A DNA stretch of 64,000 bases from Tengunoibacter tsumagoiensis. Lineage in GTDB: Bacteria; Chloroflexota; Ktedonobacteria; Ktedonobacterales; Ktedonobacteraceae. Position numbers and translations under genes: made by a program. Numbering within the stretch: position 1 is the first letter of the stretch; each line of letters begins with the position of its first letter. The notes below the pieces were generated by a model, which was not told where the DNA came from, made no database searches, and worked only from the letters and a program-made list of their open reading frames with translations. Location of the stretch: contig NZ_BIFR01000001.1 of NCBI RefSeq assembly GCF_003967535.1, positions 239,493-303,492 on the forward strand. Reading direction: 5' to 3'. Below, piece after piece: positions 1 to 64,000 of the stretch.

Positions 1-1
1 C

Positions 2-808
2 AAGATGATTACGCGCATTGTGCGCAATATTCGCGAGGAGATCGGAGCGGTAACCCATTCAATGCAAGATACTGAGCGCGAAACGGTTGAGGGGACACGG
101 CTGACACGCGAGGCCGGGAATGCACTGGAAGCACTCTTTGCAGCGGTGGAACATCAAGCCAGAGAGATCGATTCCATTCATCAGATCGCCGCCCGACAAC
201 TAAGCGCTTCAAAATCAATCTCGTCCATCATGCAGCGGATCTCTGCCTCAACCCTTGAAAGCAATGGCAAGACGGAGGAGGCTTCACAACATATGGCCCG
301 GCTTGCTCGCCTTGTTGAACAGCTACGAGCTTCGGTGGAGGCCTTTAAGCTACGCGAAAATCAAGGCTACTATATTGCCAATAGTCCAAATACCCACCCG
401 GATGAAGATCCCGATAAACCGTTTACTGTCAGTGGGGTCTATCGCAAAATTCGAGCGCATGAGCAGAGCACCTTTAGCTCCTGGATGAGGGATGATATCC
501 CACTACCACCGCCTCTGATGGCTCCGATCAAACGACCAGACCAGCTACAGTCAAGCATAAACCGACTGCAAAAACAGTATCCATTCCCACAGATCCCCTC
601 AACCCAGAACAGCCAGTTGAGCGGATCTGATTGGCCACTCCCCATCAATGAGACGGGGCAGATGCAAGAGCCAATGCTGCCAGGTGGCTTCCCACCAACA
701 TCAGAGATGACACCCACGCCCAATCAGTTCCAACCCTCTGGCTGGCACCTTCCCCAACCGCCCGAGGAAGAGGCCATCTCTAATCAAGAACAGACATCCA
801 ATCCGTAA
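2..808 (+). CDS. Methyl-accepting chemotaxis protein, C-terminal part (5' end outside window)
   Basis: The reading frame is open at the left edge, so only the 3' part of the gene is present. The first ~115 residues have the heptad-rich pattern of the distal chemoreceptor signalling helix: repeated small and charged residues, then LARLVEQLRASVEAFKL, which resembles the usual receptor end (LA..L..SV..F). The signalling tip, HAMP, membrane and sensor parts would lie upstream of the window. After this helix come ~150 residues rich in Pro, Gln, Ser and Thr with no fold I recognise; such a tail is unusual for a receptor. The family call rests on the helix pattern only. A histidine-kinase-like or other coiled-coil protein is the main alternative. 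Confidence 0.7.
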   Translation, partial: KMITRIVRNIREEIGAVTHSMQDTERETVEGTRLTREAGNALEALFAAVEHQAREIDSIHQIAARQLSASKSISSIMQRISASTLESNGKTEEASQHMARLARLVEQLRASVEAFKLRENQGYYIANSPNTHPDEDPDKPFTVSGVYRKIRAHEQSTFSSWMRDDIPLPPPLMAPIKRPDQLQSSINRLQKQYPFPQIPSTQNSQLSGSDWPLPINETGQMQEPMLPGGFPPTSEMTPTPNQFQPSGWHLPQPPEEEAISNQEQTSNP

Positions 809-863
809 TAGAGAGAGGATAGAGAGAGTAGAGAGTACTACATAGCTCTTCCAGAGAAGGGCG

Positions 864-913
864 CAATCCCCTCCATAGCCTATCATCATTCATGATAGCT
901 GTGGAGGGGATTG
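864..913. terminator. Long hairpin between convergent genes
   Basis: Near-perfect inverted repeat: arm CAATCCCCTCCATAGC plus CTATCAT, a short loop, then ATGATAG and GTGGAGGGGATTG. It lies between the ends of the chemoreceptor gene (+) and the RNA methyltransferase gene (-), so it could stop transcription from both sides, but neither strand has a clear T-run. The CCCCTCCATA / TATGGAGGGG core resembles the inner stem of the repeat array at 60.3-61.35 kb, so it may instead be a dispersed copy of that repeat family. Confidence 0.6.
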
Positions 914-952
914 TAGTCTGTAGTCTGAGCTCCCTCTTTAAATGTCCGAACC

Positions 953-1810
953 TCACCGCCTCTGACGCTGGCGTACCGTTTCATACAGAATAATGCCAGT
1001 TGCCATTGCGACATTGAGCGATTCGACATCGTTAGCAAGGGGGATACTGACCGGGTGTGTAGCCAGTGTATGGGCCTCTACTGATGGTCCATGTGCTTCA
1101 TTCCCCATAATCAGAACACAGGGCTGTGTAAAATCCTGTTCATAGTACATCTGTGAGCTTCCAGCCTCGGCCAGGAGCACACGAGGCTGGCCCTGACAAT
1201 GCTGCTTCACCAGCGTGGCAATCGCAGCCCAGGAAGCATCTACAACAACAGGCAGCCGCAAATGAGCCCCCGTAGCCGCACGTACAACCTTGGGGCTATA
1301 GTAGTCAACACAGTTGGGCGTCAGAATGACCTGGCTCACATCAGCCGCCAGTGCAGTACGCAAGATAGTCCCCATATTGCCAGGATCAGCAATATCATCC
1401 AGAATCAACAAGACGGGACGGTGAGCAGGTTGACGACGATCCTGCATCTGCGCCGAATTCAGCGCATCCAGGCGCAGGACACAGATCACTCCTTGTGAGC
1501 TCTGAACCTCTCCCAGGGCATCTATGACCCTTTCGTTAACCTCAAATAGCCTCTCTGGCGGAAGATCTGTACGATGAAGCAGGCGCTCTAGCAGCGCTGT
1601 ACCTTTGGGAGTCCGGCGCAGGAGATCGGGCTGAACATACACTTCCTGAAGAGGCACCTGCGTCTCCAATACCGCTTCCAGAAGGTTTAATCCCTCGAGC
1701 AGAAAGAGCCCACTTTTCTTACGTCCACGACTGGTATGGAGGGTCTGGAGCTTGCTCACCCGCGCATTAGCGGGACTGGTGATGAGCGTATAGCGCGTAT
1801 CGTGTGTCAT
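953..1810 (-). CDS. SpoU/TrmH-family RNA 2'-O-ribose methyltransferase
   Basis: SPOUT-class methyltransferase using S-adenosylmethionine to methylate a ribose 2'-OH in rRNA or tRNA. An N-terminal substrate-binding part (NARVSKLQTL...FLLEGLNLLEAVLE) is followed by the three SpoU motifs: LDDIADPGNMGTILRTA, IMGNEAHGPS and IPLANDVESLNVAMATGI. The last two form the trefoil-knot cofactor site. About 285 residues from the ATG at 1810; an upstream in-frame ATG at 1894 would translate through the rplT terminator and is rejected. A SpoU gene beside rplT is also known in Firmicutes (ysgA-like). The exact target nucleotide cannot be read from sequence. Confidence 0.9.
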   Translation of the reverse strand: MTHDTRYTLITSPANARVSKLQTLHTSRGRKKSGLFLLEGLNLLEAVLETQVPLQEVYVQPDLLRRTPKGTALLERLLHRTDLPPERLFEVNERVIDALGEVQSSQGVICVLRLDALNSAQMQDRRQPAHRPVLLILDDIADPGNMGTILRTALAADVSQVILTPNCVDYYSPKVVRAATGAHLRLPVVVDASWAAIATLVKQHCQGQPRVLLAEAGSSQMYYEQDFTQPCVLIMGNEAHGPSVEAHTLATHPVSIPLANDVESLNVAMATGIILYETVRQRQRR

Positions 1811-1825
1811 TATCTTCTCACAAAG

Positions 1826-1870
1826 AAAAAAGCCCGACGTATCACTAATCTGCTTGATACATCGGGCTTT
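1826..1870 (-). terminator. Intrinsic terminator after rplT
   Basis: On the minus strand AAAGCCCGATGTATC pairs with GATACGTCGGGCTTT across a 12-nt loop, and the stem runs straight into six T residues. It lies between the rplT stop and the methyltransferase start at 1810, so it should end most rpmI-rplT transcripts and let only read-through reach the methyltransferase. It could also act as an attenuator. Confidence 0.88.
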
Positions 1871-1900
1871 ACCAGAGCGTCCTCCGCTCTTCAAGATCTC

Positions 1901-2260
1901 TTATGCTTTGACAGCATCCAGTGCAGTCTTCACAAGAGCACCAAAGGCTGAAGGATCATTCACTGCCATCTCGGCCAGGATCTTGCGATCGACTTCGATG
2001 TTTGCGACGTGAATAGCATGAATGAGCTGGCTGTAGCTGACCCCATACATGCGAGCGGCAGCATTGATACGGGTGATCCAGAGTGAGCGCATATCGCGTT
2101 TGCGGTTACGGCGGTCGCGATACATGTACGCCATGGCGCGCATGACGGACTCACGAGCGGGACGGATCAGATTGCGGCGTGTTCCACGATGGCCTTCCGC
2201 AAATTGTAATAACTTTTTGTGCTTTTTGTGTGCGGGTACTCCGCGTTTTACTCTTGGCAT
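1901..2260 (-). CDS. rplT: 50S ribosomal protein L20
   Basis: L20 binds 23S rRNA early and is needed for assembly of the large subunit. The 119-residue protein has the usual basic N-terminus (MPRVKRGVPAHKKHKK) and conserved FAEGHRGTRRN, YMYRDRRNRKRDMRSLWI and the C-terminal LAEMAVNDPSAF region, and is the normal family length. It lies directly downstream of rpmI, as in most bacteria, and is followed by a strong intrinsic terminator. infC, which normally leads this operon, is not present. Confidence 0.98.
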   Translation of the reverse strand: MPRVKRGVPAHKKHKKLLQFAEGHRGTRRNLIRPARESVMRAMAYMYRDRRNRKRDMRSLWITRINAAARMYGVSYSQLIHAIHVANIEVDRKILAEMAVNDPSAFGALVKTALDAVKA

Positions 2261-2294
2261 AGTTCTTCCTTATCCTCGATTCAATCTCTTGATA

Positions 2295-2498
2295 CTAGAA
2301 AGCGTAGGGGAGCAGACGTTTCAGACGACGTGTATCAGCAGTTTTCAGCTGAAAAACTTTGTCCATCGAACGAACTGCCTCAGGAGATTTGTTACGGCGC
2401 AAGTGGTTTAAAGCCACTTTACGGCGCATGAACTTGCCAGATGCGGTCACTTTTACCCGCTTTGCCATTGCTTTGTGGGTTTTTAATTTCTGCTTCAT
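2295..2498 (-). CDS. rpmI: 50S ribosomal protein L35
   Basis: Small basic large-subunit protein of 67 residues (MKQKLKTHKAMAKRVKVTASGKF...), with the family's KTHK..AKR and the C-terminal LLPYAF region. The start at 2498 was chosen because the family begins here; the longer open frame up to 2639 is leader sequence. A purine-rich GGAAAGAAAGAG stretch precedes the ATG. It is first in the rpmI-rplT unit, about 185 nt downstream of a good promoter. Confidence 0.96.
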   Translation of the reverse strand: MKQKLKTHKAMAKRVKVTASGKFMRRKVALNHLRRNKSPEAVRSMDKVFQLKTADTRRLKRLLPYAF

Positions 2499-2689
2499 AG
2501 CTCTTTCTTTCCATGTTTGTTGCGGGGACACTTGTTGATCACAGCCTGCCTCTACGAGAGAAATATTGGAGAATATCTCAGATGTTAGAGACAATGAGAG
2601 GACGTGATTGAGGACCCTTTGATCCTCTTTGTGCTCCATCCAAGGCGCAGATAAGCCTTTTTCAAGAGCCCAATCCCGCTTGCCGCACG

Positions 2690-2718
2690 ATTATATCATA
2701 TCCCCTCGCCACACGCAA
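2690..2718 (-). promoter_or_regulatory. Sigma-70-type promoter for rpmI-rplT
   Basis: Minus strand: TTGCGT, 17 nt, TATAAT, with TG one base before the -10 (extended -10). Expected start near 2683 gives a ~185-nt leader before rpmI. This independent promoter fits the absence of infC upstream. The leader holds two modest inverted repeats (AAGGC/GCCTT and GAGGA/TCCTC) that might allow control by L20, though this is untested. Confidence 0.8.
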
Positions 2719-2734
2719 GAGTTGTAAACAGGGC

Positions 2735-4528
2735 TCAAAGATCATCACTCAGACCGCGCTGTGGCCGCGAGAGCCAGGGTGGACGTATCAGACGCAGTGG
2801 ACGGCTCACTGGCTGCACCACCCCTTCCATCTCACGTGCCCGTAACCGCTCCCAGATCGATGTAAAAAACCAGATCCAGCCCCAGAGCAGACAGGGCAGA
2901 CCAACAGTCACCAGCCCCTGGCCAGGCCACACAAGATGACGCTCCCAGAAATAGTAGTTCAACAAGGCTCCGAACAGAAGAGCAACAGCCAGTTGAATCG
3001 GACTACGCCGGGTCGAACACAGGGCAAGAATCAATGGAAAGAAGACATACCAGGGCCAATATGTTGGCAGAAAGATCACTAAAAGGAAGAGACCAATACA
3101 GCTACATGCAAGCACCCATTCAATGGTATCAACCAGCCAGATAGTACAGAGTAGACTGATAATGACAACCAGGAGAGTGAATAACATCCAATGTTCGGGC
3201 TGAGCCAACCAGGGAATCAATGCAGGAAGCCGTAAAGGCACCTGAAGGAGAGTAGCATCCAACGAACCAAGCGCACGCGTTGGTAAGAATAACTCTATTA
3301 AGCGAGCCTGAAGATCAACCAGATCTCCCCCCTGCCAATAGGGAATATAGGCCAGCACAAAGACCAGCAGCGAGATCACAAACAGCCCCAACCACCAGCA
3401 AGTGCTCCAGAACCACCAGATAAAGCGCATTCGCCGCCCCATCGCACACAAAAACAAGGGCAGCAGGAGCAGAGCTGCAAAATTAACCAGGCTCGCCAGC
3501 AACAGAAAGACCCAGCTCAACAGGAGCGCGTTACGCTGAAAGAAGAAGATCGCTAATAAGATCAGTGGAATCAGCAACATCTCTTGATGGACTTGAAAAA
3601 TGCCCAGCAACAAAATGAGAGGATTCCAGGCGTAAAAAAGGGTCGCGGCATTCCGGACAGCAGGATGTGCCTGTGAGAGGATATGCCAGAGCAGCACAAC
3701 GCTCAGAAGGTGGCCCAATGCAGCCGCCAGACGCATACTCAGAAGAAACAAAGGGACACTCTGATGCGTCGCCAATATCAGTAGAATACTACTATCTAAC
3801 CAGACAGGGCCAAATGAAAGAAGCGGAATAGGCGGTGCCGAACTGGCCTGGCTGCTGACGAGCAATTGCTGAAACGTATCCTGCACACTTCCCCAGGCCG
3901 TAAACACGTATGGATTAAGATGAGTCTCGACCACAAGCTGGCCATAAAAGCCTGATAAGAGCATCTGTTGTGAAAAAACAGTCAGATGAGCCGGACCTAT
4001 AACCATAGTCGCCCCAAACAGCAACGTAAAGAGACAGATCATCCAGAACACTAAGGGCTGACGACTCAGAAAGCGCGTAGTAGGGGCAGCCTGCTGAACC
4101 AGTCCAACCGCACAGGCCAGTACGCCCAATCCCAGACAGAGCAAGAATAATTGTATATTGGCAAAACCAACGGCAGTCGTAGGGTTCAGCCATCCCACAT
4201 AGAGTCCCAGGGGCTTTACTATCTCAATCACCCCGCGCACGTGATGCAACCAGGGGAGATGGGCGAGCCAGAAAGCACGAAGAGGGTCAGGCTCCCCCCT
4301 CTGGGCAGACAACAACAAAAGCAAGGCCAGATAGAGCATCTCCAACGCCAGTGCACATACCAGCAACCAACGAGCAAAAGAACGGCGCTGCAAAGGAGGC
4401 TGGGGAGTAGTCATCAGAGCATCCGAATGTACGAGAAGAGATGAGCGGCGTAATGGCCCTGCCGCCCCTGCCGCCTGTATACTTTGTGTTCTTCTCGTTT
4501 TTACAGAAGCGGGATTATGGTGCTGCAT
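2735..4528 (-). CDS. Polytopic membrane protein, GT-C glycosyltransferase-like
   Basis: About 597 residues with roughly a dozen hydrophobic helices after a ~60-residue polar N-terminus. Motifs recall polyprenyl-phosphate-mannose-dependent transferases of the GT87/GT39 kind: HLNPYVFTAWGSVQD in a loop and FYAWNPLILLLGIFQVHQE, where such families often have AWNPLVLLE...GHND. Here the histidine-asparagine pair is replaced by HQE, so activity is uncertain. Start at 4528 chosen because GGAGAG lies just upstream; an ATG at 4621 is also open. The likely role is transfer of a lipid-linked sugar at the membrane. This is a fold-level inference only. Confidence 0.55.
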   Translation of the reverse strand: MQHHNPASVKTRRTQSIQAAGAAGPLRRSSLLVHSDALMTTPQPPLQRRSFARWLLVCALALEMLYLALLLLLSAQRGEPDPLRAFWLAHLPWLHHVRGVIEIVKPLGLYVGWLNPTTAVGFANIQLFLLCLGLGVLACAVGLVQQAAPTTRFLSRQPLVFWMICLFTLLFGATMVIGPAHLTVFSQQMLLSGFYGQLVVETHLNPYVFTAWGSVQDTFQQLLVSSQASSAPPIPLLSFGPVWLDSSILLILATHQSVPLFLLSMRLAAALGHLLSVVLLWHILSQAHPAVRNAATLFYAWNPLILLLGIFQVHQEMLLIPLILLAIFFFQRNALLLSWVFLLLASLVNFAALLLLPLFLCAMGRRMRFIWWFWSTCWWLGLFVISLLVFVLAYIPYWQGGDLVDLQARLIELFLPTRALGSLDATLLQVPLRLPALIPWLAQPEHWMLFTLLVVIISLLCTIWLVDTIEWVLACSCIGLFLLVIFLPTYWPWYVFFPLILALCSTRRSPIQLAVALLFGALLNYYFWERHLVWPGQGLVTVGLPCLLWGWIWFFTSIWERLRAREMEGVVQPVSRPLRLIRPPWLSRPQRGLSDDL

Positions 4529-4761
4529 AGTCTCTCCGCCAGACAGAAGATTTTTAGACACATCGTTTTTTAACAGTAGAGAATCCGGTTTTAGTATGAT
4601 CGAAAGCGCTCGAACTGTCAATAAAAACCGACCAGGCAGGCAAAATTCCTTATTGAAAGTGAAGTGAGCAGAAAAGGGGGAGCGAAAACTTTTCCATTTT
4701 TGGCAGGTACAAGCGGAATAGAATAGTGAACAGATTAAACAGCCCAGATTACCTGGCTCTA

Positions 4762-4790
4762 TTGTCAGAGATTGAGAACAATGTTATAAT
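4762..4790 (+). promoter_or_regulatory. Promoter of the rpsF-ssb-rpsR operon
   Basis: TTGTCA, 17-nt spacer, TATAAT: five of six -35 bases and all -10 bases match consensus. Transcription would begin near 4797, giving a ~210-nt leader before the rpsF GTG. Confidence 0.85.
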
Positions 4791-4850
4791 GCGGGGTATT
4801 GATGGCTTCCATAGTGCAAAAGTTTATATACTACTGCATGGGAAGACTTC

Positions 4851-4880
4851 GATCCCCCCTATCAGTGGGGATCATTTTTT
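4851..4880 (+). terminator. Terminator-like hairpin in the rpsF leader (possible attenuator)
   Basis: GATCCCC pairs with GGGGATC across a 9-nt loop, followed one base later by six T residues: an intrinsic terminator in form. It lies ~55 nt after the predicted start and ~130 nt before rpsF, inside the leader. A second stem further down (CACCTG..CCTGG with CCAG..GTG, 4949-4980) could belong to the same switch. S6-S18 feedback through an rpsF leader RNA is known in other bacteria; whether this is that element is inference. Confidence 0.65.
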
Positions 4881-5005
4881 GCTGAGGCCGCACCTGATAT
4901 ATAAGCGGCATCTGAAGTTTTTTAGCATCGATTCATGTTGGTGCTCCACCTGCCCTGGCGCATTTCTGTAGACCAGGTGCATACCCACAGGAAGGAGGTG
5001 GCTTC

Positions 5006-5506
5006 GTGAAGCGAGATTATGAACTAGCTTTCATTCTCAACCCCGAAGTCAGCGAAGATGAGACACGGTCCATTCTGGATCGTATCGATCAGATCGTCGC
5101 AAATTATGGCGGTCAAGTAGTAAAGGTCAATCAATGGGGGCGTCGTCGTCTGGCGTATCCAATCGAGCGCCATCGCGATGGACTCTATGTTTTCATTGAT
5201 CTGATCTTGACTCCCGAGACCGTAGCTGAACTCGAACGTACACTCAAGGTTTCGGAGCTCGTTCTTCGTTATATGATGAAGAAGCGCGATCCCAAAGCCG
5301 TCCAGAAGGAGCGCGAAGAGCGCGAGGCTCGTGCTGTTGCTGCTGCTGCCGCTGCTGAAGCTGCTGCTGCTGCCCCGGCCACCGAGGGTGAGGCCGCTCC
5401 TGTAGAACATGCCAGCGCTGAAGAGCAGACAGTCCTCTCAAGCGAGGAGCTGGATGATGTTCCACCGGCTATTGAAGACGCGGATACTATCGAAACTGAG
5501 GCATAA
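5006..5506 (+). CDS. rpsF: 30S ribosomal protein S6 with acidic C-terminal extension
   Basis: S6 pairs with S18 on the platform of the small subunit. Residues 1-100 form a normal S6 domain (MKRDYELAFILNPEVSEDE..., WGRRRLAYPIERHRDGLYV). The remaining ~65 residues are an Ala-rich stretch followed by a Glu/Asp-rich tail with no known fold; standard S6 is ~95-135 residues. GTG start at 5006 has an excellent ribosome binding site. First gene of rpsF-ssb-rpsR. Confidence 0.97.
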   Translation: MKRDYELAFILNPEVSEDETRSILDRIDQIVANYGGQVVKVNQWGRRRLAYPIERHRDGLYVFIDLILTPETVAELERTLKVSELVLRYMMKKRDPKAVQKEREEREARAVAAAAAAEAAAAAPATEGEAAPVEHASAEEQTVLSSEELDDVPPAIEDADTIETEA

Positions 5507-5589
5507 TTACTCTACGTTTGGGTCTGTTCATTCAATCTCTAAAACATGAGCTGGGGTGGGATAACACGTCGAAAGGATTTGGTTGAATC

Positions 5590-5991
5590 ATGAACAAAAT
5601 CATGTTAATTGGGAATCTTGGCAAAGATCCCGATATGAGTTATACGCCAAATGGTGTTGCCGTCACGAAGTTTTCACTTGCTGTAAATCGCACGTCCAAG
5701 TCACAAAGCGGTGAACGCCAAGAAGAGACAGACTGGTTTAATATCGTTGCCTGGCGTCAGCTTGCAGAGACGTGTAACACTTACCTGAAAAAAGGTCAGA
5801 AGATCTACGTTGAGGGCCGTCTCCAGCAGCGCAAGTTCACCGATAAAAATGGTGTTGAGCGCACTGGCCTGGACGTCATCATCAGCGATATGGAGATGCT
5901 GACCCCCAAGAATCAGCAACCCCAGGGCTCCGGTTCTAGCTCGAATTTCTTGAGCGATGACCTGGGAGATCCGGATGAACATCCCTTCTAA
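5590..5991 (+). CDS. ssb: Single-stranded DNA-binding protein
   Basis: Covers single-stranded DNA during replication and repair and recruits partner proteins through its C-terminal tip. An OB fold spans residues 1-~105 (MNKIMLIGNLGKDPDM..., WFNIVAWRQLAETCNTYLKKGQKIYVEGRLQ). A short Gln/Ser/Gly linker leads to an acidic end DDLGDPDEHPF; the terminal aromatic-preceded-by-proline pair is kept, although the usual DDDIPF is altered. 133 residues, a little shorter than E. coli SSB. Between rpsF and rpsR, the common bacterial arrangement. Confidence 0.97.
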   Translation: MNKIMLIGNLGKDPDMSYTPNGVAVTKFSLAVNRTSKSQSGERQEETDWFNIVAWRQLAETCNTYLKKGQKIYVEGRLQQRKFTDKNGVERTGLDVIISDMEMLTPKNQQPQGSGSSSNFLSDDLGDPDEHPF

Positions 5992-6008
5992 TATGAAGGA
6001 GAAAGTCT

Positions 6009-6308
6009 GTGCAAAGACGTTCTGAAGGTGGCGGCTCCTACCAGCGCCGCGAGCGACGCGAAGGCGGGCGCGGCGAGCGCTCATCCCGCCGCAAAATTTG
6101 TCAATTTTGTCATGACCATGTCCGCGAGATCGACTACAAAGATGCAGGGCGTTTCATGCGGAAGTTCATTTCCGATCGTGGAAAGATTGAGCCTCGTCGC
6201 AAAACAGGCACTTGTGCCAAGCATCAGCGTGGTCTGAGCACCGCTATCAAACAGGCTCGCTTTATGGCTCTGCTCCCCTACACGGCAGAGCACATGCGTG
6301 GGATGTAA
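6009..6308 (+). CDS. rpsR: 30S ribosomal protein S18
   Basis: Partner of S6 in the small subunit. The 99-residue protein has a ~28-residue Arg/Gly-rich N-terminal extension, then the S18 core: [26 protein letters not shown]-type segment, [14 protein letters not shown] and the C-terminal [15 protein letters not shown]. The paired cysteines could bind zinc. GTG start at 6009 follows AAGGAGA by six bases. Last ribosomal gene of this operon. Confidence 0.97.
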
Positions 6309-6540
6309 TTCGCTTTACACCCCCGTCTAGCTGTCGGTGTGTATACTGAGAATACTCATAGCATAAGGGGTGCTCAGTAGCCACACCAGGGCCTGACTCA
6401 CCATTCTATGGTGCTGCACGGGTTGTCCCAGGATATCTGGCCGAGGTGTGGGATTGGTCTCCCTCTCTCTCATCTCTCCCCCGTGCCAGGATGATGCATT
6501 TCTGCCTGGCTCAACACCAGGATCCACGTTGGAGGTTTTG

Positions 6541-8097
6541 ATGACAAATCAAACGGCGCGTCGGCCCGAAGTAAAACGCCCCACGCGCTCTGCTCGCCCA
6601 AAGAAATATGCCCGACAAACCGCGCACGTTGAGGCCCGCCGAGACGGAAAACCTCTTATTTTTGGCTGGGGTGCCCACCTCTCCCGCAATGAGAAAAATC
6701 AGCTCCAGCGCCGCGCCATCTGGTCGACGATTATTTTGTTCTCTACTCTGATCGTTGTCGTTGTGGCTGGCTTCTGGATCAATAATAATATCATTGTCCC
6801 CAATCAGCCCATTACCTCTATCGCTGGACAGTCAATCCCACAATCCGATTACCATAAGCTGGTTGCCCTGAAGGCCGCTCTGGAACGGAATAAGATTGAG
6901 GGGAAACACGGTCTGCAAGCTCAAATCTCCGATCTCACGAAGAAGTCCACCGATCAGCAGAAGATTATTGATGATCAACAGAAGAAGATCGATGATCTCA
7001 ATAAACAGATCTCTGCTCTCCCTGCCGGTACGAGCGATCAACGCACAAGCCTGGAGGGTCAGTTAAAAGATGCTCAGAGCAAACAGGCAGATGCAAAGAA
7101 ACAGCACGATGATCTGGCAGCTCAAGGTCAGAAGCTGACTCAGACGACTATCCCCAATGAGCAGGTGATGTACACAACATCACAGATCAGTAGCGATAGC
7201 GGCACCTGGCTGCAAGAAGATGTTCTTCTGCGCAACTGGTTGAATAAGCAGAGTGCCAGTGTACAAAATAAGATTAATGCGACCGATGCTCAGGTTCAGA
7301 AGGCGCTCGATCAGTTGAAGGCCAATTTCCCTACCGGAAAAAGCTATGATTCGTTCTTAAGCGATTCCAATGTGAGCGATGGGGATATGCATACGATGAT
7401 GGCCCTGAAGCTCCGCCGCGATAATGCTCAGCTCTACTTTGCCTCACAGATCACTTCACCAGCGAAACAGGTACAGGCAAGCGCTGTCACTTTAAGCACT
7501 CAGAAAGATGCCCAGGATTTCTTAAATCAGGTCAAAGGCGGCAAAAGCTTTGCTGATCTGGCAAAGGAAAAGTCCCTCGACAATGATACAAAGACCAAGG
7601 GTGGCGATCTAGGCTGGCTCGTTCAACGCGAGTATATCAAAAAATATGGGAATGGCCTGAGCGGCGGTCCCATCGATCTATGGCTCTTTGACTCTGCACG
7701 CCAGGTGAATGATCTCAGCCCGATTATCAGCGATAATGGAACATTCCATGTCCTGCAAATCACTGCTATTGATCCTTCGCGTGCCATCGATAGCGATACG
7801 CTGAAGCTCGTTCAGGGCGATACAAGTACCAGCGCTTTGCGAGATAACAGCAACGATACAGCTCTTACTAGCTGGCTCGTTGAACAGAAAGCTCTGCCTG
7901 GCAATAAACCCGGACAGCTCGATCCCGATAAAATGAATGATCCTCTCAATATGCCCAGTTGGATTCCAACCTCGCCGCCAACTACTGGTGCAACTGGCGG
8001 TCAGTCTCTGCCCAATGGCGGAGCCTCGGCTGGCGGAATTGATCCAACCGGCGCTGGCGGCGCTGGCGGTACAACCGGCGGCACTAATGGCGGCTAA
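6541..8097 (+). CDS. Membrane-anchored parvulin-type peptidyl-prolyl isomerase
   Basis: Likely extracytoplasmic foldase of the SurA/PrsA/PpiD kind. From the ATG at 6541 (GGAGG five bases upstream) it has 518 residues: a basic N-terminus, one membrane helix at ~61-80, a long coiled coil (~105-200, Lys/Asp/Gln-rich), and a parvulin domain around residues 300-415 (SAVTLSTQKDAQDFLNQVKGG, KGGDLGWLVQREY, ISDNGTFHVLQI). The Gly/Thr/Pro-rich C-terminus is disordered. An upstream ATG at 6448 lacks a ribosome binding site. The single helix suggests a type II membrane anchor. Neighbours are rpsR and hemW. Confidence 0.85.
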   Translation: MTNQTARRPEVKRPTRSARPKKYARQTAHVEARRDGKPLIFGWGAHLSRNEKNQLQRRAIWSTIILFSTLIVVVVAGFWINNNIIVPNQPITSIAGQSIPQSDYHKLVALKAALERNKIEGKHGLQAQISDLTKKSTDQQKIIDDQQKKIDDLNKQISALPAGTSDQRTSLEGQLKDAQSKQADAKKQHDDLAAQGQKLTQTTIPNEQVMYTTSQISSDSGTWLQEDVLLRNWLNKQSASVQNKINATDAQVQKALDQLKANFPTGKSYDSFLSDSNVSDGDMHTMMALKLRRDNAQLYFASQITSPAKQVQASAVTLSTQKDAQDFLNQVKGGKSFADLAKEKSLDNDTKTKGGDLGWLVQREYIKKYGNGLSGGPIDLWLFDSARQVNDLSPIISDNGTFHVLQITAIDPSRAIDSDTLKLVQGDTSTSALRDNSNDTALTSWLVEQKALPGNKPGQLDPDKMNDPLNMPSWIPTSPPTTGATGGQSLPNGGASAGGIDPTGAGGAGGTTGGTNGG

Positions 8098-8126
8098 ACA
8101 GCACATGTAAAGCTTTTTGTAGCAAT

Positions 8127-8155
8127 GAGGCATTTCTCTCCGTGAGAAATGCCTC
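8127..8155. terminator. Perfect 12-bp hairpin after the isomerase gene
   Basis: GAGGCATTTCTC, a 5-nt loop, then GAGAAATGCCTC. The following bases (GGCTTT) give only a short T-run, so termination may be partial. The ATG at 8149 lies within the 3' arm, an argument against it as the hemW start. Confidence 0.6.
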
Positions 8156-8193
8156 GGCTTTCAGCTCCAGAAACAAGGATTGAAAAGATACCC

Positions 8194-9420
8194 ATGACGG
8201 CTCCTATTCATACAACCAATCTTCCCCAGTCACTCCTTCAGGCAACAGAGCCAATCGAGCACCTTCTGGAGACAGCTTCCCTCTACCTTCATGTCCCCTT
8301 CTGTCATACCCGCTGTCACTATTGCGATTTTAATACCTTTGCTGGCCTGCTTCCACTACGCGAGCCATATGTACGCGCTCTTTTGCAAGAGATTGCACTG
8401 GTCGGCGAACAGTCTCGTCAGCCCGATGGACGGCTTCGCCGCTCGCGAACGGTCTTCTTTGGTGGTGGCACTCCCAGTCTCCTCACAGTAAATCAGCTCA
8501 CGCGACTTTTACATGCCTGCTTTGCATCGTTTGCAATCGACGCGGATGCGGAGATTACGATGGAGGCCAATCCCGGTACGCTCAGTCTAGAGCAGCTCAA
8601 AGGTATTCGCTCAGCAGGGATTAATCGCTTGAGCATGGGGGCGCAGAGCTTTGATGCTGGCCTGCTAAAAACGCTCGGTCGGATTCATTCACCTGAGGAG
8701 ATTACCCAGGCAGTTCAGTCTGCTCGCGCAGCTGGCTTTACGTCGCTCAATCTCGACTTTATGTTTGGACTCCCTGATCAGACGATGCAGCACTGGCAAC
8801 AGACGCTCGATCAGGCTCTGGCACTCAGGCCCGAACACCTCTCGCTCTATTCGTTAATCATTGAAGAGGGGACCCCTTTCTTTGATTGGGTCCATGCTGG
8901 TAATATTATTCCTGGTGACGAAGATCTTTGCGCCGATATGTATGAGTATGCGGATGAACGGTTGCGCTCAGAGGGCTATATCAATTATGAGATCTCTAAC
9001 TGGGCTCTCCCCGGGCATCATAGCCGTCATAATCTGACCTACTGGCAGAATCTCCCTTATCTAGGGTTGGGAACAGGTGCAGCTTCGAGCTTTGCTAATC
9101 ATCGCTTCTCTAATGAGCGTGATCCCGATACGTATATCAAGCTGGTGAAGAGCGGCCAACGTCCAACTGTGGAAGACGAGCTAGTGGAGAAAGAGCAGGC
9201 TATGTCTGAGACGGCTTTCCTTGGCCTACGCACAGCGATGGGAATCCATCTTCCAACGTTTGAGCAGCGCTTTCATCAGACCTTTGCCGCATTCGTTGGT
9301 GACCGCTTGCACTTTGTCGATCAGGCAGGGCTCCTTGAAGAGTCCGAAGATTGGCTCCGCTTGAGCACACGTGGCCGTCTGCTGGGCAATGAAGTCTTCC
9401 TCCGACTTCTACCAGATTGA
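8194..9420 (+). CDS. hemW: Radical SAM heme chaperone HemW-like protein
   Basis: About 408 residues. The N-terminus has the HemW/HemN iron-sulphur motif LYLHVPFCHTRCHYCDFNTF (Cx3Cx2C for the 4Fe-4S cluster that cleaves S-adenosylmethionine), followed by FFGGGTPSLL, EANPGTL, INRLSMGAQSFD and LDFMFGLPDQT, and a C-terminal winged-helix-like domain. The cysteine spacing and length fit HemW, a haem-binding chaperone, rather than true coproporphyrinogen dehydrogenase. Start at 8194 preferred over 8149, which lies inside a hairpin. Confidence 0.9.
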   Translation: MTAPIHTTNLPQSLLQATEPIEHLLETASLYLHVPFCHTRCHYCDFNTFAGLLPLREPYVRALLQEIALVGEQSRQPDGRLRRSRTVFFGGGTPSLLTVNQLTRLLHACFASFAIDADAEITMEANPGTLSLEQLKGIRSAGINRLSMGAQSFDAGLLKTLGRIHSPEEITQAVQSARAAGFTSLNLDFMFGLPDQTMQHWQQTLDQALALRPEHLSLYSLIIEEGTPFFDWVHAGNIIPGDEDLCADMYEYADERLRSEGYINYEISNWALPGHHSRHNLTYWQNLPYLGLGTGAASSFANHRFSNERDPDTYIKLVKSGQRPTVEDELVEKEQAMSETAFLGLRTAMGIHLPTFEQRFHQTFAAFVGDRLHFVDQAGLLEESEDWLRLSTRGRLLGNEVFLRLLPD

Positions 9421-9599
9421 TGTGTTATGATAAGGGTCTGACGTCAACTGTTTTTCCATGAGGACATTGGGTCGAGCGGGTATAAATAGAGAGGCTCTGG
9501 ACCCTTTTTACTCTTAAATTACTGCTATCATTTCTGTAAAGCGACCTTGGCTCTGCTTATGTTACCTCGTTCTGCCGGACGAGCTATGAGGGAACACAC

Positions 9600-11438
9600 T
9601 TGGACGTAGCATCTCACCATTCTGAAGCCTGGGAGCTCTACCCACAGCTCTCAGCCGCTGACTTTGCAGCGGCCAAACAAGCTGGCGTAGAAGCCATGCA
9701 TGCCCAGCTCCTTGCTAACCGTGGACTCCACACACCTGAGGAAATGAATGCTTTTCTCCAGGCTCGCTATGATCAGACGCCAGATCCCAATGCTCTTATC
9801 GATATGCCTCTGGCTGTGGAACGCATTCAACGCGCTCTCCAAGAGAAAGAACATATTACGGTCTATGGCGATTATGATGCCGATGGGGTAACCTCTTCTT
9901 CTCTTCTCTTCCGAGCCTTGCGTACATTGAAGGACCATGAAGCTATCCTGGATTTTCATATTCCCCATCGTCAGAACGATGGTTGTGGCCTCAACCTTGC
10001 GGCCCTCGACCAGTTGAAAGCCCGGGGCACCTCGCTCATTATTACTACCGATTGCGCCAGCTCCGATGTAGAACAGGTAGAGTACGCAAAGACGTTAGGA
10101 ATTGATGTCATTATCACTGACCATCACCATCCACCAGCGCAACGTCCACAGGCCTATGCAATGGTCAATCCCTGGCGTCCAGACTGCACCTACGGGGAAC
10201 GCTATCTCTGCGGCGTAGGAATAGCTTTCAAGCTAACACAGGCACTCTATCGGGCTTATAAACGTACTCAGCAGGAAGAGCTAGACCTTCTGGATCTGGT
10301 CGCCATTGGGACGGTAGCCGATATTGCTCCTCTCCTGGGCGAAAACCATACTCTGGTACGCCTGGGCATGCACTATTTGAATCGCACGCAGAAACCTGGT
10401 CTGCAAGCTCTGATTCGCAAGGCCAATCTCCAACCTGGGCGCATTAAAGAGCGCGATATTGCCTTTGGGATCGCCCCCCGTATCAATGCCGCTGGCCGCA
10501 TGCAGACCGCGAGCCTGGCCTTTGAGCTCATGATTACCGATGATGTAGATGAGGCCAATGCCCTGGCCGATCAACTGGATGGTCTGAATATTCTGCGCCA
10601 GCACCAGACTGAAGAGCTTACACGCAATGTGCGCGAACAGTCGCTGGCCCAGAGCGATAAAACAATTATCCTGGCCAGTGGCGAGCACTGGCACGAGGGT
10701 ATTATTGGCCTGGTCGCTGGTAAGCTTGCGGAAGAGATTAACAAGCCGGTGCTGGTGCTGAGTCAGGACCCTCGCACTCAGTTGAGCCGCGGCTCAGCCC
10801 GCAGTCAGAAGGATTTTAATATTATTGAGGCCCTCCGTGGCTTCGCCAATCAACTGGTACGCTATGGCGGCCACGCTCAGGCGGCTGGCTTTACGATTCG
10901 TACCGAGCTGACCGAACAGCTACACGAGCATCTCTTAAGCTGGAAAGAGCATGGCGGGCCTCTTGCCCCTGCTGTTATCGAGGGAACCTCTCTGCCCGAT
11001 CAGACCGGCGTCGTTACCGATCAGACGGGGACACCAGCAGAGTCCGAAAATAGCGAAGAGATCGTTCCAACCAATCAGCTCAAAATGGTGGATCTCTTAT
11101 TTACAAGGATGGAGCTACTCAGCTACGCCCAATATAAGAACCTGCGCCAACTCAGTCCTTTCGGCGCTGGCAATCCCGAACCTACCTTTAAATTGGAGAA
11201 GGTCAAGCTTCTGGATAAATGGTTGAGTGGCATGACCAAGCAGAATCTCACAATGAGACTGAGCTCGCTCGATGGGAAATTTCAGCATAAAGGGACATAT
11301 CTGCGCGGGGCAGCCGAGCTCCCTAAACTCAATGGTGCAAGCTATGTGAATGTGATCTTTCGTCTGGAGTCATCTGAAGATGATAGCAGGCCGGAGATCT
11401 GGCTCAAAATTCTGGATGTCGAGCCCATTCGAGGCTAA
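9600..11438 (+). CDS. recJ: Single-stranded-DNA-specific exonuclease RecJ
   Basis: 5'-to-3' single-strand exonuclease of recombination and mismatch repair. The DHH phosphoesterase domain shows YGDYDADGVTSSSL, TDCASSD, TDHHHPPA and the AIGTVADIAPL region. The DHHA1 domain ends with RYGGHAQAAGFTI. A C-terminal OB-like domain follows, interrupted by a ~35-residue polar segment near residue 470. 612 residues, a normal length. Start is TTG at 9600 behind GAGGGAA; the next ATG would lose conserved residues less plausibly. Confidence 0.94.
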   Translation: MDVASHHSEAWELYPQLSAADFAAAKQAGVEAMHAQLLANRGLHTPEEMNAFLQARYDQTPDPNALIDMPLAVERIQRALQEKEHITVYGDYDADGVTSSSLLFRALRTLKDHEAILDFHIPHRQNDGCGLNLAALDQLKARGTSLIITTDCASSDVEQVEYAKTLGIDVIITDHHHPPAQRPQAYAMVNPWRPDCTYGERYLCGVGIAFKLTQALYRAYKRTQQEELDLLDLVAIGTVADIAPLLGENHTLVRLGMHYLNRTQKPGLQALIRKANLQPGRIKERDIAFGIAPRINAAGRMQTASLAFELMITDDVDEANALADQLDGLNILRQHQTEELTRNVREQSLAQSDKTIILASGEHWHEGIIGLVAGKLAEEINKPVLVLSQDPRTQLSRGSARSQKDFNIIEALRGFANQLVRYGGHAQAAGFTIRTELTEQLHEHLLSWKEHGGPLAPAVIEGTSLPDQTGVVTDQTGTPAESENSEEIVPTNQLKMVDLLFTRMELLSYAQYKNLRQLSPFGAGNPEPTFKLEKVKLLDKWLSGMTKQNLTMRLSSLDGKFQHKGTYLRGAAELPKLNGASYVNVIFRLESSEDDSRPEIWLKILDVEPIRG

Positions 11439-11581
11439 GATTATAGCCCACCATGCTCATGGCATGTACATAAGTAAGGAGGCAGGTTGTGCGCGAAAAC
11501 GTAGATCTTCCCTTGCTTCCTTCTTTATGAACACGCCATGAACACGCCATCAGAACGGTGGGCTCTATCTCTACAGCTATC

Positions 11582-12835
11582 TCACGGATAGACGCCGCGA
11601 ATCTCAGTCGCCTCAGCAACACGTGCAACGGCCAGTAGATAGGCCCCCATACGCAGATTGGTCGCTTGCTCCTGAGCTTTCTCTCGTACAGCCACAAAGG
11701 AGCGCGTCATAATCTCCTCCAGGCGTTGATTGATCTCCTGCTCAGTCCAGAAGAGATGCTGAAGATCCTGAACCCACTCAAAGTAGCTGACAGTCACTCC
11801 TCCAGCATTTGCGAGAATATCTGGCACAATCGTCACACCTCTTTGATTCAGAATACGATCAGCCTCCAGTGTTGTAGGGCCATTCGCAGCCTCAATAATC
11901 AAACGCGCCTTCACGCGACCAGCATTCTCACCCGTTAGCTGGTTCTCCAACGCAGCTGGCACCAGAATATCGCAGGGTAGCTCCAATAGCGCCTGATTGG
12001 TTATCATCTGAGCGCCAGGGAGACCATACAATTGACCATGCTCTTTGGAGTAACGCAGAGCTAAAGGAACATCGATCCCCTCAGGATTATAGACGCCACC
12101 GCTGATATCGCTGAGGCCAACTACCTTGCAGCCCATTTCATGCAGCAGGCGGGCAGTGATGCTGCCAACATTACCAAAGCCCTGCACAACGACGCTACAA
12201 CTTTCGGGTAGCATATCCAGCATACGGATCGCTTCGCGGGTGATAACACGGACGCCACGTGCCGTCGCCTCTAAGCGCCCCTCGCTCCCACCAATTGCCA
12301 GGGGCTTGCCCGTAATCACAGCCGGGACAGAATAGCCCTGGTGCATAGAATAGGTATCCATCATCCAGGCCATAACCTGAGGATTGGTATTCATATCGGG
12401 GGCAGGGATATCGCTATTGGGGCCGAGAAGAACAGAGATCTCAGTGGTATAGCGGCGACTTAAACGCTCTAATTCGCCGGGAGACATATAGTGAGGATCG
12501 CAGAGAACGCCGCCCTTAGCACCGCCGAAAGGGATACCAACAACGGCACATTTCCAGGTCATCCACATCGCCAGAGCCCGTACCTCATCCAATGAGACCT
12601 CGGGACTAAAGCGAATCCCACCCTTAGCAGGGCCTCGATTAATATTATGTTGCACACGATAGCCAGTAAACATCTCAACACGACCATCGTCCATGCGAAC
12701 AGGAAAATTTACAGTCAGCTCACGTTTTGGTTTGCGTAAAATGGCGCGCATTGCCTGTGAGAGTCCAAGCCGCTCAGCAGCTTCATCAAATTGGGCAACG
12801 GCCACATCATAGGGATTTACAACGTGTGTAGTCAT
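11582..12835 (-). CDS. gdhA: Glu/Leu/Phe/Val dehydrogenase (glutamate dehydrogenase)
   Basis: Reversible oxidative deamination of glutamate to 2-oxoglutarate and ammonia with NAD(P). The dimerisation/catalytic domain has RVQHNINRGPAKGGIRF and IPFGGAKGGV (catalytic lysine in PFGGAKGG). The Rossmann domain has VVQGFGNVGS, then EAANGPTT and PDILANAGGVTVSYFEW. 417 residues, typical of the small hexameric enzyme. It is convergent with recJ and divergent from arginase, which suggests shared nitrogen metabolism. Glutamate specificity is likely but not proven by sequence alone. Confidence 0.93.
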   Translation of the reverse strand: MTTHVVNPYDVAVAQFDEAAERLGLSQAMRAILRKPKRELTVNFPVRMDDGRVEMFTGYRVQHNINRGPAKGGIRFSPEVSLDEVRALAMWMTWKCAVVGIPFGGAKGGVLCDPHYMSPGELERLSRRYTTEISVLLGPNSDIPAPDMNTNPQVMAWMMDTYSMHQGYSVPAVITGKPLAIGGSEGRLEATARGVRVITREAIRMLDMLPESCSVVVQGFGNVGSITARLLHEMGCKVVGLSDISGGVYNPEGIDVPLALRYSKEHGQLYGLPGAQMITNQALLELPCDILVPAALENQLTGENAGRVKARLIIEAANGPTTLEADRILNQRGVTIVPDILANAGGVTVSYFEWVQDLQHLFWTEQEINQRLEEIMTRSFVAVREKAQEQATNLRMGAYLLAVARVAEATEIRGVYP

Positions 12836-13339
12836 CGTCTTCTGAGAACCTCCATTGGTTCAGGCTACCCCTGGTGTCTACAATGTCACCCGGGTTTGTG
12901 GGCTATTACAATTCGTTACAATTCGTGATAGAAACAATTTTTTCTATAGTTTAAAAAAAGTTTACCTTAAAAAGCTCACCTTAAAAGCTCGCTTTTGTCT
13001 GAATAAACAGACTACCTGATCTATAGCCACCAGTATACCATTGATTCAGAAAGAAGTACAAGAGACAACGTACATAGAAACAACGCATTCAAATGCACAG
13101 AATCAACGTGGACAAAGTCTATACTTACAGACTATAATGAAACAAAGCCCTGGCTATCAGGATAGCGTTGTCAGCCCTGAGAGCGCATTCTGATCCCGTA
13201 AGACATTCGTAAACCATTTGACCATTCACGGTAGACATGGCCAGCCAGAGCGCCTGTCAACGCTATGTAAGAGCCACTTTACAGGCTCATTCATTTGCGA
13301 CTACATGGTTCACAGCAAAACAGAGGATTCATAACACAC
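12836..13339. other. Divergent regulatory region between glutamate dehydrogenase and arginase
   Basis: No gene seen. Notable contents are an exact tandem 10-mer TTACAATTCG (12906-12925), near-direct repeats ACCTTAAAA-AGCTC (about 12964-12990), a plus-strand promoter candidate at 13109-13138 and a palindrome at 13153-13166. The tandem 10-mer lies ~70-90 nt upstream of gdhA and could be its operator. AT-rich compared with its flanks. Confidence 0.55.
13109..13138 (+). promoter_or_regulatory. Promoter candidate for arginase
   Basis: TGGACA, 18-nt spacer, TATAAT. The -10 is perfect and the -35 has five of six consensus bases. Transcription would start near 13145, just before the palindrome GCTATC-AG-GATAGC (13153-13166), which is well placed to be an operator. 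Confidence 0.65.
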
Positions 13340-14233
13340 ATGCATATTCGTATCATTGGAGCACCGATGGACCTGGGTGCCGACCGACGAGGTGTCGATA
13401 TTGGACCCAGTGCCATTCGCTATGCTGGTCTCAGTGATCACCTTAAGCGTCTCGGTCATACAATTCACGATATCGGTAATCTACCTGTCCCACAGCCTGA
13501 AAGCCGGCCCATTGGCAATCTACGCTTAAAGTATCTGGATTCGATTATCCAATCTTCCAGCGAGCTTGCAGATGAAGTCTATCAGGCGCTACAGGAAAAT
13601 GAATTTCCTCTGATTTTAGGTGGGGATCACAGCATTGCTCTTGGCTCAATTAGTGGCGTCGCCAAAGCTCATCCAAACGTTGGTATTATCTGGGTGGATG
13701 CTCATACAGATTTCAATACAGAGGAGACGACGCCTTCGGGCAATATTCATGGCATGATCCTGGCTGCACTGGCTGGTCTGGGCGATCCACAGCTCGTCAA
13801 TCTGGGTGGCTGGTCTCCCAAGATCAATAAGCAACAGATTGTGATCATTGGAGCCCGCGATATCGATCCTGGTGAACAGGCTCTACTACGCGAACATCAT
13901 ATCCATGTCTTTACGATGTCTGCCATCGATCAGCATGGCATCCCTTCTCTGATGAAACAGGCAATTGAGATTGCAGGCATAGATGGAGCCCCCATCCATC
14001 TGAGCCTGGACCTCGATTCGCTCGATCCACGCGATGCTCCAGGCGTCGGTACGCCCGTCCGCGGTGGATTGAGCTATCGCGAAGCCCATCTAGCTATGGA
14101 GCTTGTCGCAGCATCTCAGCGAATGATCTCAATGGACGTCGTCGAAGTCAATTCCATTCTTGATCGCGAGAACGCCACCGCTCAGCTTGCCGTCGAGCTC
14201 ACTCTTTCGGCCCTGGGCAAGACAATTCTATAG
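13340..14233 (+). CDS. rocF: Arginase
   Basis: Ureohydrolase that splits arginine to ornithine and urea with a binuclear manganese centre. Metal-binding motifs are all present: LGGDHSIALGS, WVDAHTDFNT (DAHxD) and SLDLDSLDP (DxD). The segment TTPSGNIHGM is typical of arginase rather than agmatinase. 297 residues from the ATG at 13340; the open frame extends to 13295 but the family starts at MHIRIIGAP. Between glutamate dehydrogenase and a branched-chain aminotransferase, consistent with use of amino acids as nitrogen source. Confidence 0.92.
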   Translation: MHIRIIGAPMDLGADRRGVDIGPSAIRYAGLSDHLKRLGHTIHDIGNLPVPQPESRPIGNLRLKYLDSIIQSSSELADEVYQALQENEFPLILGGDHSIALGSISGVAKAHPNVGIIWVDAHTDFNTEETTPSGNIHGMILAALAGLGDPQLVNLGGWSPKINKQQIVIIGARDIDPGEQALLREHHIHVFTMSAIDQHGIPSLMKQAIEIAGIDGAPIHLSLDLDSLDPRDAPGVGTPVRGGLSYREAHLAMELVAASQRMISMDVVEVNSILDRENATAQLAVELTLSALGKTIL

Positions 14234-14343
14234 CGTCGCTTACCAGTCCAGATAGCCATTTTCAAACACTCTGCCCAATGGCGAAATCCTTTCTGACGCC
14301 AGACAGTTCTTATTCATCTGGCATCATTCTTATACTCCAGGAT

Positions 14344-14460
14344 GGAAGCAGTCAGACAGCTTCCCTACCAGGTTCTCAATTGGGATGGAAGCAGTTACGC
14401 AGCTTCTCTAGCAGGTTCTCAATGGAACGGAAGCAGTTACGCAGCTTCCCTAGCAGGTTC
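14344..14460 (+). repeat. Three tandem ~42-nt repeats, each a small hairpin, upstream of ilvE
   Basis: Units begin at 14344, 14387 and 14429. Each contains GGAAGCAGT-(C/T)A-(C/G)-CAGCTTCC or a one-base variant, able to fold as GGAAGC/GCTTCC with a ~9-nt loop, followed by CTA-CAGGTTC. The last unit is directly followed by a strong ribosome binding site. The repeats are in frame with ilvE but are not protein-like, and the true ilvE start lies downstream. Confidence 0.85.
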
Positions 14461-14463
14461 AAA

Positions 14464-14536
14464 AGGAGGAGATGATAAGCGATCAGCCTGGTACATAGTT
14501 CGTACCGGGACCCCCCTGCCGCTTATCTGCAACACA
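14464..14536 (+). promoter_or_regulatory. Structured ilvE ribosome-binding region
   Basis: AGGAGG at 14464-14469 is 67 nt from the ilvE ATG (14537), far too distant in linear form. In between, GATAAGCG (14474-14481) pairs with CGCTTATC (14520-14527), with an inner stem GGTAC/GTACC. Folding of this 54-nt stem would bring the ribosome binding site to about 13 nt from the ATG. An ATG at 14472 opens an 8-codon reading frame, but only two bases after the AGGAGG. The base pairing is visible; the translational role is inference. Confidence 0.55.
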
Positions 14537-15484
14537 ATGGACGAAAGATTAGCCAAAATACTCTACATGAATGGTGAATTCATTCCAGCAGAGCGTGGAG
14601 TTATCTCCGTTCGCTCCCATGGCTTCTCGTATGGGACGGGCTGCTTCGAGGGCATTCGTGGTTATTGGAACGAACAGGAGCAGCAGGTCTATCTGTTCCG
14701 CCTGCGTGAACACTATGAACGCCTGTTGCGCTCATGCAAGATTCTACGGATTGAACTGCCCTATAGCGTCGAAGATCTTATTGAGATCAGCCTTGAGCTT
14801 GTGAGACGGAACGAGCAGAAAGGCGATGTCTATCTGCGTCCCGTGGCCTACAAAGGCGATGAGGTTATTGGAGTACGCCTGAACAATCTGACCGATCACT
14901 TTATCCTGACCTCTGAGCCAATGGGCAATTACGTCGATCTCGGTGGCATGCGTTGCGGCGTCTCTTCCTGGCGGCGCATCGATGACAATGCAATTCCTGC
15001 ACGTGCCAAGATCACTGGCAGTTATGTCAATGCAGCCTTTGCCAAGACCGAGGCTCTCCAGAACGGCTTTGACGAAGCCATCATGCTCACGCACGACGGC
15101 CATGTCTCCGAAGGCAGTGCTGAAAATATCTTCTTAATCATTAATGGCGAACTGGTCACACCTTCACCCAGCGAAAACATTCTATTGGGCATTACCCGCG
15201 ACACAGTGATTCAACTGGCAGAGCGCGAGCTTGGCATCAAAACCCGCGAGCGTTCAATCGACCGCACCGAGCTCTACATTGCCGATGAGATCTTCCTCTG
15301 CGGCACAGGTGCCCAGATTGCCCCCGTTGTCAGCGTCGATCACAATCCTGTTGGCAAAGGCGAGACCGGTCCTATCAGCAAGCAGCTACAGGATCTCTAC
15401 TTTGACGTTGTCCGCGGCAAACATGACTTCTATCGCGACCAATGGTGTGCCGCAGCCTATAGCAAAGTAGCCCAGATGAAATAA
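14537..15484 (+). CDS. ilvE: Branched-chain amino acid aminotransferase
   Basis: PLP-dependent class IV aminotransferase, last step of valine, leucine and isoleucine synthesis. 315 residues from ATG 14537. Conserved parts are YMNGEFIPAERGVISVRSHGFSYGTGCFEGIRGYW (start region), LRPVAYKGDE, ITGSYVNAAFAKTEAL (carrying the PLP lysine), EGSAENIFLI and LGITRDTVIQLA. The 380-residue open frame from 14342 is rejected because its extra 65 residues come from non-coding repeats. It ends at a strong bidirectional terminator shared with rpsI. Confidence 0.93.
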   Translation: MDERLAKILYMNGEFIPAERGVISVRSHGFSYGTGCFEGIRGYWNEQEQQVYLFRLREHYERLLRSCKILRIELPYSVEDLIEISLELVRRNEQKGDVYLRPVAYKGDEVIGVRLNNLTDHFILTSEPMGNYVDLGGMRCGVSSWRRIDDNAIPARAKITGSYVNAAFAKTEALQNGFDEAIMLTHDGHVSEGSAENIFLIINGELVTPSPSENILLGITRDTVIQLAERELGIKTRERSIDRTELYIADEIFLCGTGAQIAPVVSVDHNPVGKGETGPISKQLQDLYFDVVRGKHDFYRDQWCAAAYSKVAQMK

Positions 15485-15501
15485 CAGCAGCTTTACAAAG
15501 C

Positions 15502-15546
15502 AAAAAATATCCCTGTCAAAAGCATCTTTTTGACAGGGATATTTTT
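15502..15546. terminator. Bidirectional intrinsic terminator between ilvE and rpsI
   Basis: AAAAAATATCCCTGTCAAAA pairs with TTTTTGACAGGGATATTTTT around a 5-nt loop. The stem is flanked by A-runs and T-runs, so either strand gives hairpin plus T-tract. It closes the plus-strand ilvE transcript and the minus-strand ribosomal superoperon. Confidence 0.93.
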
Positions 15547-15584
15547 GTAACCAGAACCAATCCACAAAGGTAATCGAGCTTCGA

Positions 15585-15983
15585 TTAACGCTTTGTGTAC
15601 TGTGGCGCCTTACGGGCACGCTTCAAGCCTGGTTTCTTTCTTTCCTTCATGCGTGGATCGCGGGTCAGATACCCGGCTTTTCGCAGAGCAGACTTAAACT
15701 CAGGATTCATGCGAACCAGAGCGCGGGCCACACCGTGGCGAATAGCGCCAGCCTGACCGCTCACACCACCACCGACAACGCGAACAGTCAATGTATAATT
15801 CGCGTTAATCTCAGGGAGGTGCAGAGGAGCAGCAGCCGTAGCAGTCAGTGCATCGCGAGCACCGAAATAGTCCTGAGCACTTTTGCCATTTACGGTAATG
15901 CTACCGTCACCAGATGGGAAGAGGCGAACGCGGGCAACTGCCGTCTTACGCCGTCCCATGCCATAGTAATAACTATCAGCCAA
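15585..15983 (-). CDS. rpsI: 30S ribosomal protein S9
   Basis: S9 sits in the head of the small subunit with its C-terminal tail reaching the P-site tRNA. 132 residues: YYYGMGRRKTAVARVRLFPSGDG, GGGVSGQAGAIRHGVARAL and the basic tail LKRARKAPQYTKR ending in the conserved KR. Last gene of the ribosomal cluster, directly after rplM (18-nt gap) and before the terminator. Confidence 0.98.
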   Translation of the reverse strand: MADSYYYGMGRRKTAVARVRLFPSGDGSITVNGKSAQDYFGARDALTATAAAPLHLPEINANYTLTVRVVGGGVSGQAGAIRHGVARALVRMNPEFKSALRKAGYLTRDPRMKERKKPGLKRARKAPQYTKR

Positions 15984-16001
15984 GATAGGTCTCCTCTTTT
16001 A

Positions 16002-16472
16002 CTACTTAGCAGCAGTATACTGCTTCAACAGGGCCTCGGGGCCGGTCCAGACGATGGGCTTCTGAGCCTCATGTGGATGATTGGGGCCAGCATAGATCTT
16101 CAAGCGCTTCATGATATCGGCACCCAGACGATTATGCATCACCATACCACGCACAGCATGCTCCAGCGCGCGCTCGGGGTGCTTGCCCTCGAGGGTCTGG
16201 CGCAGAGTCGTTGTTTTCAAACCGCCTGGATACTGCGTGTGGCGATAGTACACTTTCTGCTCCAGACGTTTGCCAGTGACAGCAATTTTGTCGGCATTGA
16301 TCACAACCACAAAATCACCACTCTGCAAATGAGGCGTAAAAGTAGGCTTATGTTTGCCGCGCAAGATCTGCGCAATCTGCGACGCCACTCGGCCCAGGAT
16401 CTGCCCCTCGGCATCGATGACATACCAGGAAGGTTGCAGATCAGCGGCCTTGGCGCTATATGTCTTCATCAT
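16002..16472 (-). CDS. rplM: 50S ribosomal protein L13
   Basis: Early-assembling large-subunit protein of 156 residues. Recognised by [54 protein letters not shown] and [12 protein letters not shown]. Start at 16472 (MMKTYSAK...), overlapping the truA stop by 17 nt, which suggests translational coupling; the second Met is equally possible. Followed by rpsI as in most bacteria. Confidence 0.98.
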
Positions 16473-17259
16473 CGTTTGTTACTCCAAATTTTTCAGGATA
16501 CTCAACCCGTACCAGACACAGCCCATGTGGTGGGGCCGCTGAACCAGGGTGCGTCTTCTCCGCACGTTGCACAATTGTTGCAAATTCTTCCAGACAGAGA
16601 CGCTTCTGTCCAACCAGCAGCAGCGTGCCAACCATTCTACGAACTTGCCCCGTTAGAAAGGCATCCGCAGTAAAATCACAATACACGAGTCGTCGTGAGC
16701 CTTCGCGCAGACATCGTGCCTCTAGCATCGTCCGAACACAGGAATGTGGCCCCGGCCTTTTAGGATTCGAATCATCAGGACTATGTCCAAAGGCTCCAAA
16801 ATCTTTCCGTCCCACCAATAAGGAACAGGCTTCTTGCATAAGCTCGACATCTAGCGGACGCCCATAGTGATAACTATAGAGAGCGTGCAACGCTGTCGGA
16901 GCCGAATCATTCCAGATCGTATAGCGATACGAACGACTGAGTGCGCTAAAGCGGGCGTGAAAGCGGTCTGGAACCTCCTTCGCCCAGCGCACAGCCACGG
17001 TGTTGGGTAGAACTGCATTAAGCGCACGCACCCAGACAGTCGGAGTCAAGTGAGACTGGATACGAAAGTGTACCACCTGTCCACTTGCATGGACCCCCGC
17101 GTCGGTTCGTCCAGCACCAGTTACCACCGCAGGCTCACCACAGATGCGAGCAATTGCCGCCTCTAGTGTGCCCTGAACAGTAGCGCCATGGCTCTCTGGC
17201 TGACGCTGAAAACCACGATAGCTCGTGCCATCATACTCAATACCGCAAGCAATGTTCAT
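16456..17259 (-). CDS. truA: tRNA pseudouridine(38-40) synthase
   Basis: Isomerises uridine to pseudouridine at positions 38-40 of the tRNA anticodon arm. 267 residues; catalytic aspartate in [18 protein letters not shown], plus [34 protein letters not shown]. The rplQ-truA-rplM-rpsI order is widespread in bacteria. ATG at 17259 is preceded closely by AGGA. Confidence 0.96.
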
Positions 17260-17333
17260 CGTTCCTAAACCGAAAGAAAGACCAGCGGATGCGAATCATC
17301 GTGTCCGTACGTTGGACGCGATCAACCCGGTCC

Positions 17334-17960
17334 CTAGACGAGGGCGATCTGCGCAATCTCAGCGGCATCGCCCTTACGGCGACCCAGCTTCGTGATACGC
17401 GTATAACCACCTGGGCGATTGACATAGCGAGGAGCCAGCTCCTCAAACATCTTCTTCACCACCAGCTCATCGGGCAGAGCGCTCAGGATCTGACGGCGAG
17501 CATGGAGCTCAATCACCATCGCCTGATAGGCAGCATTCAAAGCCTTCTCAGCATCCTCTTCGTTCGAGATAATGCGCAGGAGCTCTTCGCGGCGGGCCTT
17601 CTGCTTTTCTTCAAGGAACTTGCGCCCCTTATCGGTGAGGGGAGCCTTCTCCAGTTTCGCGCGATCCTCATTCGAAGCAACCTGTGCTTTGAAAGAGAAA
17701 CGGCCACGGCGGGCGAACTCCAACACCTTTGCAGCCTGCTCTGCATCGGAGACAACCGACGTCAGATGGGCCTGGGCGGCCTTGCGGCCCTTTACAGCAG
17801 TGTCAATTAATTTTTCAACTTCAGCGCGGATCGCACGAGCACGTGCTTCTGTCGTTTCAATACGGTCGTAGCGGATGAGACCAGCCATCAGATTGCGACG
17901 CGCAGAACGACGACGCGGCTCAGGCATATTCATCCGGTTACCGGCAATTCGGTGCCTCAA
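17334..17960 (-). CDS. rplQ: 50S ribosomal protein L17, enlarged
   Basis: 208 residues against ~115-130 for most L17. The N-terminus ([45 protein letters not shown]) and the C-terminal [27 protein letters not shown] are canonical. A Lys/Glu/Arg-rich helical insert of ~80 residues lies between them. Start is TTG at 17960, one base after the rpoA stop, so translation is probably coupled to rpoA. Confidence 0.95.
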
Positions 17961-17961
17961 C

Positions 17962-18942
17962 TTATTCCTCCATTTCGTGATCGCCGTCTATATCGGCTCC
18001 GACGGTGCTGGTGCGCGGATTAGGCAAGAAATTGCGGGCCAGTAGGCGCTCACGCAATTCCTGTAGACTCTTCTCACCAAAGTTACGTACGCCGAGCAGA
18101 TCCTCTTCATTCATCGAGAGTACCTGACCAACCTTTGTAATATTGCTGCGCTTCAGACAGTTATAGGCACGAACCGAGAGATCCAGCTCCTCAATCGGAG
18201 TATCATAGATCTTCTGTGGGATCGGCAAGCTGCTCAGCGGCGCCTTCTCAGTCTCCTGCACCAGAGCGCGGTAATTTGCCAGCAACGTAAAGTGGCGTAC
18301 TAGAATATCCGCGCTCTGACGTAACGCCTCATCAGGCGTAATCGTTCCGTCCGTCGTCACTTCTAGAACTATTTTGTCAAAGTTGGTCATCTGCCCCACA
18401 CGCGTGTGCTCAACGGTGTAATTCACCTTCTGAACAGGCGTATAGATGGCATCGACCGGAATAACCCCAATGGGCTGATCTTCTTTTGAGTCAGCAGGAA
18501 CATAGCCTCTGCCAGTCTCAACCACCAGCTCCATATCGAGGCGAGCATTCTCGTTATCGAGCGTGGCAATGTGCAGCTCAGGATTAACAATCTCAACAGT
18601 GCTGGGCGCAATAATATCGGCTGCCGTGACCTCGCGCTCGCCATTCACTTCCAGACGCATCGAAACGGGATGGTCCGAGAAGCTCCGCAGGCGCATTCTT
18701 TTCACGTTAAGCACAATATCAGTCACATCTTCCATCACATTGGGGATGTCCTGAAACTCGTGTTGCACACCCTCAATCCGAATCGAGGTGATAGCGGCTC
18801 CTGGCAATGATGACAACAAAACGCGTCGCAGAGCATTGCCCAGGGTCATACCGTAGCCCGCCTCTAACGGCTCAATATCATAGCTCGCATAATTTCCTTG
18901 GGTCTTTGTATTCTTAATGCGAGGCAGTGCAATATCTAGCAA
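17962..18942 (-). CDS. rpoA: DNA-directed RNA polymerase subunit alpha
   Basis: Alpha dimer scaffolds RNA polymerase assembly and its C-terminal domain contacts promoter UP elements and regulators. 326 residues: N-terminal domain with [22 protein letters not shown], linker, and C-terminal helix-hairpin-helix domain ([45 protein letters not shown]). Gene lies between rpsD and rplQ as expected. Confidence 0.99.
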
Positions 18943-19198
18943 GGTTCAAACCTGCCTTTCTTTTTCTACCAAACTAGCTTCAGGAACCATGTTTCTCACG
19001 TGACATCCAGCCAGGGAGAGAGAGCCCAGAAACGCTGGTAGTCCAAGAGTTTTTCGCCCCGGGAGCAACCTCATGAGGATCACCCAGGCACGGATCTAAC
19101 CCTTCTAACACACATGCCAGTAGCGATTCACTGCTGACCTCTCATCAGAGACGAGAGAGCACAGGCATGTGCCATGAATTCTCCGCCGACTCAATTGA

Positions 19199-19828
19199 TT
19201 AACGCTGGTAATACTCAACCACCATCTGCTCATCGAAGGGCAATTCGAGATCCGCTCGTGATGGAATGGTCACAACACGACCTGTCAGGGCATTGATATC
19301 CAGACTTAACCAGGTGGGCACACCCTTTTGAGCCAGGAGCAGAGCCCGGGTCTTGAAGTACTCAGTCCCCTTGCTGCGCTCGCGGACAGTAATGACGTCG
19401 TTGGGCTTGGCAATGAAGGAAGGGATATCGGTCTTACGACCATTCACAGCAAAGTGACCATGGTTCACCAGCTGGCGAGCCTGGGCGCGGGAATCGGCGA
19501 GGCCAAGGCGATACACCAGATTGTCCAGACGCATCTCCAGAATCTGCAACAGGTTCTCGCTGGTACGACCAGGACGGTTCGCAGCAGTGTGAAAGGTCTT
19601 GCTGAACTGGCGCTCTAAGACACCATAGGTTCGGCGTACGCGCTGCTTCTCGCGCAACTGCTTTGCATACTCGGACTCTTTGTTACGGCGATTGCTCGCG
19701 CCGTGCTGTCCGGGCTTCGTATTGCGGCGCTCCAATGTGCAGTGACTCATGCACTTGTCGCCTTTTAGGAAAAGTTTTACACCCTCACGTCTGCAGAGCT
19801 TACAGACGGGGCCGGTATAACGTGCCAT
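19199..19828 (-). CDS. rpsD: 30S ribosomal protein S4
   Basis: Primary 16S rRNA binder that starts small-subunit assembly. 209 residues with a zinc-binding N-terminus of the C+ type (CKLCRREGVKLFLKGDKCMSHC), the conserved RLDNLVYRLGLADSRAQARQLVNHGHFAVNG S4 domain, and the usual C-terminal VVEYY. A 256-nt non-coding gap separates it from rpoA; that gap holds CACATGCC/GGCATGTG inverted repeats. Confidence 0.99.
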   Translation of the reverse strand: MARYTGPVCKLCRREGVKLFLKGDKCMSHCTLERRNTKPGQHGASNRRNKESEYAKQLREKQRVRRTYGVLERQFSKTFHTAANRPGRTSENLLQILEMRLDNLVYRLGLADSRAQARQLVNHGHFAVNGRKTDIPSFIAKPNDVITVRERSKGTEYFKTRALLLAQKGVPTWLSLDINALTGRVVTIPSRADLELPFDEQMVVEYYQR

Positions 19829-19871
19829 CTAAAATTTATCCTCCTCACACTTACAGCGTGATACAATCGGG

Positions 19872-20276
19872 CTATACACGACGCCGTTTGGGTGGTCTGC
19901 AGCCATTGTGTGGAATGGGGGTGACGTCGGTAATTGAGGTAACAGTAAGGCCTGCCTGCTGCAATGAGCGGATCGCAGCCTCACGACCGGAACCAGGGCC
20001 CTTCACATACACCTCGATCTGACGCAGGCCATGCTCCATAGCCTTACGGGCGGCTACCTCAGCAGTCACCTGAGCAGCCCAGGGCGTGCTCTTACGTGAG
20101 CCTTTGAAGCCCTGTCCACCAGCACTGCCCCAGGAAAGGACGTTCCCATTGGGATCGGTGAGGGTCACAATTGTGTTGTTAAACGTTGCCTGAATATGAG
20201 CCTGGCCCCTGGGCACAGACTTGCGCTCACGCCGACGAACTTTGCCAGCTGCAGCGACTTTCTTCTTCTCTGCCAT
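19872..20276 (-). CDS. rpsK: 30S ribosomal protein S11
   Basis: Platform protein near the 3' end of 16S rRNA. 134 residues with a basic N-terminal stretch, then [62 protein letters not shown] and the C-terminal [20 protein letters not shown]. Between rpsM and rpsD, normal for the alpha operon. Confidence 0.99.
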
Positions 20277-20300
20277 GTTTGCGATCTCTCCTACGCTACG

Positions 20301-20684
20301 CTACTTCTTTGCTGCAGCCTTTTTCTTACCAGCAACCGTACGTTTTGGACCACGACGCGTGCGTGCATTCGTACGCGTACGCTGACCACGCAGCGGCAGG
20401 TTACGACGGTGGCGCATTCCACGATAGCAGCCGATCTCGATCAGGCGCTTGATGTTCATGTCTACTTCGCGACGCAGATCGCCCTCAACTTTATATTCGC
20501 GGTCGATCACTTCTCGTAGACGATTCACTTCTTCTTCGGTCAGGTTCTTCACACGTGTATCGGGATTAATGCGCGTTCGCTCCAGGATCTTCTGGCTGGT
20601 TGTCAGCCCAATCCCGTAGATATAGCACAGCGAAATCTCCACACGCTTCTCACGTGGAATGTCAACGCCGGCAATTCTTGCCAT
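20301..20684 (-). CDS. rpsM: 30S ribosomal protein S13
   Basis: Head protein contacting the P-site tRNA and the large subunit. 127 residues from [26 protein letters not shown] to the basic tail; [33 protein letters not shown] is diagnostic. Start set at 20684, where GGAGG precedes the ATG; the open frame to 20717 is upstream sequence. Confidence 0.99.
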
Positions 20685-20758
20685 CTTTTCCTCCAGCTCC
20701 GAGTCTCGAGCTCCCATGTCACGCTTTCTGGCTGGAGACAGGAAACTCGAAACAGCTA

Positions 20759-20875
20759 TTAGCCCTGTTTCTGTTTGTGTTTTGGATCTTTACTGCAAAT
20801 GACCATCACCACACGATTGCGGCGGATAATCTTGCAGCTATCACAACGCGGTTTCACTGAGGCGCGCACTTTCAT
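20759..20875 (-). CDS. rpmJ: 50S ribosomal protein L36
   Basis: A 38-residue gene, beginning [19 protein letters not shown] and ending [10 protein letters not shown]. The zinc ribbon is complete: C-x2-C, then C-x4-H (CDSC ... CSKDPKH), so this is the zinc-binding form. AGGAGGG lies 8 bases before the ATG at 20875. Its place between infA and rpsM is the usual one. Confidence 0.96.
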
Positions 20876-21065
20876 GTCTTGCCCTCCTCATGGGACGTAC
20901 TTATCTGTCTTCCCCACACCGAGCTAACTCAGCGGGTTCTTCAAGTTCTGGTCAATAACAAGAGGCGGTACACGGACGAATACCTCTCCCACTTGTCTGC
21001 CCTGCTCCATCATCAAATGGTACCGATAGGAGAAAAGGAATAGTAAAGGCCTGTTTACGGCTTCA

Positions 21066-21284
21066 CTATCTCGCACGCCACGTTATTCTACCTCGCGTCA
21101 GATCATAGGGGGATAGCACAACTCGCACCCTATCGCCTGGAACGATGCGGATAAAATTCATGCGCATTCGTCCTGAGAGGACGGCTAGAATATGATGACT
21201 CTCGTCGATCTCAACTTTAAACATGGCATTGGGGAGGGACTCAATCACCTTACCCTCAACCTCAATCTCATCCTTTTTTGGCAT
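21066..21284 (-). CDS. infA: Translation initiation factor IF-1
   Basis: 72-residue OB-fold protein that occupies the ribosomal A site during initiation. Recognised by [62 protein letters not shown]. First gene of the alpha group here; map, usually just upstream, is missing. Confidence 0.98.
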
Positions 21285-21726
21285 AACATCCTTTCCCTAA
21301 CGGTGGGACTTTCTTGCTGTTCCTGCTTCTGCATCTATGTGGGTCCAGTAGGACGGGTGTATGGCAGCCAGCATACACTTCTCTGGCGCGTATATATGCA
21401 GTTCTCCGGTCTGGCAGTCTCATTCTTCCCATTCAAACTCTTGCTTGCGTCTCAATCTCTTGCCTGCTCACCATATCTACTTTGATCGGCCATTTTTACC
21501 TGATCAGACAGATCGGGAACAGCCATATGGGGCTCCGCGTTCTACACGCTTTCCCCATAGATACGCCTTCATCGCACGAATAGAGAAGTATAAAAGGGCC
21601 GCAGTTGATACTGCTGCAGCCAACTACGAATTATAGCACACTCTTCCCCGGAAGTCGAGAGGGGAAACTTTTTGGTCCTCTCTCACACTCCCATTATACT
21701 CCGCTCTCCCGGTCCATCTCAGGCTT

Positions 21727-21761
21727 GACCGCACGATCAACAAGCTGTTAACCGTGCGGTC
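21727..21761. other. Strong hairpin in infA leader
   Basis: GACCGCACG pairs with CGTGCGGTC; inside, further pairing between AAC and GTT extends the stem. It lies ~70 nt downstream of the predicted infA promoter. No T-run follows on the minus strand, so it is more likely a leader structure or processing site than a terminator. Confidence 0.65.
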
Positions 21762-21833
21762 TGTCAATAAACCTTGTTTCCTTTGATGCCCGAGAGCCTG
21801 ATGGCTCAGCCTGTGCTATTCACAATAGCAGTC

Positions 21834-21861
21834 ATTATAACGCTCTGGCAAAAAAATGCAA
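21834..21861 (-). promoter_or_regulatory. Promoter candidate for infA-rpmJ-rpsM-rpsK-rpsD-rpoA-rplQ
   Basis: Minus strand TTGCAT, 16-nt spacer, TATAAT (or CTTGCA with 17 nt). Transcription would begin near 21827, giving a ~540-nt leader before infA. Located between adk and infA, so the alpha genes can be transcribed apart from the spc group. Confidence 0.65.
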
Positions 21862-21949
21862 GTCTGTACAACAAGAGATCTGAAGAGATCGGCACACCAT
21901 TGACTCGTGTGCAGACCTGTCTAATATCGACTCGTGCACAGACCTCACT

Positions 21950-22603
21950 CTAGTGCCGAAAACGTTCGATAGCCTTGCGCATGTCTTCCCTGACCAGTTC
22001 TATGCCCTGATTTCCATTGACCTCGATCAGCTTGCCCTGCTGTTGATAAAAGTCGAGCAGATGGATCGTTTCGCTAAAAAACGTATCCAGCCGCTTCTGA
22101 ATCGCTTCTCCTTTATCGTCAGAGCGCTGATAAAGCTCACTGCCGTCCAGATCACAGATCCCTGGTACGTGCGGGGGGTTAGTCTCGCTATTGTAAACGT
22201 GTTGATGAGCCCGGCAGATATAGCGGCCCGCCAATCTATGCACCAGTTCCTCACGTGGAACGTTCAGATAGATGGCAAAGGTCACTGATCGATCCAAAGC
22301 TTCCAATCCCTTATCCAGTGCTTGCGACTGCGCTATGGTCCGAGGGAAGCCATCCAATAGCACTCCAGCTCGATACTCAGGTCTGGCAATGTGCTCCAGT
22401 ACCATATCAACTGTGACGTTATCGGGGACCAGTTCGCCACGGTCGATATATTCCCGAGCTTTGATTCCCAACGCAGTGTGGTTCTCAAAAGCTTTCCGGA
22501 ACATGTCACCACTCGAAAGATGGTGAACCTTCAGATACTCCGCAAGATAGCCTGCTTGCGTACCTTTTCCTGAACCCTGTGCACCGATAATGATAATATC
22601 CAC
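21950..22603 (-). CDS. adk: Adenylate kinase with metal-binding lid
   Basis: Interconverts ATP + AMP and 2 ADP. 217 residues from the GTG at 22603, which has GGAGG seven bases upstream; the open frame to 22669 adds a non-family N-terminus. The P-loop is GAQGSGKGTQ, and GVLLDGFPRTIAQ is the nucleotide-binding segment. The long lid has C-x2-H ... C-x2-D (CRAH ... CDLD), a variant of the structural zinc site. Follows secY as in the standard spc operon. Confidence 0.97.
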   Translation of the reverse strand: MDIIIIGAQGSGKGTQAGYLAEYLKVHHLSSGDMFRKAFENHTALGIKAREYIDRGELVPDNVTVDMVLEHIARPEYRAGVLLDGFPRTIAQSQALDKGLEALDRSVTFAIYLNVPREELVHRLAGRYICRAHQHVYNSETNPPHVPGICDLDGSELYQRSDDKGEAIQKRLDTFFSETIHLLDFYQQQGKLIEVNGNQGIELVREDMRKAIERFRH

Positions 22604-22716
22604 GTTTTTTCCTCCGCTGGAAATCCAAGGAGGTGCTTCTTTGCACCCCCTGTGAACACATAGATACACTCATAGCGGGAGTGCTTCAGAAGCAGACACC
22701 ATTGATCCCTGTAGTT

Positions 22717-24060
22717 TTAGGATAGAAAACCAGAATAATTTCGCATCACCATCTGCGCTTCAATCTGGCGAATGGTATCCAGAACCACACCCACCACGAT
22801 TAAAAGCGAAGCTGTACCGAGCAACTGCTGCCCTCCAACGCGAGCGAAGAATGGTAACACGGTTGCTAAACCCAGGAATAATGCGCCCGCCAGGGTGATG
22901 CGATTGAGGATCGTCCCCAAATAGCGACTGGTTGGCTCTCCAGGGCGATACCCGGGAATAAACGCGCCTTGCTTTTGCAGATTCTCTGGTATGTTTTGCT
23001 GCTGCCACAAGACGTAGGCATAGAAGTAAGTGAATGCGAATACCAGCAAGAAGTTCATGACCCAATACCACCAGGTACTTGGATTCACGACCCATGTGGT
23101 GACAAAAACTGCTGCGTTCTTCAGCCAGTTTACGTTCGATGCACTGAGATACTGCGCAATGACTGTGGGGAAGAGCAACATCGACGAGGCAAAGATCAAG
23201 GGGATCATACCTGCGCTGTTGATCTGCATCGGAATGTAGGTCGTCTGAGCTGAACCCACAAGCATTCCACGACCAACGTTACGCTTAGTCGGATACTGCA
23301 CCGGCACACGGCGCTGCCCAAGATAAAGATAGACCATTCCCAGCAGCGTCAATGCACCCACCAGGATAAAGACGGCAATGCTGACAATACCACCGCTATT
23401 GCCACCACTCGTGGTCGCAGCAGTGTACCCGTTGTAGACGGTCGTTGGAATACTTGTGACGATACCACCAAAAATAATTAGTGAGATACCGTTACCAATA
23501 CCTTTCTCGGTAATAAGCTCACCCAGCCAGACCAGAATCATGACTCCAGCCGTTAAGGTCAGCAGAATAGAGTAGGTCTCCAACATATACTTGGGATCGA
23601 TCAGGCTGAAGTTTTCTAATACATGGTTCTGATAGTACAGTGCACAAGAGCCCAGAGCCTGAAGAAATGCCAGGGGAACGGTGACAATACGGGTGATCTG
23701 ACTGAAGCGGAGACGACCGGACTCGCCTTGCGTGGAGAGATTTTGCAGCGCTGGAATGATTGGCTGCAACAATTGCATGACAATGGTGGCGGTGATATAC
23801 GGATACACTGAAAGGCCAACAATTGAGAAGGTTTTAAGTGATCCACCTGAAAAGACGTCTAGTAGACCGAACAATTGACTGAACCCTTGCTGGCTCTGGC
23901 TGGGATTGCTAAATAATCCTAACAGATTTGCTCTCTCAGTAGGATTCAAGGGTACAGTAATATGGGCGAGGATACGGAAAATGGCCAGAATCCCCAGCGT
24001 AAAGAGAATTTTGTTACGCAGGTCGGGGACTGTCCAGATACTACGCAAGCGCTCCCACAT
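22717..24060 (-). CDS. secY: Protein translocase subunit SecY
   Basis: Channel of the Sec translocon. 447 residues with ten predicted membrane helices; characteristic segments are RILAHITVPL, VSGGSLKTFSIVGLSVYPYITATIVMQLL, the plug-region and cytoplasmic loop GERRVPVQYPTKR-like GQRRVPVQYPTKRNVG, INSAGMIPLIFASS, and AFIPGYRPGEPTSRYL. Between rplO and adk. Confidence 0.98.
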   Translation of the reverse strand: MWERLRSIWTVPDLRNKILFTLGILAIFRILAHITVPLNPTERANLLGLFSNPSQSQQGFSQLFGLLDVFSGGSLKTFSIVGLSVYPYITATIVMQLLQPIIPALQNLSTQGESGRLRFSQITRIVTVPLAFLQALGSCALYYQNHVLENFSLIDPKYMLETYSILLTLTAGVMILVWLGELITEKGIGNGISLIIFGGIVTSIPTTVYNGYTAATTSGGNSGGIVSIAVFILVGALTLLGMVYLYLGQRRVPVQYPTKRNVGRGMLVGSAQTTYIPMQINSAGMIPLIFASSMLLFPTVIAQYLSASNVNWLKNAAVFVTTWVVNPSTWWYWVMNFLLVFAFTYFYAYVLWQQQNIPENLQKQGAFIPGYRPGEPTSRYLGTILNRITLAGALFLGLATVLPFFARVGGQQLLGTASLLIVVGVVLDTIRQIEAQMVMRNYSGFLS

Positions 24061-24169
24061 AAGAGCCTCCTTTAACAGAAGAACAAAAACACGATGATAT
24101 CACCGCACTATGCCGTGACAATCTCTCGTCACGACATAGTATCAAATATACGGCAGAAAGCCAAGGAGG

Positions 24170-24721
24170 TTACTCCTTGGCCCCCTGGTCCTGCTCTTGC
24201 TGTTCTGCTTCGGGCGTCTGAGCATTATCTTTCCGGCGCTTGGTCTTTTCATAGACCCGCACTGGAAGGATCTCTACGCTACCGCCTGCTGCTTCAATCT
24301 TGGCGCGAGCGCTCGTTGAGAACTTGTGTGCGCTTACCGTTAAAGCATGGTCGAGCTCGCCATTGCCCAGGACTTTGATCAGTCCTTTGCCTTCGACGGC
24401 TGTCACCAGGCCCTGTTCGATCAGAGACGCAGGGGTAACCTGACTGCCGGCCTCGAACAAGTCGAGGTCTACAATATTAATAATAGTATAATCATCCTGG
24501 AAAATTTCGGTATTGTTACCTAAACCACGCAGGAACGGTAAACGCTTCGACAGGCGGGTCTGACCACCATTAAAGGCACGATGGACTTTACCGCCAGTGC
24601 GGGCCTTCTGTCCTTTAGTACCACGTCCTGCCGTCTTACCTCGACCGGAACCATGGCCACGACCAAGGCGTCTCTCAGCCTTGTGTGAACCGGGGGCTGG
24701 CCGCAAATCAGAGAGCTTCAC
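24170..24721 (-). CDS. rplO: 50S ribosomal protein L15 with C-terminal extension
   Basis: 183 residues: conserved LRPAPGSHKAERRLGRGHGSGRGKTAGRGTKGQKAR, FNGGQTRLSKRLPFLRG and the VKVLGNGEL-like IKVLGNGELDHALTVSAHKFS. About 35 extra Lys/Glu/Gln-rich residues at the end exceed the usual ~145. Its ATG overlaps the rpmD stop by 14 nt, indicating coupled translation. Confidence 0.98.
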   Translation of the reverse strand: MKLSDLRPAPGSHKAERRLGRGHGSGRGKTAGRGTKGQKARTGGKVHRAFNGGQTRLSKRLPFLRGLGNNTEIFQDDYTIINIVDLDLFEAGSQVTPASLIEQGLVTAVEGKGLIKVLGNGELDHALTVSAHKFSTSARAKIEAAGGSVEILPVRVYEKTKRRKDNAQTPEAEQQEQDQGAKE

Positions 24722-24902
24722 TGATAATCTCCTCTACTTGCACAAGATGATTCACCTTGCGGATCATGCCGCGAACTGCGGGATGATCTTCGTGCTCAAC
24801 GGTCTGCTGAAGTTTGCGGAACCCCAGAGCCTGGATTGTTGCCTTCTGGTCTTTTGGGTGACCAATTGCGCTGCGCACCCATTTTACGCGTAATTTTGCC
24901 AT
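24708..24902 (-). CDS. rpmD: 50S ribosomal protein L30
   Basis: 64 residues: LRVKWVRSAIGHPKDQKATIQALGFRKLQQTVEHEDHPAVRGMIRKVNHLVQVEE, the standard bacterial L30 pattern. Between rpsE and rplO, with ten bases from rpsE and a 14-nt overlap with rplO. Confidence 0.97.
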   Translation of the reverse strand: MAKLRVKWVRSAIGHPKDQKATIQALGFRKLQQTVEHEDHPAVRGMIRKVNHLVQVEEIISEAL

Positions 24903-24912
24903 GACTTAACTC

Positions 24913-25662
24913 CTATCGACCGCGAGGGGCGCCGCCACCACGACGATCACCACCGGCGTTCTGACCACCACGGCGGTCTCCACCACCACGACGGTCTCCA
25001 CGCTCACCACCGCGATCGCCACGCTCACGGCGTCCAGCGACTGCGCGGGTCTCACGTGCCTCTTCTTCACGAGCCTGACGGGCAGCAGCGGCTAGCTCAG
25101 CTGCATTTGCAGCAGCCTCGGCGATCTGCGCAGCACGTTTCTTGCCCAGAATGTCAACAACGGTCTTACCGCGGCGAGCAGCCTCAGCATCGGCTGAGCG
25201 GAGTTCGCGCAGACCTTTGACGCACGCCTGTACGGTGTTAGCTTTGTTGGTGCTACCCAGGGTCTTGGTCAGGATGTCGCGGATACCCGCAGCCTCCATG
25301 ACTGCACGAACGGCACCACCAGCGATAACGCCAGTACCAGGGGCGGCTGGCTTCAGCAGAACCTCAGAGGCTCCAAAGTTGGTTGTGACCATATAAGGGA
25401 TGGTCGTACCAGACAGGGGAACTTCAACGAGGTGCTTTTTTGCATCCTCTACAGCTTTACGAATGGCCTCGGTGTATTCGCCAGCTTTGCCAAAACCAAA
25501 GCCGACATGACCATTGCGGTCACCGACAACGACCAGGGCGCGAATGCTGAACCGTCGACCACCTTTGACCACCTTGGAGACGCGGCTAACTTGCACCACG
25601 GTCTCTTCAAGGTGTAGATTTGAAGCATCTATTCTTGCCATATCTTCTGTCTTACTCCTCAT
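24913..25662 (-). CDS. rpsE: 30S ribosomal protein S5 with RGG-rich tail
   Basis: The S5 core (residues ~15-170: [74 protein letters not shown]) acts in decoding fidelity. It continues into an Ala/Glu-rich helix and then a ~45-residue Arg-Gly-Asp tail with repeated RGG motifs; 249 residues against ~165 normally. Starts at 25662 (MRSKTEDM) and 25641 (MARIDAS) are both possible; neither has a well-spaced ribosome binding site. Confidence 0.97.
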
Positions 25663-25733
25663 AGTCCACGGCGAACCTCCTCACATGCACCTGGCGCGGG
25701 GTCAGTTCGAACATGAACGGTTGCCTCGTGGGC

Positions 25734-26321
25734 TTAGAAATCCAAGCCTATTTCACGAGCGCCTTCAGCAAGTGCAGCGACTCGTCCATGATAGGCGTAG
25801 CCACCACGATCAAAAACAACCTGAGTTACACCTTTCTCTTTTGCACGCTGGGCGACTAATTTGCCGACCTCGCGAGCCAGTGCAACTTTTCGATTGTTGG
25901 CGATAGGGGCAAGCGCCTCAACAGGAGTCTTTCTCGGACCCTTCGCGGCGGTTGGCAGAACGGTCTTTTTACCAGTTCCGGCCTTTGCTGATGCACCCTT
26001 CTCAGACTTGGCGCCTCTGGCCTTCGCAGGAGTAACCTCAGCAGCGGCTTCTACAACCTCAGCGGTCTCGTTAGCGGCTGCATGGTGACTATCGCTCGTC
26101 TGATCTACCGGGGTAGCAGGCTTAAAGTTCTGAAGGCTCTCATCAAGAGACGAAGCCGCGGCCAGCGTACGACCTGAGGCATCGTCAATCACCTGTGCAT
26201 AGATATGCTGCCCACTGCGGAACACATTGAGGCGTGGACGTGATGTTGTGCCCTCAAGATGGCGTCGTATACGCTGGTGCCGCCGCAGCCGAGCCTTATT
26301 GGATTCAAATCGTTTAATCAT
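25734..26321 (-). CDS. rplR: 50S ribosomal protein L18 with large internal insert
   Basis: Binds 5S rRNA. The N-terminal part ([47 protein letters not shown]) and C-terminal part ([54 protein letters not shown]) are normal L18. Between them lies an insert of ~75 residues rich in Ala, Lys, Thr and Glu where other L18 have a short loop. Start at 26321 fits the family; Met codons at 26342 and 26354 are also open and no clear ribosome binding site decides. Confidence 0.95.
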
Positions 26322-26671
26322 AGTTGCATCGCAAAAGATCATCTTACGGACCATACAATTGGCCGGATCTCTTGCAATTCCCCTTTCTTTCCATTGCGCA
26401 ATTGAGGAGCGGTGAAGTCACGTGGTCGGCACTACGTCACTTCTTCTTAAGGTCCTCGCCTGCGCATGCTGTTGGACAATCTGGATGCGATTTCTGTTGC
26501 TCTCATCAGGAGGCACGTGTGTCAGGAGAACTTCCCCCCTCTACCACCTTCTTCATGAGCATTTCTGTCATCGCGGAAGCAAAACCACGAATGTGATAGA
26601 TTGTACCATGAATGTGAAGCTTTCGCATCACATACAGGATACAATTCTCATCAGATGCGCGACTGCGCTCA
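26322..26671. other. 350-nt gap inside the spc operon (rplF-rplR)
   Basis: Genes here are normally almost touching. The minus strand contains a 40-codon frame (about 26503-26625, starting MRKLHIHGTIYHIRG) that resembles nothing I know and has no convincing ribosome binding site. The plus strand has only antisense frames. No promoter is clear. Confidence 0.5.
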
Positions 26672-27247
26672 CTATTTCTTTTTACCGCCGACTTTACCAG
26701 CTTTACCAGCCTTACGACGAATCTTCTCAGCGGCGTAGCGAATACCTTTGCCTTTGTAAGGCTCTGGCTTGCGGATACGGCGGATAGAGGCAGCTACCTC
26801 GCCGACAACCTGCTTATCGATACCACTTACGCTGATCTTTGTCGCCTTCGTGGCTGCATCTACACCATCAACGGCCAGGGTTACCCCGGCAGGTGGCTGG
26901 ACCTCAACAGGGTGCGAATACCCAACGACGATGACAAGATTATTGCCAACCTTCGAGGCACGATAACCAACACCGTGGATCTCCAGCTGTTTGGTAAAGC
27001 CCGTGGTCACACCGACAACCATATTGTTGATCAGGGTGCGGTAGAGACCATGGATTGATTTATGATCTTTGCTGTCAGAAGGACGGGTCACCTCTAAGGT
27101 GCCATTCTCAAGCTTCAGGGTCAGGGCGGGGTCGACCTGCTGTGAGAGCTCGCCTTTGGGACCTTTTACCGTCACAAAGTTCCCTTCTGTCCATGTCAAC
27201 TGCACCTTGGCTGGTACAGTGATAGGAGCGCGTCCAATACGAGACAT
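26672..27247 (-). CDS. rplF: 50S ribosomal protein L6
   Basis: Near the sarcin-ricin loop of 23S rRNA. 191 residues: [89 protein letters not shown] and a Lys/Gly-rich end. Placed between rpsH and rplR. Confidence 0.99.
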
Positions 27248-27259
27248 GTTTTTCCTCCT

Positions 27260-27655
27260 CTACCAAACGTAGCAGATGACTTCGCCCCCAAGACCTTGCT
27301 TGTAAGCGTTAGAACCCGTCATCAAGCCTTTAGGAGTCGAAAGAATAGCAATGCCCAGACCGCCACGGACGCGAGGAATCGTAGCCTGTTTGGTATAGAC
27401 ACGCAGACCAGGCTTGCTCACGCGTTTGAGCTGAGACACAACTGGCTTCTTATCTGCATAGCGCAGGGTCAGACGCAACGTGCCCTGGGGATTGTCTTTT
27501 AGGATCTCAATATCCTTAATGTAGCCCTCTTCCTTCAGTACTCGTGCGATCGCCAGCTTCATTTTCGATGCTGGGACAAGCACGCGAGTATGACGGGCTG
27601 TAGCCGCATTACGAATGCGCGTCAGCATATCCGCAATGGGATCAGTCATATTCAT
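27260..27655 (-). CDS. rpsH: 30S ribosomal protein S8
   Basis: Binds 16S rRNA helix 21 and often represses the spc operon. 131 residues: [74 protein letters not shown] and final GGEVICYVW. Confidence 0.99.
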
Positions 27656-27730
27656 GGATTATCCTCCATAATCACGTAGGAGTCAAAACCCCCTGGTTTT
27701 CTTCCTACATGTCCTTTCATCTGCGCGATT

Positions 27731-27916
27731 CTACCAGCTCGATTTTGTCACACCGGGCAGCTCACCGCGTAACGCACGCTCGCGGAAGCAGATACGGCAG
27801 AGACCGAATTTGCGCATGTAAGCACGGGGTCGCCCGCAAACCTGGCAGCGATTATGATGCTGCACTTTATATTTAGGCGTGCGCTGCGACTTTACAATCA
27901 TTGAAGTTTTTGCCAT
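27731..27916 (-). CDS. rpsN: 30S ribosomal protein S14, zinc-binding (type Z)
   Basis: 61 residues, the short form with two Cx2C pairs ([21 protein letters not shown]) for one zinc, followed by [17 protein letters not shown]. Only the zinc form is seen in this operon. Between rplE and rpsH. Confidence 0.98.
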
Positions 27917-27930
27917 TCCGCCCTCCAGCG

Positions 27931-28473
27931 TTACTTCTTAAAGGGCATGCCCAGCAATGCGAGCAGCCGTCGGCCTTCCTGGTCGGTTGTGGCAGTGGTG
28001 ACAATGCTGACTTCCATACCGCGCAGCTTGTCGACCTTGTCATAATCGATCTCAGGGAAGACTAATTGTTCACGCAAGCCCAGTGTATAATTGCCGCGAC
28101 CATCGAATGCGTCAGAGGAGACCCCCTGGAAATCTCGGATGCGGGGCAGGGCTACGTTAATGAGTTTCTCAAGGAAGTAGTACATGCGATCGCCGCGCAG
28201 GGTAACCATGCAGCCAATCTGCATCCCTTCGCGCAGCTTAAAGGCTGCAACCGACTTCTTAGCGCGGGTGATCACAGGACGCTGTCCGGTGATCGCCGAC
28301 AGGTCGGCGACAGCGGCATCCATAGCCTTCGCATTCTGAATGACTTCGCCCATACCGATATTGATGACCACTTTATTGATGGTCGGAACCTGCATAGAGT
28401 TTGTATAGTTAAACTCTTTCTGCAGGGACGGTACGACTTCCTGGCGGTACTTGGTCTTCAATTCTGATGCCAT
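27931..28473 (-). CDS. rplE: 50S ribosomal protein L5
   Basis: Binds 5S rRNA in the central protuberance. 180 residues: [99 protein letters not shown]. Five bases after rplX. Confidence 0.99.
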
Positions 28474-28478
28474 ATCCC

Positions 28479-28868
28479 TTAACTCCTCGTGCGGTCTTCA
28501 ATAACCTTATGGCACTTTTTGCATACGCGCACAGGACGCAGCTTCTGGTCTTGGCCTAAAGGACGACGCTCACGCGAGACGCGGGTTGGCTCTTTGCACT
28601 CGGTGCATTTCAGCATAACATTGGAGACCTGAAGAGGCATTGCCTTCTCGATCACGCCACCCTGCCGCGTCTGACCCTGCGGCTTTACGTGTTTCTTTAC
28701 GACGTTCAGGCCTTCAACAATCACTTTGTTGACCTGTGGCAGGGCCCGAGACACGACCCCTTCCTTTCCACGATCCTTACCAGTGATGATCAAAACGGTG
28801 TCACCCTTTTTGATGTTCATCTTATTGGCCAGGTGGAGAGGCTTTTTCTCTTTTACTTGTGTTGCCAT
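28479..28868 (-). CDS. rplX: 50S ribosomal protein L24 with C-terminal zinc-ribbon-like part
   Basis: Assembly initiator of the large subunit. 129 residues; KOW motif [23 protein letters not shown], then [33 protein letters not shown]. The C-terminus carries CTEC ... CKKC, two Cx2C pairs that could bind zinc, and is longer than the usual ~105 residues. Confidence 0.98.
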
Positions 28869-28879
28869 CTTTTCCCTCG

Positions 28880-29248
28880 TTAAAGCACTTCAGGTGCTAG
28901 CGAGACGAGACGTGTGAAGTTCTTCTCGCGCAACTCACGGGCCACCGGTCCAAAGATACGGGTCCCACGTGGATTGTTACCTGCGGCGATGATAACGGCG
29001 GCATTCTCGTCAAAACGGATGTGTGAACCATCAGGACGTGCGTACTCTTTCGAGACACGCACGATCACAGCGTTCACAACCTCACCTTTTTTGACCTGTC
29101 CATTAGGGGTGGCCTGCTTTACAGAGGCTTTGATCACATCCCCAACGACAGCGTAGCGCTTTGCAGAACCGCTCATCACGCGGATACACATCAATTCTTT
29201 TGCGCCTGTGTTGTCTGCAACTTTCAGGCGAGTCTGTGGCTGAATCAT
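28880..29248 (-). CDS. rplN: 50S ribosomal protein L14
   Basis: 122 residues, highly conserved: [104 protein letters not shown]. Contacts the small subunit in a bridge with L19. First gene of the spc group. Confidence 0.99.
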
Positions 29249-29261
29249 CTACTTCTCTCCC

Positions 29262-29621
29262 TTATTCCGCCGAACCTTCGGTCAGGTGAGGATCAACTTC
29301 TGCCACAACTTGTTCCACCGGCACAATGCCGCTCCCACGCTTGACAACTTCAACAAGCTTCCAGCGCTTCAGTTTGCTGTATGGGCGGCTCTCTTCGATG
29401 CGGACCAGGTCCCCAATCTGACAGGTGTTTTCCTCATCATGTGCATAGAAGCGTTTTGTCTGTTTGTACGTGCGCTTGTAAATGCGGTGCTTCTTTAAAG
29501 ACTCGACGACTACGACAATCGTCTTGTCCATTTTATTGCTATCCACACGGCCAACTTTTTGTTGGCGGCGGCTCTTTACCGCGCTCTGCTCCGCTGTGGA
29601 TGGTGCGTGTTGCTCTGTCAT
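29262..29621 (-). CDS. rpsQ: 30S ribosomal protein S17 with extended ends
   Basis: 119 residues against ~85 normally. The OB-fold core (KVGRVDSNKMDKTIVVVVESLKKHRIYKRTYKQTKRFYAHDEENTCQIGDLVRIEESRPYSKLKRWKLVEVV) is flanked by ~20 polar residues at the N-terminus and ~25 acidic residues at the C-terminus. ATG shares one base with the rpmC stop, so translation is coupled. Confidence 0.98.
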   Translation of the reverse strand: MTEQHAPSTAEQSAVKSRRQQKVGRVDSNKMDKTIVVVVESLKKHRIYKRTYKQTKRFYAHDEENTCQIGDLVRIEESRPYSKLKRWKLVEVVKRGSGIVPVEQVVAEVDPHLTEGSAE

Positions 29622-29827
29622 TACTCGTTCTCCAACACGGTCAGGCGCTGCAACAGACGTGCAATGTCTTTGCGCGTCTGTGCAAATACGCGGCTGTCCT
29701 TTACTTCGCCACGCTGTTGCTGTAAGCGCAGATTGAACAATTTCAAGCGCAGGTCTTTAAGTTCCTTCTGAACCTCGCTCACAGTATACTCGGAAATCTG
29801 CTTCCGGCGATCTTTAAGCTTCGACAC
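29621..29827 (-). CDS. rpmC: 50S ribosomal protein L29
   Basis: Two-helix protein near the nascent-chain exit. 68 residues from GTG 29827, which follows [66 protein letters not shown]. The open frame up to 29905 is rplP sequence in another frame. Overlaps the end of rplP by 14 nt. Confidence 0.96.
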
Positions 29828-30245
29828 TCTCTGCCTCCCCTTTGGTAATAAAACGTGACTTGACAGGCAGTTTGTGGCTCGCCAGACGGACGGCCTCTTT
29901 GGCAATCTCTTCGCTTACTCCGCTGATCTCGAAGATAATGCGGCCAGGCTTTACGACGGCAACCCAGTGATCTACTGCACCTTTACCGCTACCCATACGA
30001 GTCTCGGCAGGTTTAGCGGTGATCGGTTTGTCAGGGAAGACGCGAATCCAGACTTTACCACCGCGCTTCATAAAGCGGGTAAGCGCAATACGAGCGGATT
30101 CAATCTGGCGGGCCTCCATCCAACAGGCCTCAAGAGCCTGTAGACCATACTGGCCAAACGAGAGCGTATTACCGCGATGGGCTTGACCGCTCATACGACC
30201 GCGATGCTGTCGACGATACTTTGTACGTGATGGTGCCAATAACAT
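29814..30245 (-). CDS. rplP: 50S ribosomal protein L16
   Basis: 143 residues: [95 protein letters not shown]. Sits by the A-site tRNA elbow. Start 30245, immediately after rpsC. Confidence 0.99.
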
Positions 30246-30259
30246 GGCTTAGCTCTCCT

Positions 30260-31390
30260 CTACTCGCTCTGAGCGGCCCCGGTATTACCGTTATCAGTCG
30301 TTGGCGTCGGCTGGGTCACTTCTACCTGGTTCACTGGAGCTGCGTTCGTAGCTTCAGTGCTGGCTGGTGCCTGCTCAGGACGTGGCTGACGTGGTGGCCG
30401 ATCTCCCTGTGGACGATCTCCCTGTGGCCGAGGTGGACGAGGTCCGCGATCTCCACCCTGTGGGCGGGGTCCACGATCTCCACCTTGCGGTCGGTCTCCC
30501 TGGGGCCGAGGTGGGCGAGGTCCGCGATCTCCACCCTGTGGGCGGGGTCCACGATCTCCACCTTGCGGTCGGTCTCCCTGGGGCCGAGGTGGACGAGGTC
30601 CACGATCTCCGCCCTGCGGACGCTCACCGCGCTGCTGGCCTCCATCACGACGTCGATCACCACCGCGATCGCTACGCTCGCCTCCACGGCGATCGGTGCG
30701 CTCACGGGGAGCAAATGTCTGCTGTGCTTCTGGCTGCTCACCTGGCTCACGACGTTTGTTGGGGAGAATATCGCCCTTATAAATCCAGACTTTAATACCG
30801 ATGACACCAAATGTGGTGTGGGCCTCGGCCAGACCATAATCAATGTCGGCGCGCAGAGTCTGCAAGGGAACTGACCCCTCAACCTCTTTTTCGGTACGAG
30901 CAATTTCTGCTCCACCAACACGACCACCAACGATGATTTTAATACCCTTCGCATTGGAGCGCATGGCCTTCTGGACAGCCTGTTTCATCGCGCGGCGGAA
31001 GGAGACACGTTTCTCCAACTGCTCGGCAATGCTACGGCCTACCAGGACAGCGTCCAGCTCGGGCTGGCGGATCTCATTGATATCCATCCGCACCCGGCGC
31101 TTCTTGGTCTTGGTCTCTAAGAGGGCGCGAAGGCGATCGACCTTCTCACCGTTCTTACCAATCACAATACCAGGTTTCGCTGTAAACACTTTGACCAGTA
31201 CCTGGTCTGCGGCGGCGCGCTCAATCTCAATGCGTGAGACTGAAGCGTTGGCTAACTCTTTATTGATAATCTTGCGGATCTGAAGATCCTCAGCAAAAAT
31301 ATCCTTATAATCACGCTCGGCATACCAGCGAGACTGCCAGCCTTTTACCACGCCGAGTCTGAACCCATTGGGATGTACTTTGTGTCCCAA
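30260..31390 (-). CDS. rpsC: 30S ribosomal protein S3 with long Arg/Gly/Pro-rich repeat tail
   Basis: S3 lies at the mRNA entry site. Residues 1-~215 are a complete S3: [22 protein letters not shown] domain with [15 protein letters not shown] (GxxG loop), [13 protein letters not shown] and [18 protein letters not shown]. The next ~160 residues are a low-complexity tail of repeated DRGPRP, PQGGDR and RPQGDR blocks, ending with Pro, Ala, Thr and Asn-rich sequence; total 376 against ~210-240. RGG-like tails often bind RNA, so a role in mRNA or assembly is possible but untested. Codon frame is kept throughout, so this is not a frameshift. Confidence 0.97.
30424..30605 (-). repeat. 78-bp in-frame tandem repeat coding the S3 tail
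   Basis: The sequence beginning G(T/G)GGCCGAGG recurs at 30424, 30502 and 30580: exact 78-bp spacing, two full copies and the start of a third, differing at only a few positions. 78 bp equals 26 codons, so copy-number change would keep frame. Smaller related units (GATCTCCACC with GCGGGG blocks) lie within each copy. Confidence 0.93.
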
Positions 31391-31414
31391 AAGTGTCCTC
31401 CTTCTTAGCGGCCT

Positions 31415-31765
31415 TTAACGACCAGCGTCTGCCGGATCATCGGAAACAATCACCGTTACATGACAGAAACGACGCAGAATACTGGCCGCTCGACCATGTG
31501 ACCGTGGCTTTACGCGCTTAATCCGGAACGAGTCATCCGCCACAATATTGAGAATATACAGATTATCTGGATTGAGATTGTAGTTATTCTCCGCATTGGC
31601 TGCCGCCGATGCCACTACTTTACTGACTGGGGTGGCACCAGCATTGGGCAGGAACTGGAGAATAGCCAGAGCCTCATTTACCCGAAGCCCTTTCACCGCG
31701 TTCGTGACCAGACGCATCTTGCGCGGCGGAATGCCAATATCCTTTGCAATAGCCCTGACTTGCAT
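31415..31765 (-). CDS. rplV: 50S ribosomal protein L22
   Basis: 116 residues; its loop lines the exit tunnel. MQVRAIAKDIGIPPRKMRLVTNAVKGLRVNEALAILQFLPNAGATPVSKVVASAAANAENN, then RIKRVKPRSHGRAASILRRFCHVTVIVSD. Separated from rpsS by an unusual 165-nt gap in which CTCTATCTGA occurs twice. Confidence 0.99.
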   Translation of the reverse strand: MQVRAIAKDIGIPPRKMRLVTNAVKGLRVNEALAILQFLPNAGATPVSKVVASAAANAENNYNLNPDNLYILNIVADDSFRIKRVKPRSHGRAASILRRFCHVTVIVSDDPADAGR

Positions 31766-31930
31766 CTCGTACCTCTTTAAGGGCCACTCTATCTGACCCT
31801 CACAATGTTCCCGGGGGTCTGGTTGTCATCAATTGCGATGAGCGTCGCTCTATCTGAGAGCTGTTCAACCACGCCTCGGGAGGGACCCGTCACTGCGAGC
31901 CCCCTCTACACAACCAGCCTCGGTCCACTC

Positions 31931-32218
31931 TTAGCGGACTGAAGTGGTCTTTTCATTCTTTCCACCCGCATGGCCACGGAAGTGACGCGTGGGGGCGAAC
32001 TCACCAAGTTTGTGACCAACCATGTTTTCGCTGATGAAGATCGGCACATGCGTCTTCCCATTATGCACTCCAATGGTCATTCCAACCATTTCAGGGAAGA
32101 TCATCGAGGCGCGAGACCAGGTCTTAATCAACCGGCGATCTCCGCTCCGTTTCATGCCCAGAACTTTCTTTCTGAGCGACTCATGGATATATGGTCCTTT
32201 TTTCCTTGAGCGCGACAT
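31931..32218 (-). CDS. rpsS: 30S ribosomal protein S19
   Basis: 95 residues: [77 protein letters not shown]. Head of the small subunit with S13. Three bases after rplB. Confidence 0.99.
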
Positions 32219-32221
32219 TAA

Positions 32222-33058
32222 CTACTTCCTCCTACCTGCATTGCGGCGTCGGACAATGAAGCGATCGGTTCTCTTATTGCTACGAGTCTTGTAGCCCATC
32301 GCTGGCTTGCCCCATGGGGTCTGTGGCTGCCCACCAATTGGTGCGCGGCCCTCACCACCACCGTGAGGATGGTCGCGTGGGTTCATAACCGATCCACGAA
32401 CGGTAGGACGGCGGCCCAGGTGACGGGAGCGTCCGGCTTTACCAATACTGCGGTTCTCGTGATCTGTGTTGCCTACCTGTCCAATGGTTGCCATGCACAG
32501 GATATGCACATTACGCTGCTCGCCCGATGGCAAGCGGAGCAACGCATAGTCACCTTCTTTTGCCATCAATTGTGCGCCGACACCTGCGCCACGCACCATC
32601 TGGCCACCACGCCCACGCTCAAGCTCTACGTTGTGAACGGTGGTACCGGTTGGGATGTTCTTCAGGGGGAGCGAGTTACCGACACGAATGTCAGCCTCTG
32701 GACCCGCCTCGACACGATCCCCAACTTTTAAACCCAGTGGAGCAATGATATACCGCTTCTCTCCATCCAGGTAGTGCAGCAGGGCGATACGGGCTGATCG
32801 GTTTGGATCATACTCGATCGCAGCTACTTTGGCTGGTACGCCAAATTTGTTGCGCTTGAAATCGATAATACGATAGGCGCGCTTCGCTCCACCGCCATGA
32901 TGGCGTGTGGTGATCTTACCCTGGTTGTTACGTCCCGCATGCTTCTTCAGCTTTACGGTCAGTGACTTCTCTGGCTTTGTCTTGGTAATCTCCTCAAAGG
33001 AGGATACCGACATGCCTCGACGTCCAGGAGACGTTGGTCGATACTGTCTAGTTGGCAT
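32222..33058 (-). CDS. rplB: 50S ribosomal protein L2
   Basis: 278 residues, needed for peptidyl-transferase centre structure. Diagnostic: [52 protein letters not shown], and [17 protein letters not shown] with the conserved histidine, ending in [16 protein letters not shown]. Confidence 0.99.
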
Positions 33059-33069
33059 CTCTCAATCCC

Positions 33070-33366
33070 CTATGCCTTTAATGCATCGATTGACTCGCCC
33101 TCTTTAAGGGTGACAATCGCCTTCTTCCACTCGCGGGCCTCTACTGGACGAGGAGCAGAGCCTCTTCGACGAATCAACTTGGGCTTACCTGGCATGCGCA
33201 TGACGTTTACCGAGGCAACCTTGACCTTGAAAAGGGTCTCTACCGCACGACGGATATCAATTTTGTTGGCACGTAGCGCGACTTTAAAGGTATACTGGTT
33301 CTGCTCTTGCAGTCTCACCGTCTTCTCGGTGACGATACCCTGGCGCAGCACTTCTGTGATTTCCAC
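33070..33366 (-). CDS. rplW: 50S ribosomal protein L23
   Basis: 98 residues at the tunnel exit, docking site for trigger factor and SRP. EVLRQGIVTEKTVRLQEQNQYTFKVALRANKIDIRRAVETLFKVKVASVNVMRMPGKPK. Between rplD and rplB. Confidence 0.98.
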   Translation of the reverse strand: MEITEVLRQGIVTEKTVRLQEQNQYTFKVALRANKIDIRRAVETLFKVKVASVNVMRMPGKPKLIRRRGSAPRPVEAREWKKAIVTLKEGESIDALKA

Positions 33367-33385
33367 AGTCCTTCTCCTCCTCGCC

Positions 33386-34078
33386 TTAGGCGTTGCTCTC
33401 AGCGCCGGCTTCGGCGATCTTGAGACTGGCTTCCTCAGCGCTCAAACCTTCGCCAAAGACCAGTTCGATCCAACGGATGGTCTTGACAGGCATGATCACG
33501 TAGTCGTGCTTCAGCAACTCCACAACGTTAATCGAGGAGACGTGCTGGACTTTCGCGCTCGCAATGTTCCGCGTCGATAGGACCACGTTCTCGTCGCGCT
33601 GTGGCAATACCAACAACACTTGCTTGCCTGCACTTGAAGGCAGCTTGTTCAGAATCTCAATCATGTCTTTGGTCCGGGGGCTCTCCAGTCCCAGGTCATT
33701 GATGACGATCAGGTTCTCGTTGGCTACCTTATCCGATAGGACTGACCGGATGGCCAGGCGACGCATCTTCTTAGGCACGTCATGGTGATATGGATGAGGT
33801 CGAGGACCCCAGACAACACCACCGTGGCGGAATTGAGGGGCGCGGGTGCTACCCTGACGAGCACGACCCGTTCCCTTCTGACGATAGGGCTTTTTATTTC
33901 CACCCGAGACTTCGCTGCGAGTCTTGGTTGAGGCATTACCCTGACGACGATTCACCAGTTGCGCTGTCACAACCTGATGGAGGACCGCCATATTAGGGGT
34001 GACTCCGAACACCTGCTCGCTCAGTTCGAGCTGTTCTACGGCCTCTCCGGCCTTATTGTACACTGTAGTCGAGGGCAT
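33386..34078 (-). CDS. rplD: 50S ribosomal protein L4
   Basis: 230 residues; its loop narrows the exit tunnel and L4 commonly represses S10 operons. RRQGNASTKTRSEVSGGNKKPYRQKGTGRARQGSTRAPQFRHGGVVWGPRPHPY is the conserved loop; C-terminal part DLGLESPRTKDMIEIL. Follows rplC by six bases. Confidence 0.98.
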   Translation of the reverse strand: MPSTTVYNKAGEAVEQLELSEQVFGVTPNMAVLHQVVTAQLVNRRQGNASTKTRSEVSGGNKKPYRQKGTGRARQGSTRAPQFRHGGVVWGPRPHPYHHDVPKKMRRLAIRSVLSDKVANENLIVINDLGLESPRTKDMIEILNKLPSSAGKQVLLVLPQRDENVVLSTRNIASAKVQHVSSINVVELLKHDYVIMPVKTIRWIELVFGEGLSAEEASLKIAEAGAESNA

Positions 34079-34084
34079 TTCGGT

Positions 34085-34888
34085 TTACCTCATCACATGC
34101 TTTTTAATCATGAGCAAGCCGCCATTGGCACCAGGCACCGAACCCTTCACCACCAGCAGGTTGCGCTCAGGATCAGCTTGAATTATCTGTAATTTCTTCG
34201 CTGTCACGCGCTCATGTCCCATACGCCCCGCCATCCGGGTTCCTTTCAATACACGACCTGGGGTCGTGCCGGAACCAATCGAACCAGGTGCACGGTGACG
34301 GTCTGACTGACCGTGGGTCTTGGGTCCGCCGCTGAATCCGTGGCGTTTCACTCCACCCTGGAAACCTTTACCTTTGGTTGTACCCACGATGTCAACGGAT
34401 TCACCGTCACGGAAGAGGCTGACGTCAAATGACGCTCCCAGCTCTACTTTCTCTGTCGTGGCTCCATCCTGCAAGCCAACCTCACGCAATACCTTGAAGG
34501 GTCCCAGTTCTGGGCCCGGGCGGCGCTGGCGGTTCGACTGCACTTTTAACAGGTGACTGATCTGCTTGCTTACCTTCTCTTCGTCGGTGCTCTCAGCCTC
34601 TGTTGCGGCCTCTTCTTTTTTGCCCTGCTGATGTCCTTGCAGAGCCTTGCGCTGTGCCTTCAATAATGGCAGGCTATGTCCAAGATGTCCCAACTCAGGA
34701 CGTGTTACGTTCTTGGTTGTTGTCTCTTCAAAACCGATCTGGACCGCCTCATATCCGTCACGGGGGGCAGTCTTGACCTGCGTCACTACACAGGGACCGG
34801 CCTCAATCACGGTGACCGGAATGACTGTTCCGTTGGGCCCAAATACCTGGGTCATGCCGACCTTCCTGCCCAACAATGCATTCAGCAT
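34085..34888 (-). CDS. rplC: 50S ribosomal protein L3 with internal insert
   Basis: 267 residues against ~205-220. Core motifs are [36 protein letters not shown] and [61 protein letters not shown] polar Glu/Lys/Gln-rich segment of ~50 residues (about 78-130) widens the protein between them. Organises 23S rRNA near the peptidyl-transferase centre. Confidence 0.98.
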
Positions 34889-34930
34889 ATTCTTAACCTC
34901 TCCTCAACTATCAGGATTCTTTGACGATTC

Positions 34931-35254
34931 CTATCCCAATAGTTTTACTTCGATATCCACGCCTGCGGGCAGATTCAAACGTGTGAGTGCTTCAACAGTT
35001 TTATTCGTTGGATCGATGATATCAATCAAGCGCTTATGCGTACGAATCTCGAACTGTTCACGAGCATCTTTGTCGATGAACGGGGATCGCATGACTGTGT
35101 ATTTGTCGATCTCCGTTGGCAAGGGCACTGGTCCTGAGACACGTGCACCTGTCTGCTGCGCAGTATCCACAATCTGGACTGCCGACTGATCCAGTATTCG
35201 ATGATCGTATGCCTTGAGTCGAATGCGGATACGCTGTTTTACTCCCGTAGCCAT
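34931..35254 (-). CDS. rpsJ: 30S ribosomal protein S10
   Basis: 107 residues, also NusE of transcription antitermination. [72 protein letters not shown] is canonical. First gene of the S10 group, 82 nt after tuf. Confidence 0.99.
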
Positions 35255-35336
35255 TTATCTCTCCTGTTGGGATTGGGATCAGAGGGCTCTCTGGCTCAAC
35301 ACGTGCTGAGCTCTGTCCATGATCCCATCTGACATC

Positions 35337-36542
35337 TTAGTTGATGACCTGTGTGCAGATGCCAGCGCCGACAGTTCGTCCACCTTCGCGAATGGCGAAC
35401 TTTACGCCCTCTTCCATCGCAACCGGCTGGATCAACTCGACTGTCATCTCGATGTTATCACCAGGCATGACCATCTCAACCCCTTCAGGCAGCTTGATCG
35501 AACCAGTGACGTCCGTGGTACGAACGTAGAACTGAGGGCGATAGCCGTTGAAGAATGGGGTGTGGCGGCCACCCTCTTCTTTCGAGAGGACATATACCTG
35601 GGCTTTGAAGTTTTTGTGGGGTTTGATCGAGCCCGGCTTTGCCAGGACCTGACCACGCTCGATATCCGTACGCTCAACACCACGCAGCAGACAGCCAACG
35701 TTGTCGCCAGCCATACCCTGATCCAGGGTCTTCTGGAACATTTCAACGCCGGTGACGACGACGGTGCGGACATCCTCGCGCATGCCGATGATCTCGATGT
35801 TCTCGCCAACCTTCACAATACCGCGCTCGATACGTCCGGTGGCCACGGTACCGCGACCTTTGATACCGAAGACGTCTTCAACGGGCATCAAGAAAGGCTG
35901 ATCGGTGGCACGTGGGGGATCAGGAATGTAGCTATCGACGGCATCCATCAACTCCCAGATGCACTTGGCACCAGGATCGTTGCGGGAGAGATCGCCTTTG
36001 CTTTCCAGAGCACCCAGAGCGGAGCCACGGATGACGGGAACGTCATCGCCAGGGAAGCGGTACTTGGAGAGCAGCTCGCGGACTTCCAGCTCGACCAGTT
36101 CCAGCAGCTCTTCGTCTTCCATCATGTCGACTTTATTCAAGAAGACAACCATGGCGGGGACTTCTACCTGCTCGGCAAGCAGAACGTGCTCGCGGGTCTG
36201 AGGCATAGGGCCGTCAGGAGCGCTCACGACCAGGATCGCGCCGTCCATCTGGGCTGCGCCAGTGATCATATTTTTGATGTAGTCAGCGTGGCCTGGGCAG
36301 TCGACGTGTGCATAGTGACGCTTCTCGGTCTCATACTCAAGGTGAGCGATAGCGATAGTGATACCGCGCTCGCGCTCTTCGGGAGCTTTGTCGATCTGGT
36401 CAAATGCAGTGTAATTGGCAAGCTTGGCTGCGGCCAGCACCTTCGTGATAGCAGCAGTCAGGGTCGTCTTACCATGGTCAATATGGCCAATCGTGCCTAC
36501 GTTCACATGCGGTTTTGTCCGCTCGAACTTTTTCTTTGCCAT
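35337..36542 (-). CDS. tuf: Elongation factor Tu
   Basis: GTPase delivering aminoacyl-tRNA to the ribosome. 401 residues; G1 [11 protein letters not shown]3 [13 protein letters not shown]4 NKVDM, G5 SALGAL, then domains 2 ([16 protein letters not shown]) and 3 (FRTTDVTG-like [25 protein letters not shown]). Only one copy is visible here. Lies after fusA across a 282-nt gap that may contain its own promoter. Confidence 0.99.
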
Positions 36543-36824
36543 GTTATTCCTCTTTCAAGGTAGTGGGTGTTATATTGTCAGTCGGCTAACCATGCTAGCA
36601 GGATCAGACAGATAACACAAAAAGATACATCACTCGGTAGGCCTGTTCCCTGAATTCGGCACCGAGCTCAAGTATGTACAAAAAAAGATTGCACTCTTGC
36701 TTGTTGCTGACAGGAGGACTTGATTTAGGAGCGTTCGTATTTATTCAATAAATAAATGGCCCCGGCTCACATCTATCTTCCAGAATCAGGGGTCATCGTA
36801 TGATGACCCCCCCTGTGGTTTCGC
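36543..36824. other. fusA-tuf intergenic region
   Basis: No gene. Contains an 10-11-bp stem GGGGTCATC/GATGACCCC (36789-36810) just after fusA, without a T-run, and on the minus strand a T7 run near 36680. I could not find a convincing -35/-10 pair although separate tuf expression would be expected. Confidence 0.5.
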
Positions 36825-38903
36825 TTAACGAACCGCTTTTTTCGCAATGATCTCGTCTGCAATGTTCTTTGGAACTGGATCATAGTGAGCCATCTCCATC
36901 GAGTAGCTGGCGCGACCACTGGTCATCGAACGGAGCTCGTTCACATATCCAAACATCTCGGACATAGGAACGTGTCCCCGAACTACTTGCATTGTTCCGC
37001 GGCTCTCCATGCCCAGGATCGTTCCACGGCGGCGATTCAGGTCGCCGATAACATCTCCGTAGAACTCTTCGGAGGTGGTTACTTCAACCAGCATGATTGG
37101 CTCGAGGATGATCGGGTTGGCCTTACGAACCGCCTCTTTCACACCGATCGAACCAGCAGTCTTAAAGGCCATTTCGTTTGAGTCAACTTCATGGTACGAC
37201 CCATCATAGAGGGTGACCTTGACGTCGATCATCTCATAACCTGCGATGATACCATTTGACAGAGCATCGCGCACGCCGGTCTCAACTGGTTTGATATATT
37301 CTCTTGGAACGACACCACCAACGATGGCATTGACAAAATCGACACCCTTACCGCGCTCGTTGGGCTCGACGCGCAGCCAGACGTCACCGTACTGACCGCT
37401 ACCACCAGTCTGACGCACATGTTTACCCTGTGCTTGTGCCTGTTTGGTGATAGTCTCGCGATACTTAACCTGCGGGCGACCCACGTTTGCTTCGACTTTA
37501 AATTCGCGGAACAGACGATCCTGTAGTACTTCCAGGTGGAGCTCACCCATACCACTGATAACAGTCTGACCACTCTCCTGGTCGGTCTCAACGCGGAAGG
37601 TGGGATCTTCTTCAGCCAGTTTCCCAAGCGCAATGCCCATCTTCTCCTGGTCAGAGCGTGTTTTTGGCTCAATCGCAATCGAGATAACAGGCTCTGGGAA
37701 GACAATCGACTCTAAAACAATTGGGTTCTGTGCATCAGAGAGTGTATCACCTGTGAACGTATTACGCAAGCCCACCGCGGCACAGATATCACCGGCGCGA
37801 ATCTCATCGATGTCTTCACGGTGATTAGCATGCATACGCAGCAAACGGCCAACACGCTCAGTTTTGCCCTTGGTTGTATTCTCTACAGAGGCGCTCTTGG
37901 TCAGTGTGCCAGAGTAGACGCGCAAGTAGGAGAGGCGGCCCACGTAGGGGTCCGACACGATTTTGAAGACCAGCGCGCTCAAAGGAGCCTCGTCAGCTAC
38001 ATCGCGACTGATCTCTTCACCGGTATCGGGATTGGTACCTGTTGGGCGCTCAATATCCAATGGTGAAGGCAGGAATGCCACAACGGCATCCAACATCGCC
38101 TGCACACCTTTGTTTTTCAACGAGGTACCACAAAGTACTGGTACCAGGGTGTTGGAGATGGTGGCTGTACGTAGTGCCGTCCGCAGCTCATCCGGTGAGA
38201 TCTCTTCGCCTTCAAGATACTTGAGGGTCAGCTCTTCATCGGTCTCAGCCACGCGCTCGATCAAGGCATCACGATATTCCCTGAACTGCTCTTCCAACTC
38301 AGCTGGAATAGCTGTATGCTCAGACTTGGTGCCCAGGTCGTCCACGAAAACGATAGCCTGCTGCTCAATCAGGTCAATAAAACCTTTGAAGTTGCTCTCG
38401 CTACCAATCGGAATCTGAATCGGCACAGCCACAGCACCCAGACGCTCTTTGATCATATCAACAGTGCGCCAGAAGTCTGCACCAATGCGATCCATTTTGT
38501 TGACAAAACAGATACGTGGAACGTTATACTTGTTTGCCTGACGCCAGACGGTCTCAGACTGAGGCTCAACGCCCGCAACTGAGTCGAAAACTACAACGCC
38601 ACCGTCGAGCACACGCAACGAGCGCTCAACCTCAGCGGTAAAGTCAACGTGGCCTGGGGTATCGATGATATTGATACGATGGTCTTGCCAGAAACAGGTG
38701 GTAGCAGCAGATGTAATCGTGATACCGCGCTCTTGCTCCTGTGGCATCCAGTCCATCGTAGCAGCCCCTTCGTGCACCTCACCAATACGGTGAATCTTCT
38801 TGGTGTAGAAGAGGATACGCTCGGTGGTAGTCGTTTTACCAGCGTCAATATGAGCGATAATACCAATATTTCGTGTTTTATCGAGTGGGAATTCTCTTGC
38901 CAT
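36825..38903 (-). CDS. fusA: Elongation factor G
   Basis: Translocase GTPase. 692 residues: [19 protein letters not shown] (G1), [23 protein letters not shown] (G3), [10 protein letters not shown] (G4), then domains II-V with [33 protein letters not shown] and the C-terminal [53 protein letters not shown]. Between rpsG and tuf, the str-operon order. Confidence 0.99.
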
Positions 38904-38912
38904 GATGTTTTT

Positions 38913-39383
38913 TTACCAGCGATAATGAGCGAAGGCTTTGTTGGACTCCGCCATCTTGTGGGTCTCTTCACGTTTTTTAATAGTTGCACCCTGACCCGCA
39001 GCTGCATCCATCAATTCGCTGGCAAGCTTCTCTGACATGCTTCGGCCATTACGAGTACGAGCCGATTTAATCAGCCAGCGCATTGCCAACGCAAGTCCTC
39101 GATCGTTTCTTACTTCGACGGGAACCTGGTAGGTAGAACCACCGACACGGCGGGGCTTTACCTCGGTGCTGGGTTTGGCGTTCTTCAGCGCCTGCTCAAA
39201 AACTTCAAGCGGGGGCCGCTTCTGCTTGTTCTCAATTGCATCAAATGCATCATAAATGATGCGCTCGGCCAGGCTTCGTTTGCCATCATACATTAACTTG
39301 CTAATAAAGCGAGTTACGTTCCTGCTTCTGAACTTTGCATCCGGCACATCCGGCCTTCGCACCACTCTCTTACGTCTTGGCAT
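38913..39383 (-). CDS. rpsG: 30S ribosomal protein S7
   Basis: Organises the small-subunit head. 156 residues from [47 protein letters not shown] to [20 protein letters not shown]. Start at 39383 has GAGG upstream; the open frame to 39440 is leader sequence. Confidence 0.99.
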
Positions 39384-39724
39384 GTTCTGCCTCCTCAGTG
39401 TCTCTTTCGGATCTGCTTGCTTATCATCTTTTGTCCCCACATGGGACTGTCAGCATCTCTGACACCTACCATGGCCCTCTCAGGCTGGCAGACACCAGAA
39501 AAGGCGTCGATTCGACTGAGAAGCAGAGCGCTCCTCCATCTCTTTCGGACGCCTACACGCGGGTGCCTATCCATGTTGACTGCCAGTCAGCTTCTTCTTG
39601 ATCCACAAATAATCCAAGCCGGAGCACTACGACTGAACCAGGAGAACACCCGACAATCATCGCTCGTGGGGCTACAGCCAGCACTGCCTGCCTGCGATGA
39701 CGTGTGATTTACCGATCTGCGTAC
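39384..39724. other. 341-nt gap between rpsL and rpsG
   Basis: No gene and no clear promoter seen. It holds a small inverted repeat CTGACTGGCAGTCAA (minus strand, near 39575-39595). In most str operons the two genes are close, so this is an enlarged spacer, comparable to those before rplF-rplR and rplV. Confidence 0.5.
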
Positions 39725-40174
39725 TTACTTTTTGCCCTTGGTTGGTGCCGCTACCTGACCGGGCTTCGGACGCTTGGCACCGTACTTCGAGCGACCACGA
39801 CGACGCTTTGAGACGCCCTCGCTGTCCAACGTACCACGTACAATATGGTAACGCACGCTTGGCAGGTCCTTTACACGACCGCCACGAATGAGCACTACCG
39901 AGTGCTCCTGCAAATTATGCCCTTCACCTGGAATGTACGCAGTGACTTCCATCTGATTCGACAACCTTACACGGGCAATCTTACGCATTGCCGAGTTTGG
40001 CTTCTTGGGCGTCATGGTTCTTACCTGGGTGCAGACGCCACGCTTCTGGGGCGAACCACGCAGGCGGGAGGTCCTGTTCTTTAATGCGTTGTACGAATAA
40101 AGCAACGCAGGGGCCTTCACCTTTTTTTGTTTGTGCGAACGGCCCTTCCGGACCAGCTGATTAATTGTCGGCAA
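39725..40174 (-). CDS. rpsL: 30S ribosomal protein S12
   Basis: Decoding-centre protein. 149 residues: [95 protein letters not shown]. Lysines in TPKKPNS, where streptomycin-resistance changes are known in other species, are wild type. Start is TTG at 40174 with GGGAGG eight bases upstream. Confidence 0.98.
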
Positions 40175-40205
40175 GGAACGATCCTCCCTGTCCTTGTTCT
40201 AAGGC

Positions 40206-40230
40206 TAAGCGGAAAGAAGGTCTTTCCGCT
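40206..40230. other. Perfect 10-bp hairpin between rpoC and rpsL
   Basis: AAGCGGAAAG, 5-nt loop, CTTTCCGCTT. On the minus strand it is followed by AGCCTTAG, not a T-run; on the plus strand it is followed by TCTTTTCTT. It may be an RNA-processing site or partial terminator separating rpoC from the str genes. Confidence 0.6.
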
Positions 40231-40265
40231 TTCTTTTCTTCATACATATGCGATTGCATATACTA

Positions 40266-44603
<4,338 letters not shown>

Positions 44604-44705
44604 GCTACCTCCTGGGATAGGGGTTAGCGGCGCTCTCGCTCAGCGCCGCTCTGCCATGACAGTATCTTCATCTACATGAATAGCTTTGCAGTGACAACCC
44701 CGATC

Positions 44706-47700
44706 TTATTGGTCTCCTTCAAAACCGGACAGGTTAATACCCAGTTCCGGCATCACATCGTTAGAGGTATCTTCGACAAATTGGATCTTCTGTTCGTCTT
44801 CATTGAGGACCTCAACGTTGATGCCCAGACTTTGCAATTCTTTTACGAGCACTTTGAAGGATTCTGGAACGCCCGGCTCCATGATGTTCTCTCCCTTCAC
44901 AATGGCTTCGTAGGTCTTTACACGCCCCACAACGTCATCCGACTTCACCGTCAGGATCTCTTGCAGGATATGTGCTGCTCCATAGGCTTCCAGAGCCCAG
45001 ACTTCCATCTCACCAAAACGCTGACCACCAAACTGCGCTTTACCACCCAGCGGCTGCTGTGTAATCAAGCTGTATGGTCCAGTTGAACGAGCATGAACTT
45101 TGTCTTCCACCAGGTGAGCCAGTTTCAACATGTAGTTGTAACCCACGGTGATGTGATGATCAAAGGGCTCGCCTGTTCGTCCATCATAAAGCTGAACTTT
45201 TCCGGTCTCAGGAAGACCTGCACGACGCAGGAACTCTTCAATATCTTCTTCGGTCGCACCGTCAAAAACGGGGGTGGCGATCTTGAAGCCCAGGACGCTG
45301 GCAGCCCAGCCCAGGTGGGTCTCCATGATCTGACCGATGTTCATACGGTGAGGTACGCCCAATGGGTTAAGAATGATGTCGACTGGTGTGCCATCGGGCA
45401 GGAATGGCATATCTTCAATTGGCAAGACGCGTGAGATAACACCCTTATTCCCGTGACGTCCAGCCATTTTGTCGCCCGCGCCGATCTTACGCTTCTGCGC
45501 AATACTGACACGAACGAGCTGGTTGACGCCTGGGGAGAGCTCATCGCCCGCTTCGCGTGAGAAGACTTTGACTTCGACGATCTTACCGCGCTCACCATGA
45601 GGGACACGCAATGAGGTGTCTTTTACTTCACGCGCTTTTTCACCAAAGATGGCGCGCAACAGTTTCTCTTCCGCCGTCAGCTCGGTCTCACCTTTCGGTG
45701 TGATCTTACCAACGAGGATATCCTGCGGTCCAACTTCAGCTCCAACATAGATGATGCCACGCTCATCGAGATTGCGCAGACCCTCTTCACCAACGTTTGG
45801 AATATCGCGTGTGATCTCTTCAGGTCCCAGTTTGGTATCTCGAGCATCGATCTCGTACTTCTCAATGTGAATGGAGGTAAAGAGATCTTCATGCACGATC
45901 CGCTCGCTGATCAGGATGGCGTCCTCGAAGTTACCGCCCTCCCAGCTCATAAAGGCTACGAGAATATTCTGCCCCAGGGCCAGCTCGCCCTTTTCAGTTG
46001 ACGTGTTGTCCGCGATAACCTGGCCAGCATTGACGTAATCACCCTTTTTCACAATTGGGCGCTGGTTAATGCAGGTACCTGCATTTGAACGCACAAACTT
46101 GCGCAGGCGATGTCCGTAGATGGTGCCACTTTCGTCCATAATCTCGATACGACGAGCCGTTGCTGAGACAACTTCGCCATCAACCCGGCTAATAACCACC
46201 TGGCCAGAGTCGATAGCGATCTGACGCTCGATACCTGTGCCGCAGATAGGAGACTGAGGACGCAGCAAAGGCACTGCCTGGCGCTGCATATTCGCACCCA
46301 TGAGAGCTCGGTTCACGTCGTCATGCTCAAGGAAGGGAATCAGAGCTGTGGCCACACTGACCGTCTGCCGGGGCGAGACGTCCATGTAGTCGATATTATC
46401 TGAGCTCTCTTCCAGAAACTCACCCTGATAACGGGCAAGAACGCGATCTTCTGTGAATTCATTGTCTTCGTTTAGCTTCGCGTTCGCCTGAGCGATCCAG
46501 AAGTTCTCTTCGTCATCAGCAGTATGATAATCAACTTCGTCTGTGACAAACGGACGCACACGAATGGTCGCTTCACCATACTGTTTAGCTAACTGCTGGA
46601 ACAGAGCTTCATCAATGCGCACTTTCATACGCGCTTTAATTAAGACCTCGCCAGACGCTGAAACCACATCCTCGCGCTCACGCCCAAACACACCACGGAA
46701 CTCGCGTCCAATCAGACGACGATCATTGGCAGGCAGGCGCTTATAGACTTTTCGGTACGGGGTCTCGATGAAACCATAGGGATTAATCTGTGCATACGTT
46801 GCCAGGTTACCGATCAGACCAATGTTTGGACCTTCCGGCGTTTCAATTGGACAGATACGGCCATAGTGCGATTCGTGGACGTCACGCACATCAAAACCTG
46901 CACGATCACGCGAGAGACCACCAGGTCCAAGAGCGGAGAGACGACGCTTGTGGCCAATCTCAGCCAGGGCGTTGGTCTGGTCCATAAACTGGGATAACTG
47001 GCTTCCACCAAAGAACTCTTTCATCGCCGCCACAACTGGACGGATATTGATCAGTGCATTTGGAGTGGCCTGCCCGGGTTCCTGGATGCTCATACGCTCT
47101 TTCACCACGCGCTCCATACGCAGAAGACCTACGCGGAATTGCGTCTGAATCAGCTCACCCACACAACGCACACGTCGGTTGCCCAGATGGTCGATATCGT
47201 CTTTACGACCTCGGCCATTGTTCAAGGAGACCAGGCGGCGAATAATATTGACAAGATCATCCTGGGTAAGAATGCGCTGGCTCTGAGGGACCGAAAGGTC
47301 CATCTTGCGATTGAGCTTATAGCGGCCAACACTCCCCAGATCATAACGGCGAGCATTGAAGAAGAGATTACGGACGAGAGAGCGCGCGTTATCCAACGTG
47401 GCTGGATCGCCCGGGCGGAGCTTTTTATACAGCTCTAGAAGTGCCTCATCCTCTTTTTTCACAGGATCACGATCCAACGTAGCCTGAATATAGCGGATGG
47501 TCGCATCGTTATCGACGCCAGCAAACGCATCCAGAATCCCCTGATCCGTTGACAGATCCAGATTCTCCGAATGCCAGACCTCCTTGGCCAGACTCGAGAT
47601 CGCTCGCAGCAGCGTCGTCACGGGGATCTTACGCTTGCGATCGATCTTCACAGTCAACAGGTTCTTATTGCTGGTCTCAAACTCTAACCAGGCACCGCGA

Positions 47701-48203
47701 CCAGGGATGAGCTTGGCAGCATATAATTTTTTGCCCGTCGTTACATCTTCATCTACCGTAAAGTAGACACCTGGCGAACGAACGAGCTGGCTCACCACCA
47801 CACGCTCTGCACCATTAATGATAAAGGTGCCATCAGTCGTCATTAACGGGAAATCACCCATGAAGACATCTTTCTCGATGATTTCGCCGGTCTCTTTATT
47901 AATTAAACGAGCCTTGACATTTAGAGGAGCAGAGAAGCTCGCATCGCGATCACGACACTCGTCCTCACTATACTTTGGCTTACCAAAGGGTTCAGGTGGT
48001 ACAATAAATTCCAGACTCAGATTTTTACCAGTGAAATCTTCAATGGGGGAAATCTCAGAAAAGAGTTCATGTAGACCCTCTCTTTTAAACCATTCAAAGG
48101 AGTCAAGTTGAATCTGAATCAGGCCAGGCATTGGCCGTATGTCGGGAATACGTGCAAATGATACACGTTCCGGGAGCGCAACGGCCTTTGTGCTTACTGC
48201 CAT
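44706..48203 (-). CDS. rpoB: DNA-directed RNA polymerase subunit beta
   Basis: 1165 residues from ATG 48203 (GGAGGA upstream; the open frame to 48254 is leader). Conserved: [103 protein letters not shown] (rifampicin-binding region, apparently without unusual substitutions), and [42 protein letters not shown]. rplJ-rplL and nusG genes that usually precede it are absent from the window. Confidence 0.99.
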
Positions 48204-48354
48204 ACGTGGTGTTCTCCTCTCACCTAATCGCCCATAGAGGAAATTGAGAGACACGGAAAACCCGCCCCTCTCAGGGTAACAGAAAACGGAAAAGTTAAAA
48301 ATGAGATAATTGCTTAAATAATGCCTGTGTTGTGAAACGGTCTATGACAAGAAA

Positions 48355-48387
48355 AGTAACCACTTGCACTTACGATAAGTAGTTACT
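48355..48387. other. Inverted repeat in rpoB leader
   Basis: AGTAAC-CACTT and AAGT-AGTTACT form a ~11-bp stem with an 11-nt loop, about 150 nt upstream of the rpoB ATG. No T-run follows. Candidate regulatory or RNase III-like processing structure. Confidence 0.5.
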
Positions 48388-48790
48388 CCTACGCCCCTAC
48401 ACGTGCAATCTGTCTACTACACACGCCTATCCCCTCTACTGGAGATAAAAACAAGCCGGGCTAGCGGCAAAACTGAAACAGCAAAAAACACCACACGATG
48501 TACCACCCCTGCAAAACAATGTTCTGCTTGCTCAAACCTTACGGTCCGCCTGGGTTCCAGTACGTGCTATGTGGTCTATTGATATCCTCATGAACTTATG
48601 GTTTAGGGGAGTAATGTGTTGTTTCGTCCTGCGCCTCGTCTCTTGGCCTTTGCTTGCACCTGTGCTATGAATTCGTTATACCATTACTATTACTAGTATA
48701 ATCACCATCAAAAATGAGAAAAAAGCCTGTACATGCTGTCCATTTTGCCTCTCTCATTTTCTTTGCAGCATCATACACTGGCAAGGGGAA

Positions 48791-48819
48791 ATTATACGCC
48801 ATTCGTCAACACATGTCAA
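48791..48819 (-). promoter_or_regulatory. Consensus promoter for rpoBC
   Basis: Minus strand TTGACA, 17-nt spacer, TATAAT: a perfect match to the sigma-70/SigA consensus in both boxes and spacing. A second TTGACG lies inside the spacer. Start would be near 48784. One of the strongest predicted promoters in the window. Confidence 0.9.
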
Positions 48820-49019
48820 TACTTTCTGGGCTTCCTCTAAAAAAGCTCTTCAGAAGTAAGGTGGCTTGTCTGTGGGGGCTCCCCAATTGGAGCTCTCATG
48901 TCTCTTTCTCTATCCTCTGTAGTATACCATAAAAAGGACCATTTATTCTACTTTTTTGGCTCCCAATTTGTAAGCAATTCTATCATTTCAATGGGTAATG
49001 ACGTTTGCTTCATGAAGAA

Positions 49020-49044
49020 GGCAGGTTGTGCACACCAACCTGCC
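49020..49044. terminator. Hairpin downstream of the four-helix membrane protein gene
   Basis: GGCAGGTTG, 7-nt loop, CAACCTGCC; on the minus strand followed by TTCTTC, a weak T-tract. Lies ~30 nt past the stop at 49073 and isolates that gene from the rpoB promoter. Confidence 0.6.
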
Positions 49045-49072
49045 TGGCTATCAAGCTATCACTACTGCGGCT

Positions 49073-49909
49073 CTATGCGACGCTGGCTATACTCTGCTCG
49101 GCTTCTTCAAGCGCAAGCTCGATCTCTTCGCCCAGAGATGGGCTCCAGACGCGCTCAGCATCCATCCAGCGTTTGCGCAACAGGAAGAGAAGTTGCTTCT
49201 GATCTTCACAGGATAACAGGTTCAGGTCCACCATCGATTCCGGATTTCCAGGGTAGATGATGGTCATGACAAAGTTATCAATGCGAATAGTCGCCTGGCC
49301 ATTTAATTTATAGGTATGGGATGATCCCAGCTTACGACCAAAGGAGATGCCGCCTGTAATACCAATGATGATAAATGAGGCTGAAATTATGCTGACAACG
49401 AGGCCCGCAAGGGTAAGAAGAACAACAATAGCAGTTGCAAAGATAACGAGCAGAGGATCTGGAAGCTGAAGTGTCCAACCCAACAAAATATCTGGAACCA
49501 ATCCGACCAGTACCGCCACAAAACACCAGAAGGAGCTATTCATAATCCAGAAAATGCTCTTCATATTTTCTGATGACAGATCACGCACCATGATGGTCTC
49601 TTTCCCATCAAAGGTAACCATGCCTTCATGATTGCCCGCATGCAGAGCCGATAGAAAACGAATGATCAGGATGCTTCCTCCCAGGGCAATGCAGCTCAAG
49701 AACCAGGAGAGACCGACCAATGCATCCTGCCATTTGAGATAGAATGTCAATGTATGTTGATAGGTCTGCCAGATCGCCAGCCCTACCAGCCCCGCTACCA
49801 CTCCACTGATAATGAGAGTGACTAAAAAGAGCCAGCTCAGCCTGCGAATATGGCTGTATCGCGCATCATCCAGATCAAACCTGTAGCTATCGTCCGCTCT
49901 GTGTATCAT
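49073..49909 (-). CDS. Unknown membrane protein with four predicted helices
   Basis: 278 residues; not a family I recognise. Hydrophobic helices lie at about 25-47, 62-84, 120-143 and 150-182. Between helices 2 and 3 and after helix 4 there are polar domains; the last ~95 residues look like a soluble cytoplasmic part with a Glu-rich end. GAGGGGAAC just precedes the ATG. It lies alone between rpoB and cysK on the same strand. Function cannot be assigned. Confidence 0.75.
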   Translation of the reverse strand: MIHRADDSYRFDLDDARYSHIRRLSWLFLVTLIISGVVAGLVGLAIWQTYQHTLTFYLKWQDALVGLSWFLSCIALGGSILIIRFLSALHAGNHEGMVTFDGKETIMVRDLSSENMKSIFWIMNSSFWCFVAVLVGLVPDILLGWTLQLPDPLLVIFATAIVVLLTLAGLVVSIISASFIIIGITGGISFGRKLGSSHTYKLNGQATIRIDNFVMTIIYPGNPESMVDLNLLSCEDQKQLLFLLRKRWMDAERVWSPSLGEEIELALEEAEQSIASVA

Positions 49910-50111
49910 GTTCCCCTCAATTCAACAGCACTTGTATGGTTGGCCTCCATATGGTCTGGCTGTTCTACTTTCTTCGTGGCATCTTCTTCCTACACTCAAA
50001 GTGAAAGGCCCAGGATCTCGCGCTCTTTTTGCGCCCCTATCTCCTAAACGATTCAGACCATGCCAAGAGTTACAAAAGTAGAGATGAATTTTGAAAATCC
50101 ACGCATTTCGG

Positions 50112-51062
50112 TCAAGAACGTCCTCTCAGATCATCAAAAAGGATGGTTTGCAGGTAGCGTTCCGCTCCGCTGGGAAAGATCGCTACAATGACTTTACCAC
50201 GATTCTGCTCCTTGCGTGCTTCTTGCATACTGGCCCAGGCCACTGCTCCACTGCTAATACCAATTGACAGACCCTCCGCTTTCATCAGCGCGATGGCGGT
50301 CTCCACTGCCTGCTGATCACTGACGGGGATAATACGATCAATGAGATCTACCCGCAGAGTATCTGGAATAAAACCTGATCCCAGACCTTCAATACGATGC
50401 GGACCCGGTCGTCCTCCTGAGAGGAGCGCACAGGTTGCTGGCTCGACGGCAACGATCTCGATGGAAGGTTTATGAGCACGGAGCCCTTCAGCCAGGCCTG
50501 TGAGCGTTCCGCCTGTCCCGACGCCGATTACGACAATATCCACCAGGCCAGCGCTCTGCTCCCAGATCTCTTCTGCTGTATGCTCACGATGAGCACGAGG
50601 GTTAGCCTGATTATAAAACTGTTGAGGATACCAGGTATGAGGAAGAGTCGTCCGAAGCTCAATGACTTTGTTAATAGCTCCTCGCATCCCCTGCGCGGCT
50701 GGAGTCAAAATAACCTGCGCACCCAGGCGCTGGAGAAGTAAGCGCCGCTCCAGACTGACGGTATCGGGCATGGTGAGAGTACAGTGATACCCCCGCGCCG
50801 CAGCAATAACCGCCAGCGCAAGGCCCATATTCCCACTGGTTGGCTCAGTTATGGTGCTGCCCACTCGCAAAAGCCCCTGAGACTCTGCTTCAATGACCAT
50901 CTGTAAGGCAACACGATCTTTAGAGCTTCCGCTCGGATTAAACATCTCAAGCTTCGCCAGAACAGTAGCAACGCTACCCTCGGCCTGCTCAACAAAATGC
51001 TTTAATTCGATTAAAGGGGTATGACCAACAATATCAGCCACATTGCTTGCCCACTGGACCAT
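50112..51062 (-). CDS. cysK: Cysteine synthase / PLP-dependent beta-substitution enzyme
   Basis: Fold-type II PLP enzyme, probably O-acetylserine sulfhydrylase. 316 residues: PLIEL start, PLP lysine K48 in NPSGSSKDR, substrate loop EPTSGNMGLALA (usually TSGNTGI), PLP phosphate loop VGTGGTLTG, and SSGAVAWASM. The Met in TSGNMG and length fit CysK/CysM but cystathionine beta-synthase-like activity cannot be excluded. Seven bases after a receiver-protein gene and downstream of an Rrf2 regulator, suggesting co-transcription. Confidence 0.88.
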   Translation of the reverse strand: MVQWASNVADIVGHTPLIELKHFVEQAEGSVATVLAKLEMFNPSGSSKDRVALQMVIEAESQGLLRVGSTITEPTSGNMGLALAVIAAARGYHCTLTMPDTVSLERRLLLQRLGAQVILTPAAQGMRGAINKVIELRTTLPHTWYPQQFYNQANPRAHREHTAEEIWEQSAGLVDIVVIGVGTGGTLTGLAEGLRAHKPSIEIVAVEPATCALLSGGRPGPHRIEGLGSGFIPDTLRVDLIDRIIPVSDQQAVETAIALMKAEGLSIGISSGAVAWASMQEARKEQNRGKVIVAIFPSGAERYLQTILFDDLRGRS

Positions 51063-51069
51063 ACGTTCG

Positions 51070-51495
51070 CTAACTCTCTTTCTCGTCCGGTAGCAATGCT
51101 CGAATAATGCTGATCAACTCTTGAATATTAAACGGTTTACGTAAGAGGAGGCCAGCCTGTAGCCCCATCCTGTGCAATTCCCATTCATGGCTACCGGTAA
51201 TCACAATGATTGGTGTGTGCCTGGTGTTGCTATGTCCACGTAGCATCTTGTAAAGCGAACTGCCATCTAAAACTGGCAGGCCAACATCCAGGAGGATCAG
51301 GTCTGCTCCCATCGCTGGCAGTTTGTCTCTGGCAGTCTGTCCATCGGAGAAGATGCTCAAGCGCCAACGTCCAAATAACGAGAGTATATCAGTGAACATC
51401 TCTGCTAACCGTGGATCATCTTCAACAATTACGATCAGTTTACGCCTGTCTACTGCTTCTGCCACGTACAACCATCCCCTTTGCCTACTCATCAC
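51070..51495 (-). CDS. Single-domain response regulator
   Basis: 141 residues consisting only of a receiver domain: acidic pocket VEDD near residue 25, phospho-acceptor D70 in LILLDVGLPVLDG, Thr in VITGS and Lys in LLRKPF. No output domain, so it would act through protein contact or a phosphorelay. No kinase is adjacent on this strand. The real start may be a GTG nearer to residue 11. Confidence 0.85.
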   Translation of the reverse strand: MMSRQRGWLYVAEAVDRRKLIVIVEDDPRLAEMFTDILSLFGRWRLSIFSDGQTARDKLPAMGADLILLDVGLPVLDGSSLYKMLRGHSNTRHTPIIVITGSHEWELHRMGLQAGLLLRKPFNIQELISIIRALLPDEKES

Positions 51496-51571
51496 ATCCT
51501 CTGGTCCTGGTCTCCCTACCTGTGGCCGCCGTCGCTTGCTTAGTGCCGCTCCACGTATTTAGATCACTTAT

Positions 51572-52012
51572 TTAGATATAATACATTGTCTCTTCGGTAC
51601 TACCAGTGCGATGGCGTTGCGCAAGCTCCTCGATCGTTGTCGAGGTAAGGATCTGCTGCGTCATGGCATCAATTTTCTGCCACACATCCCGCAAGGCGCA
51701 CCCAGGAGAAAGCTTGCAAAAATCTGGGTTGGGGAGACATTCCATTGGAGGAACATAACCTTCAAGGGCCTGTAGAACCTCAGCCATCGTAATCTGGCTC
51801 GGTGCCTTCGCCAACATGTGACCACCTTTTGGCCCACGAACGCTTTTCACCAATCCTTCTTTACGTAAGACCATGAGGATCTGATCGAGATATTGCTCTG
51901 GAATATGCTGTCTGGTGGCAATATCCGCGCTTTCAATCGGCCCTTGCCCATAATAAGCGGCCATGTCGAGCATAGCTCGCAGGCCGTAATCTCCCTTCAT
52001 TGTCAATTTCAT
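51572..52012 (-). CDS. Rrf2-family transcription regulator with three cysteines
   Basis: Winged-helix DNA-binding protein of 146 residues: MKLTMKGDYGLRAMLDMA, HIPEQYLDQILMVLRKEGLVKSVRGPKGGHMLAK. Cysteines C92, C99 and C105 are close to the Fe-S ligands of IscR/NsrR-type members, so an iron-sulphur sensor is plausible. The neighbouring cysteine synthase also fits CymR-like control of sulphur metabolism, but CymR lacks the cluster. Start at 52012 matches the family; six upstream codons are also open. Confidence 0.9.
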   Translation of the reverse strand: MKLTMKGDYGLRAMLDMAAYYGQGPIESADIATRQHIPEQYLDQILMVLRKEGLVKSVRGPKGGHMLAKAPSQITMAEVLQALEGYVPPMECLPNPDFCKLSPGCALRDVWQKIDAMTQQILTSTTIEELAQRHRTGSTEETMYYI

Positions 52013-52379
52013 GCTGGAGAACCTTTCCACTGGGGCAAAGTGACTGACATTAGAAACCTTTTTTTCTAGTGTTAGGATATATCAGCAACGAATGCATGTC
52101 AATGGTTTCAGCCCCTTTCCTTGACAAAATCACTCAACAATCTCACCTTTTATCCCGCTAAGCCAATGCTTAATTTCTGCTGAGAATATTTCGCAGATCT
52201 CCTTTCAGGGTTGCAGGTGAACCGTACGCTCTCTATAATGTCTATATCTATCGTATACCTATTGTGTACCGTCTTTATTTGGCATATCTTTGACATAGTG
52301 AAGCATAGAGGATTCCCAATGAATCTTTCTCCGCTTCCTATTTACTTTACTTACCGGGGCTTTATCAGGGGAGGCGCTT
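52013..52379. other. Divergent region between Rrf2 gene and two-component system
   Basis: No gene. Contains the plus-strand promoter at 52211-52239 and a TTGACA at about 52121 on the plus strand without a good -10. The Rrf2 promoter, probably self-regulated, should lie at 52030-52110 on the minus strand, but I cannot fix it. Confidence 0.55.
52211..52239 (+). promoter_or_regulatory. Promoter of the OmpR-type two-component pair
   Basis: TTGCAG, 17-nt spacer, TATAAT. Start expected near 52246, leader ~135 nt before the response-regulator ATG at 52380. Confidence 0.8.
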
Positions 52380-53138
52380 ATGGATCAAGCTACTACGCAG
52401 CAGATCAATCAGGAGAAACCAGCACCTTTAAAGGTTCTGGTGGTAGATGATGAAGATAACATTATCGAGCTCATTCGGCTCGGTCTGCGCTATGAGGGCT
52501 TCCAGGTGGAGGTCGCTTCCGATGGCGAACAGGGCATTGCAGCTGCTCAACGGATTAATCCTGATCTCGTTATTCTCGATGTGATGATGCCTGGAATAGA
52601 TGGCCTGGAGGTCTGCCGACGGCTCCGCGCTAATCCTACGACGCGCGATGTGCCTGTTCTCATGCTGACGGCTAAAGATGAAGTTGGAGATCGCATCCTG
52701 GGTCTTCAGACCGGGGCCGACGATTATCTCACGAAACCGTTCGATTTCTATGAACTCCTTGAACGTATTAAGGCGATTCTTCGCCGACAAAGTCGAGCCC
52801 GGGCCAGTCAGGCGAATCCAAATGCTGAGGACTCTTCTCAGGTCCTGCAGTTCGGCGAGCTCGAGATGAATACATCGACCCGTGAGGTGACGCGCAGTGG
52901 TCAACCCATTGAATTGACGGTGACTGAGTATAATCTTCTTCATCTCTTTATGAGCCATCCACGCCAGGTCTTGGACCGACAAACAATTCTTAATCGCGTC
53001 TGGGGCTACGATTTTCTTGGTGAGACCAATATTATTGAGGTCTATGTACGCTATCTTCGAGAGAAAATAGAAGATTCTCCTAGCTCACCTCGTATGATTG
53101 TCACTGTTCGTGGGATTGGATATGTATTAAAAGGGTAG
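52380..53138 (+). CDS. OmpR/PhoB-family response regulator
   Basis: 252 residues. Receiver domain at ~17-135: VVDDEDNIIEL, phospho-acceptor D67 in LVILDVMMPGIDG, Thr in LTAKDE, Lys in LTKPF. A winged-helix output domain follows at ~155-252 (LTVTEYNLLHLFMSHPRQVLDRQTILNRVWGYDF, IEVYVRYLREKIE, VRGIGYVL). GGGGAGG precedes the ATG. Paired with the kinase gene 57 nt downstream. Confidence 0.96.
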   Translation: MDQATTQQINQEKPAPLKVLVVDDEDNIIELIRLGLRYEGFQVEVASDGEQGIAAAQRINPDLVILDVMMPGIDGLEVCRRLRANPTTRDVPVLMLTAKDEVGDRILGLQTGADDYLTKPFDFYELLERIKAILRRQSRARASQANPNAEDSSQVLQFGELEMNTSTREVTRSGQPIELTVTEYNLLHLFMSHPRQVLDRQTILNRVWGYDFLGETNIIEVYVRYLREKIEDSPSSPRMIVTVRGIGYVLKG

Positions 53139-53195
53139 CTTCTTTTTTCTATTGTTACTGTTACTCTCTGTGCTCATCTGTGGAGTTGTCGTACT

Positions 53196-54341
53196 ATGTC
53201 AAAGCATAAGACATTCGGTTCTCCTTCACCTGCTGAAGAACCGACTCACGCACTCGCTCGCTCAAAAGGCTCGGCTCAATCTCCTGCGTGGCTGCGTCCT
53301 TTCTTCAGTATGCGCGTGCAGATTACATTTATCTATAGTCTTTTGCTGACATCTGTTGTTATCCTTACCTGCCTGCTGGTCGCTCGCCAAGAGTCGTTTA
53401 TGGTGATTCTCTTTGGCGCAGCTCTCATGATCTGTATTGGGACTGCCCTCACTTTCCTGCTTGCAACGATCTTGCTTCGGCCTCTCTGGCAGTTGACTGA
53501 TGCCGCCCAGGCGATTGCTGTTGGCGATCTTCAACAACGCTCTCGCCTCCCTTTACGACTTCCCCCTCAAGATGAGATTGATCGCCTCTCCGGTAGCATC
53601 GATGTAATGGTGACGCGGCTCGAACATGCTGAGGAGATGCAAAATGCCTCGGAGGAGCGCTTTCATCAGTTCTTCTCCGATGCATCCCATCAACTACGTA
53701 CTCCTTTGACGTCGATTCGCGGCTTTACCGATCTCTTGACACGCAAAGCCAAAGATGATCCTGAAATGCGGGCCCATATCCTCGGTCGCATGAAAGGTGA
53801 GACTGAACGGATGACGAATCTGATCAATGATATCCTTACGTTAGCACGCCTGGACGATCGCCATCCCCTGAAACTGCAATATTGTGATCTCGTTGAGATT
53901 GCCCTGGAGAGCATTGAACAGACACGCGCACGTGCCAACGATGAACGCACGATTAATCTCATGGTCGCTAGCGATGAACGCATGGGCATCCGCGTTGATA
54001 AAAATCGCATTAAACAGTTGCTGTTTGTGCTGATGGATAATGCTCTGCGCTATGGACGGCCCGCTCCCGATGGCATCATCACGCTGAAATTGGATAAGCA
54101 GAAGGATCAACTTCTTATCTTTGTGATTGATAATGGCTATGGCATCGCTAAAGAGGATCTTGAACATATCTTTGAGGCCTTTTATCGCGGTCGCCAACGC
54201 TCAAACGCAACTCTTCCAGGTACTGGTCTGGGCCTGACGATCGCAGCAGCGATCGTACGCGCTCACAATGGCACCATTACGGTCTGCAATGAACCAGACA
54301 AAGGGACGGAATTCAAAATTACCCTCCCCACTCTCAGCTAG
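53196..54341 (+). CDS. Sensor histidine kinase, partner of the upstream regulator
   Basis: 381 residues. Two membrane helices at ~37-62 and 68-92 with almost no outside loop, so stimulus is probably sensed within the membrane or through the HAMP region (~93-150). The dimerisation box has the phospho-accepting H165 in SDASHQLRTPLTSIRG; ATP-binding boxes are DKNRIKQLLFVLMDNALRYG (N), FVIDNGYGIA (G1), FEAFYRG (F) and GTGLGLTIA (G2). All catalytic boxes are present. Confidence 0.95.
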   Translation: MSKHKTFGSPSPAEEPTHALARSKGSAQSPAWLRPFFSMRVQITFIYSLLLTSVVILTCLLVARQESFMVILFGAALMICIGTALTFLLATILLRPLWQLTDAAQAIAVGDLQQRSRLPLRLPPQDEIDRLSGSIDVMVTRLEHAEEMQNASEERFHQFFSDASHQLRTPLTSIRGFTDLLTRKAKDDPEMRAHILGRMKGETERMTNLINDILTLARLDDRHPLKLQYCDLVEIALESIEQTRARANDERTINLMVASDERMGIRVDKNRIKQLLFVLMDNALRYGRPAPDGIITLKLDKQKDQLLIFVIDNGYGIAKEDLEHIFEAFYRGRQRSNATLPGTGLGLTIAAAIVRAHNGTITVCNEPDKGTEFKITLPTLS

Positions 54342-54381
54342 TTTCTTCTTCTCCCAGATGAGATAGGTATATTTCGATCTA

Positions 54382-54406
54382 TAGTTGAAATTCGCTACTT
54401 CAACTA
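54382..54406. promoter_or_regulatory. Palindromic operator or hairpin before the dehydrogenase gene
   Basis: TAGTTGAA, 9 nt, TTCAACTA: perfect 8-bp arms ~30 nt upstream of the predicted dehydrogenase promoter. Without a T-run it looks more like a dimer-binding operator than a terminator for the kinase gene. Confidence 0.5.
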
Positions 54407-54436
54407 TATACTGTCTATACATCTTTCCTAGATAGT

Positions 54437-54466
54437 TTGACCTTGATTCGTCTACCATGGTACACT
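54437..54466 (+). promoter_or_regulatory. Promoter candidate for the dehydrogenase
   Basis: TTGACC, 18-nt spacer, TACACT. Start would fall near 54473, so the ATG at 54474 would be leaderless, supporting use of the ATG at 54534. Confidence 0.5.
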
Positions 54467-54533
54467 GCAACAAATGACAGATAAAAGGGCTCGGGGATCG
54501 CTTCTCGCAGCCTCTTTAGGTAAGGGTAGGACG

Positions 54534-56528
54534 ATGTGGACTTCAACTCTCGAACTGGATGCCAGACGGGTCTTGCTAACCCAACTCATTGGGCGTTTTT
54601 ATCGTGATGCTTATTTCTCTTCTTTTTCTCCATTACAAGTACAGAATCTTCCTCGACAGCCGCTGCCCGATATGGGCTGGGTGCGGGTTCGCAATCGCTT
54701 AGCAGGCATCTGTGGTACTGATCTGCATCTGATCTATGGAGATGCTGATCTGCGCACGGCTCCCACGGCAGTTCCAGGGCTTCGCCAGAGCTATCCTGGT
54801 CACGAGATTGTCGGTGAGGTGATTGAGATTGGCGACCATGTCCAACGCTTACAGGTAGGAGCTCGCGTCGCTCTCCAGCATGGCCCAAATTGTCGGGCCG
54901 CTGGCATTCAACCACCCTGCCGCTCCTGTGCACATGGCAGCTATAATCTCTGTGTCAATAGCTCTCGCATTGGCCAGTATGCTATCGGTGGTGGATGGAG
55001 CGAGGAGATGCTTATTCATGAGCAGCAACTTTTCTCTATTCCTTCTTATCTGAGCGACGAGCAAGCAGTCATGCTCGAACCTACGGCGGTCGCTGTACAT
55101 GCTGTCTTACGACGCTTACCTCAACCAGGCGAACATATTCTGATTATTGGGGCCGGTACCATCGGCCTGCTCACACTGCAAGTAGTGAAGGCTCTGGTCC
55201 CTCAAGTGACGGTAAGTGTGCTGGCACGCCACTCGTTTCAGGTAGAACAGGCAACGCGCTTAGGCGCTTCCCACATTATTTATCCACAGGATTCGTACCA
55301 CGGTGTTCAGCGAGCCACTGGCGCGAAGCTTACACATGGTTTCTTTGGGAATAAGATGCTCCATGGCGGCTATGATGTGATTTATGATACGGTTGGACAA
55401 CGCAATACTCTCCATCATGCTCTTCGCTGGACACGCGCTCAGGGGACGCTTGTTCTGGTCGGGCTCAATCTTCATCTGATGCATATCGATCTCACTCCTG
55501 TCTGGTATCAGGAGATCAATCTGATCGGTTCGACTTCCCATGGTACGGAGGTATGGCCGCTCGGAAGCCAACAACGTACGTCAACCTTCCAGGTGGCAAC
55601 TGAGCTGATTCAACGCGGCCTGCTTCATCCCGAACAATTGATCACTCATCATTTTGCGCTCAATAACTATAAGCACGCTCTGATGACCGCTACAAATAAA
55701 GCGGACAGCCGCGCTATTAAGGTTGTGTTCGATTATTCGCTCCTTCCCGCGTCGGTGGTGCCCAATGTGCGCGCTGCTGGCCGCCATCGCCATCCTCTGG
55801 CTCATATTCCACCTCTGCCCGAACAGTATTATTCTCGCGAAGATGAGGAGGCGTTCGAGGCCGCTCCAGTTGAACAACGTACGCCTGTGCCTTCTGCTAT
55901 TCAGGCAACGCCTCCTATTCCTCCTATCGATGAGGCAACATGGAATGCTGCTATGTCGTATGTCTCAAATACTCCAGACAATGAGGATACGGCGACGGCT
56001 ATGCCCTCTCTCCGCAAGCGCTATAGCCGCAAACTCCCTCCAGACGAACAGGGTTCACAGGAAGCTCAGGCTAATGACGATGCGCAGAAGGTTCATGCCC
56101 CTATCGCCCGTAGACCCTCCCGCCCTTCCACTTCTTCGGCTACCAGTCCTCAGCCTATTCTGCTTCCTACAGAGCAGCCTTCAACTCAGATCCCCACCAT
56201 GCCGCAATCTTCAGAACTGCTGGCAGAGCCTGAGGAAGAGGAGGCGCAAACTTCAGAGGTGGAGAGGTCCGCTTCTGTCCAACGACCTCTCGATGAAGAT
56301 CAGGCTGCCGCCGCTGAGGCTATCGCGGCACAGGAGCTAGCTTCGGAGTCGTTCGATGTTCCCGACGATTATGCCGGGCAGTCTGACACAATTGAAGAGC
56401 CCGATAGCCATTTCGCCCGCGAGAACCGCCGAAACGAAACAAAATTGCCACAGAAAGCGTCTCATCAGGTAGAGGAGACTCAGACTGGCTATGTACGACC
56501 GCGCCCACGCCATCGCAAAAAACGCTAA
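54534..56528 (+). CDS. Zinc-dependent alcohol dehydrogenase-like protein with long disordered tail
   Basis: 664 residues from ATG 54534, which follows AAGGGTAGG. The first ~430 form a medium-chain dehydrogenase: catalytic zinc site GICGTDLHLI and GHEIVGEV, a structural-zinc-like region with reduced cysteines (PPCRSCAHGSYNLC), and the NAD(P) Rossmann motif GAGTIGLLTLQV. It resembles threonine/sorbitol dehydrogenases. The last ~230 residues are Pro/Ser/Glu/Gln-rich with alternating basic and acidic patches and a basic end (RPRPRHRKKR); I know no dehydrogenase with such a tail. Substrate unknown. Confidence 0.85.
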   Translation: MWTSTLELDARRVLLTQLIGRFYRDAYFSSFSPLQVQNLPRQPLPDMGWVRVRNRLAGICGTDLHLIYGDADLRTAPTAVPGLRQSYPGHEIVGEVIEIGDHVQRLQVGARVALQHGPNCRAAGIQPPCRSCAHGSYNLCVNSSRIGQYAIGGGWSEEMLIHEQQLFSIPSYLSDEQAVMLEPTAVAVHAVLRRLPQPGEHILIIGAGTIGLLTLQVVKALVPQVTVSVLARHSFQVEQATRLGASHIIYPQDSYHGVQRATGAKLTHGFFGNKMLHGGYDVIYDTVGQRNTLHHALRWTRAQGTLVLVGLNLHLMHIDLTPVWYQEINLIGSTSHGTEVWPLGSQQRTSTFQVATELIQRGLLHPEQLITHHFALNNYKHALMTATNKADSRAIKVVFDYSLLPASVVPNVRAAGRHRHPLAHIPPLPEQYYSREDEEAFEAAPVEQRTPVPSAIQATPPIPPIDEATWNAAMSYVSNTPDNEDTATAMPSLRKRYSRKLPPDEQGSQEAQANDDAQKVHAPIARRPSRPSTSSATSPQPILLPTEQPSTQIPTMPQSSELLAEPEEEEAQTSEVERSASVQRPLDEDQAAAAEAIAAQELASESFDVPDDYAGQSDTIEEPDSHFARENRRNETKLPQKASHQVEETQTGYVRPRPRHRKKR

Positions 56529-56543
56529 TGCGCTCTCCTCCAA

Positions 56544-56673
56544 AAGCAACCTTCCTCTAATAAGGCCTGGCTCTGCTCCACCAGAGGTCCCTGGAAGGAA
56601 GGTTGCTTGTTTCCTTTGCTAATGGGTCTGGCTCTGTTCCGTCAGAGGCTTCCCCTGAGACAAGCAACCTTCC
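56544..56673. repeat. Alternative-pairing hairpin repeats after the dehydrogenase gene
   Basis: AAGCAACCTTCC occurs at 56544 and 56662; its complement GGAAGGTTGCTT at 56597 can pair with either copy, giving two mutually exclusive stems. CTGGCTCTG-TCC--CAGAGG is also duplicated between the arms. The last arm (GAGACAAGCAACCTTCC) closely resembles the outer arm of a unit in the array near 61.0 kb (GAGACAAGCGACCTTCCC), so this is probably the same repeat family. May serve as transcription terminator. Confidence 0.7.
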
Positions 56674-56800
56674 TTCCTGTGTATTATCTATGGCATTAGA
56701 GAGAGCAACCTTTTCTATGTGTAATTAATATGTGTAATCAATAGGAATCTCGAGCAGTTCATAGGAATTCATGACACACTATTTATATAGGAGCTTATCA

Positions 56801-58123
56801 ATGAATGCTGATGATCAGGTAGGTACTCCGAGCCCTCCTCCACGGAGGCAGAAGAAGCGAAGAGCACTTTCAGTCTCGCTCTCTCTCTTCATCCTTGTTA
56901 TTCTCGTGATTGCTGGTACTCTGTTTGGGCCCCAGCTCTTGTCACATAGCAGCGCTCATCGCTCCGATTCTCCTCCTGCGACACCCGCAGCCACCCTCAA
57001 TCCCTCGGACGCACCACAAGATACCTATCCTCATCCCCAGCTGACCGAACATGAGAAGATGCGCCTTCTTGCCAGACAGTATGTCTCACAGATGAGTCTG
57101 GATGAGGAGCTCGGACAATTGATTATGGTTGAATATAATGATACCTCTTATTCCGCAGATCTGAATACTATGCTAACAGAGATGCACGCAGGCGGCGTCA
57201 TTATGTACGAGTTTCAGATGCTGACAAAACAGCAGACGACGCAAGATATTGCCAGAATGCAGCAGGTGGCAAAGATTCCTCTTCTTATCTCTACCGATGA
57301 GGAGGGCGGACCCTACGTTCATAGATTGAATAACATCTATCCTCCGCGCATGTCGGCAACCGATATTGCAAATACTGGCGATCCCACGGTAGCAGTTCGG
57401 GAAGGACATCACGTGGCGCAAGATCTGCTGGCGCTGGGCATTAATGTCAATCTCGCTCCTGATCTCGATATTAATCTCACGAATGGCTATGATCAGGTGA
57501 CCCGTACGTTTGGCGCTACCTCTAACTCAGTTATTAACTACGCCGGTCCCTATATGAAGGCGATGCAGAGCGATGGGGTGATTGCCTGCATCAAACATTT
57601 TCCAGGTCTGGGTGCCGCAACGGTGGATGCACATGCAGCTCTTCCAATCATTAATCGTACAAAGGATGAGATCTATGCGACTGAGTTGGAGCCGTTTAAG
57701 CATTTCATCCAATCCACCGATCCCCTGGAGCAGCCTGGCCTGGTTATGCCAACCGATCTCCTGATGCCGGCGATTGATCCAGTCATGCCTGCTGAGCTTT
57801 CTCATACCTTTATGACGGATATTCTGCGCAAAGAATTTGGCTATGATGGCGTGGTGCTGACCGATGCCCTCTACATGAAAGGCGTGGAGATCAATGGGAA
57901 GGCGATTACGATGCCCGAGGCTGGCGTGATGGCGCTGAATGCAGGCGATGATATGCTACTTGGCCCATCGGGCTCACAAGAGATGCAGGAGATGATCACA
58001 GCGCTAAAGAATGCATTGAAGGATGGGACTCTGGCTCAGTCGCGCGTCGATGAGGCTGCTACACGCATTCTAACGCTTAAATTGGAGCGCCATCTGATGC
58101 CAGCTGTCCCGCCACAAAATTAA
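56801..58123 (+). CDS. GH3-family beta-N-acetylhexosaminidase-like protein
   Basis: 440 residues from ATG 56801 (AGGAGC upstream). A membrane-anchor helix at ~25-48 is followed by a Pro/Thr linker, so the enzyme is outside the membrane. GH3 barrel: LGQLIMVEYND, LLISTDEEGGPYVHRLN, KHFPGLGAATVDAHAALP (usually KHFPGHGDTxxDSH), and nucleophile aspartate in GVVLTDALYMKG. Lacks the second C-terminal domain of larger GH3, as NagZ does. Probably cell-wall turnover. Its stop overlaps the hspR stop tail-to-tail. Confidence 0.88.
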   Translation: MNADDQVGTPSPPPRRQKKRRALSVSLSLFILVILVIAGTLFGPQLLSHSSAHRSDSPPATPAATLNPSDAPQDTYPHPQLTEHEKMRLLARQYVSQMSLDEELGQLIMVEYNDTSYSADLNTMLTEMHAGGVIMYEFQMLTKQQTTQDIARMQQVAKIPLLISTDEEGGPYVHRLNNIYPPRMSATDIANTGDPTVAVREGHHVAQDLLALGINVNLAPDLDINLTNGYDQVTRTFGATSNSVINYAGPYMKAMQSDGVIACIKHFPGLGAATVDAHAALPIINRTKDEIYATELEPFKHFIQSTDPLEQPGLVMPTDLLMPAIDPVMPAELSHTFMTDILRKEFGYDGVVLTDALYMKGVEINGKAITMPEAGVMALNAGDDMLLGPSGSQEMQEMITALKNALKDGTLAQSRVDEAATRILTLKLERHLMPAVPPQN

Positions 58124-58491
58124 GAGGATGAACCTTTCTGGAGCCGCTCAATAATCTCTTTCAGGCGTCTCGTCTCTGCGGCATGCTGATCGCGAAGCAG
58201 GAGCATTTCTTGTGCAAGCTCCTCCTGCATCTTTTCCATGCGATCTTTCATATGCAAAATGGCTTCCACGCCAGCAAGGTTTACACCCAGATCGCGCATG
58301 AGACTACGAATCTGCATAACCCGATCAATATCTCGGTCCGAATAGAGTCGCGGACTATGTGGACTACTGCCCTTACGAGCCGGGTTGATAAGACCAAGTC
58401 GCTCGTAATGGCGCAGTGTCTGCTCATGTACTTCAGCACGTTGAGCGGCTACGCTGATGATGTACCACGCGCCATCACTTTTCTCTGACAT
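58120..58491 (-). CDS. hspR: MerR-family heat-shock repressor HspR
   Basis: 123 residues: MerR helix-turn-helix (YIISVAAQRAEVHEQTLRHYERLGLINPARKGS, PRLYSDRDIDRVMQIRSLMRDLGVNLAGVEAIL) then a coiled coil. The NLAGVE segment and short length are typical of HspR, which with DnaK represses dnaK operons through HAIR sites. Last gene of grpE-dnaJ-hspR; a HAIR-like site lies in the operon's promoter. GGAAGGAG precedes the ATG. Confidence 0.92.
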   Translation of the reverse strand: MSEKSDGAWYIISVAAQRAEVHEQTLRHYERLGLINPARKGSSPHSPRLYSDRDIDRVMQIRSLMRDLGVNLAGVEAILHMKDRMEKMQEELAQEMLLLRDQHAAETRRLKEIIERLQKGSSS

Positions 58492-58519
58492 GCAACCCTA
58501 CTCCTTCCTTTCGCACCAG

Positions 58520-59539
58520 CTAGACCCTCCCAGCCTCACTACGGAGGCGCCCTAGCTTCTCGAATAAGCTCCGCTCTTCCGCACTCAGATTCATTGGTAG
58601 GATGACTTTGGCTCGTGCATAGAGATTCCCGTTGCCCTCTCCACGGAGACGAGGCATCCCTTTTCCAGTCAAGCGAAAAGGGCGGTCGTTCTGTGTCTCG
58701 GCAGGAATGGTTAAGAGCAATTTGCGTCCATCAGGGGTCGGGACAGCAACTTCCCCTCCTAACATCGCTGTGACGAGATCAACCTCGACATCAACGGAGA
58801 GATCGTCGCCTTTACGCTCAAATTTACCATCGGGCTTGACACTTATCACCAGGAAGAGGTCTCCTCGTGGTCCACCACCAATCCCAGGCTGCCCCTCACC
58901 TGCCACGCGAATGCGTGAACCATTATCCACGCCAGCGGGAATCTTGACCTGAATCCGCTTGTTGCGCGGCAATGAACCACTCCCTCCACAGGTCGGACAG
59001 GGCTTGTTGCCTACCTCTCCCATTCCTCGACAGGTGGTACAATCCTCGGTCGATTGAATATTAAAGGTCCGTGTCCCTCCCAGATAAGCCTCTTGCAGGG
59101 TGACCTCAACTGGCTGATCAAGGTTTTCACCCGCACGCTTGCGCTGATCCGGACGAATTGTACCAGGACGCGCACCTGCAGGGCCAGTACGCCCAAAGAG
59201 TGCCTCAAAGAAATCAGAGAAACCCGTTCCACCCGCATCAAAGTCAAACGGATTTGCTCGCCCCCCGGCATATTGCGTCCTGCGGCCAGCCGCCGATGGG
59301 CTGGGACCAAACTGCTCCTGCCAGTTGGGGCCAAGCGTATCGTACTTCTGACGCTTCTCAGGGTCCGAGAGCACTTCATACGCTTCGTTGATCTCTTTAA
59401 ACTTCTCTTCCGCTTTCTTGTCGCCGGGATTTACATCGGGATGGTACTTACGAGCCAGTTTACGAAAGGCTTTTTTGATGTCATCCGCACTAGCCCCACG
59501 CGCCAAACCAAGTATTTTATAGTAGTCTTTGTAATCCAT
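58520..59539 (-). CDS. dnaJ: DnaJ co-chaperone with a half-size zinc domain
   Basis: 339 residues. J domain with HPD at 33-35, a Gly/Phe-rich linker (~70-130), then only two CxxCxGxG-type motifs (C167/C170 and C181/C184) instead of four, giving one zinc site, and the two C-terminal substrate domains ([43 protein letters not shown]). It is between full DnaJ and CbpA types. Stimulates DnaK ATPase. 60 nt after grpE. Confidence 0.95.
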
Positions 59540-59599
59540 ATCCCAGCCCTCTTCTGCTGTTACTCAGGCGCATAGGCCCCTTCTTCCTTCTGGGCGTGC

Positions 59600-60157
59600 T
59601 TACTTGTTCCCTACACTAACTTTGACGCGAGCAGGGCGTAGCGTCTCTTCACCCAGGGTATATCCTTTACGAACCTCTTCCAGAATGGTTCCATCTGGCT
59701 TGTCGCTATTCTCAATGGCTTCGATGGCTTCATGGAGGTACGGGTTAAAGGTCTCACCAACGCTTGTGACGGGCGTAAGTCCCTCGCCGCGCAGGACTTC
59801 GTTCATCTGCCACTGCAACATGCGAAGTGTATGCTGAAGAGCCTGCTTGTCCATCGTGTCCTGGAAGGCCAGGGCGCGCTCAACGTTATCCATGACTTCA
59901 AGAAGGTTGTTAAACAAGGCCTTTTTCTGCTGCTGGACACGATCCGAGACGAGCCGTTCCTGACGTTTACGGAAATTATCCCAGTCGGCACGTTCGCGCA
60001 GATATTTATTCCAGTTGTCTGTGGCCTCCTTGCGTGCCTGGCCCAATTGAGTTTCCAGTTCAGCTACGCGTGCGTCCTTTGACTCGCTGGTCGCATTCGT
60101 GGGCTGTTCGCTGGCGGTCTGCTCGACGTTAGACTTATCCTGCTGCTCTTCTTTCAC
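59600..60157 (-). CDS. grpE: Nucleotide exchange factor GrpE
   Basis: 185 residues: polar N-terminus, long coiled coil (ELETQLGQARKEATDNWNKYLRERADWDNFRKR), then the beta domain with ALEAIEN-like EAIEAIENSDKPDGTILEEVRKGYTLGEETLRPARVKVS. Releases ADP from DnaK. GTG start at 60157 has AAGGAG nine bases upstream. First gene of the heat-shock operon; dnaK is not adjacent. Confidence 0.96.
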   Translation of the reverse strand: MKEEQQDKSNVEQTASEQPTNATSESKDARVAELETQLGQARKEATDNWNKYLRERADWDNFRKRQERLVSDRVQQQKKALFNNLLEVMDNVERALAFQDTMDKQALQHTLRMLQWQMNEVLRGEGLTPVTSVGETFNPYLHEAIEAIENSDKPDGTILEEVRKGYTLGEETLRPARVKVSVGNK

Positions 60158-60229
60158 GATGTTTCACTCCTTGTTGAATGCTGTATCTATCGTTACCAGT
60201 GCGGATCTGCAAAGTGTTATTGCAAGACC

Positions 60230-60258
60230 AGTATAAAACTTGAGTCCCATGGTGTCAA
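60230..60258 (-). promoter_or_regulatory. Promoter of grpE-dnaJ-hspR
   Basis: Minus strand TTGACA, 17-nt spacer, TATACT: perfect -35 and five of six -10 bases. Start near 60223, leader ~65 nt. The spacer is largely occupied by the HAIR-like operator. Confidence 0.9.
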
Positions 60259-60259
60259 G
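60239..60259. promoter_or_regulatory. HAIR-like operator for HspR
   Basis: CTTGACA, 7 nt, ACTCAAG on the minus strand. The known HAIR consensus is CTTGAGT-N7-ACTCAAG: one arm matches fully, the other 5 of 7, the deviating bases being those needed for the TTGACA -35 box. Spacing is exact. Binding here would cover -35 and spacer. Confidence 0.8.
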
Positions 60260-60312
60260 TTGATAATGAGAAGTGGAGGCAATGTACATTTTTGCGCTAT
60301 CTCTTGCCATGC

Positions 60313-61357
60313 CAGGTAGGGCGCCTCTTTCCTCTGATCCCCACTCCGCTCTGTGAGCCCCTCCATGGCTAATGGGCAATGGGAAAACGGGAAAAAATGT
60401 TATGGGGGCGACCATAGCGGAGCTTCACGTTTCGGAAGGAGACGCCCTACTTTTCTTGTCATTTATTGCTCTATTTCACGTATAAAATGATGTCAAGTAG
60501 GGAAAGCCGCTTGTCTCTTTCCTCTGGTCCCACTCCGCTCTGTGAGCCCCTCCATAACTTAACTTGAAAATAAGTTATGGAGGGGCTCACAGAGCGGAGC
60601 TTCACGTTCAGGAAGGAGACGCTCTACTTGTATTGTCATATTACGCTCTATTTCACATATAAAACATTTTAAAGCAGGGAAAGCCGCTTGCCTCTTTCCT
60701 CTGTTCCCACTCCACAATGTGAACCCCTCCATGGCTAATGGGAAAGGATGCTATGGTGGGGCTGGAATTGTGGAGCTTCACGTTGTGGAAGGAGACGCCC
60801 TACTTTTTTATCATTTATTGATCTGTTTTGAATATAAAATAATGTAAAGTAGGGAAAGTCGCTTGTCTCTTTCCTCTGTTCCCTCTCCGCTCTGTGAGCC
60901 CCTCCATAACTGAATTGGAAAACGGGAAATAGGAAAGAATGTTATGGAGGGGCGACCATTGCGGAGCTTCACGTTTCGGAAGGAGACAAGCGACCTTCCC
61001 TACTTGTTTTATCATTTATTGATCTATTTTGAATATAAAATAATGCCAAGTAGGGAAAGCCGCTTGTCTCTTTCCTCTGTTCCCACTCCGCTGTGTGAGC
61101 CCCTCCATAACTGAATTGGAAAACGGGAAATGGGAAAGAATGTTATGGAGGGGCGACCATGGTGGAGCTTCACGATTAGGAAGGAGACGCCCTACTTGTT
61201 TTATTATTTACCACCTGAAAACGTGTATTATGCAATGTCAAGTAGGGCGTCTCTTTCCTCTGTTCCCACTCCGCTGTGTGAGCCCCTCCATGGCTGAATT
61301 GGAAAACGGGACATGGGTAATGATGATATGGAGGGGCTGGCATGGCGGAGCTTCACG
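60313..61357. repeat. Tandem array of six long hairpin units
   Basis: Units at about 60315-60452, 60495-60629, 60672-60805, 60847-61005, 61048-61197 and 61240-61357. Each has outer arms AAGTAGGG...(G)TCTCTTTCC and GGAAGGAGAC...CCTACTT, and an inner stem CTCCGC...CCCCTCCAT with ATGGAGGGG...GCGGAG. Units are joined by similar AT-rich spacers of ~40 nt (TTTTATCATTTATTGATCT type). In unit 2 the inner stem is a perfect 29 bp (60533-60561 with 60571-60599). Unit 3 changes both sides of the stem together (CTCCACAAT/ATTGTGGAG). Unit 6 lacks its last arm and runs into scpA. No coding function seen. Confidence 0.95.
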
Positions 61358-62207
61358 AAAGTTCTTCCTCTAGCCCGGTCTCGTTCCAGAGGGGGCCTCG
61401 CTCGAGCATCAGGGGGCCCATCGGGTCCTCCTGAGAGACTTCGATCCGCTGCCACTTCCACATCTCCAGGACGGCGATAAAGGTAACGATAATGACTATT
61501 CTTGAGCTTTCGTCGGCCAGGATCTCAGAGAGGAGGACAGAGGAGCGACTCTGAAGATGAAGCCGGATTGCTGCGATACATTCACTGACCCTCACTTTTC
61601 GCGTGGGCATCAGCTCTGTTCCAGCCACGTTCTCTTTTGTCTGGAGCTCTAATAAACGCTGAAAAGCTCTCGCCAGAGACGACGCCTCCATGCCAACTAA
61701 TGTGGGTGGCGTCCAGGCGAGCTGGGCCTCAATCCCCGCCAGCAGGCCCGAACGAGCATGCGTCTGCAAACCTGACTCCTCATGCTTACGCAACACGTGA
61801 GCAATCTCTTTAGTGAGCTTGTATTCAATGAGGTGGCGCTGAAGCTCTTCAGCCATCTCGACGGCTGTATTCATCTCTTCGTTCTCTTCCGCTCTGGGGG
61901 CTTGCGGTAAGAGGCTCTGTGACTTAATAAACAGGAGGCGAGCAGCAATGGAGACAAATGACGCCATATTCGCTAGCGGCATCTGCCCATCCTCCAGACC
62001 CTGGAGATACGCAACATACTGATCAGTAACCTCCATAAGGGAGATCAGAGTAATCTCCATCTGCCGCTTCTCAATGAGATGTAAGAGGAGATCCAGCGGG
62101 CCCTCAAAGACGGGAAGATGGACAATATAGCGTGCCTGTTGCGCTGGCTCTTCGGTGATTGACGCAGCAGGAATCAGAGGTTCTAGCATACCATTATGAT
62201 ACCTCAT
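61353..62207 (-). CDS. scpA: Segregation and condensation protein A
   Basis: Kleisin subunit of the SMC-ScpAB complex for chromosome segregation. 284 residues: FEGPLDLLLHLIEKRQMEITLISLMEVTDQYVAYL is diagnostic, with LANMASFVSIAARLLFIKSQSLLP and a C-terminal winged helix (VIIVTFIAVLEMWKWQRIEVSQEDPMGPL). Starts at 62207 or 62189 are both possible. Overlaps the HD-hydrolase gene by 14 nt. The stop codon TGA (61353-61355) falls inside the conserved GGAGCTTCACG of the last array unit. scpB is not next to it. Confidence 0.95.
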   Translation of the reverse strand: MRYHNGMLEPLIPAASITEEPAQQARYIVHLPVFEGPLDLLLHLIEKRQMEITLISLMEVTDQYVAYLQGLEDGQMPLANMASFVSIAARLLFIKSQSLLPQAPRAEENEEMNTAVEMAEELQRHLIEYKLTKEIAHVLRKHEESGLQTHARSGLLAGIEAQLAWTPPTLVGMEASSLARAFQRLLELQTKENVAGTELMPTRKVRVSECIAAIRLHLQSRSSVLLSEILADESSRIVIIVTFIAVLEMWKWQRIEVSQEDPMGPLMLERGPLWNETGLEEELS

Positions 62208-62736
62208 CTACCTCGTGGAGGATTTGCGCAGGCCCAGAAGGCTGATGGTGAGTGCGAATATAGTGCACAGCTTGCTCTGAAAGTCCCGCCGCACTGGCCA
62301 ACTCTGCCCCGACCTCAGCATGCCACCAGGCATAACTCAAGGCCCTTTGCCATGAAGGAGTACGCGATGAAAAGTCCTGAGGGACAATGGCGAGATAGCG
62401 CAGAAGCCGGGGGGCCAACTTCTTGCCCAACACAATCACTGGACGTGTCCAGAACGGCACGCGGCCTTCAGCCTTCCCAACATCGTGTAATAAAGCCGCC
62501 GCGAGAAGATCAGAGTCAGTCTGGCCGCGCGCTTGCAATCCTCTGCATACACGCAGACTATGCTGCTGATCAGCCCGAGACATCGTAAGAAATAAGGGCC
62601 ATGCCGCCTCTGGAAGCAGCGCTCTCACTACTTCCTGCTCATCAGTTGTCAAAGGCGCTACAAAGCCCAACTGCTGCCGAACCTGATCCAATCGATACTT
62701 GATTACCTGTCGCCCAGTCATACATTTCTCGACCAT
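62194..62736 (-). CDS. HD-domain phosphohydrolase
   Basis: 180 residues with an HD domain: QHSLRVCRGLQ (first His), LAAALLHDVGKAEGR (HD pair) and AWWHAEVGAELASAAGLSEQAVHYIRTHHQ. These metal-binding proteins act on nucleotides, cyclic dinucleotides or phosphate esters; the substrate cannot be told. Downstream of a site-2 protease and overlapping scpA, so probably one transcript. Confidence 0.85.
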   Translation of the reverse strand: MVEKCMTGRQVIKYRLDQVRQQLGFVAPLTTDEQEVVRALLPEAAWPLFLTMSRADQQHSLRVCRGLQARGQTDSDLLAAALLHDVGKAEGRVPFWTRPVIVLGKKLAPRLLRYLAIVPQDFSSRTPSWQRALSYAWWHAEVGAELASAAGLSEQAVHYIRTHHQPSGPAQILHEVDEVS

Positions 62737-62754
62737 TTTTCCAACCAGGAGGCT

Positions 62755-63480
62755 TTAGAAACCATAGAAATTTGCGATCGTCTGAAATGGCAGACCAAAC
62801 ATCATAGCCACAACGTTGATGGAGACCCATTGAATATAATAGGCCAGGTTAAAGAGCGGAAACCAGCCCAATCCAACCAGACTCGCAATAAAAGGCACGA
62901 TAAAGAAGAGGATCAGAATAATAAAGGGGCCATAGACAGCCGAGCGAGCAAACTGTACAGCTTGCTTACTGGGCAATAGTGCATGGACGATCTGATACCC
63001 ATCCAATGGATGAAATGGAAGCAGGTTTAACAGTGCAATACCAATGTTGACACAGGCAAACACAATGAGAAATTGAAGCACGCGTTCAAAGAAAAAGTTA
63101 TCATGCAGAATAAAGACCGGCGCAAATAAGCGCGCCAATCCTGCTGTGACCAGGCCAACAACCAGACTAAAAATGGGACCGGCACAGGCCACAATCAGAA
63201 CGCCTGTATTCGCACCCACCTTCATTTTCCAGGGATCGGGTTTAACGGGCTTGCCCCATCCCATACCAGATAAAGACTGGAAGGCTAACACCACACAGAG
63301 CAAAGTGCCCACGGGATCAATATGTACACGTGGATTAAGCGTCTGTCTCCCCTCTAAACGAGGCGTGCGATCTCCAAGCCAGGCCGCCATCTGTGCATGT
63401 GCCCATTCATGCAGCGGAATAGCCATAAAAAAGGAGACAATTATCATCAGGGCGACGACTACATTAATACCTGTCCTCAT
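62755..63480 (-). CDS. Site-2 protease family membrane metalloprotease
   Basis: 241 residues, about six membrane helices. The zinc site HEWAH (in PLHEWAHAQMAAWLGD) plus distal NLLPFHPLDGYQI (third ligand D) are intact; TLNPRVHIDPVGT is also a family signature. Resembles the short YwhC/Rip-type S2P without PDZ domain. Cleaves membrane-embedded proteins; target unknown. 18 nt from the HD gene. Confidence 0.9.
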   Translation of the reverse strand: MRTGINVVVALMIIVSFFMAIPLHEWAHAQMAAWLGDRTPRLEGRQTLNPRVHIDPVGTLLCVVLAFQSLSGMGWGKPVKPDPWKMKVGANTGVLIVACAGPIFSLVVGLVTAGLARLFAPVFILHDNFFFERVLQFLIVFACVNIGIALLNLLPFHPLDGYQIVHALLPSKQAVQFARSAVYGPFIILILFFIVPFIASLVGLGWFPLFNLAYYIQWVSINVVAMMFGLPFQTIANFYGF

Positions 63481-63498
63481 TTGCCTTTACTCAATCCT

Positions 63499-64000
63499 TT
63501 AAGCTAAAAGATCAATCTCCATACCTTCGTATGCCGAGCGCGTCTGCGCAAAACGGCCCCGCGCCTCGGCTTCCATTGCATCTAGCTGATCATCATCATA
63601 AGTTGGCTCATGATGGAATAAGATGAGTTCTTTCACATGGGCGGCTGCGGCTGCCTCAATGGCCATCTCTACTGTACAATGACCAAATCCATGCTTGACC
63701 TTCTGATAATCCTTCTTCGTATATTGTGCATCGTGAATTAAGACGTCTGCACCTTCCATAAACTCAAGGATCTCACGCTCACAGCCTTCATTCCATTCTA
63801 CATCAGTAGCATACACTATCCGCTTACCTGCATGCTCGATCCGATAGAGAATCGCCCCATTGGTTGGATGATGGGTCGTAAATCTGGTGCTCACGCGCAC
63901 TTCCCCGGCCCCCACTATCTCTTTTCGGGGGGGATAGGCGTAGATACCTGGCTCGTCTGAGCCGTTAAGCCAGCTAATACTCTGTTCATCGGTGAGCGTA
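63499..64000 (-). CDS. MBL-fold metallohydrolase, C-terminal part (5' end outside window)
   Basis: The frame stays open to the right edge, so the N-terminus with the HxHxDH motif is missing. Visible: GAILYRIEHAGKRIVYATDVEWNEG, ADVLIHDAQYTKKDY, KHGFGHCTVEMAIEAAAAAHVKELILFHHEPTYDDD. The HDAQY aspartate, GHCT histidine and FHHEP histidine match metal sites of a beta-lactamase-fold subgroup common near signalling genes. Last visible gene of the S2P/HD/scpA group. Confidence 0.85.
   Translation of the reverse strand, partial: TLTDEQSISWLNGSDEPGIYAYPPRKEIVGAGEVRVSTRFTTHHPTNGAILYRIEHAGKRIVYATDVEWNEGCEREILEFMEGADVLIHDAQYTKKDYQKVKHGFGHCTVEMAIEAAAAAHVKELILFHHEPTYDDDQLDAMEAEARGRFAQTRSAYEGMEIDLLA

Follow-up and report, generated by a model that had tools for sequence, protein, structure and literature searches.

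A six-unit repeat array between scpA and grpE of Tengunoibacter tsumagoiensis is very probably a BIME built from GTAG-type REPs

A REP of the GTAG super-family is, by definition, a short imperfect palindrome preceded by the tetranucleotide GTAG, and REPs combine into larger elements: regularly spaced REPs of alternating orientation form a BIME, and an inverted REP doublet forms a REPIN, which can occur in tandem clusters (PMC3733652, PMC2817692, PMC3116915). Published REPs are located downstream of genes (PMC3733652). The BIME-2 of E. coli binds DNA gyrase (PMC2817692), and Pseudomonas fluorescens SBW25 carries 16 tandem REPIN clusters, which reach more than 700 bp (PMC3116915). Among the GTAG families, the clustered GTAG-23 of Thermomicrobium roseum is phylogenetically nearest to the genome considered here, and GTAG-15 of A. 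variabilis has 9–15-nt loops and forms dimers within long palindromes (PMC3733652).

In the window (the whole 64,000-nucleotide stretch of Tengunoibacter tsumagoiensis DNA that we analyzed), nhmmer, TRF, and a repeat search delimited a six-unit array between scpA and grpE at 60313–61358. A preliminary description, made from the letters of the window, had reported six units here, and the array is far beyond chance: none of 100 shuffles reached 8 copies of AAGTAGGG or 13 of CCCCTCCATNNCT. Fold z-scores of units were −9.7 and −8.8. We found the architecture of the units much as it had been described, including the perfect 29-bp inner stem of unit 2, the CTCCACAAT/ATTGTGGAG change on both sides of unit 3, and short and long outer arms, of which unit 4 alone has the long form on both sides. 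The short arm proved to be a REP minus 9 nt, with one stem side gone; among the six units, only unit 4 contains two complete REPs. A protein-coding repeat was rejected, as the module lengths (175–201 and others) are not divisible by three. The features are as follows.

59600–60157, minus strand: grpE (Pfam PF01025)
60230–60258, minus strand: grpE promoter-like site, TTGACA-17-TATACT, between the array and grpE (sequence scan)
60313–61358, plus strand: whole BIME-like array, six REPIN units head to tail in steps of 175–201 bp (nhmmer, TRF, repeat search)
60316–60332, plus strand: unit 1 left REP, short form GTAGGGCGCCTCTTTCC, stem side lost by a 9-nt deletion
60434–60450, minus strand: unit 1 right REP, short form
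60451–60496, no strand: tail-tail linker, 46 bp, A/T-rich, GTAG ends inward
60497–60522, plus strand: unit 2 left REP, full form, GTAG-GGAAAG-CCGCTTGTCT-CTTTCC
60533–60599, plus strand: unit 2 core, perfect 29-bp inner stem (sides 60533–60561 and 60571–60599) and 9-nt loop
60611–60627, minus strand: unit 2 right REP, short form
60674–60699, plus strand: unit 3 left REP, full length but degenerate (GCAG)
60710–60775, plus strand: unit 3 core, with the CTCCACAAT/ATTGTGGAG arms
60787–60803, minus strand: unit 3 right REP, short form
60849–60874, plus strand: unit 4 left REP, full form
60875–60977, no strand: unit 4 inter-REP core, 103 bp, GTAG ends outward (head-head)
60978–61003, minus strand: unit 4 right REP, full form, GTAG-GGAAGG-TCGCTTGTCT-CCTTCC
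61004–61049, no strand: tail-tail linker, 46 bp
61050–61075, plus strand: unit 5 left REP, full form
61179–61195, minus strand: unit 5 right REP, short form
61242–61258, plus strand: unit 6 left REP, short form; the right REP is absent from this unit
61353–62207, minus strand: scpA (Pfam PF02616)

The stop codon of scpA falls inside the final bases of the array (the GTGAAGCTCC edge). At the other end, a stretch resembling TTGACA...TATACT/TATAAT precedes grpE in the window and, at the same place, in the three relatives inspected, and we therefore position the array between the end of scpA and the putative grpE promoter. The order of the two genes is kept in eight relatives, with inter-alignment gaps of 175–431 bp and one of 1298 bp. 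No such REP was found in the scpA–grpE gap of any of the eight; these syntenic relatives are all from other genera, so the insertion event itself is not visible at this locus. The 1298-bp gap (genome G004, locus L139) houses a gene rather than an array.

The array is not a purely local duplication, a possibility raised in the preliminary description: the 26-nt outer arm has 346 copies in the genome at up to three mismatches (control pattern, 0). BLASTN gave 337 matches in this genome (7.70 Mb, two contigs), and the 14-mer GCTTGTCTCTTTCC has 185 exact copies (reversed control, 0); past the listed places, such genome-wide counts are pattern totals. The family is unevenly distributed along the chromosome. 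All 100 matches listed of the 185 exact arm sites lie in the first 1.92 Mb of contig C1, the first quarter of the genome. In about 0.8 Mb of own-genome sequence, sampled around arrays, a profile search assigned 179 units to 49 groups, of which 44 contain two units or more; the genome thus has at least 49 arrays or singles. The spacing from unit to unit was almost always 41–43 bp, at times 31–33 or 51–52 bp. In most arrays the first and last units are truncated or degenerate, and single arms also occur. Cores are 85% identical within an array and 74% identical between arrays; arm identity between arrays is 96% on the left and 92% on the right, values somewhat inflated because full-length units were picked by matches that include the arms. 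Examination of the array flanks revealed long similar stretches, such as CTTTGCTGGTTCGTGCAGAAGCGGGGAAGCG, common to several arrays (L034, L044, L054, L055, and L112), which suggests that some arrays were copied along with adjacent DNA.

Each outer arm reads, from 5′ to 3′, GTAG, stem, NNGCTTGTCT, stem; since this is GTAG plus a short imperfect palindrome, we identify the arm as a GTAG-type REP. The tag stands unpaired at the end of an imperfect palindrome (published length, 20–40 bp), here with a 6-bp stem and a 10-nt loop, and the predicted single-stranded DNA folds of two REPs from this genome likewise left GTAG unpaired beside a stem of 6 and a loop of 10. The REPs are numerous, dispersed, and extragenic, with arrays overlapping predicted ORFs by 94 bp at most. 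As in BIMEs, orientation switches from one REP to the next (gap below 130 bp) in 286 of 288 neighboring pairs, and the largest clusters contain 13 REPs. The tail-tail gap, with the GTAG ends inward, measures 45–46 bp in 132 of 153 instances, and the others are mostly 35–37 or 55 bp; the head-head gap, with the GTAG ends outward, falls into classes of 87–89, 94–96, and 101–105 bp. Arrays also favor gene 3′ ends: 34 of 50 facing 3′ ends lie within 100 bp of an array as against 6 of 38 facing 5′ ends (p = 1.2e-6), and array neighbors are convergent or divergent in a ratio of 12:6 as against 54:77 in the background (p = 0.047), in statistics that refer to regions sampled around arrays, with genes called by a simple codon-based method. 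The direction of the array relative to the gene 3′ end showed no preference (19 same, 17 opposite). Because REP anatomy, alternation, clustering, and 3′-end bias agree with the published definitions (PMC3733652, PMC2817692, PMC3116915, PMC8266576), we conclude that the array is very probably a BIME in which REPINs form a tandem cluster, putatively amplified by a REP-associated tyrosine transposase (RAYT) and now orphaned. The long cores, each with a palindrome of its own, speak against this reading. The earlier statement that no named class fits thus gives way to GTAG-type REPs in a BIME or tandem REPIN cluster.

The REP family looks new, although the element itself is of a known kind; the comparison with GTAG-1 to GTAG-24, GTAG-23 included, covered their published descriptions. 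The exact arm pattern matched no named genome record among 84,980 species, a search from which the own or a very near genome was possibly excluded. The family has in common with the super-family of Di Nocera et al. 2013 (PMC3733652) the GTAG tag, the 6-bp stem, complementary stem variants, and a downstream location. It resembles E. coli BIME-2, with its alternating Y and Z2 REPs, in forming extragenic tandem arrays of alternating GTAG-tagged REPs with two alternating linkers, but the REP sequence is different, one linker is about 88–104 bp long with its own palindrome, and no RAYT was detected. As in the REPIN clusters of P. fluorescens SBW25, REP doublets are repeated head to tail with their flanks; here, however, such arrays predominate, with at least 49 loci and clusters of up to 13 REPs, and again no RAYT was detected. 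Three traits are unusual: the modules measure about 200 bp, the 45–46-bp linker changes in length by one helical turn, and cores 74% alike sit between arms that are 96% alike.

The preliminary description had presented the units as covarying hairpins, as expected if the folded form is selected. We aligned 91 units and compared paired positions with shuffled halves. In the inner stem, 83.3% of cells were paired as against 83.8% after shuffling, and the covariation score was 0.128 as against 0.131; for the whole nested structure, 87.3% were paired as against 87.6%, and nested-stem covariation scores were at or under the shuffled means. The inner palindrome is real (slid controls gave 41–46%), yet its halves do not vary jointly, and unit 3, with its double change, stands alone. 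These shuffles reject a nested-stem RNA, and with inner-stem covariation absent the argument for a selected fold fails. The true covariation is in the 6-bp stem inside each outer arm, straight after GTAG. The most strongly coupled pair of columns in the unit (134–151; A-T in 58, C-G in 22) lies within the right arm and belongs to a local stem, GGMAGG-N10-CCTKCC. Left arms have the stem GGAAAG/CTTTCC and right arms GGAAGG/CCTTCC or GGCAGG/CCTGCC; the last variant breaks two arm-to-arm pairs and leaves the local stem pairs intact. Across 35 distinct REPs from T. tsumagoiensis and a relative (G009, described below), the stem was 95.7% paired as against 84.0% after shuffling, with a covariation score of 0.324 as against 0.122 (0 of 500 shuffles for each), and three pairs were altered on both sides; the result is weighted by distinct sequences from two genomes and reflects few independent events. 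The compensated variants GGAAAG, GGAAGG, GGCAGG, and GGACAG imply at least three compensations.

BLASTN found no match in 40 relatives. The covariance-model search that had been proposed for the class did extend the family, to one other genome of 47, while the remaining genomes were unmatched: G009, of the same family and another genus (best E 1e-7), has the REP GTAG-GGACAG-TGGCTTGTCC-CTGTCC, singly or in inverted pairs, in 54 copies (control, 0). RAYTs (NF047646) are found elsewhere in the class, bordered by inverted GTAG hairpins in G013, G017, and G043; in G013, which belongs to the same family as T. tsumagoiensis, the flanking hairpin has 71 genome copies. The REPs of these REPtrons likewise consist of GTAG and then a palindrome, and a G013 variant, GTAGGGGCGAGGCTTGCCCTCGCCC, has GTAGGG...GGCTTG in common with ours, but their stem and loop sequences are unlike those of T. 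tsumagoiensis, in which no cognate RAYT was detected. Neither Pfam PF01797 nor NCBIfam NF047646 nor a RAYT of the class as query detected a RAYT in T. tsumagoiensis or G009, and no RAYT flanked by its cognate REPs, as in a REPtron, was detected in either genome. Since none was detected, RAYT mobilization is deduced from the anatomy and the relatives, and the arrays are orphan at present. Both genomes contain Y1 genes, of IS200/IS605 type where tested with NCBIfam; near those of T. tsumagoiensis no such REP was found. In G009, about 190 bp separate a degenerate REP, ATAGGGACAATGGCTTGTCCCTGTCC (L081:2119–2144), from an IS200/IS605 tnpA gene; a link between that Y1 transposase and the repeat is possible, as is coincidence. 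Contigs (L086–L089) of an uncultured Chthonomonas MAG, from a different phylum, contain the G009-type arm GTAGGGACAGTGGCTTGTCCCTGTCC as well.

We weighed three other explanations. The arrays could be DNA elements selected by the host, functional whatever their origin, as sites for gyrase, IHF/HU, or another chromosome-organizing protein. The near-uniform arms around diverged cores, with no RAYT detected, are consistent with this, as is a linker of 45–46 bp whose exceptions mostly differ by one helical turn (35–37 and 55), and the binding of gyrase by E. coli BIME-2 (PMC2817692) offers a precedent. However, a recent spread would likewise leave the arms alike, the selection of full-length units inflates arm identity, and 41 of 363 REPs are tolerated as short forms that have no stem; we regard host selection as unlikely. 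We consider it highly improbable that the array is a set of tandem small-RNA genes, with the 42-bp spacer as promoter and the 159-bp unit as a long hairpin transcript. Single units do fold very strongly, and 63 of 92 unique spacers carry a TATAAA/TATNAT-like hexamer (4 or more of 6 positions matching) at a constant distance ahead of AAGTAGGG; but the spacer is 72% A+T and TATAAT is often matched at other offsets too, promoter-like and terminator-like sites in a scan of the scpA–grpE region are at chance level, the inner stem does not covary, and the alternating inverted order is what BIMEs predict. Rfam, which the preliminary description had named as a check, offered no fitting family: only generic miRNA-hairpin models appeared, none scoring above the gathering cut-off, and nothing appeared over arrays at other loci. 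An ordinary MITE with 26–28-bp terminal inverted repeats and a DDE transposase, made tandem by nested insertion, would explain the inverted arms at both unit ends and the many copies, but is very hard to credit given a stem that covaries within the arm rather than arm to arm (as the GGCAGG/CCTGCC variant illustrates), the GTAG tag, the fixed tail-tail linker, strict alternation up to 13 copies, and the existence of single arms. Of the three guesses in the preliminary description, that of a MITE-like family multiplying in place came closest.

In each REPIN, two REPs enclose a core of about 88–104 bp with its own palindrome, and a 45–46-bp A/T-rich linker joins one REPIN to the next. On the BIME reading, a Y1 (HUH) RAYT would once have recognized the REP hairpins in single-stranded form and placed new copies, by preference close behind the ends of genes. 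The module may then have been amplified on the spot, and made partly uniform, by rolling replication or unequal recombination. The RAYT gene would later have been lost from this genome, with the orphan arrays remaining. We infer that the array is a transposase-derived repeat, immobile at present. For the host it would most likely be a passive 3′-flanking element; by analogy with E. coli, it possibly has supercoiling or RNA 3′-end effects, which here would touch scpA mRNA or local supercoiling. It is quite improbable, in our estimate, that the REP arrays outlived their transposase and are kept by the host, with the 26-nt REP plus the tail-tail linker, phased by helical turns, as a putative site for a chromosome-organizing or transcription-ending factor; if that were true, dozens of gene ends would bear a domesticated array. 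The REP/BIME family described here is large and orphan, and comes from a class that has been little studied; with near-uniform REPs, diverged inter-REP DNA, and no RAYT detected, it makes testable the question of whether REPs are kept by the transposase or by the host. It also illustrates that "covariation", however striking in six units, can disappear at the scale of the whole family, with the real covariation elsewhere.

We rejected the view of the core as a hairpin dispersed on its own, since the inner hairpin occurred in one copy outside arrays in the 819 kb searched: a lone CCCCTCCATAGCC...AGCTGTGGAGGGG hairpin at 868–909 of the window, which has no REPs, lies between two convergent ORFs, and may be a relic or a terminator. 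The window contains further tandem repeats at 14340–14460 (42 bp, 2.9 copies), 24948–25028 (18/21 bp, 3 copies), and 30394–30616 (78 bp, 2.6 copies). Elsewhere, at L058:1513–2036, a T-box leader and two tRNA matches lie about 8 kb from an array.
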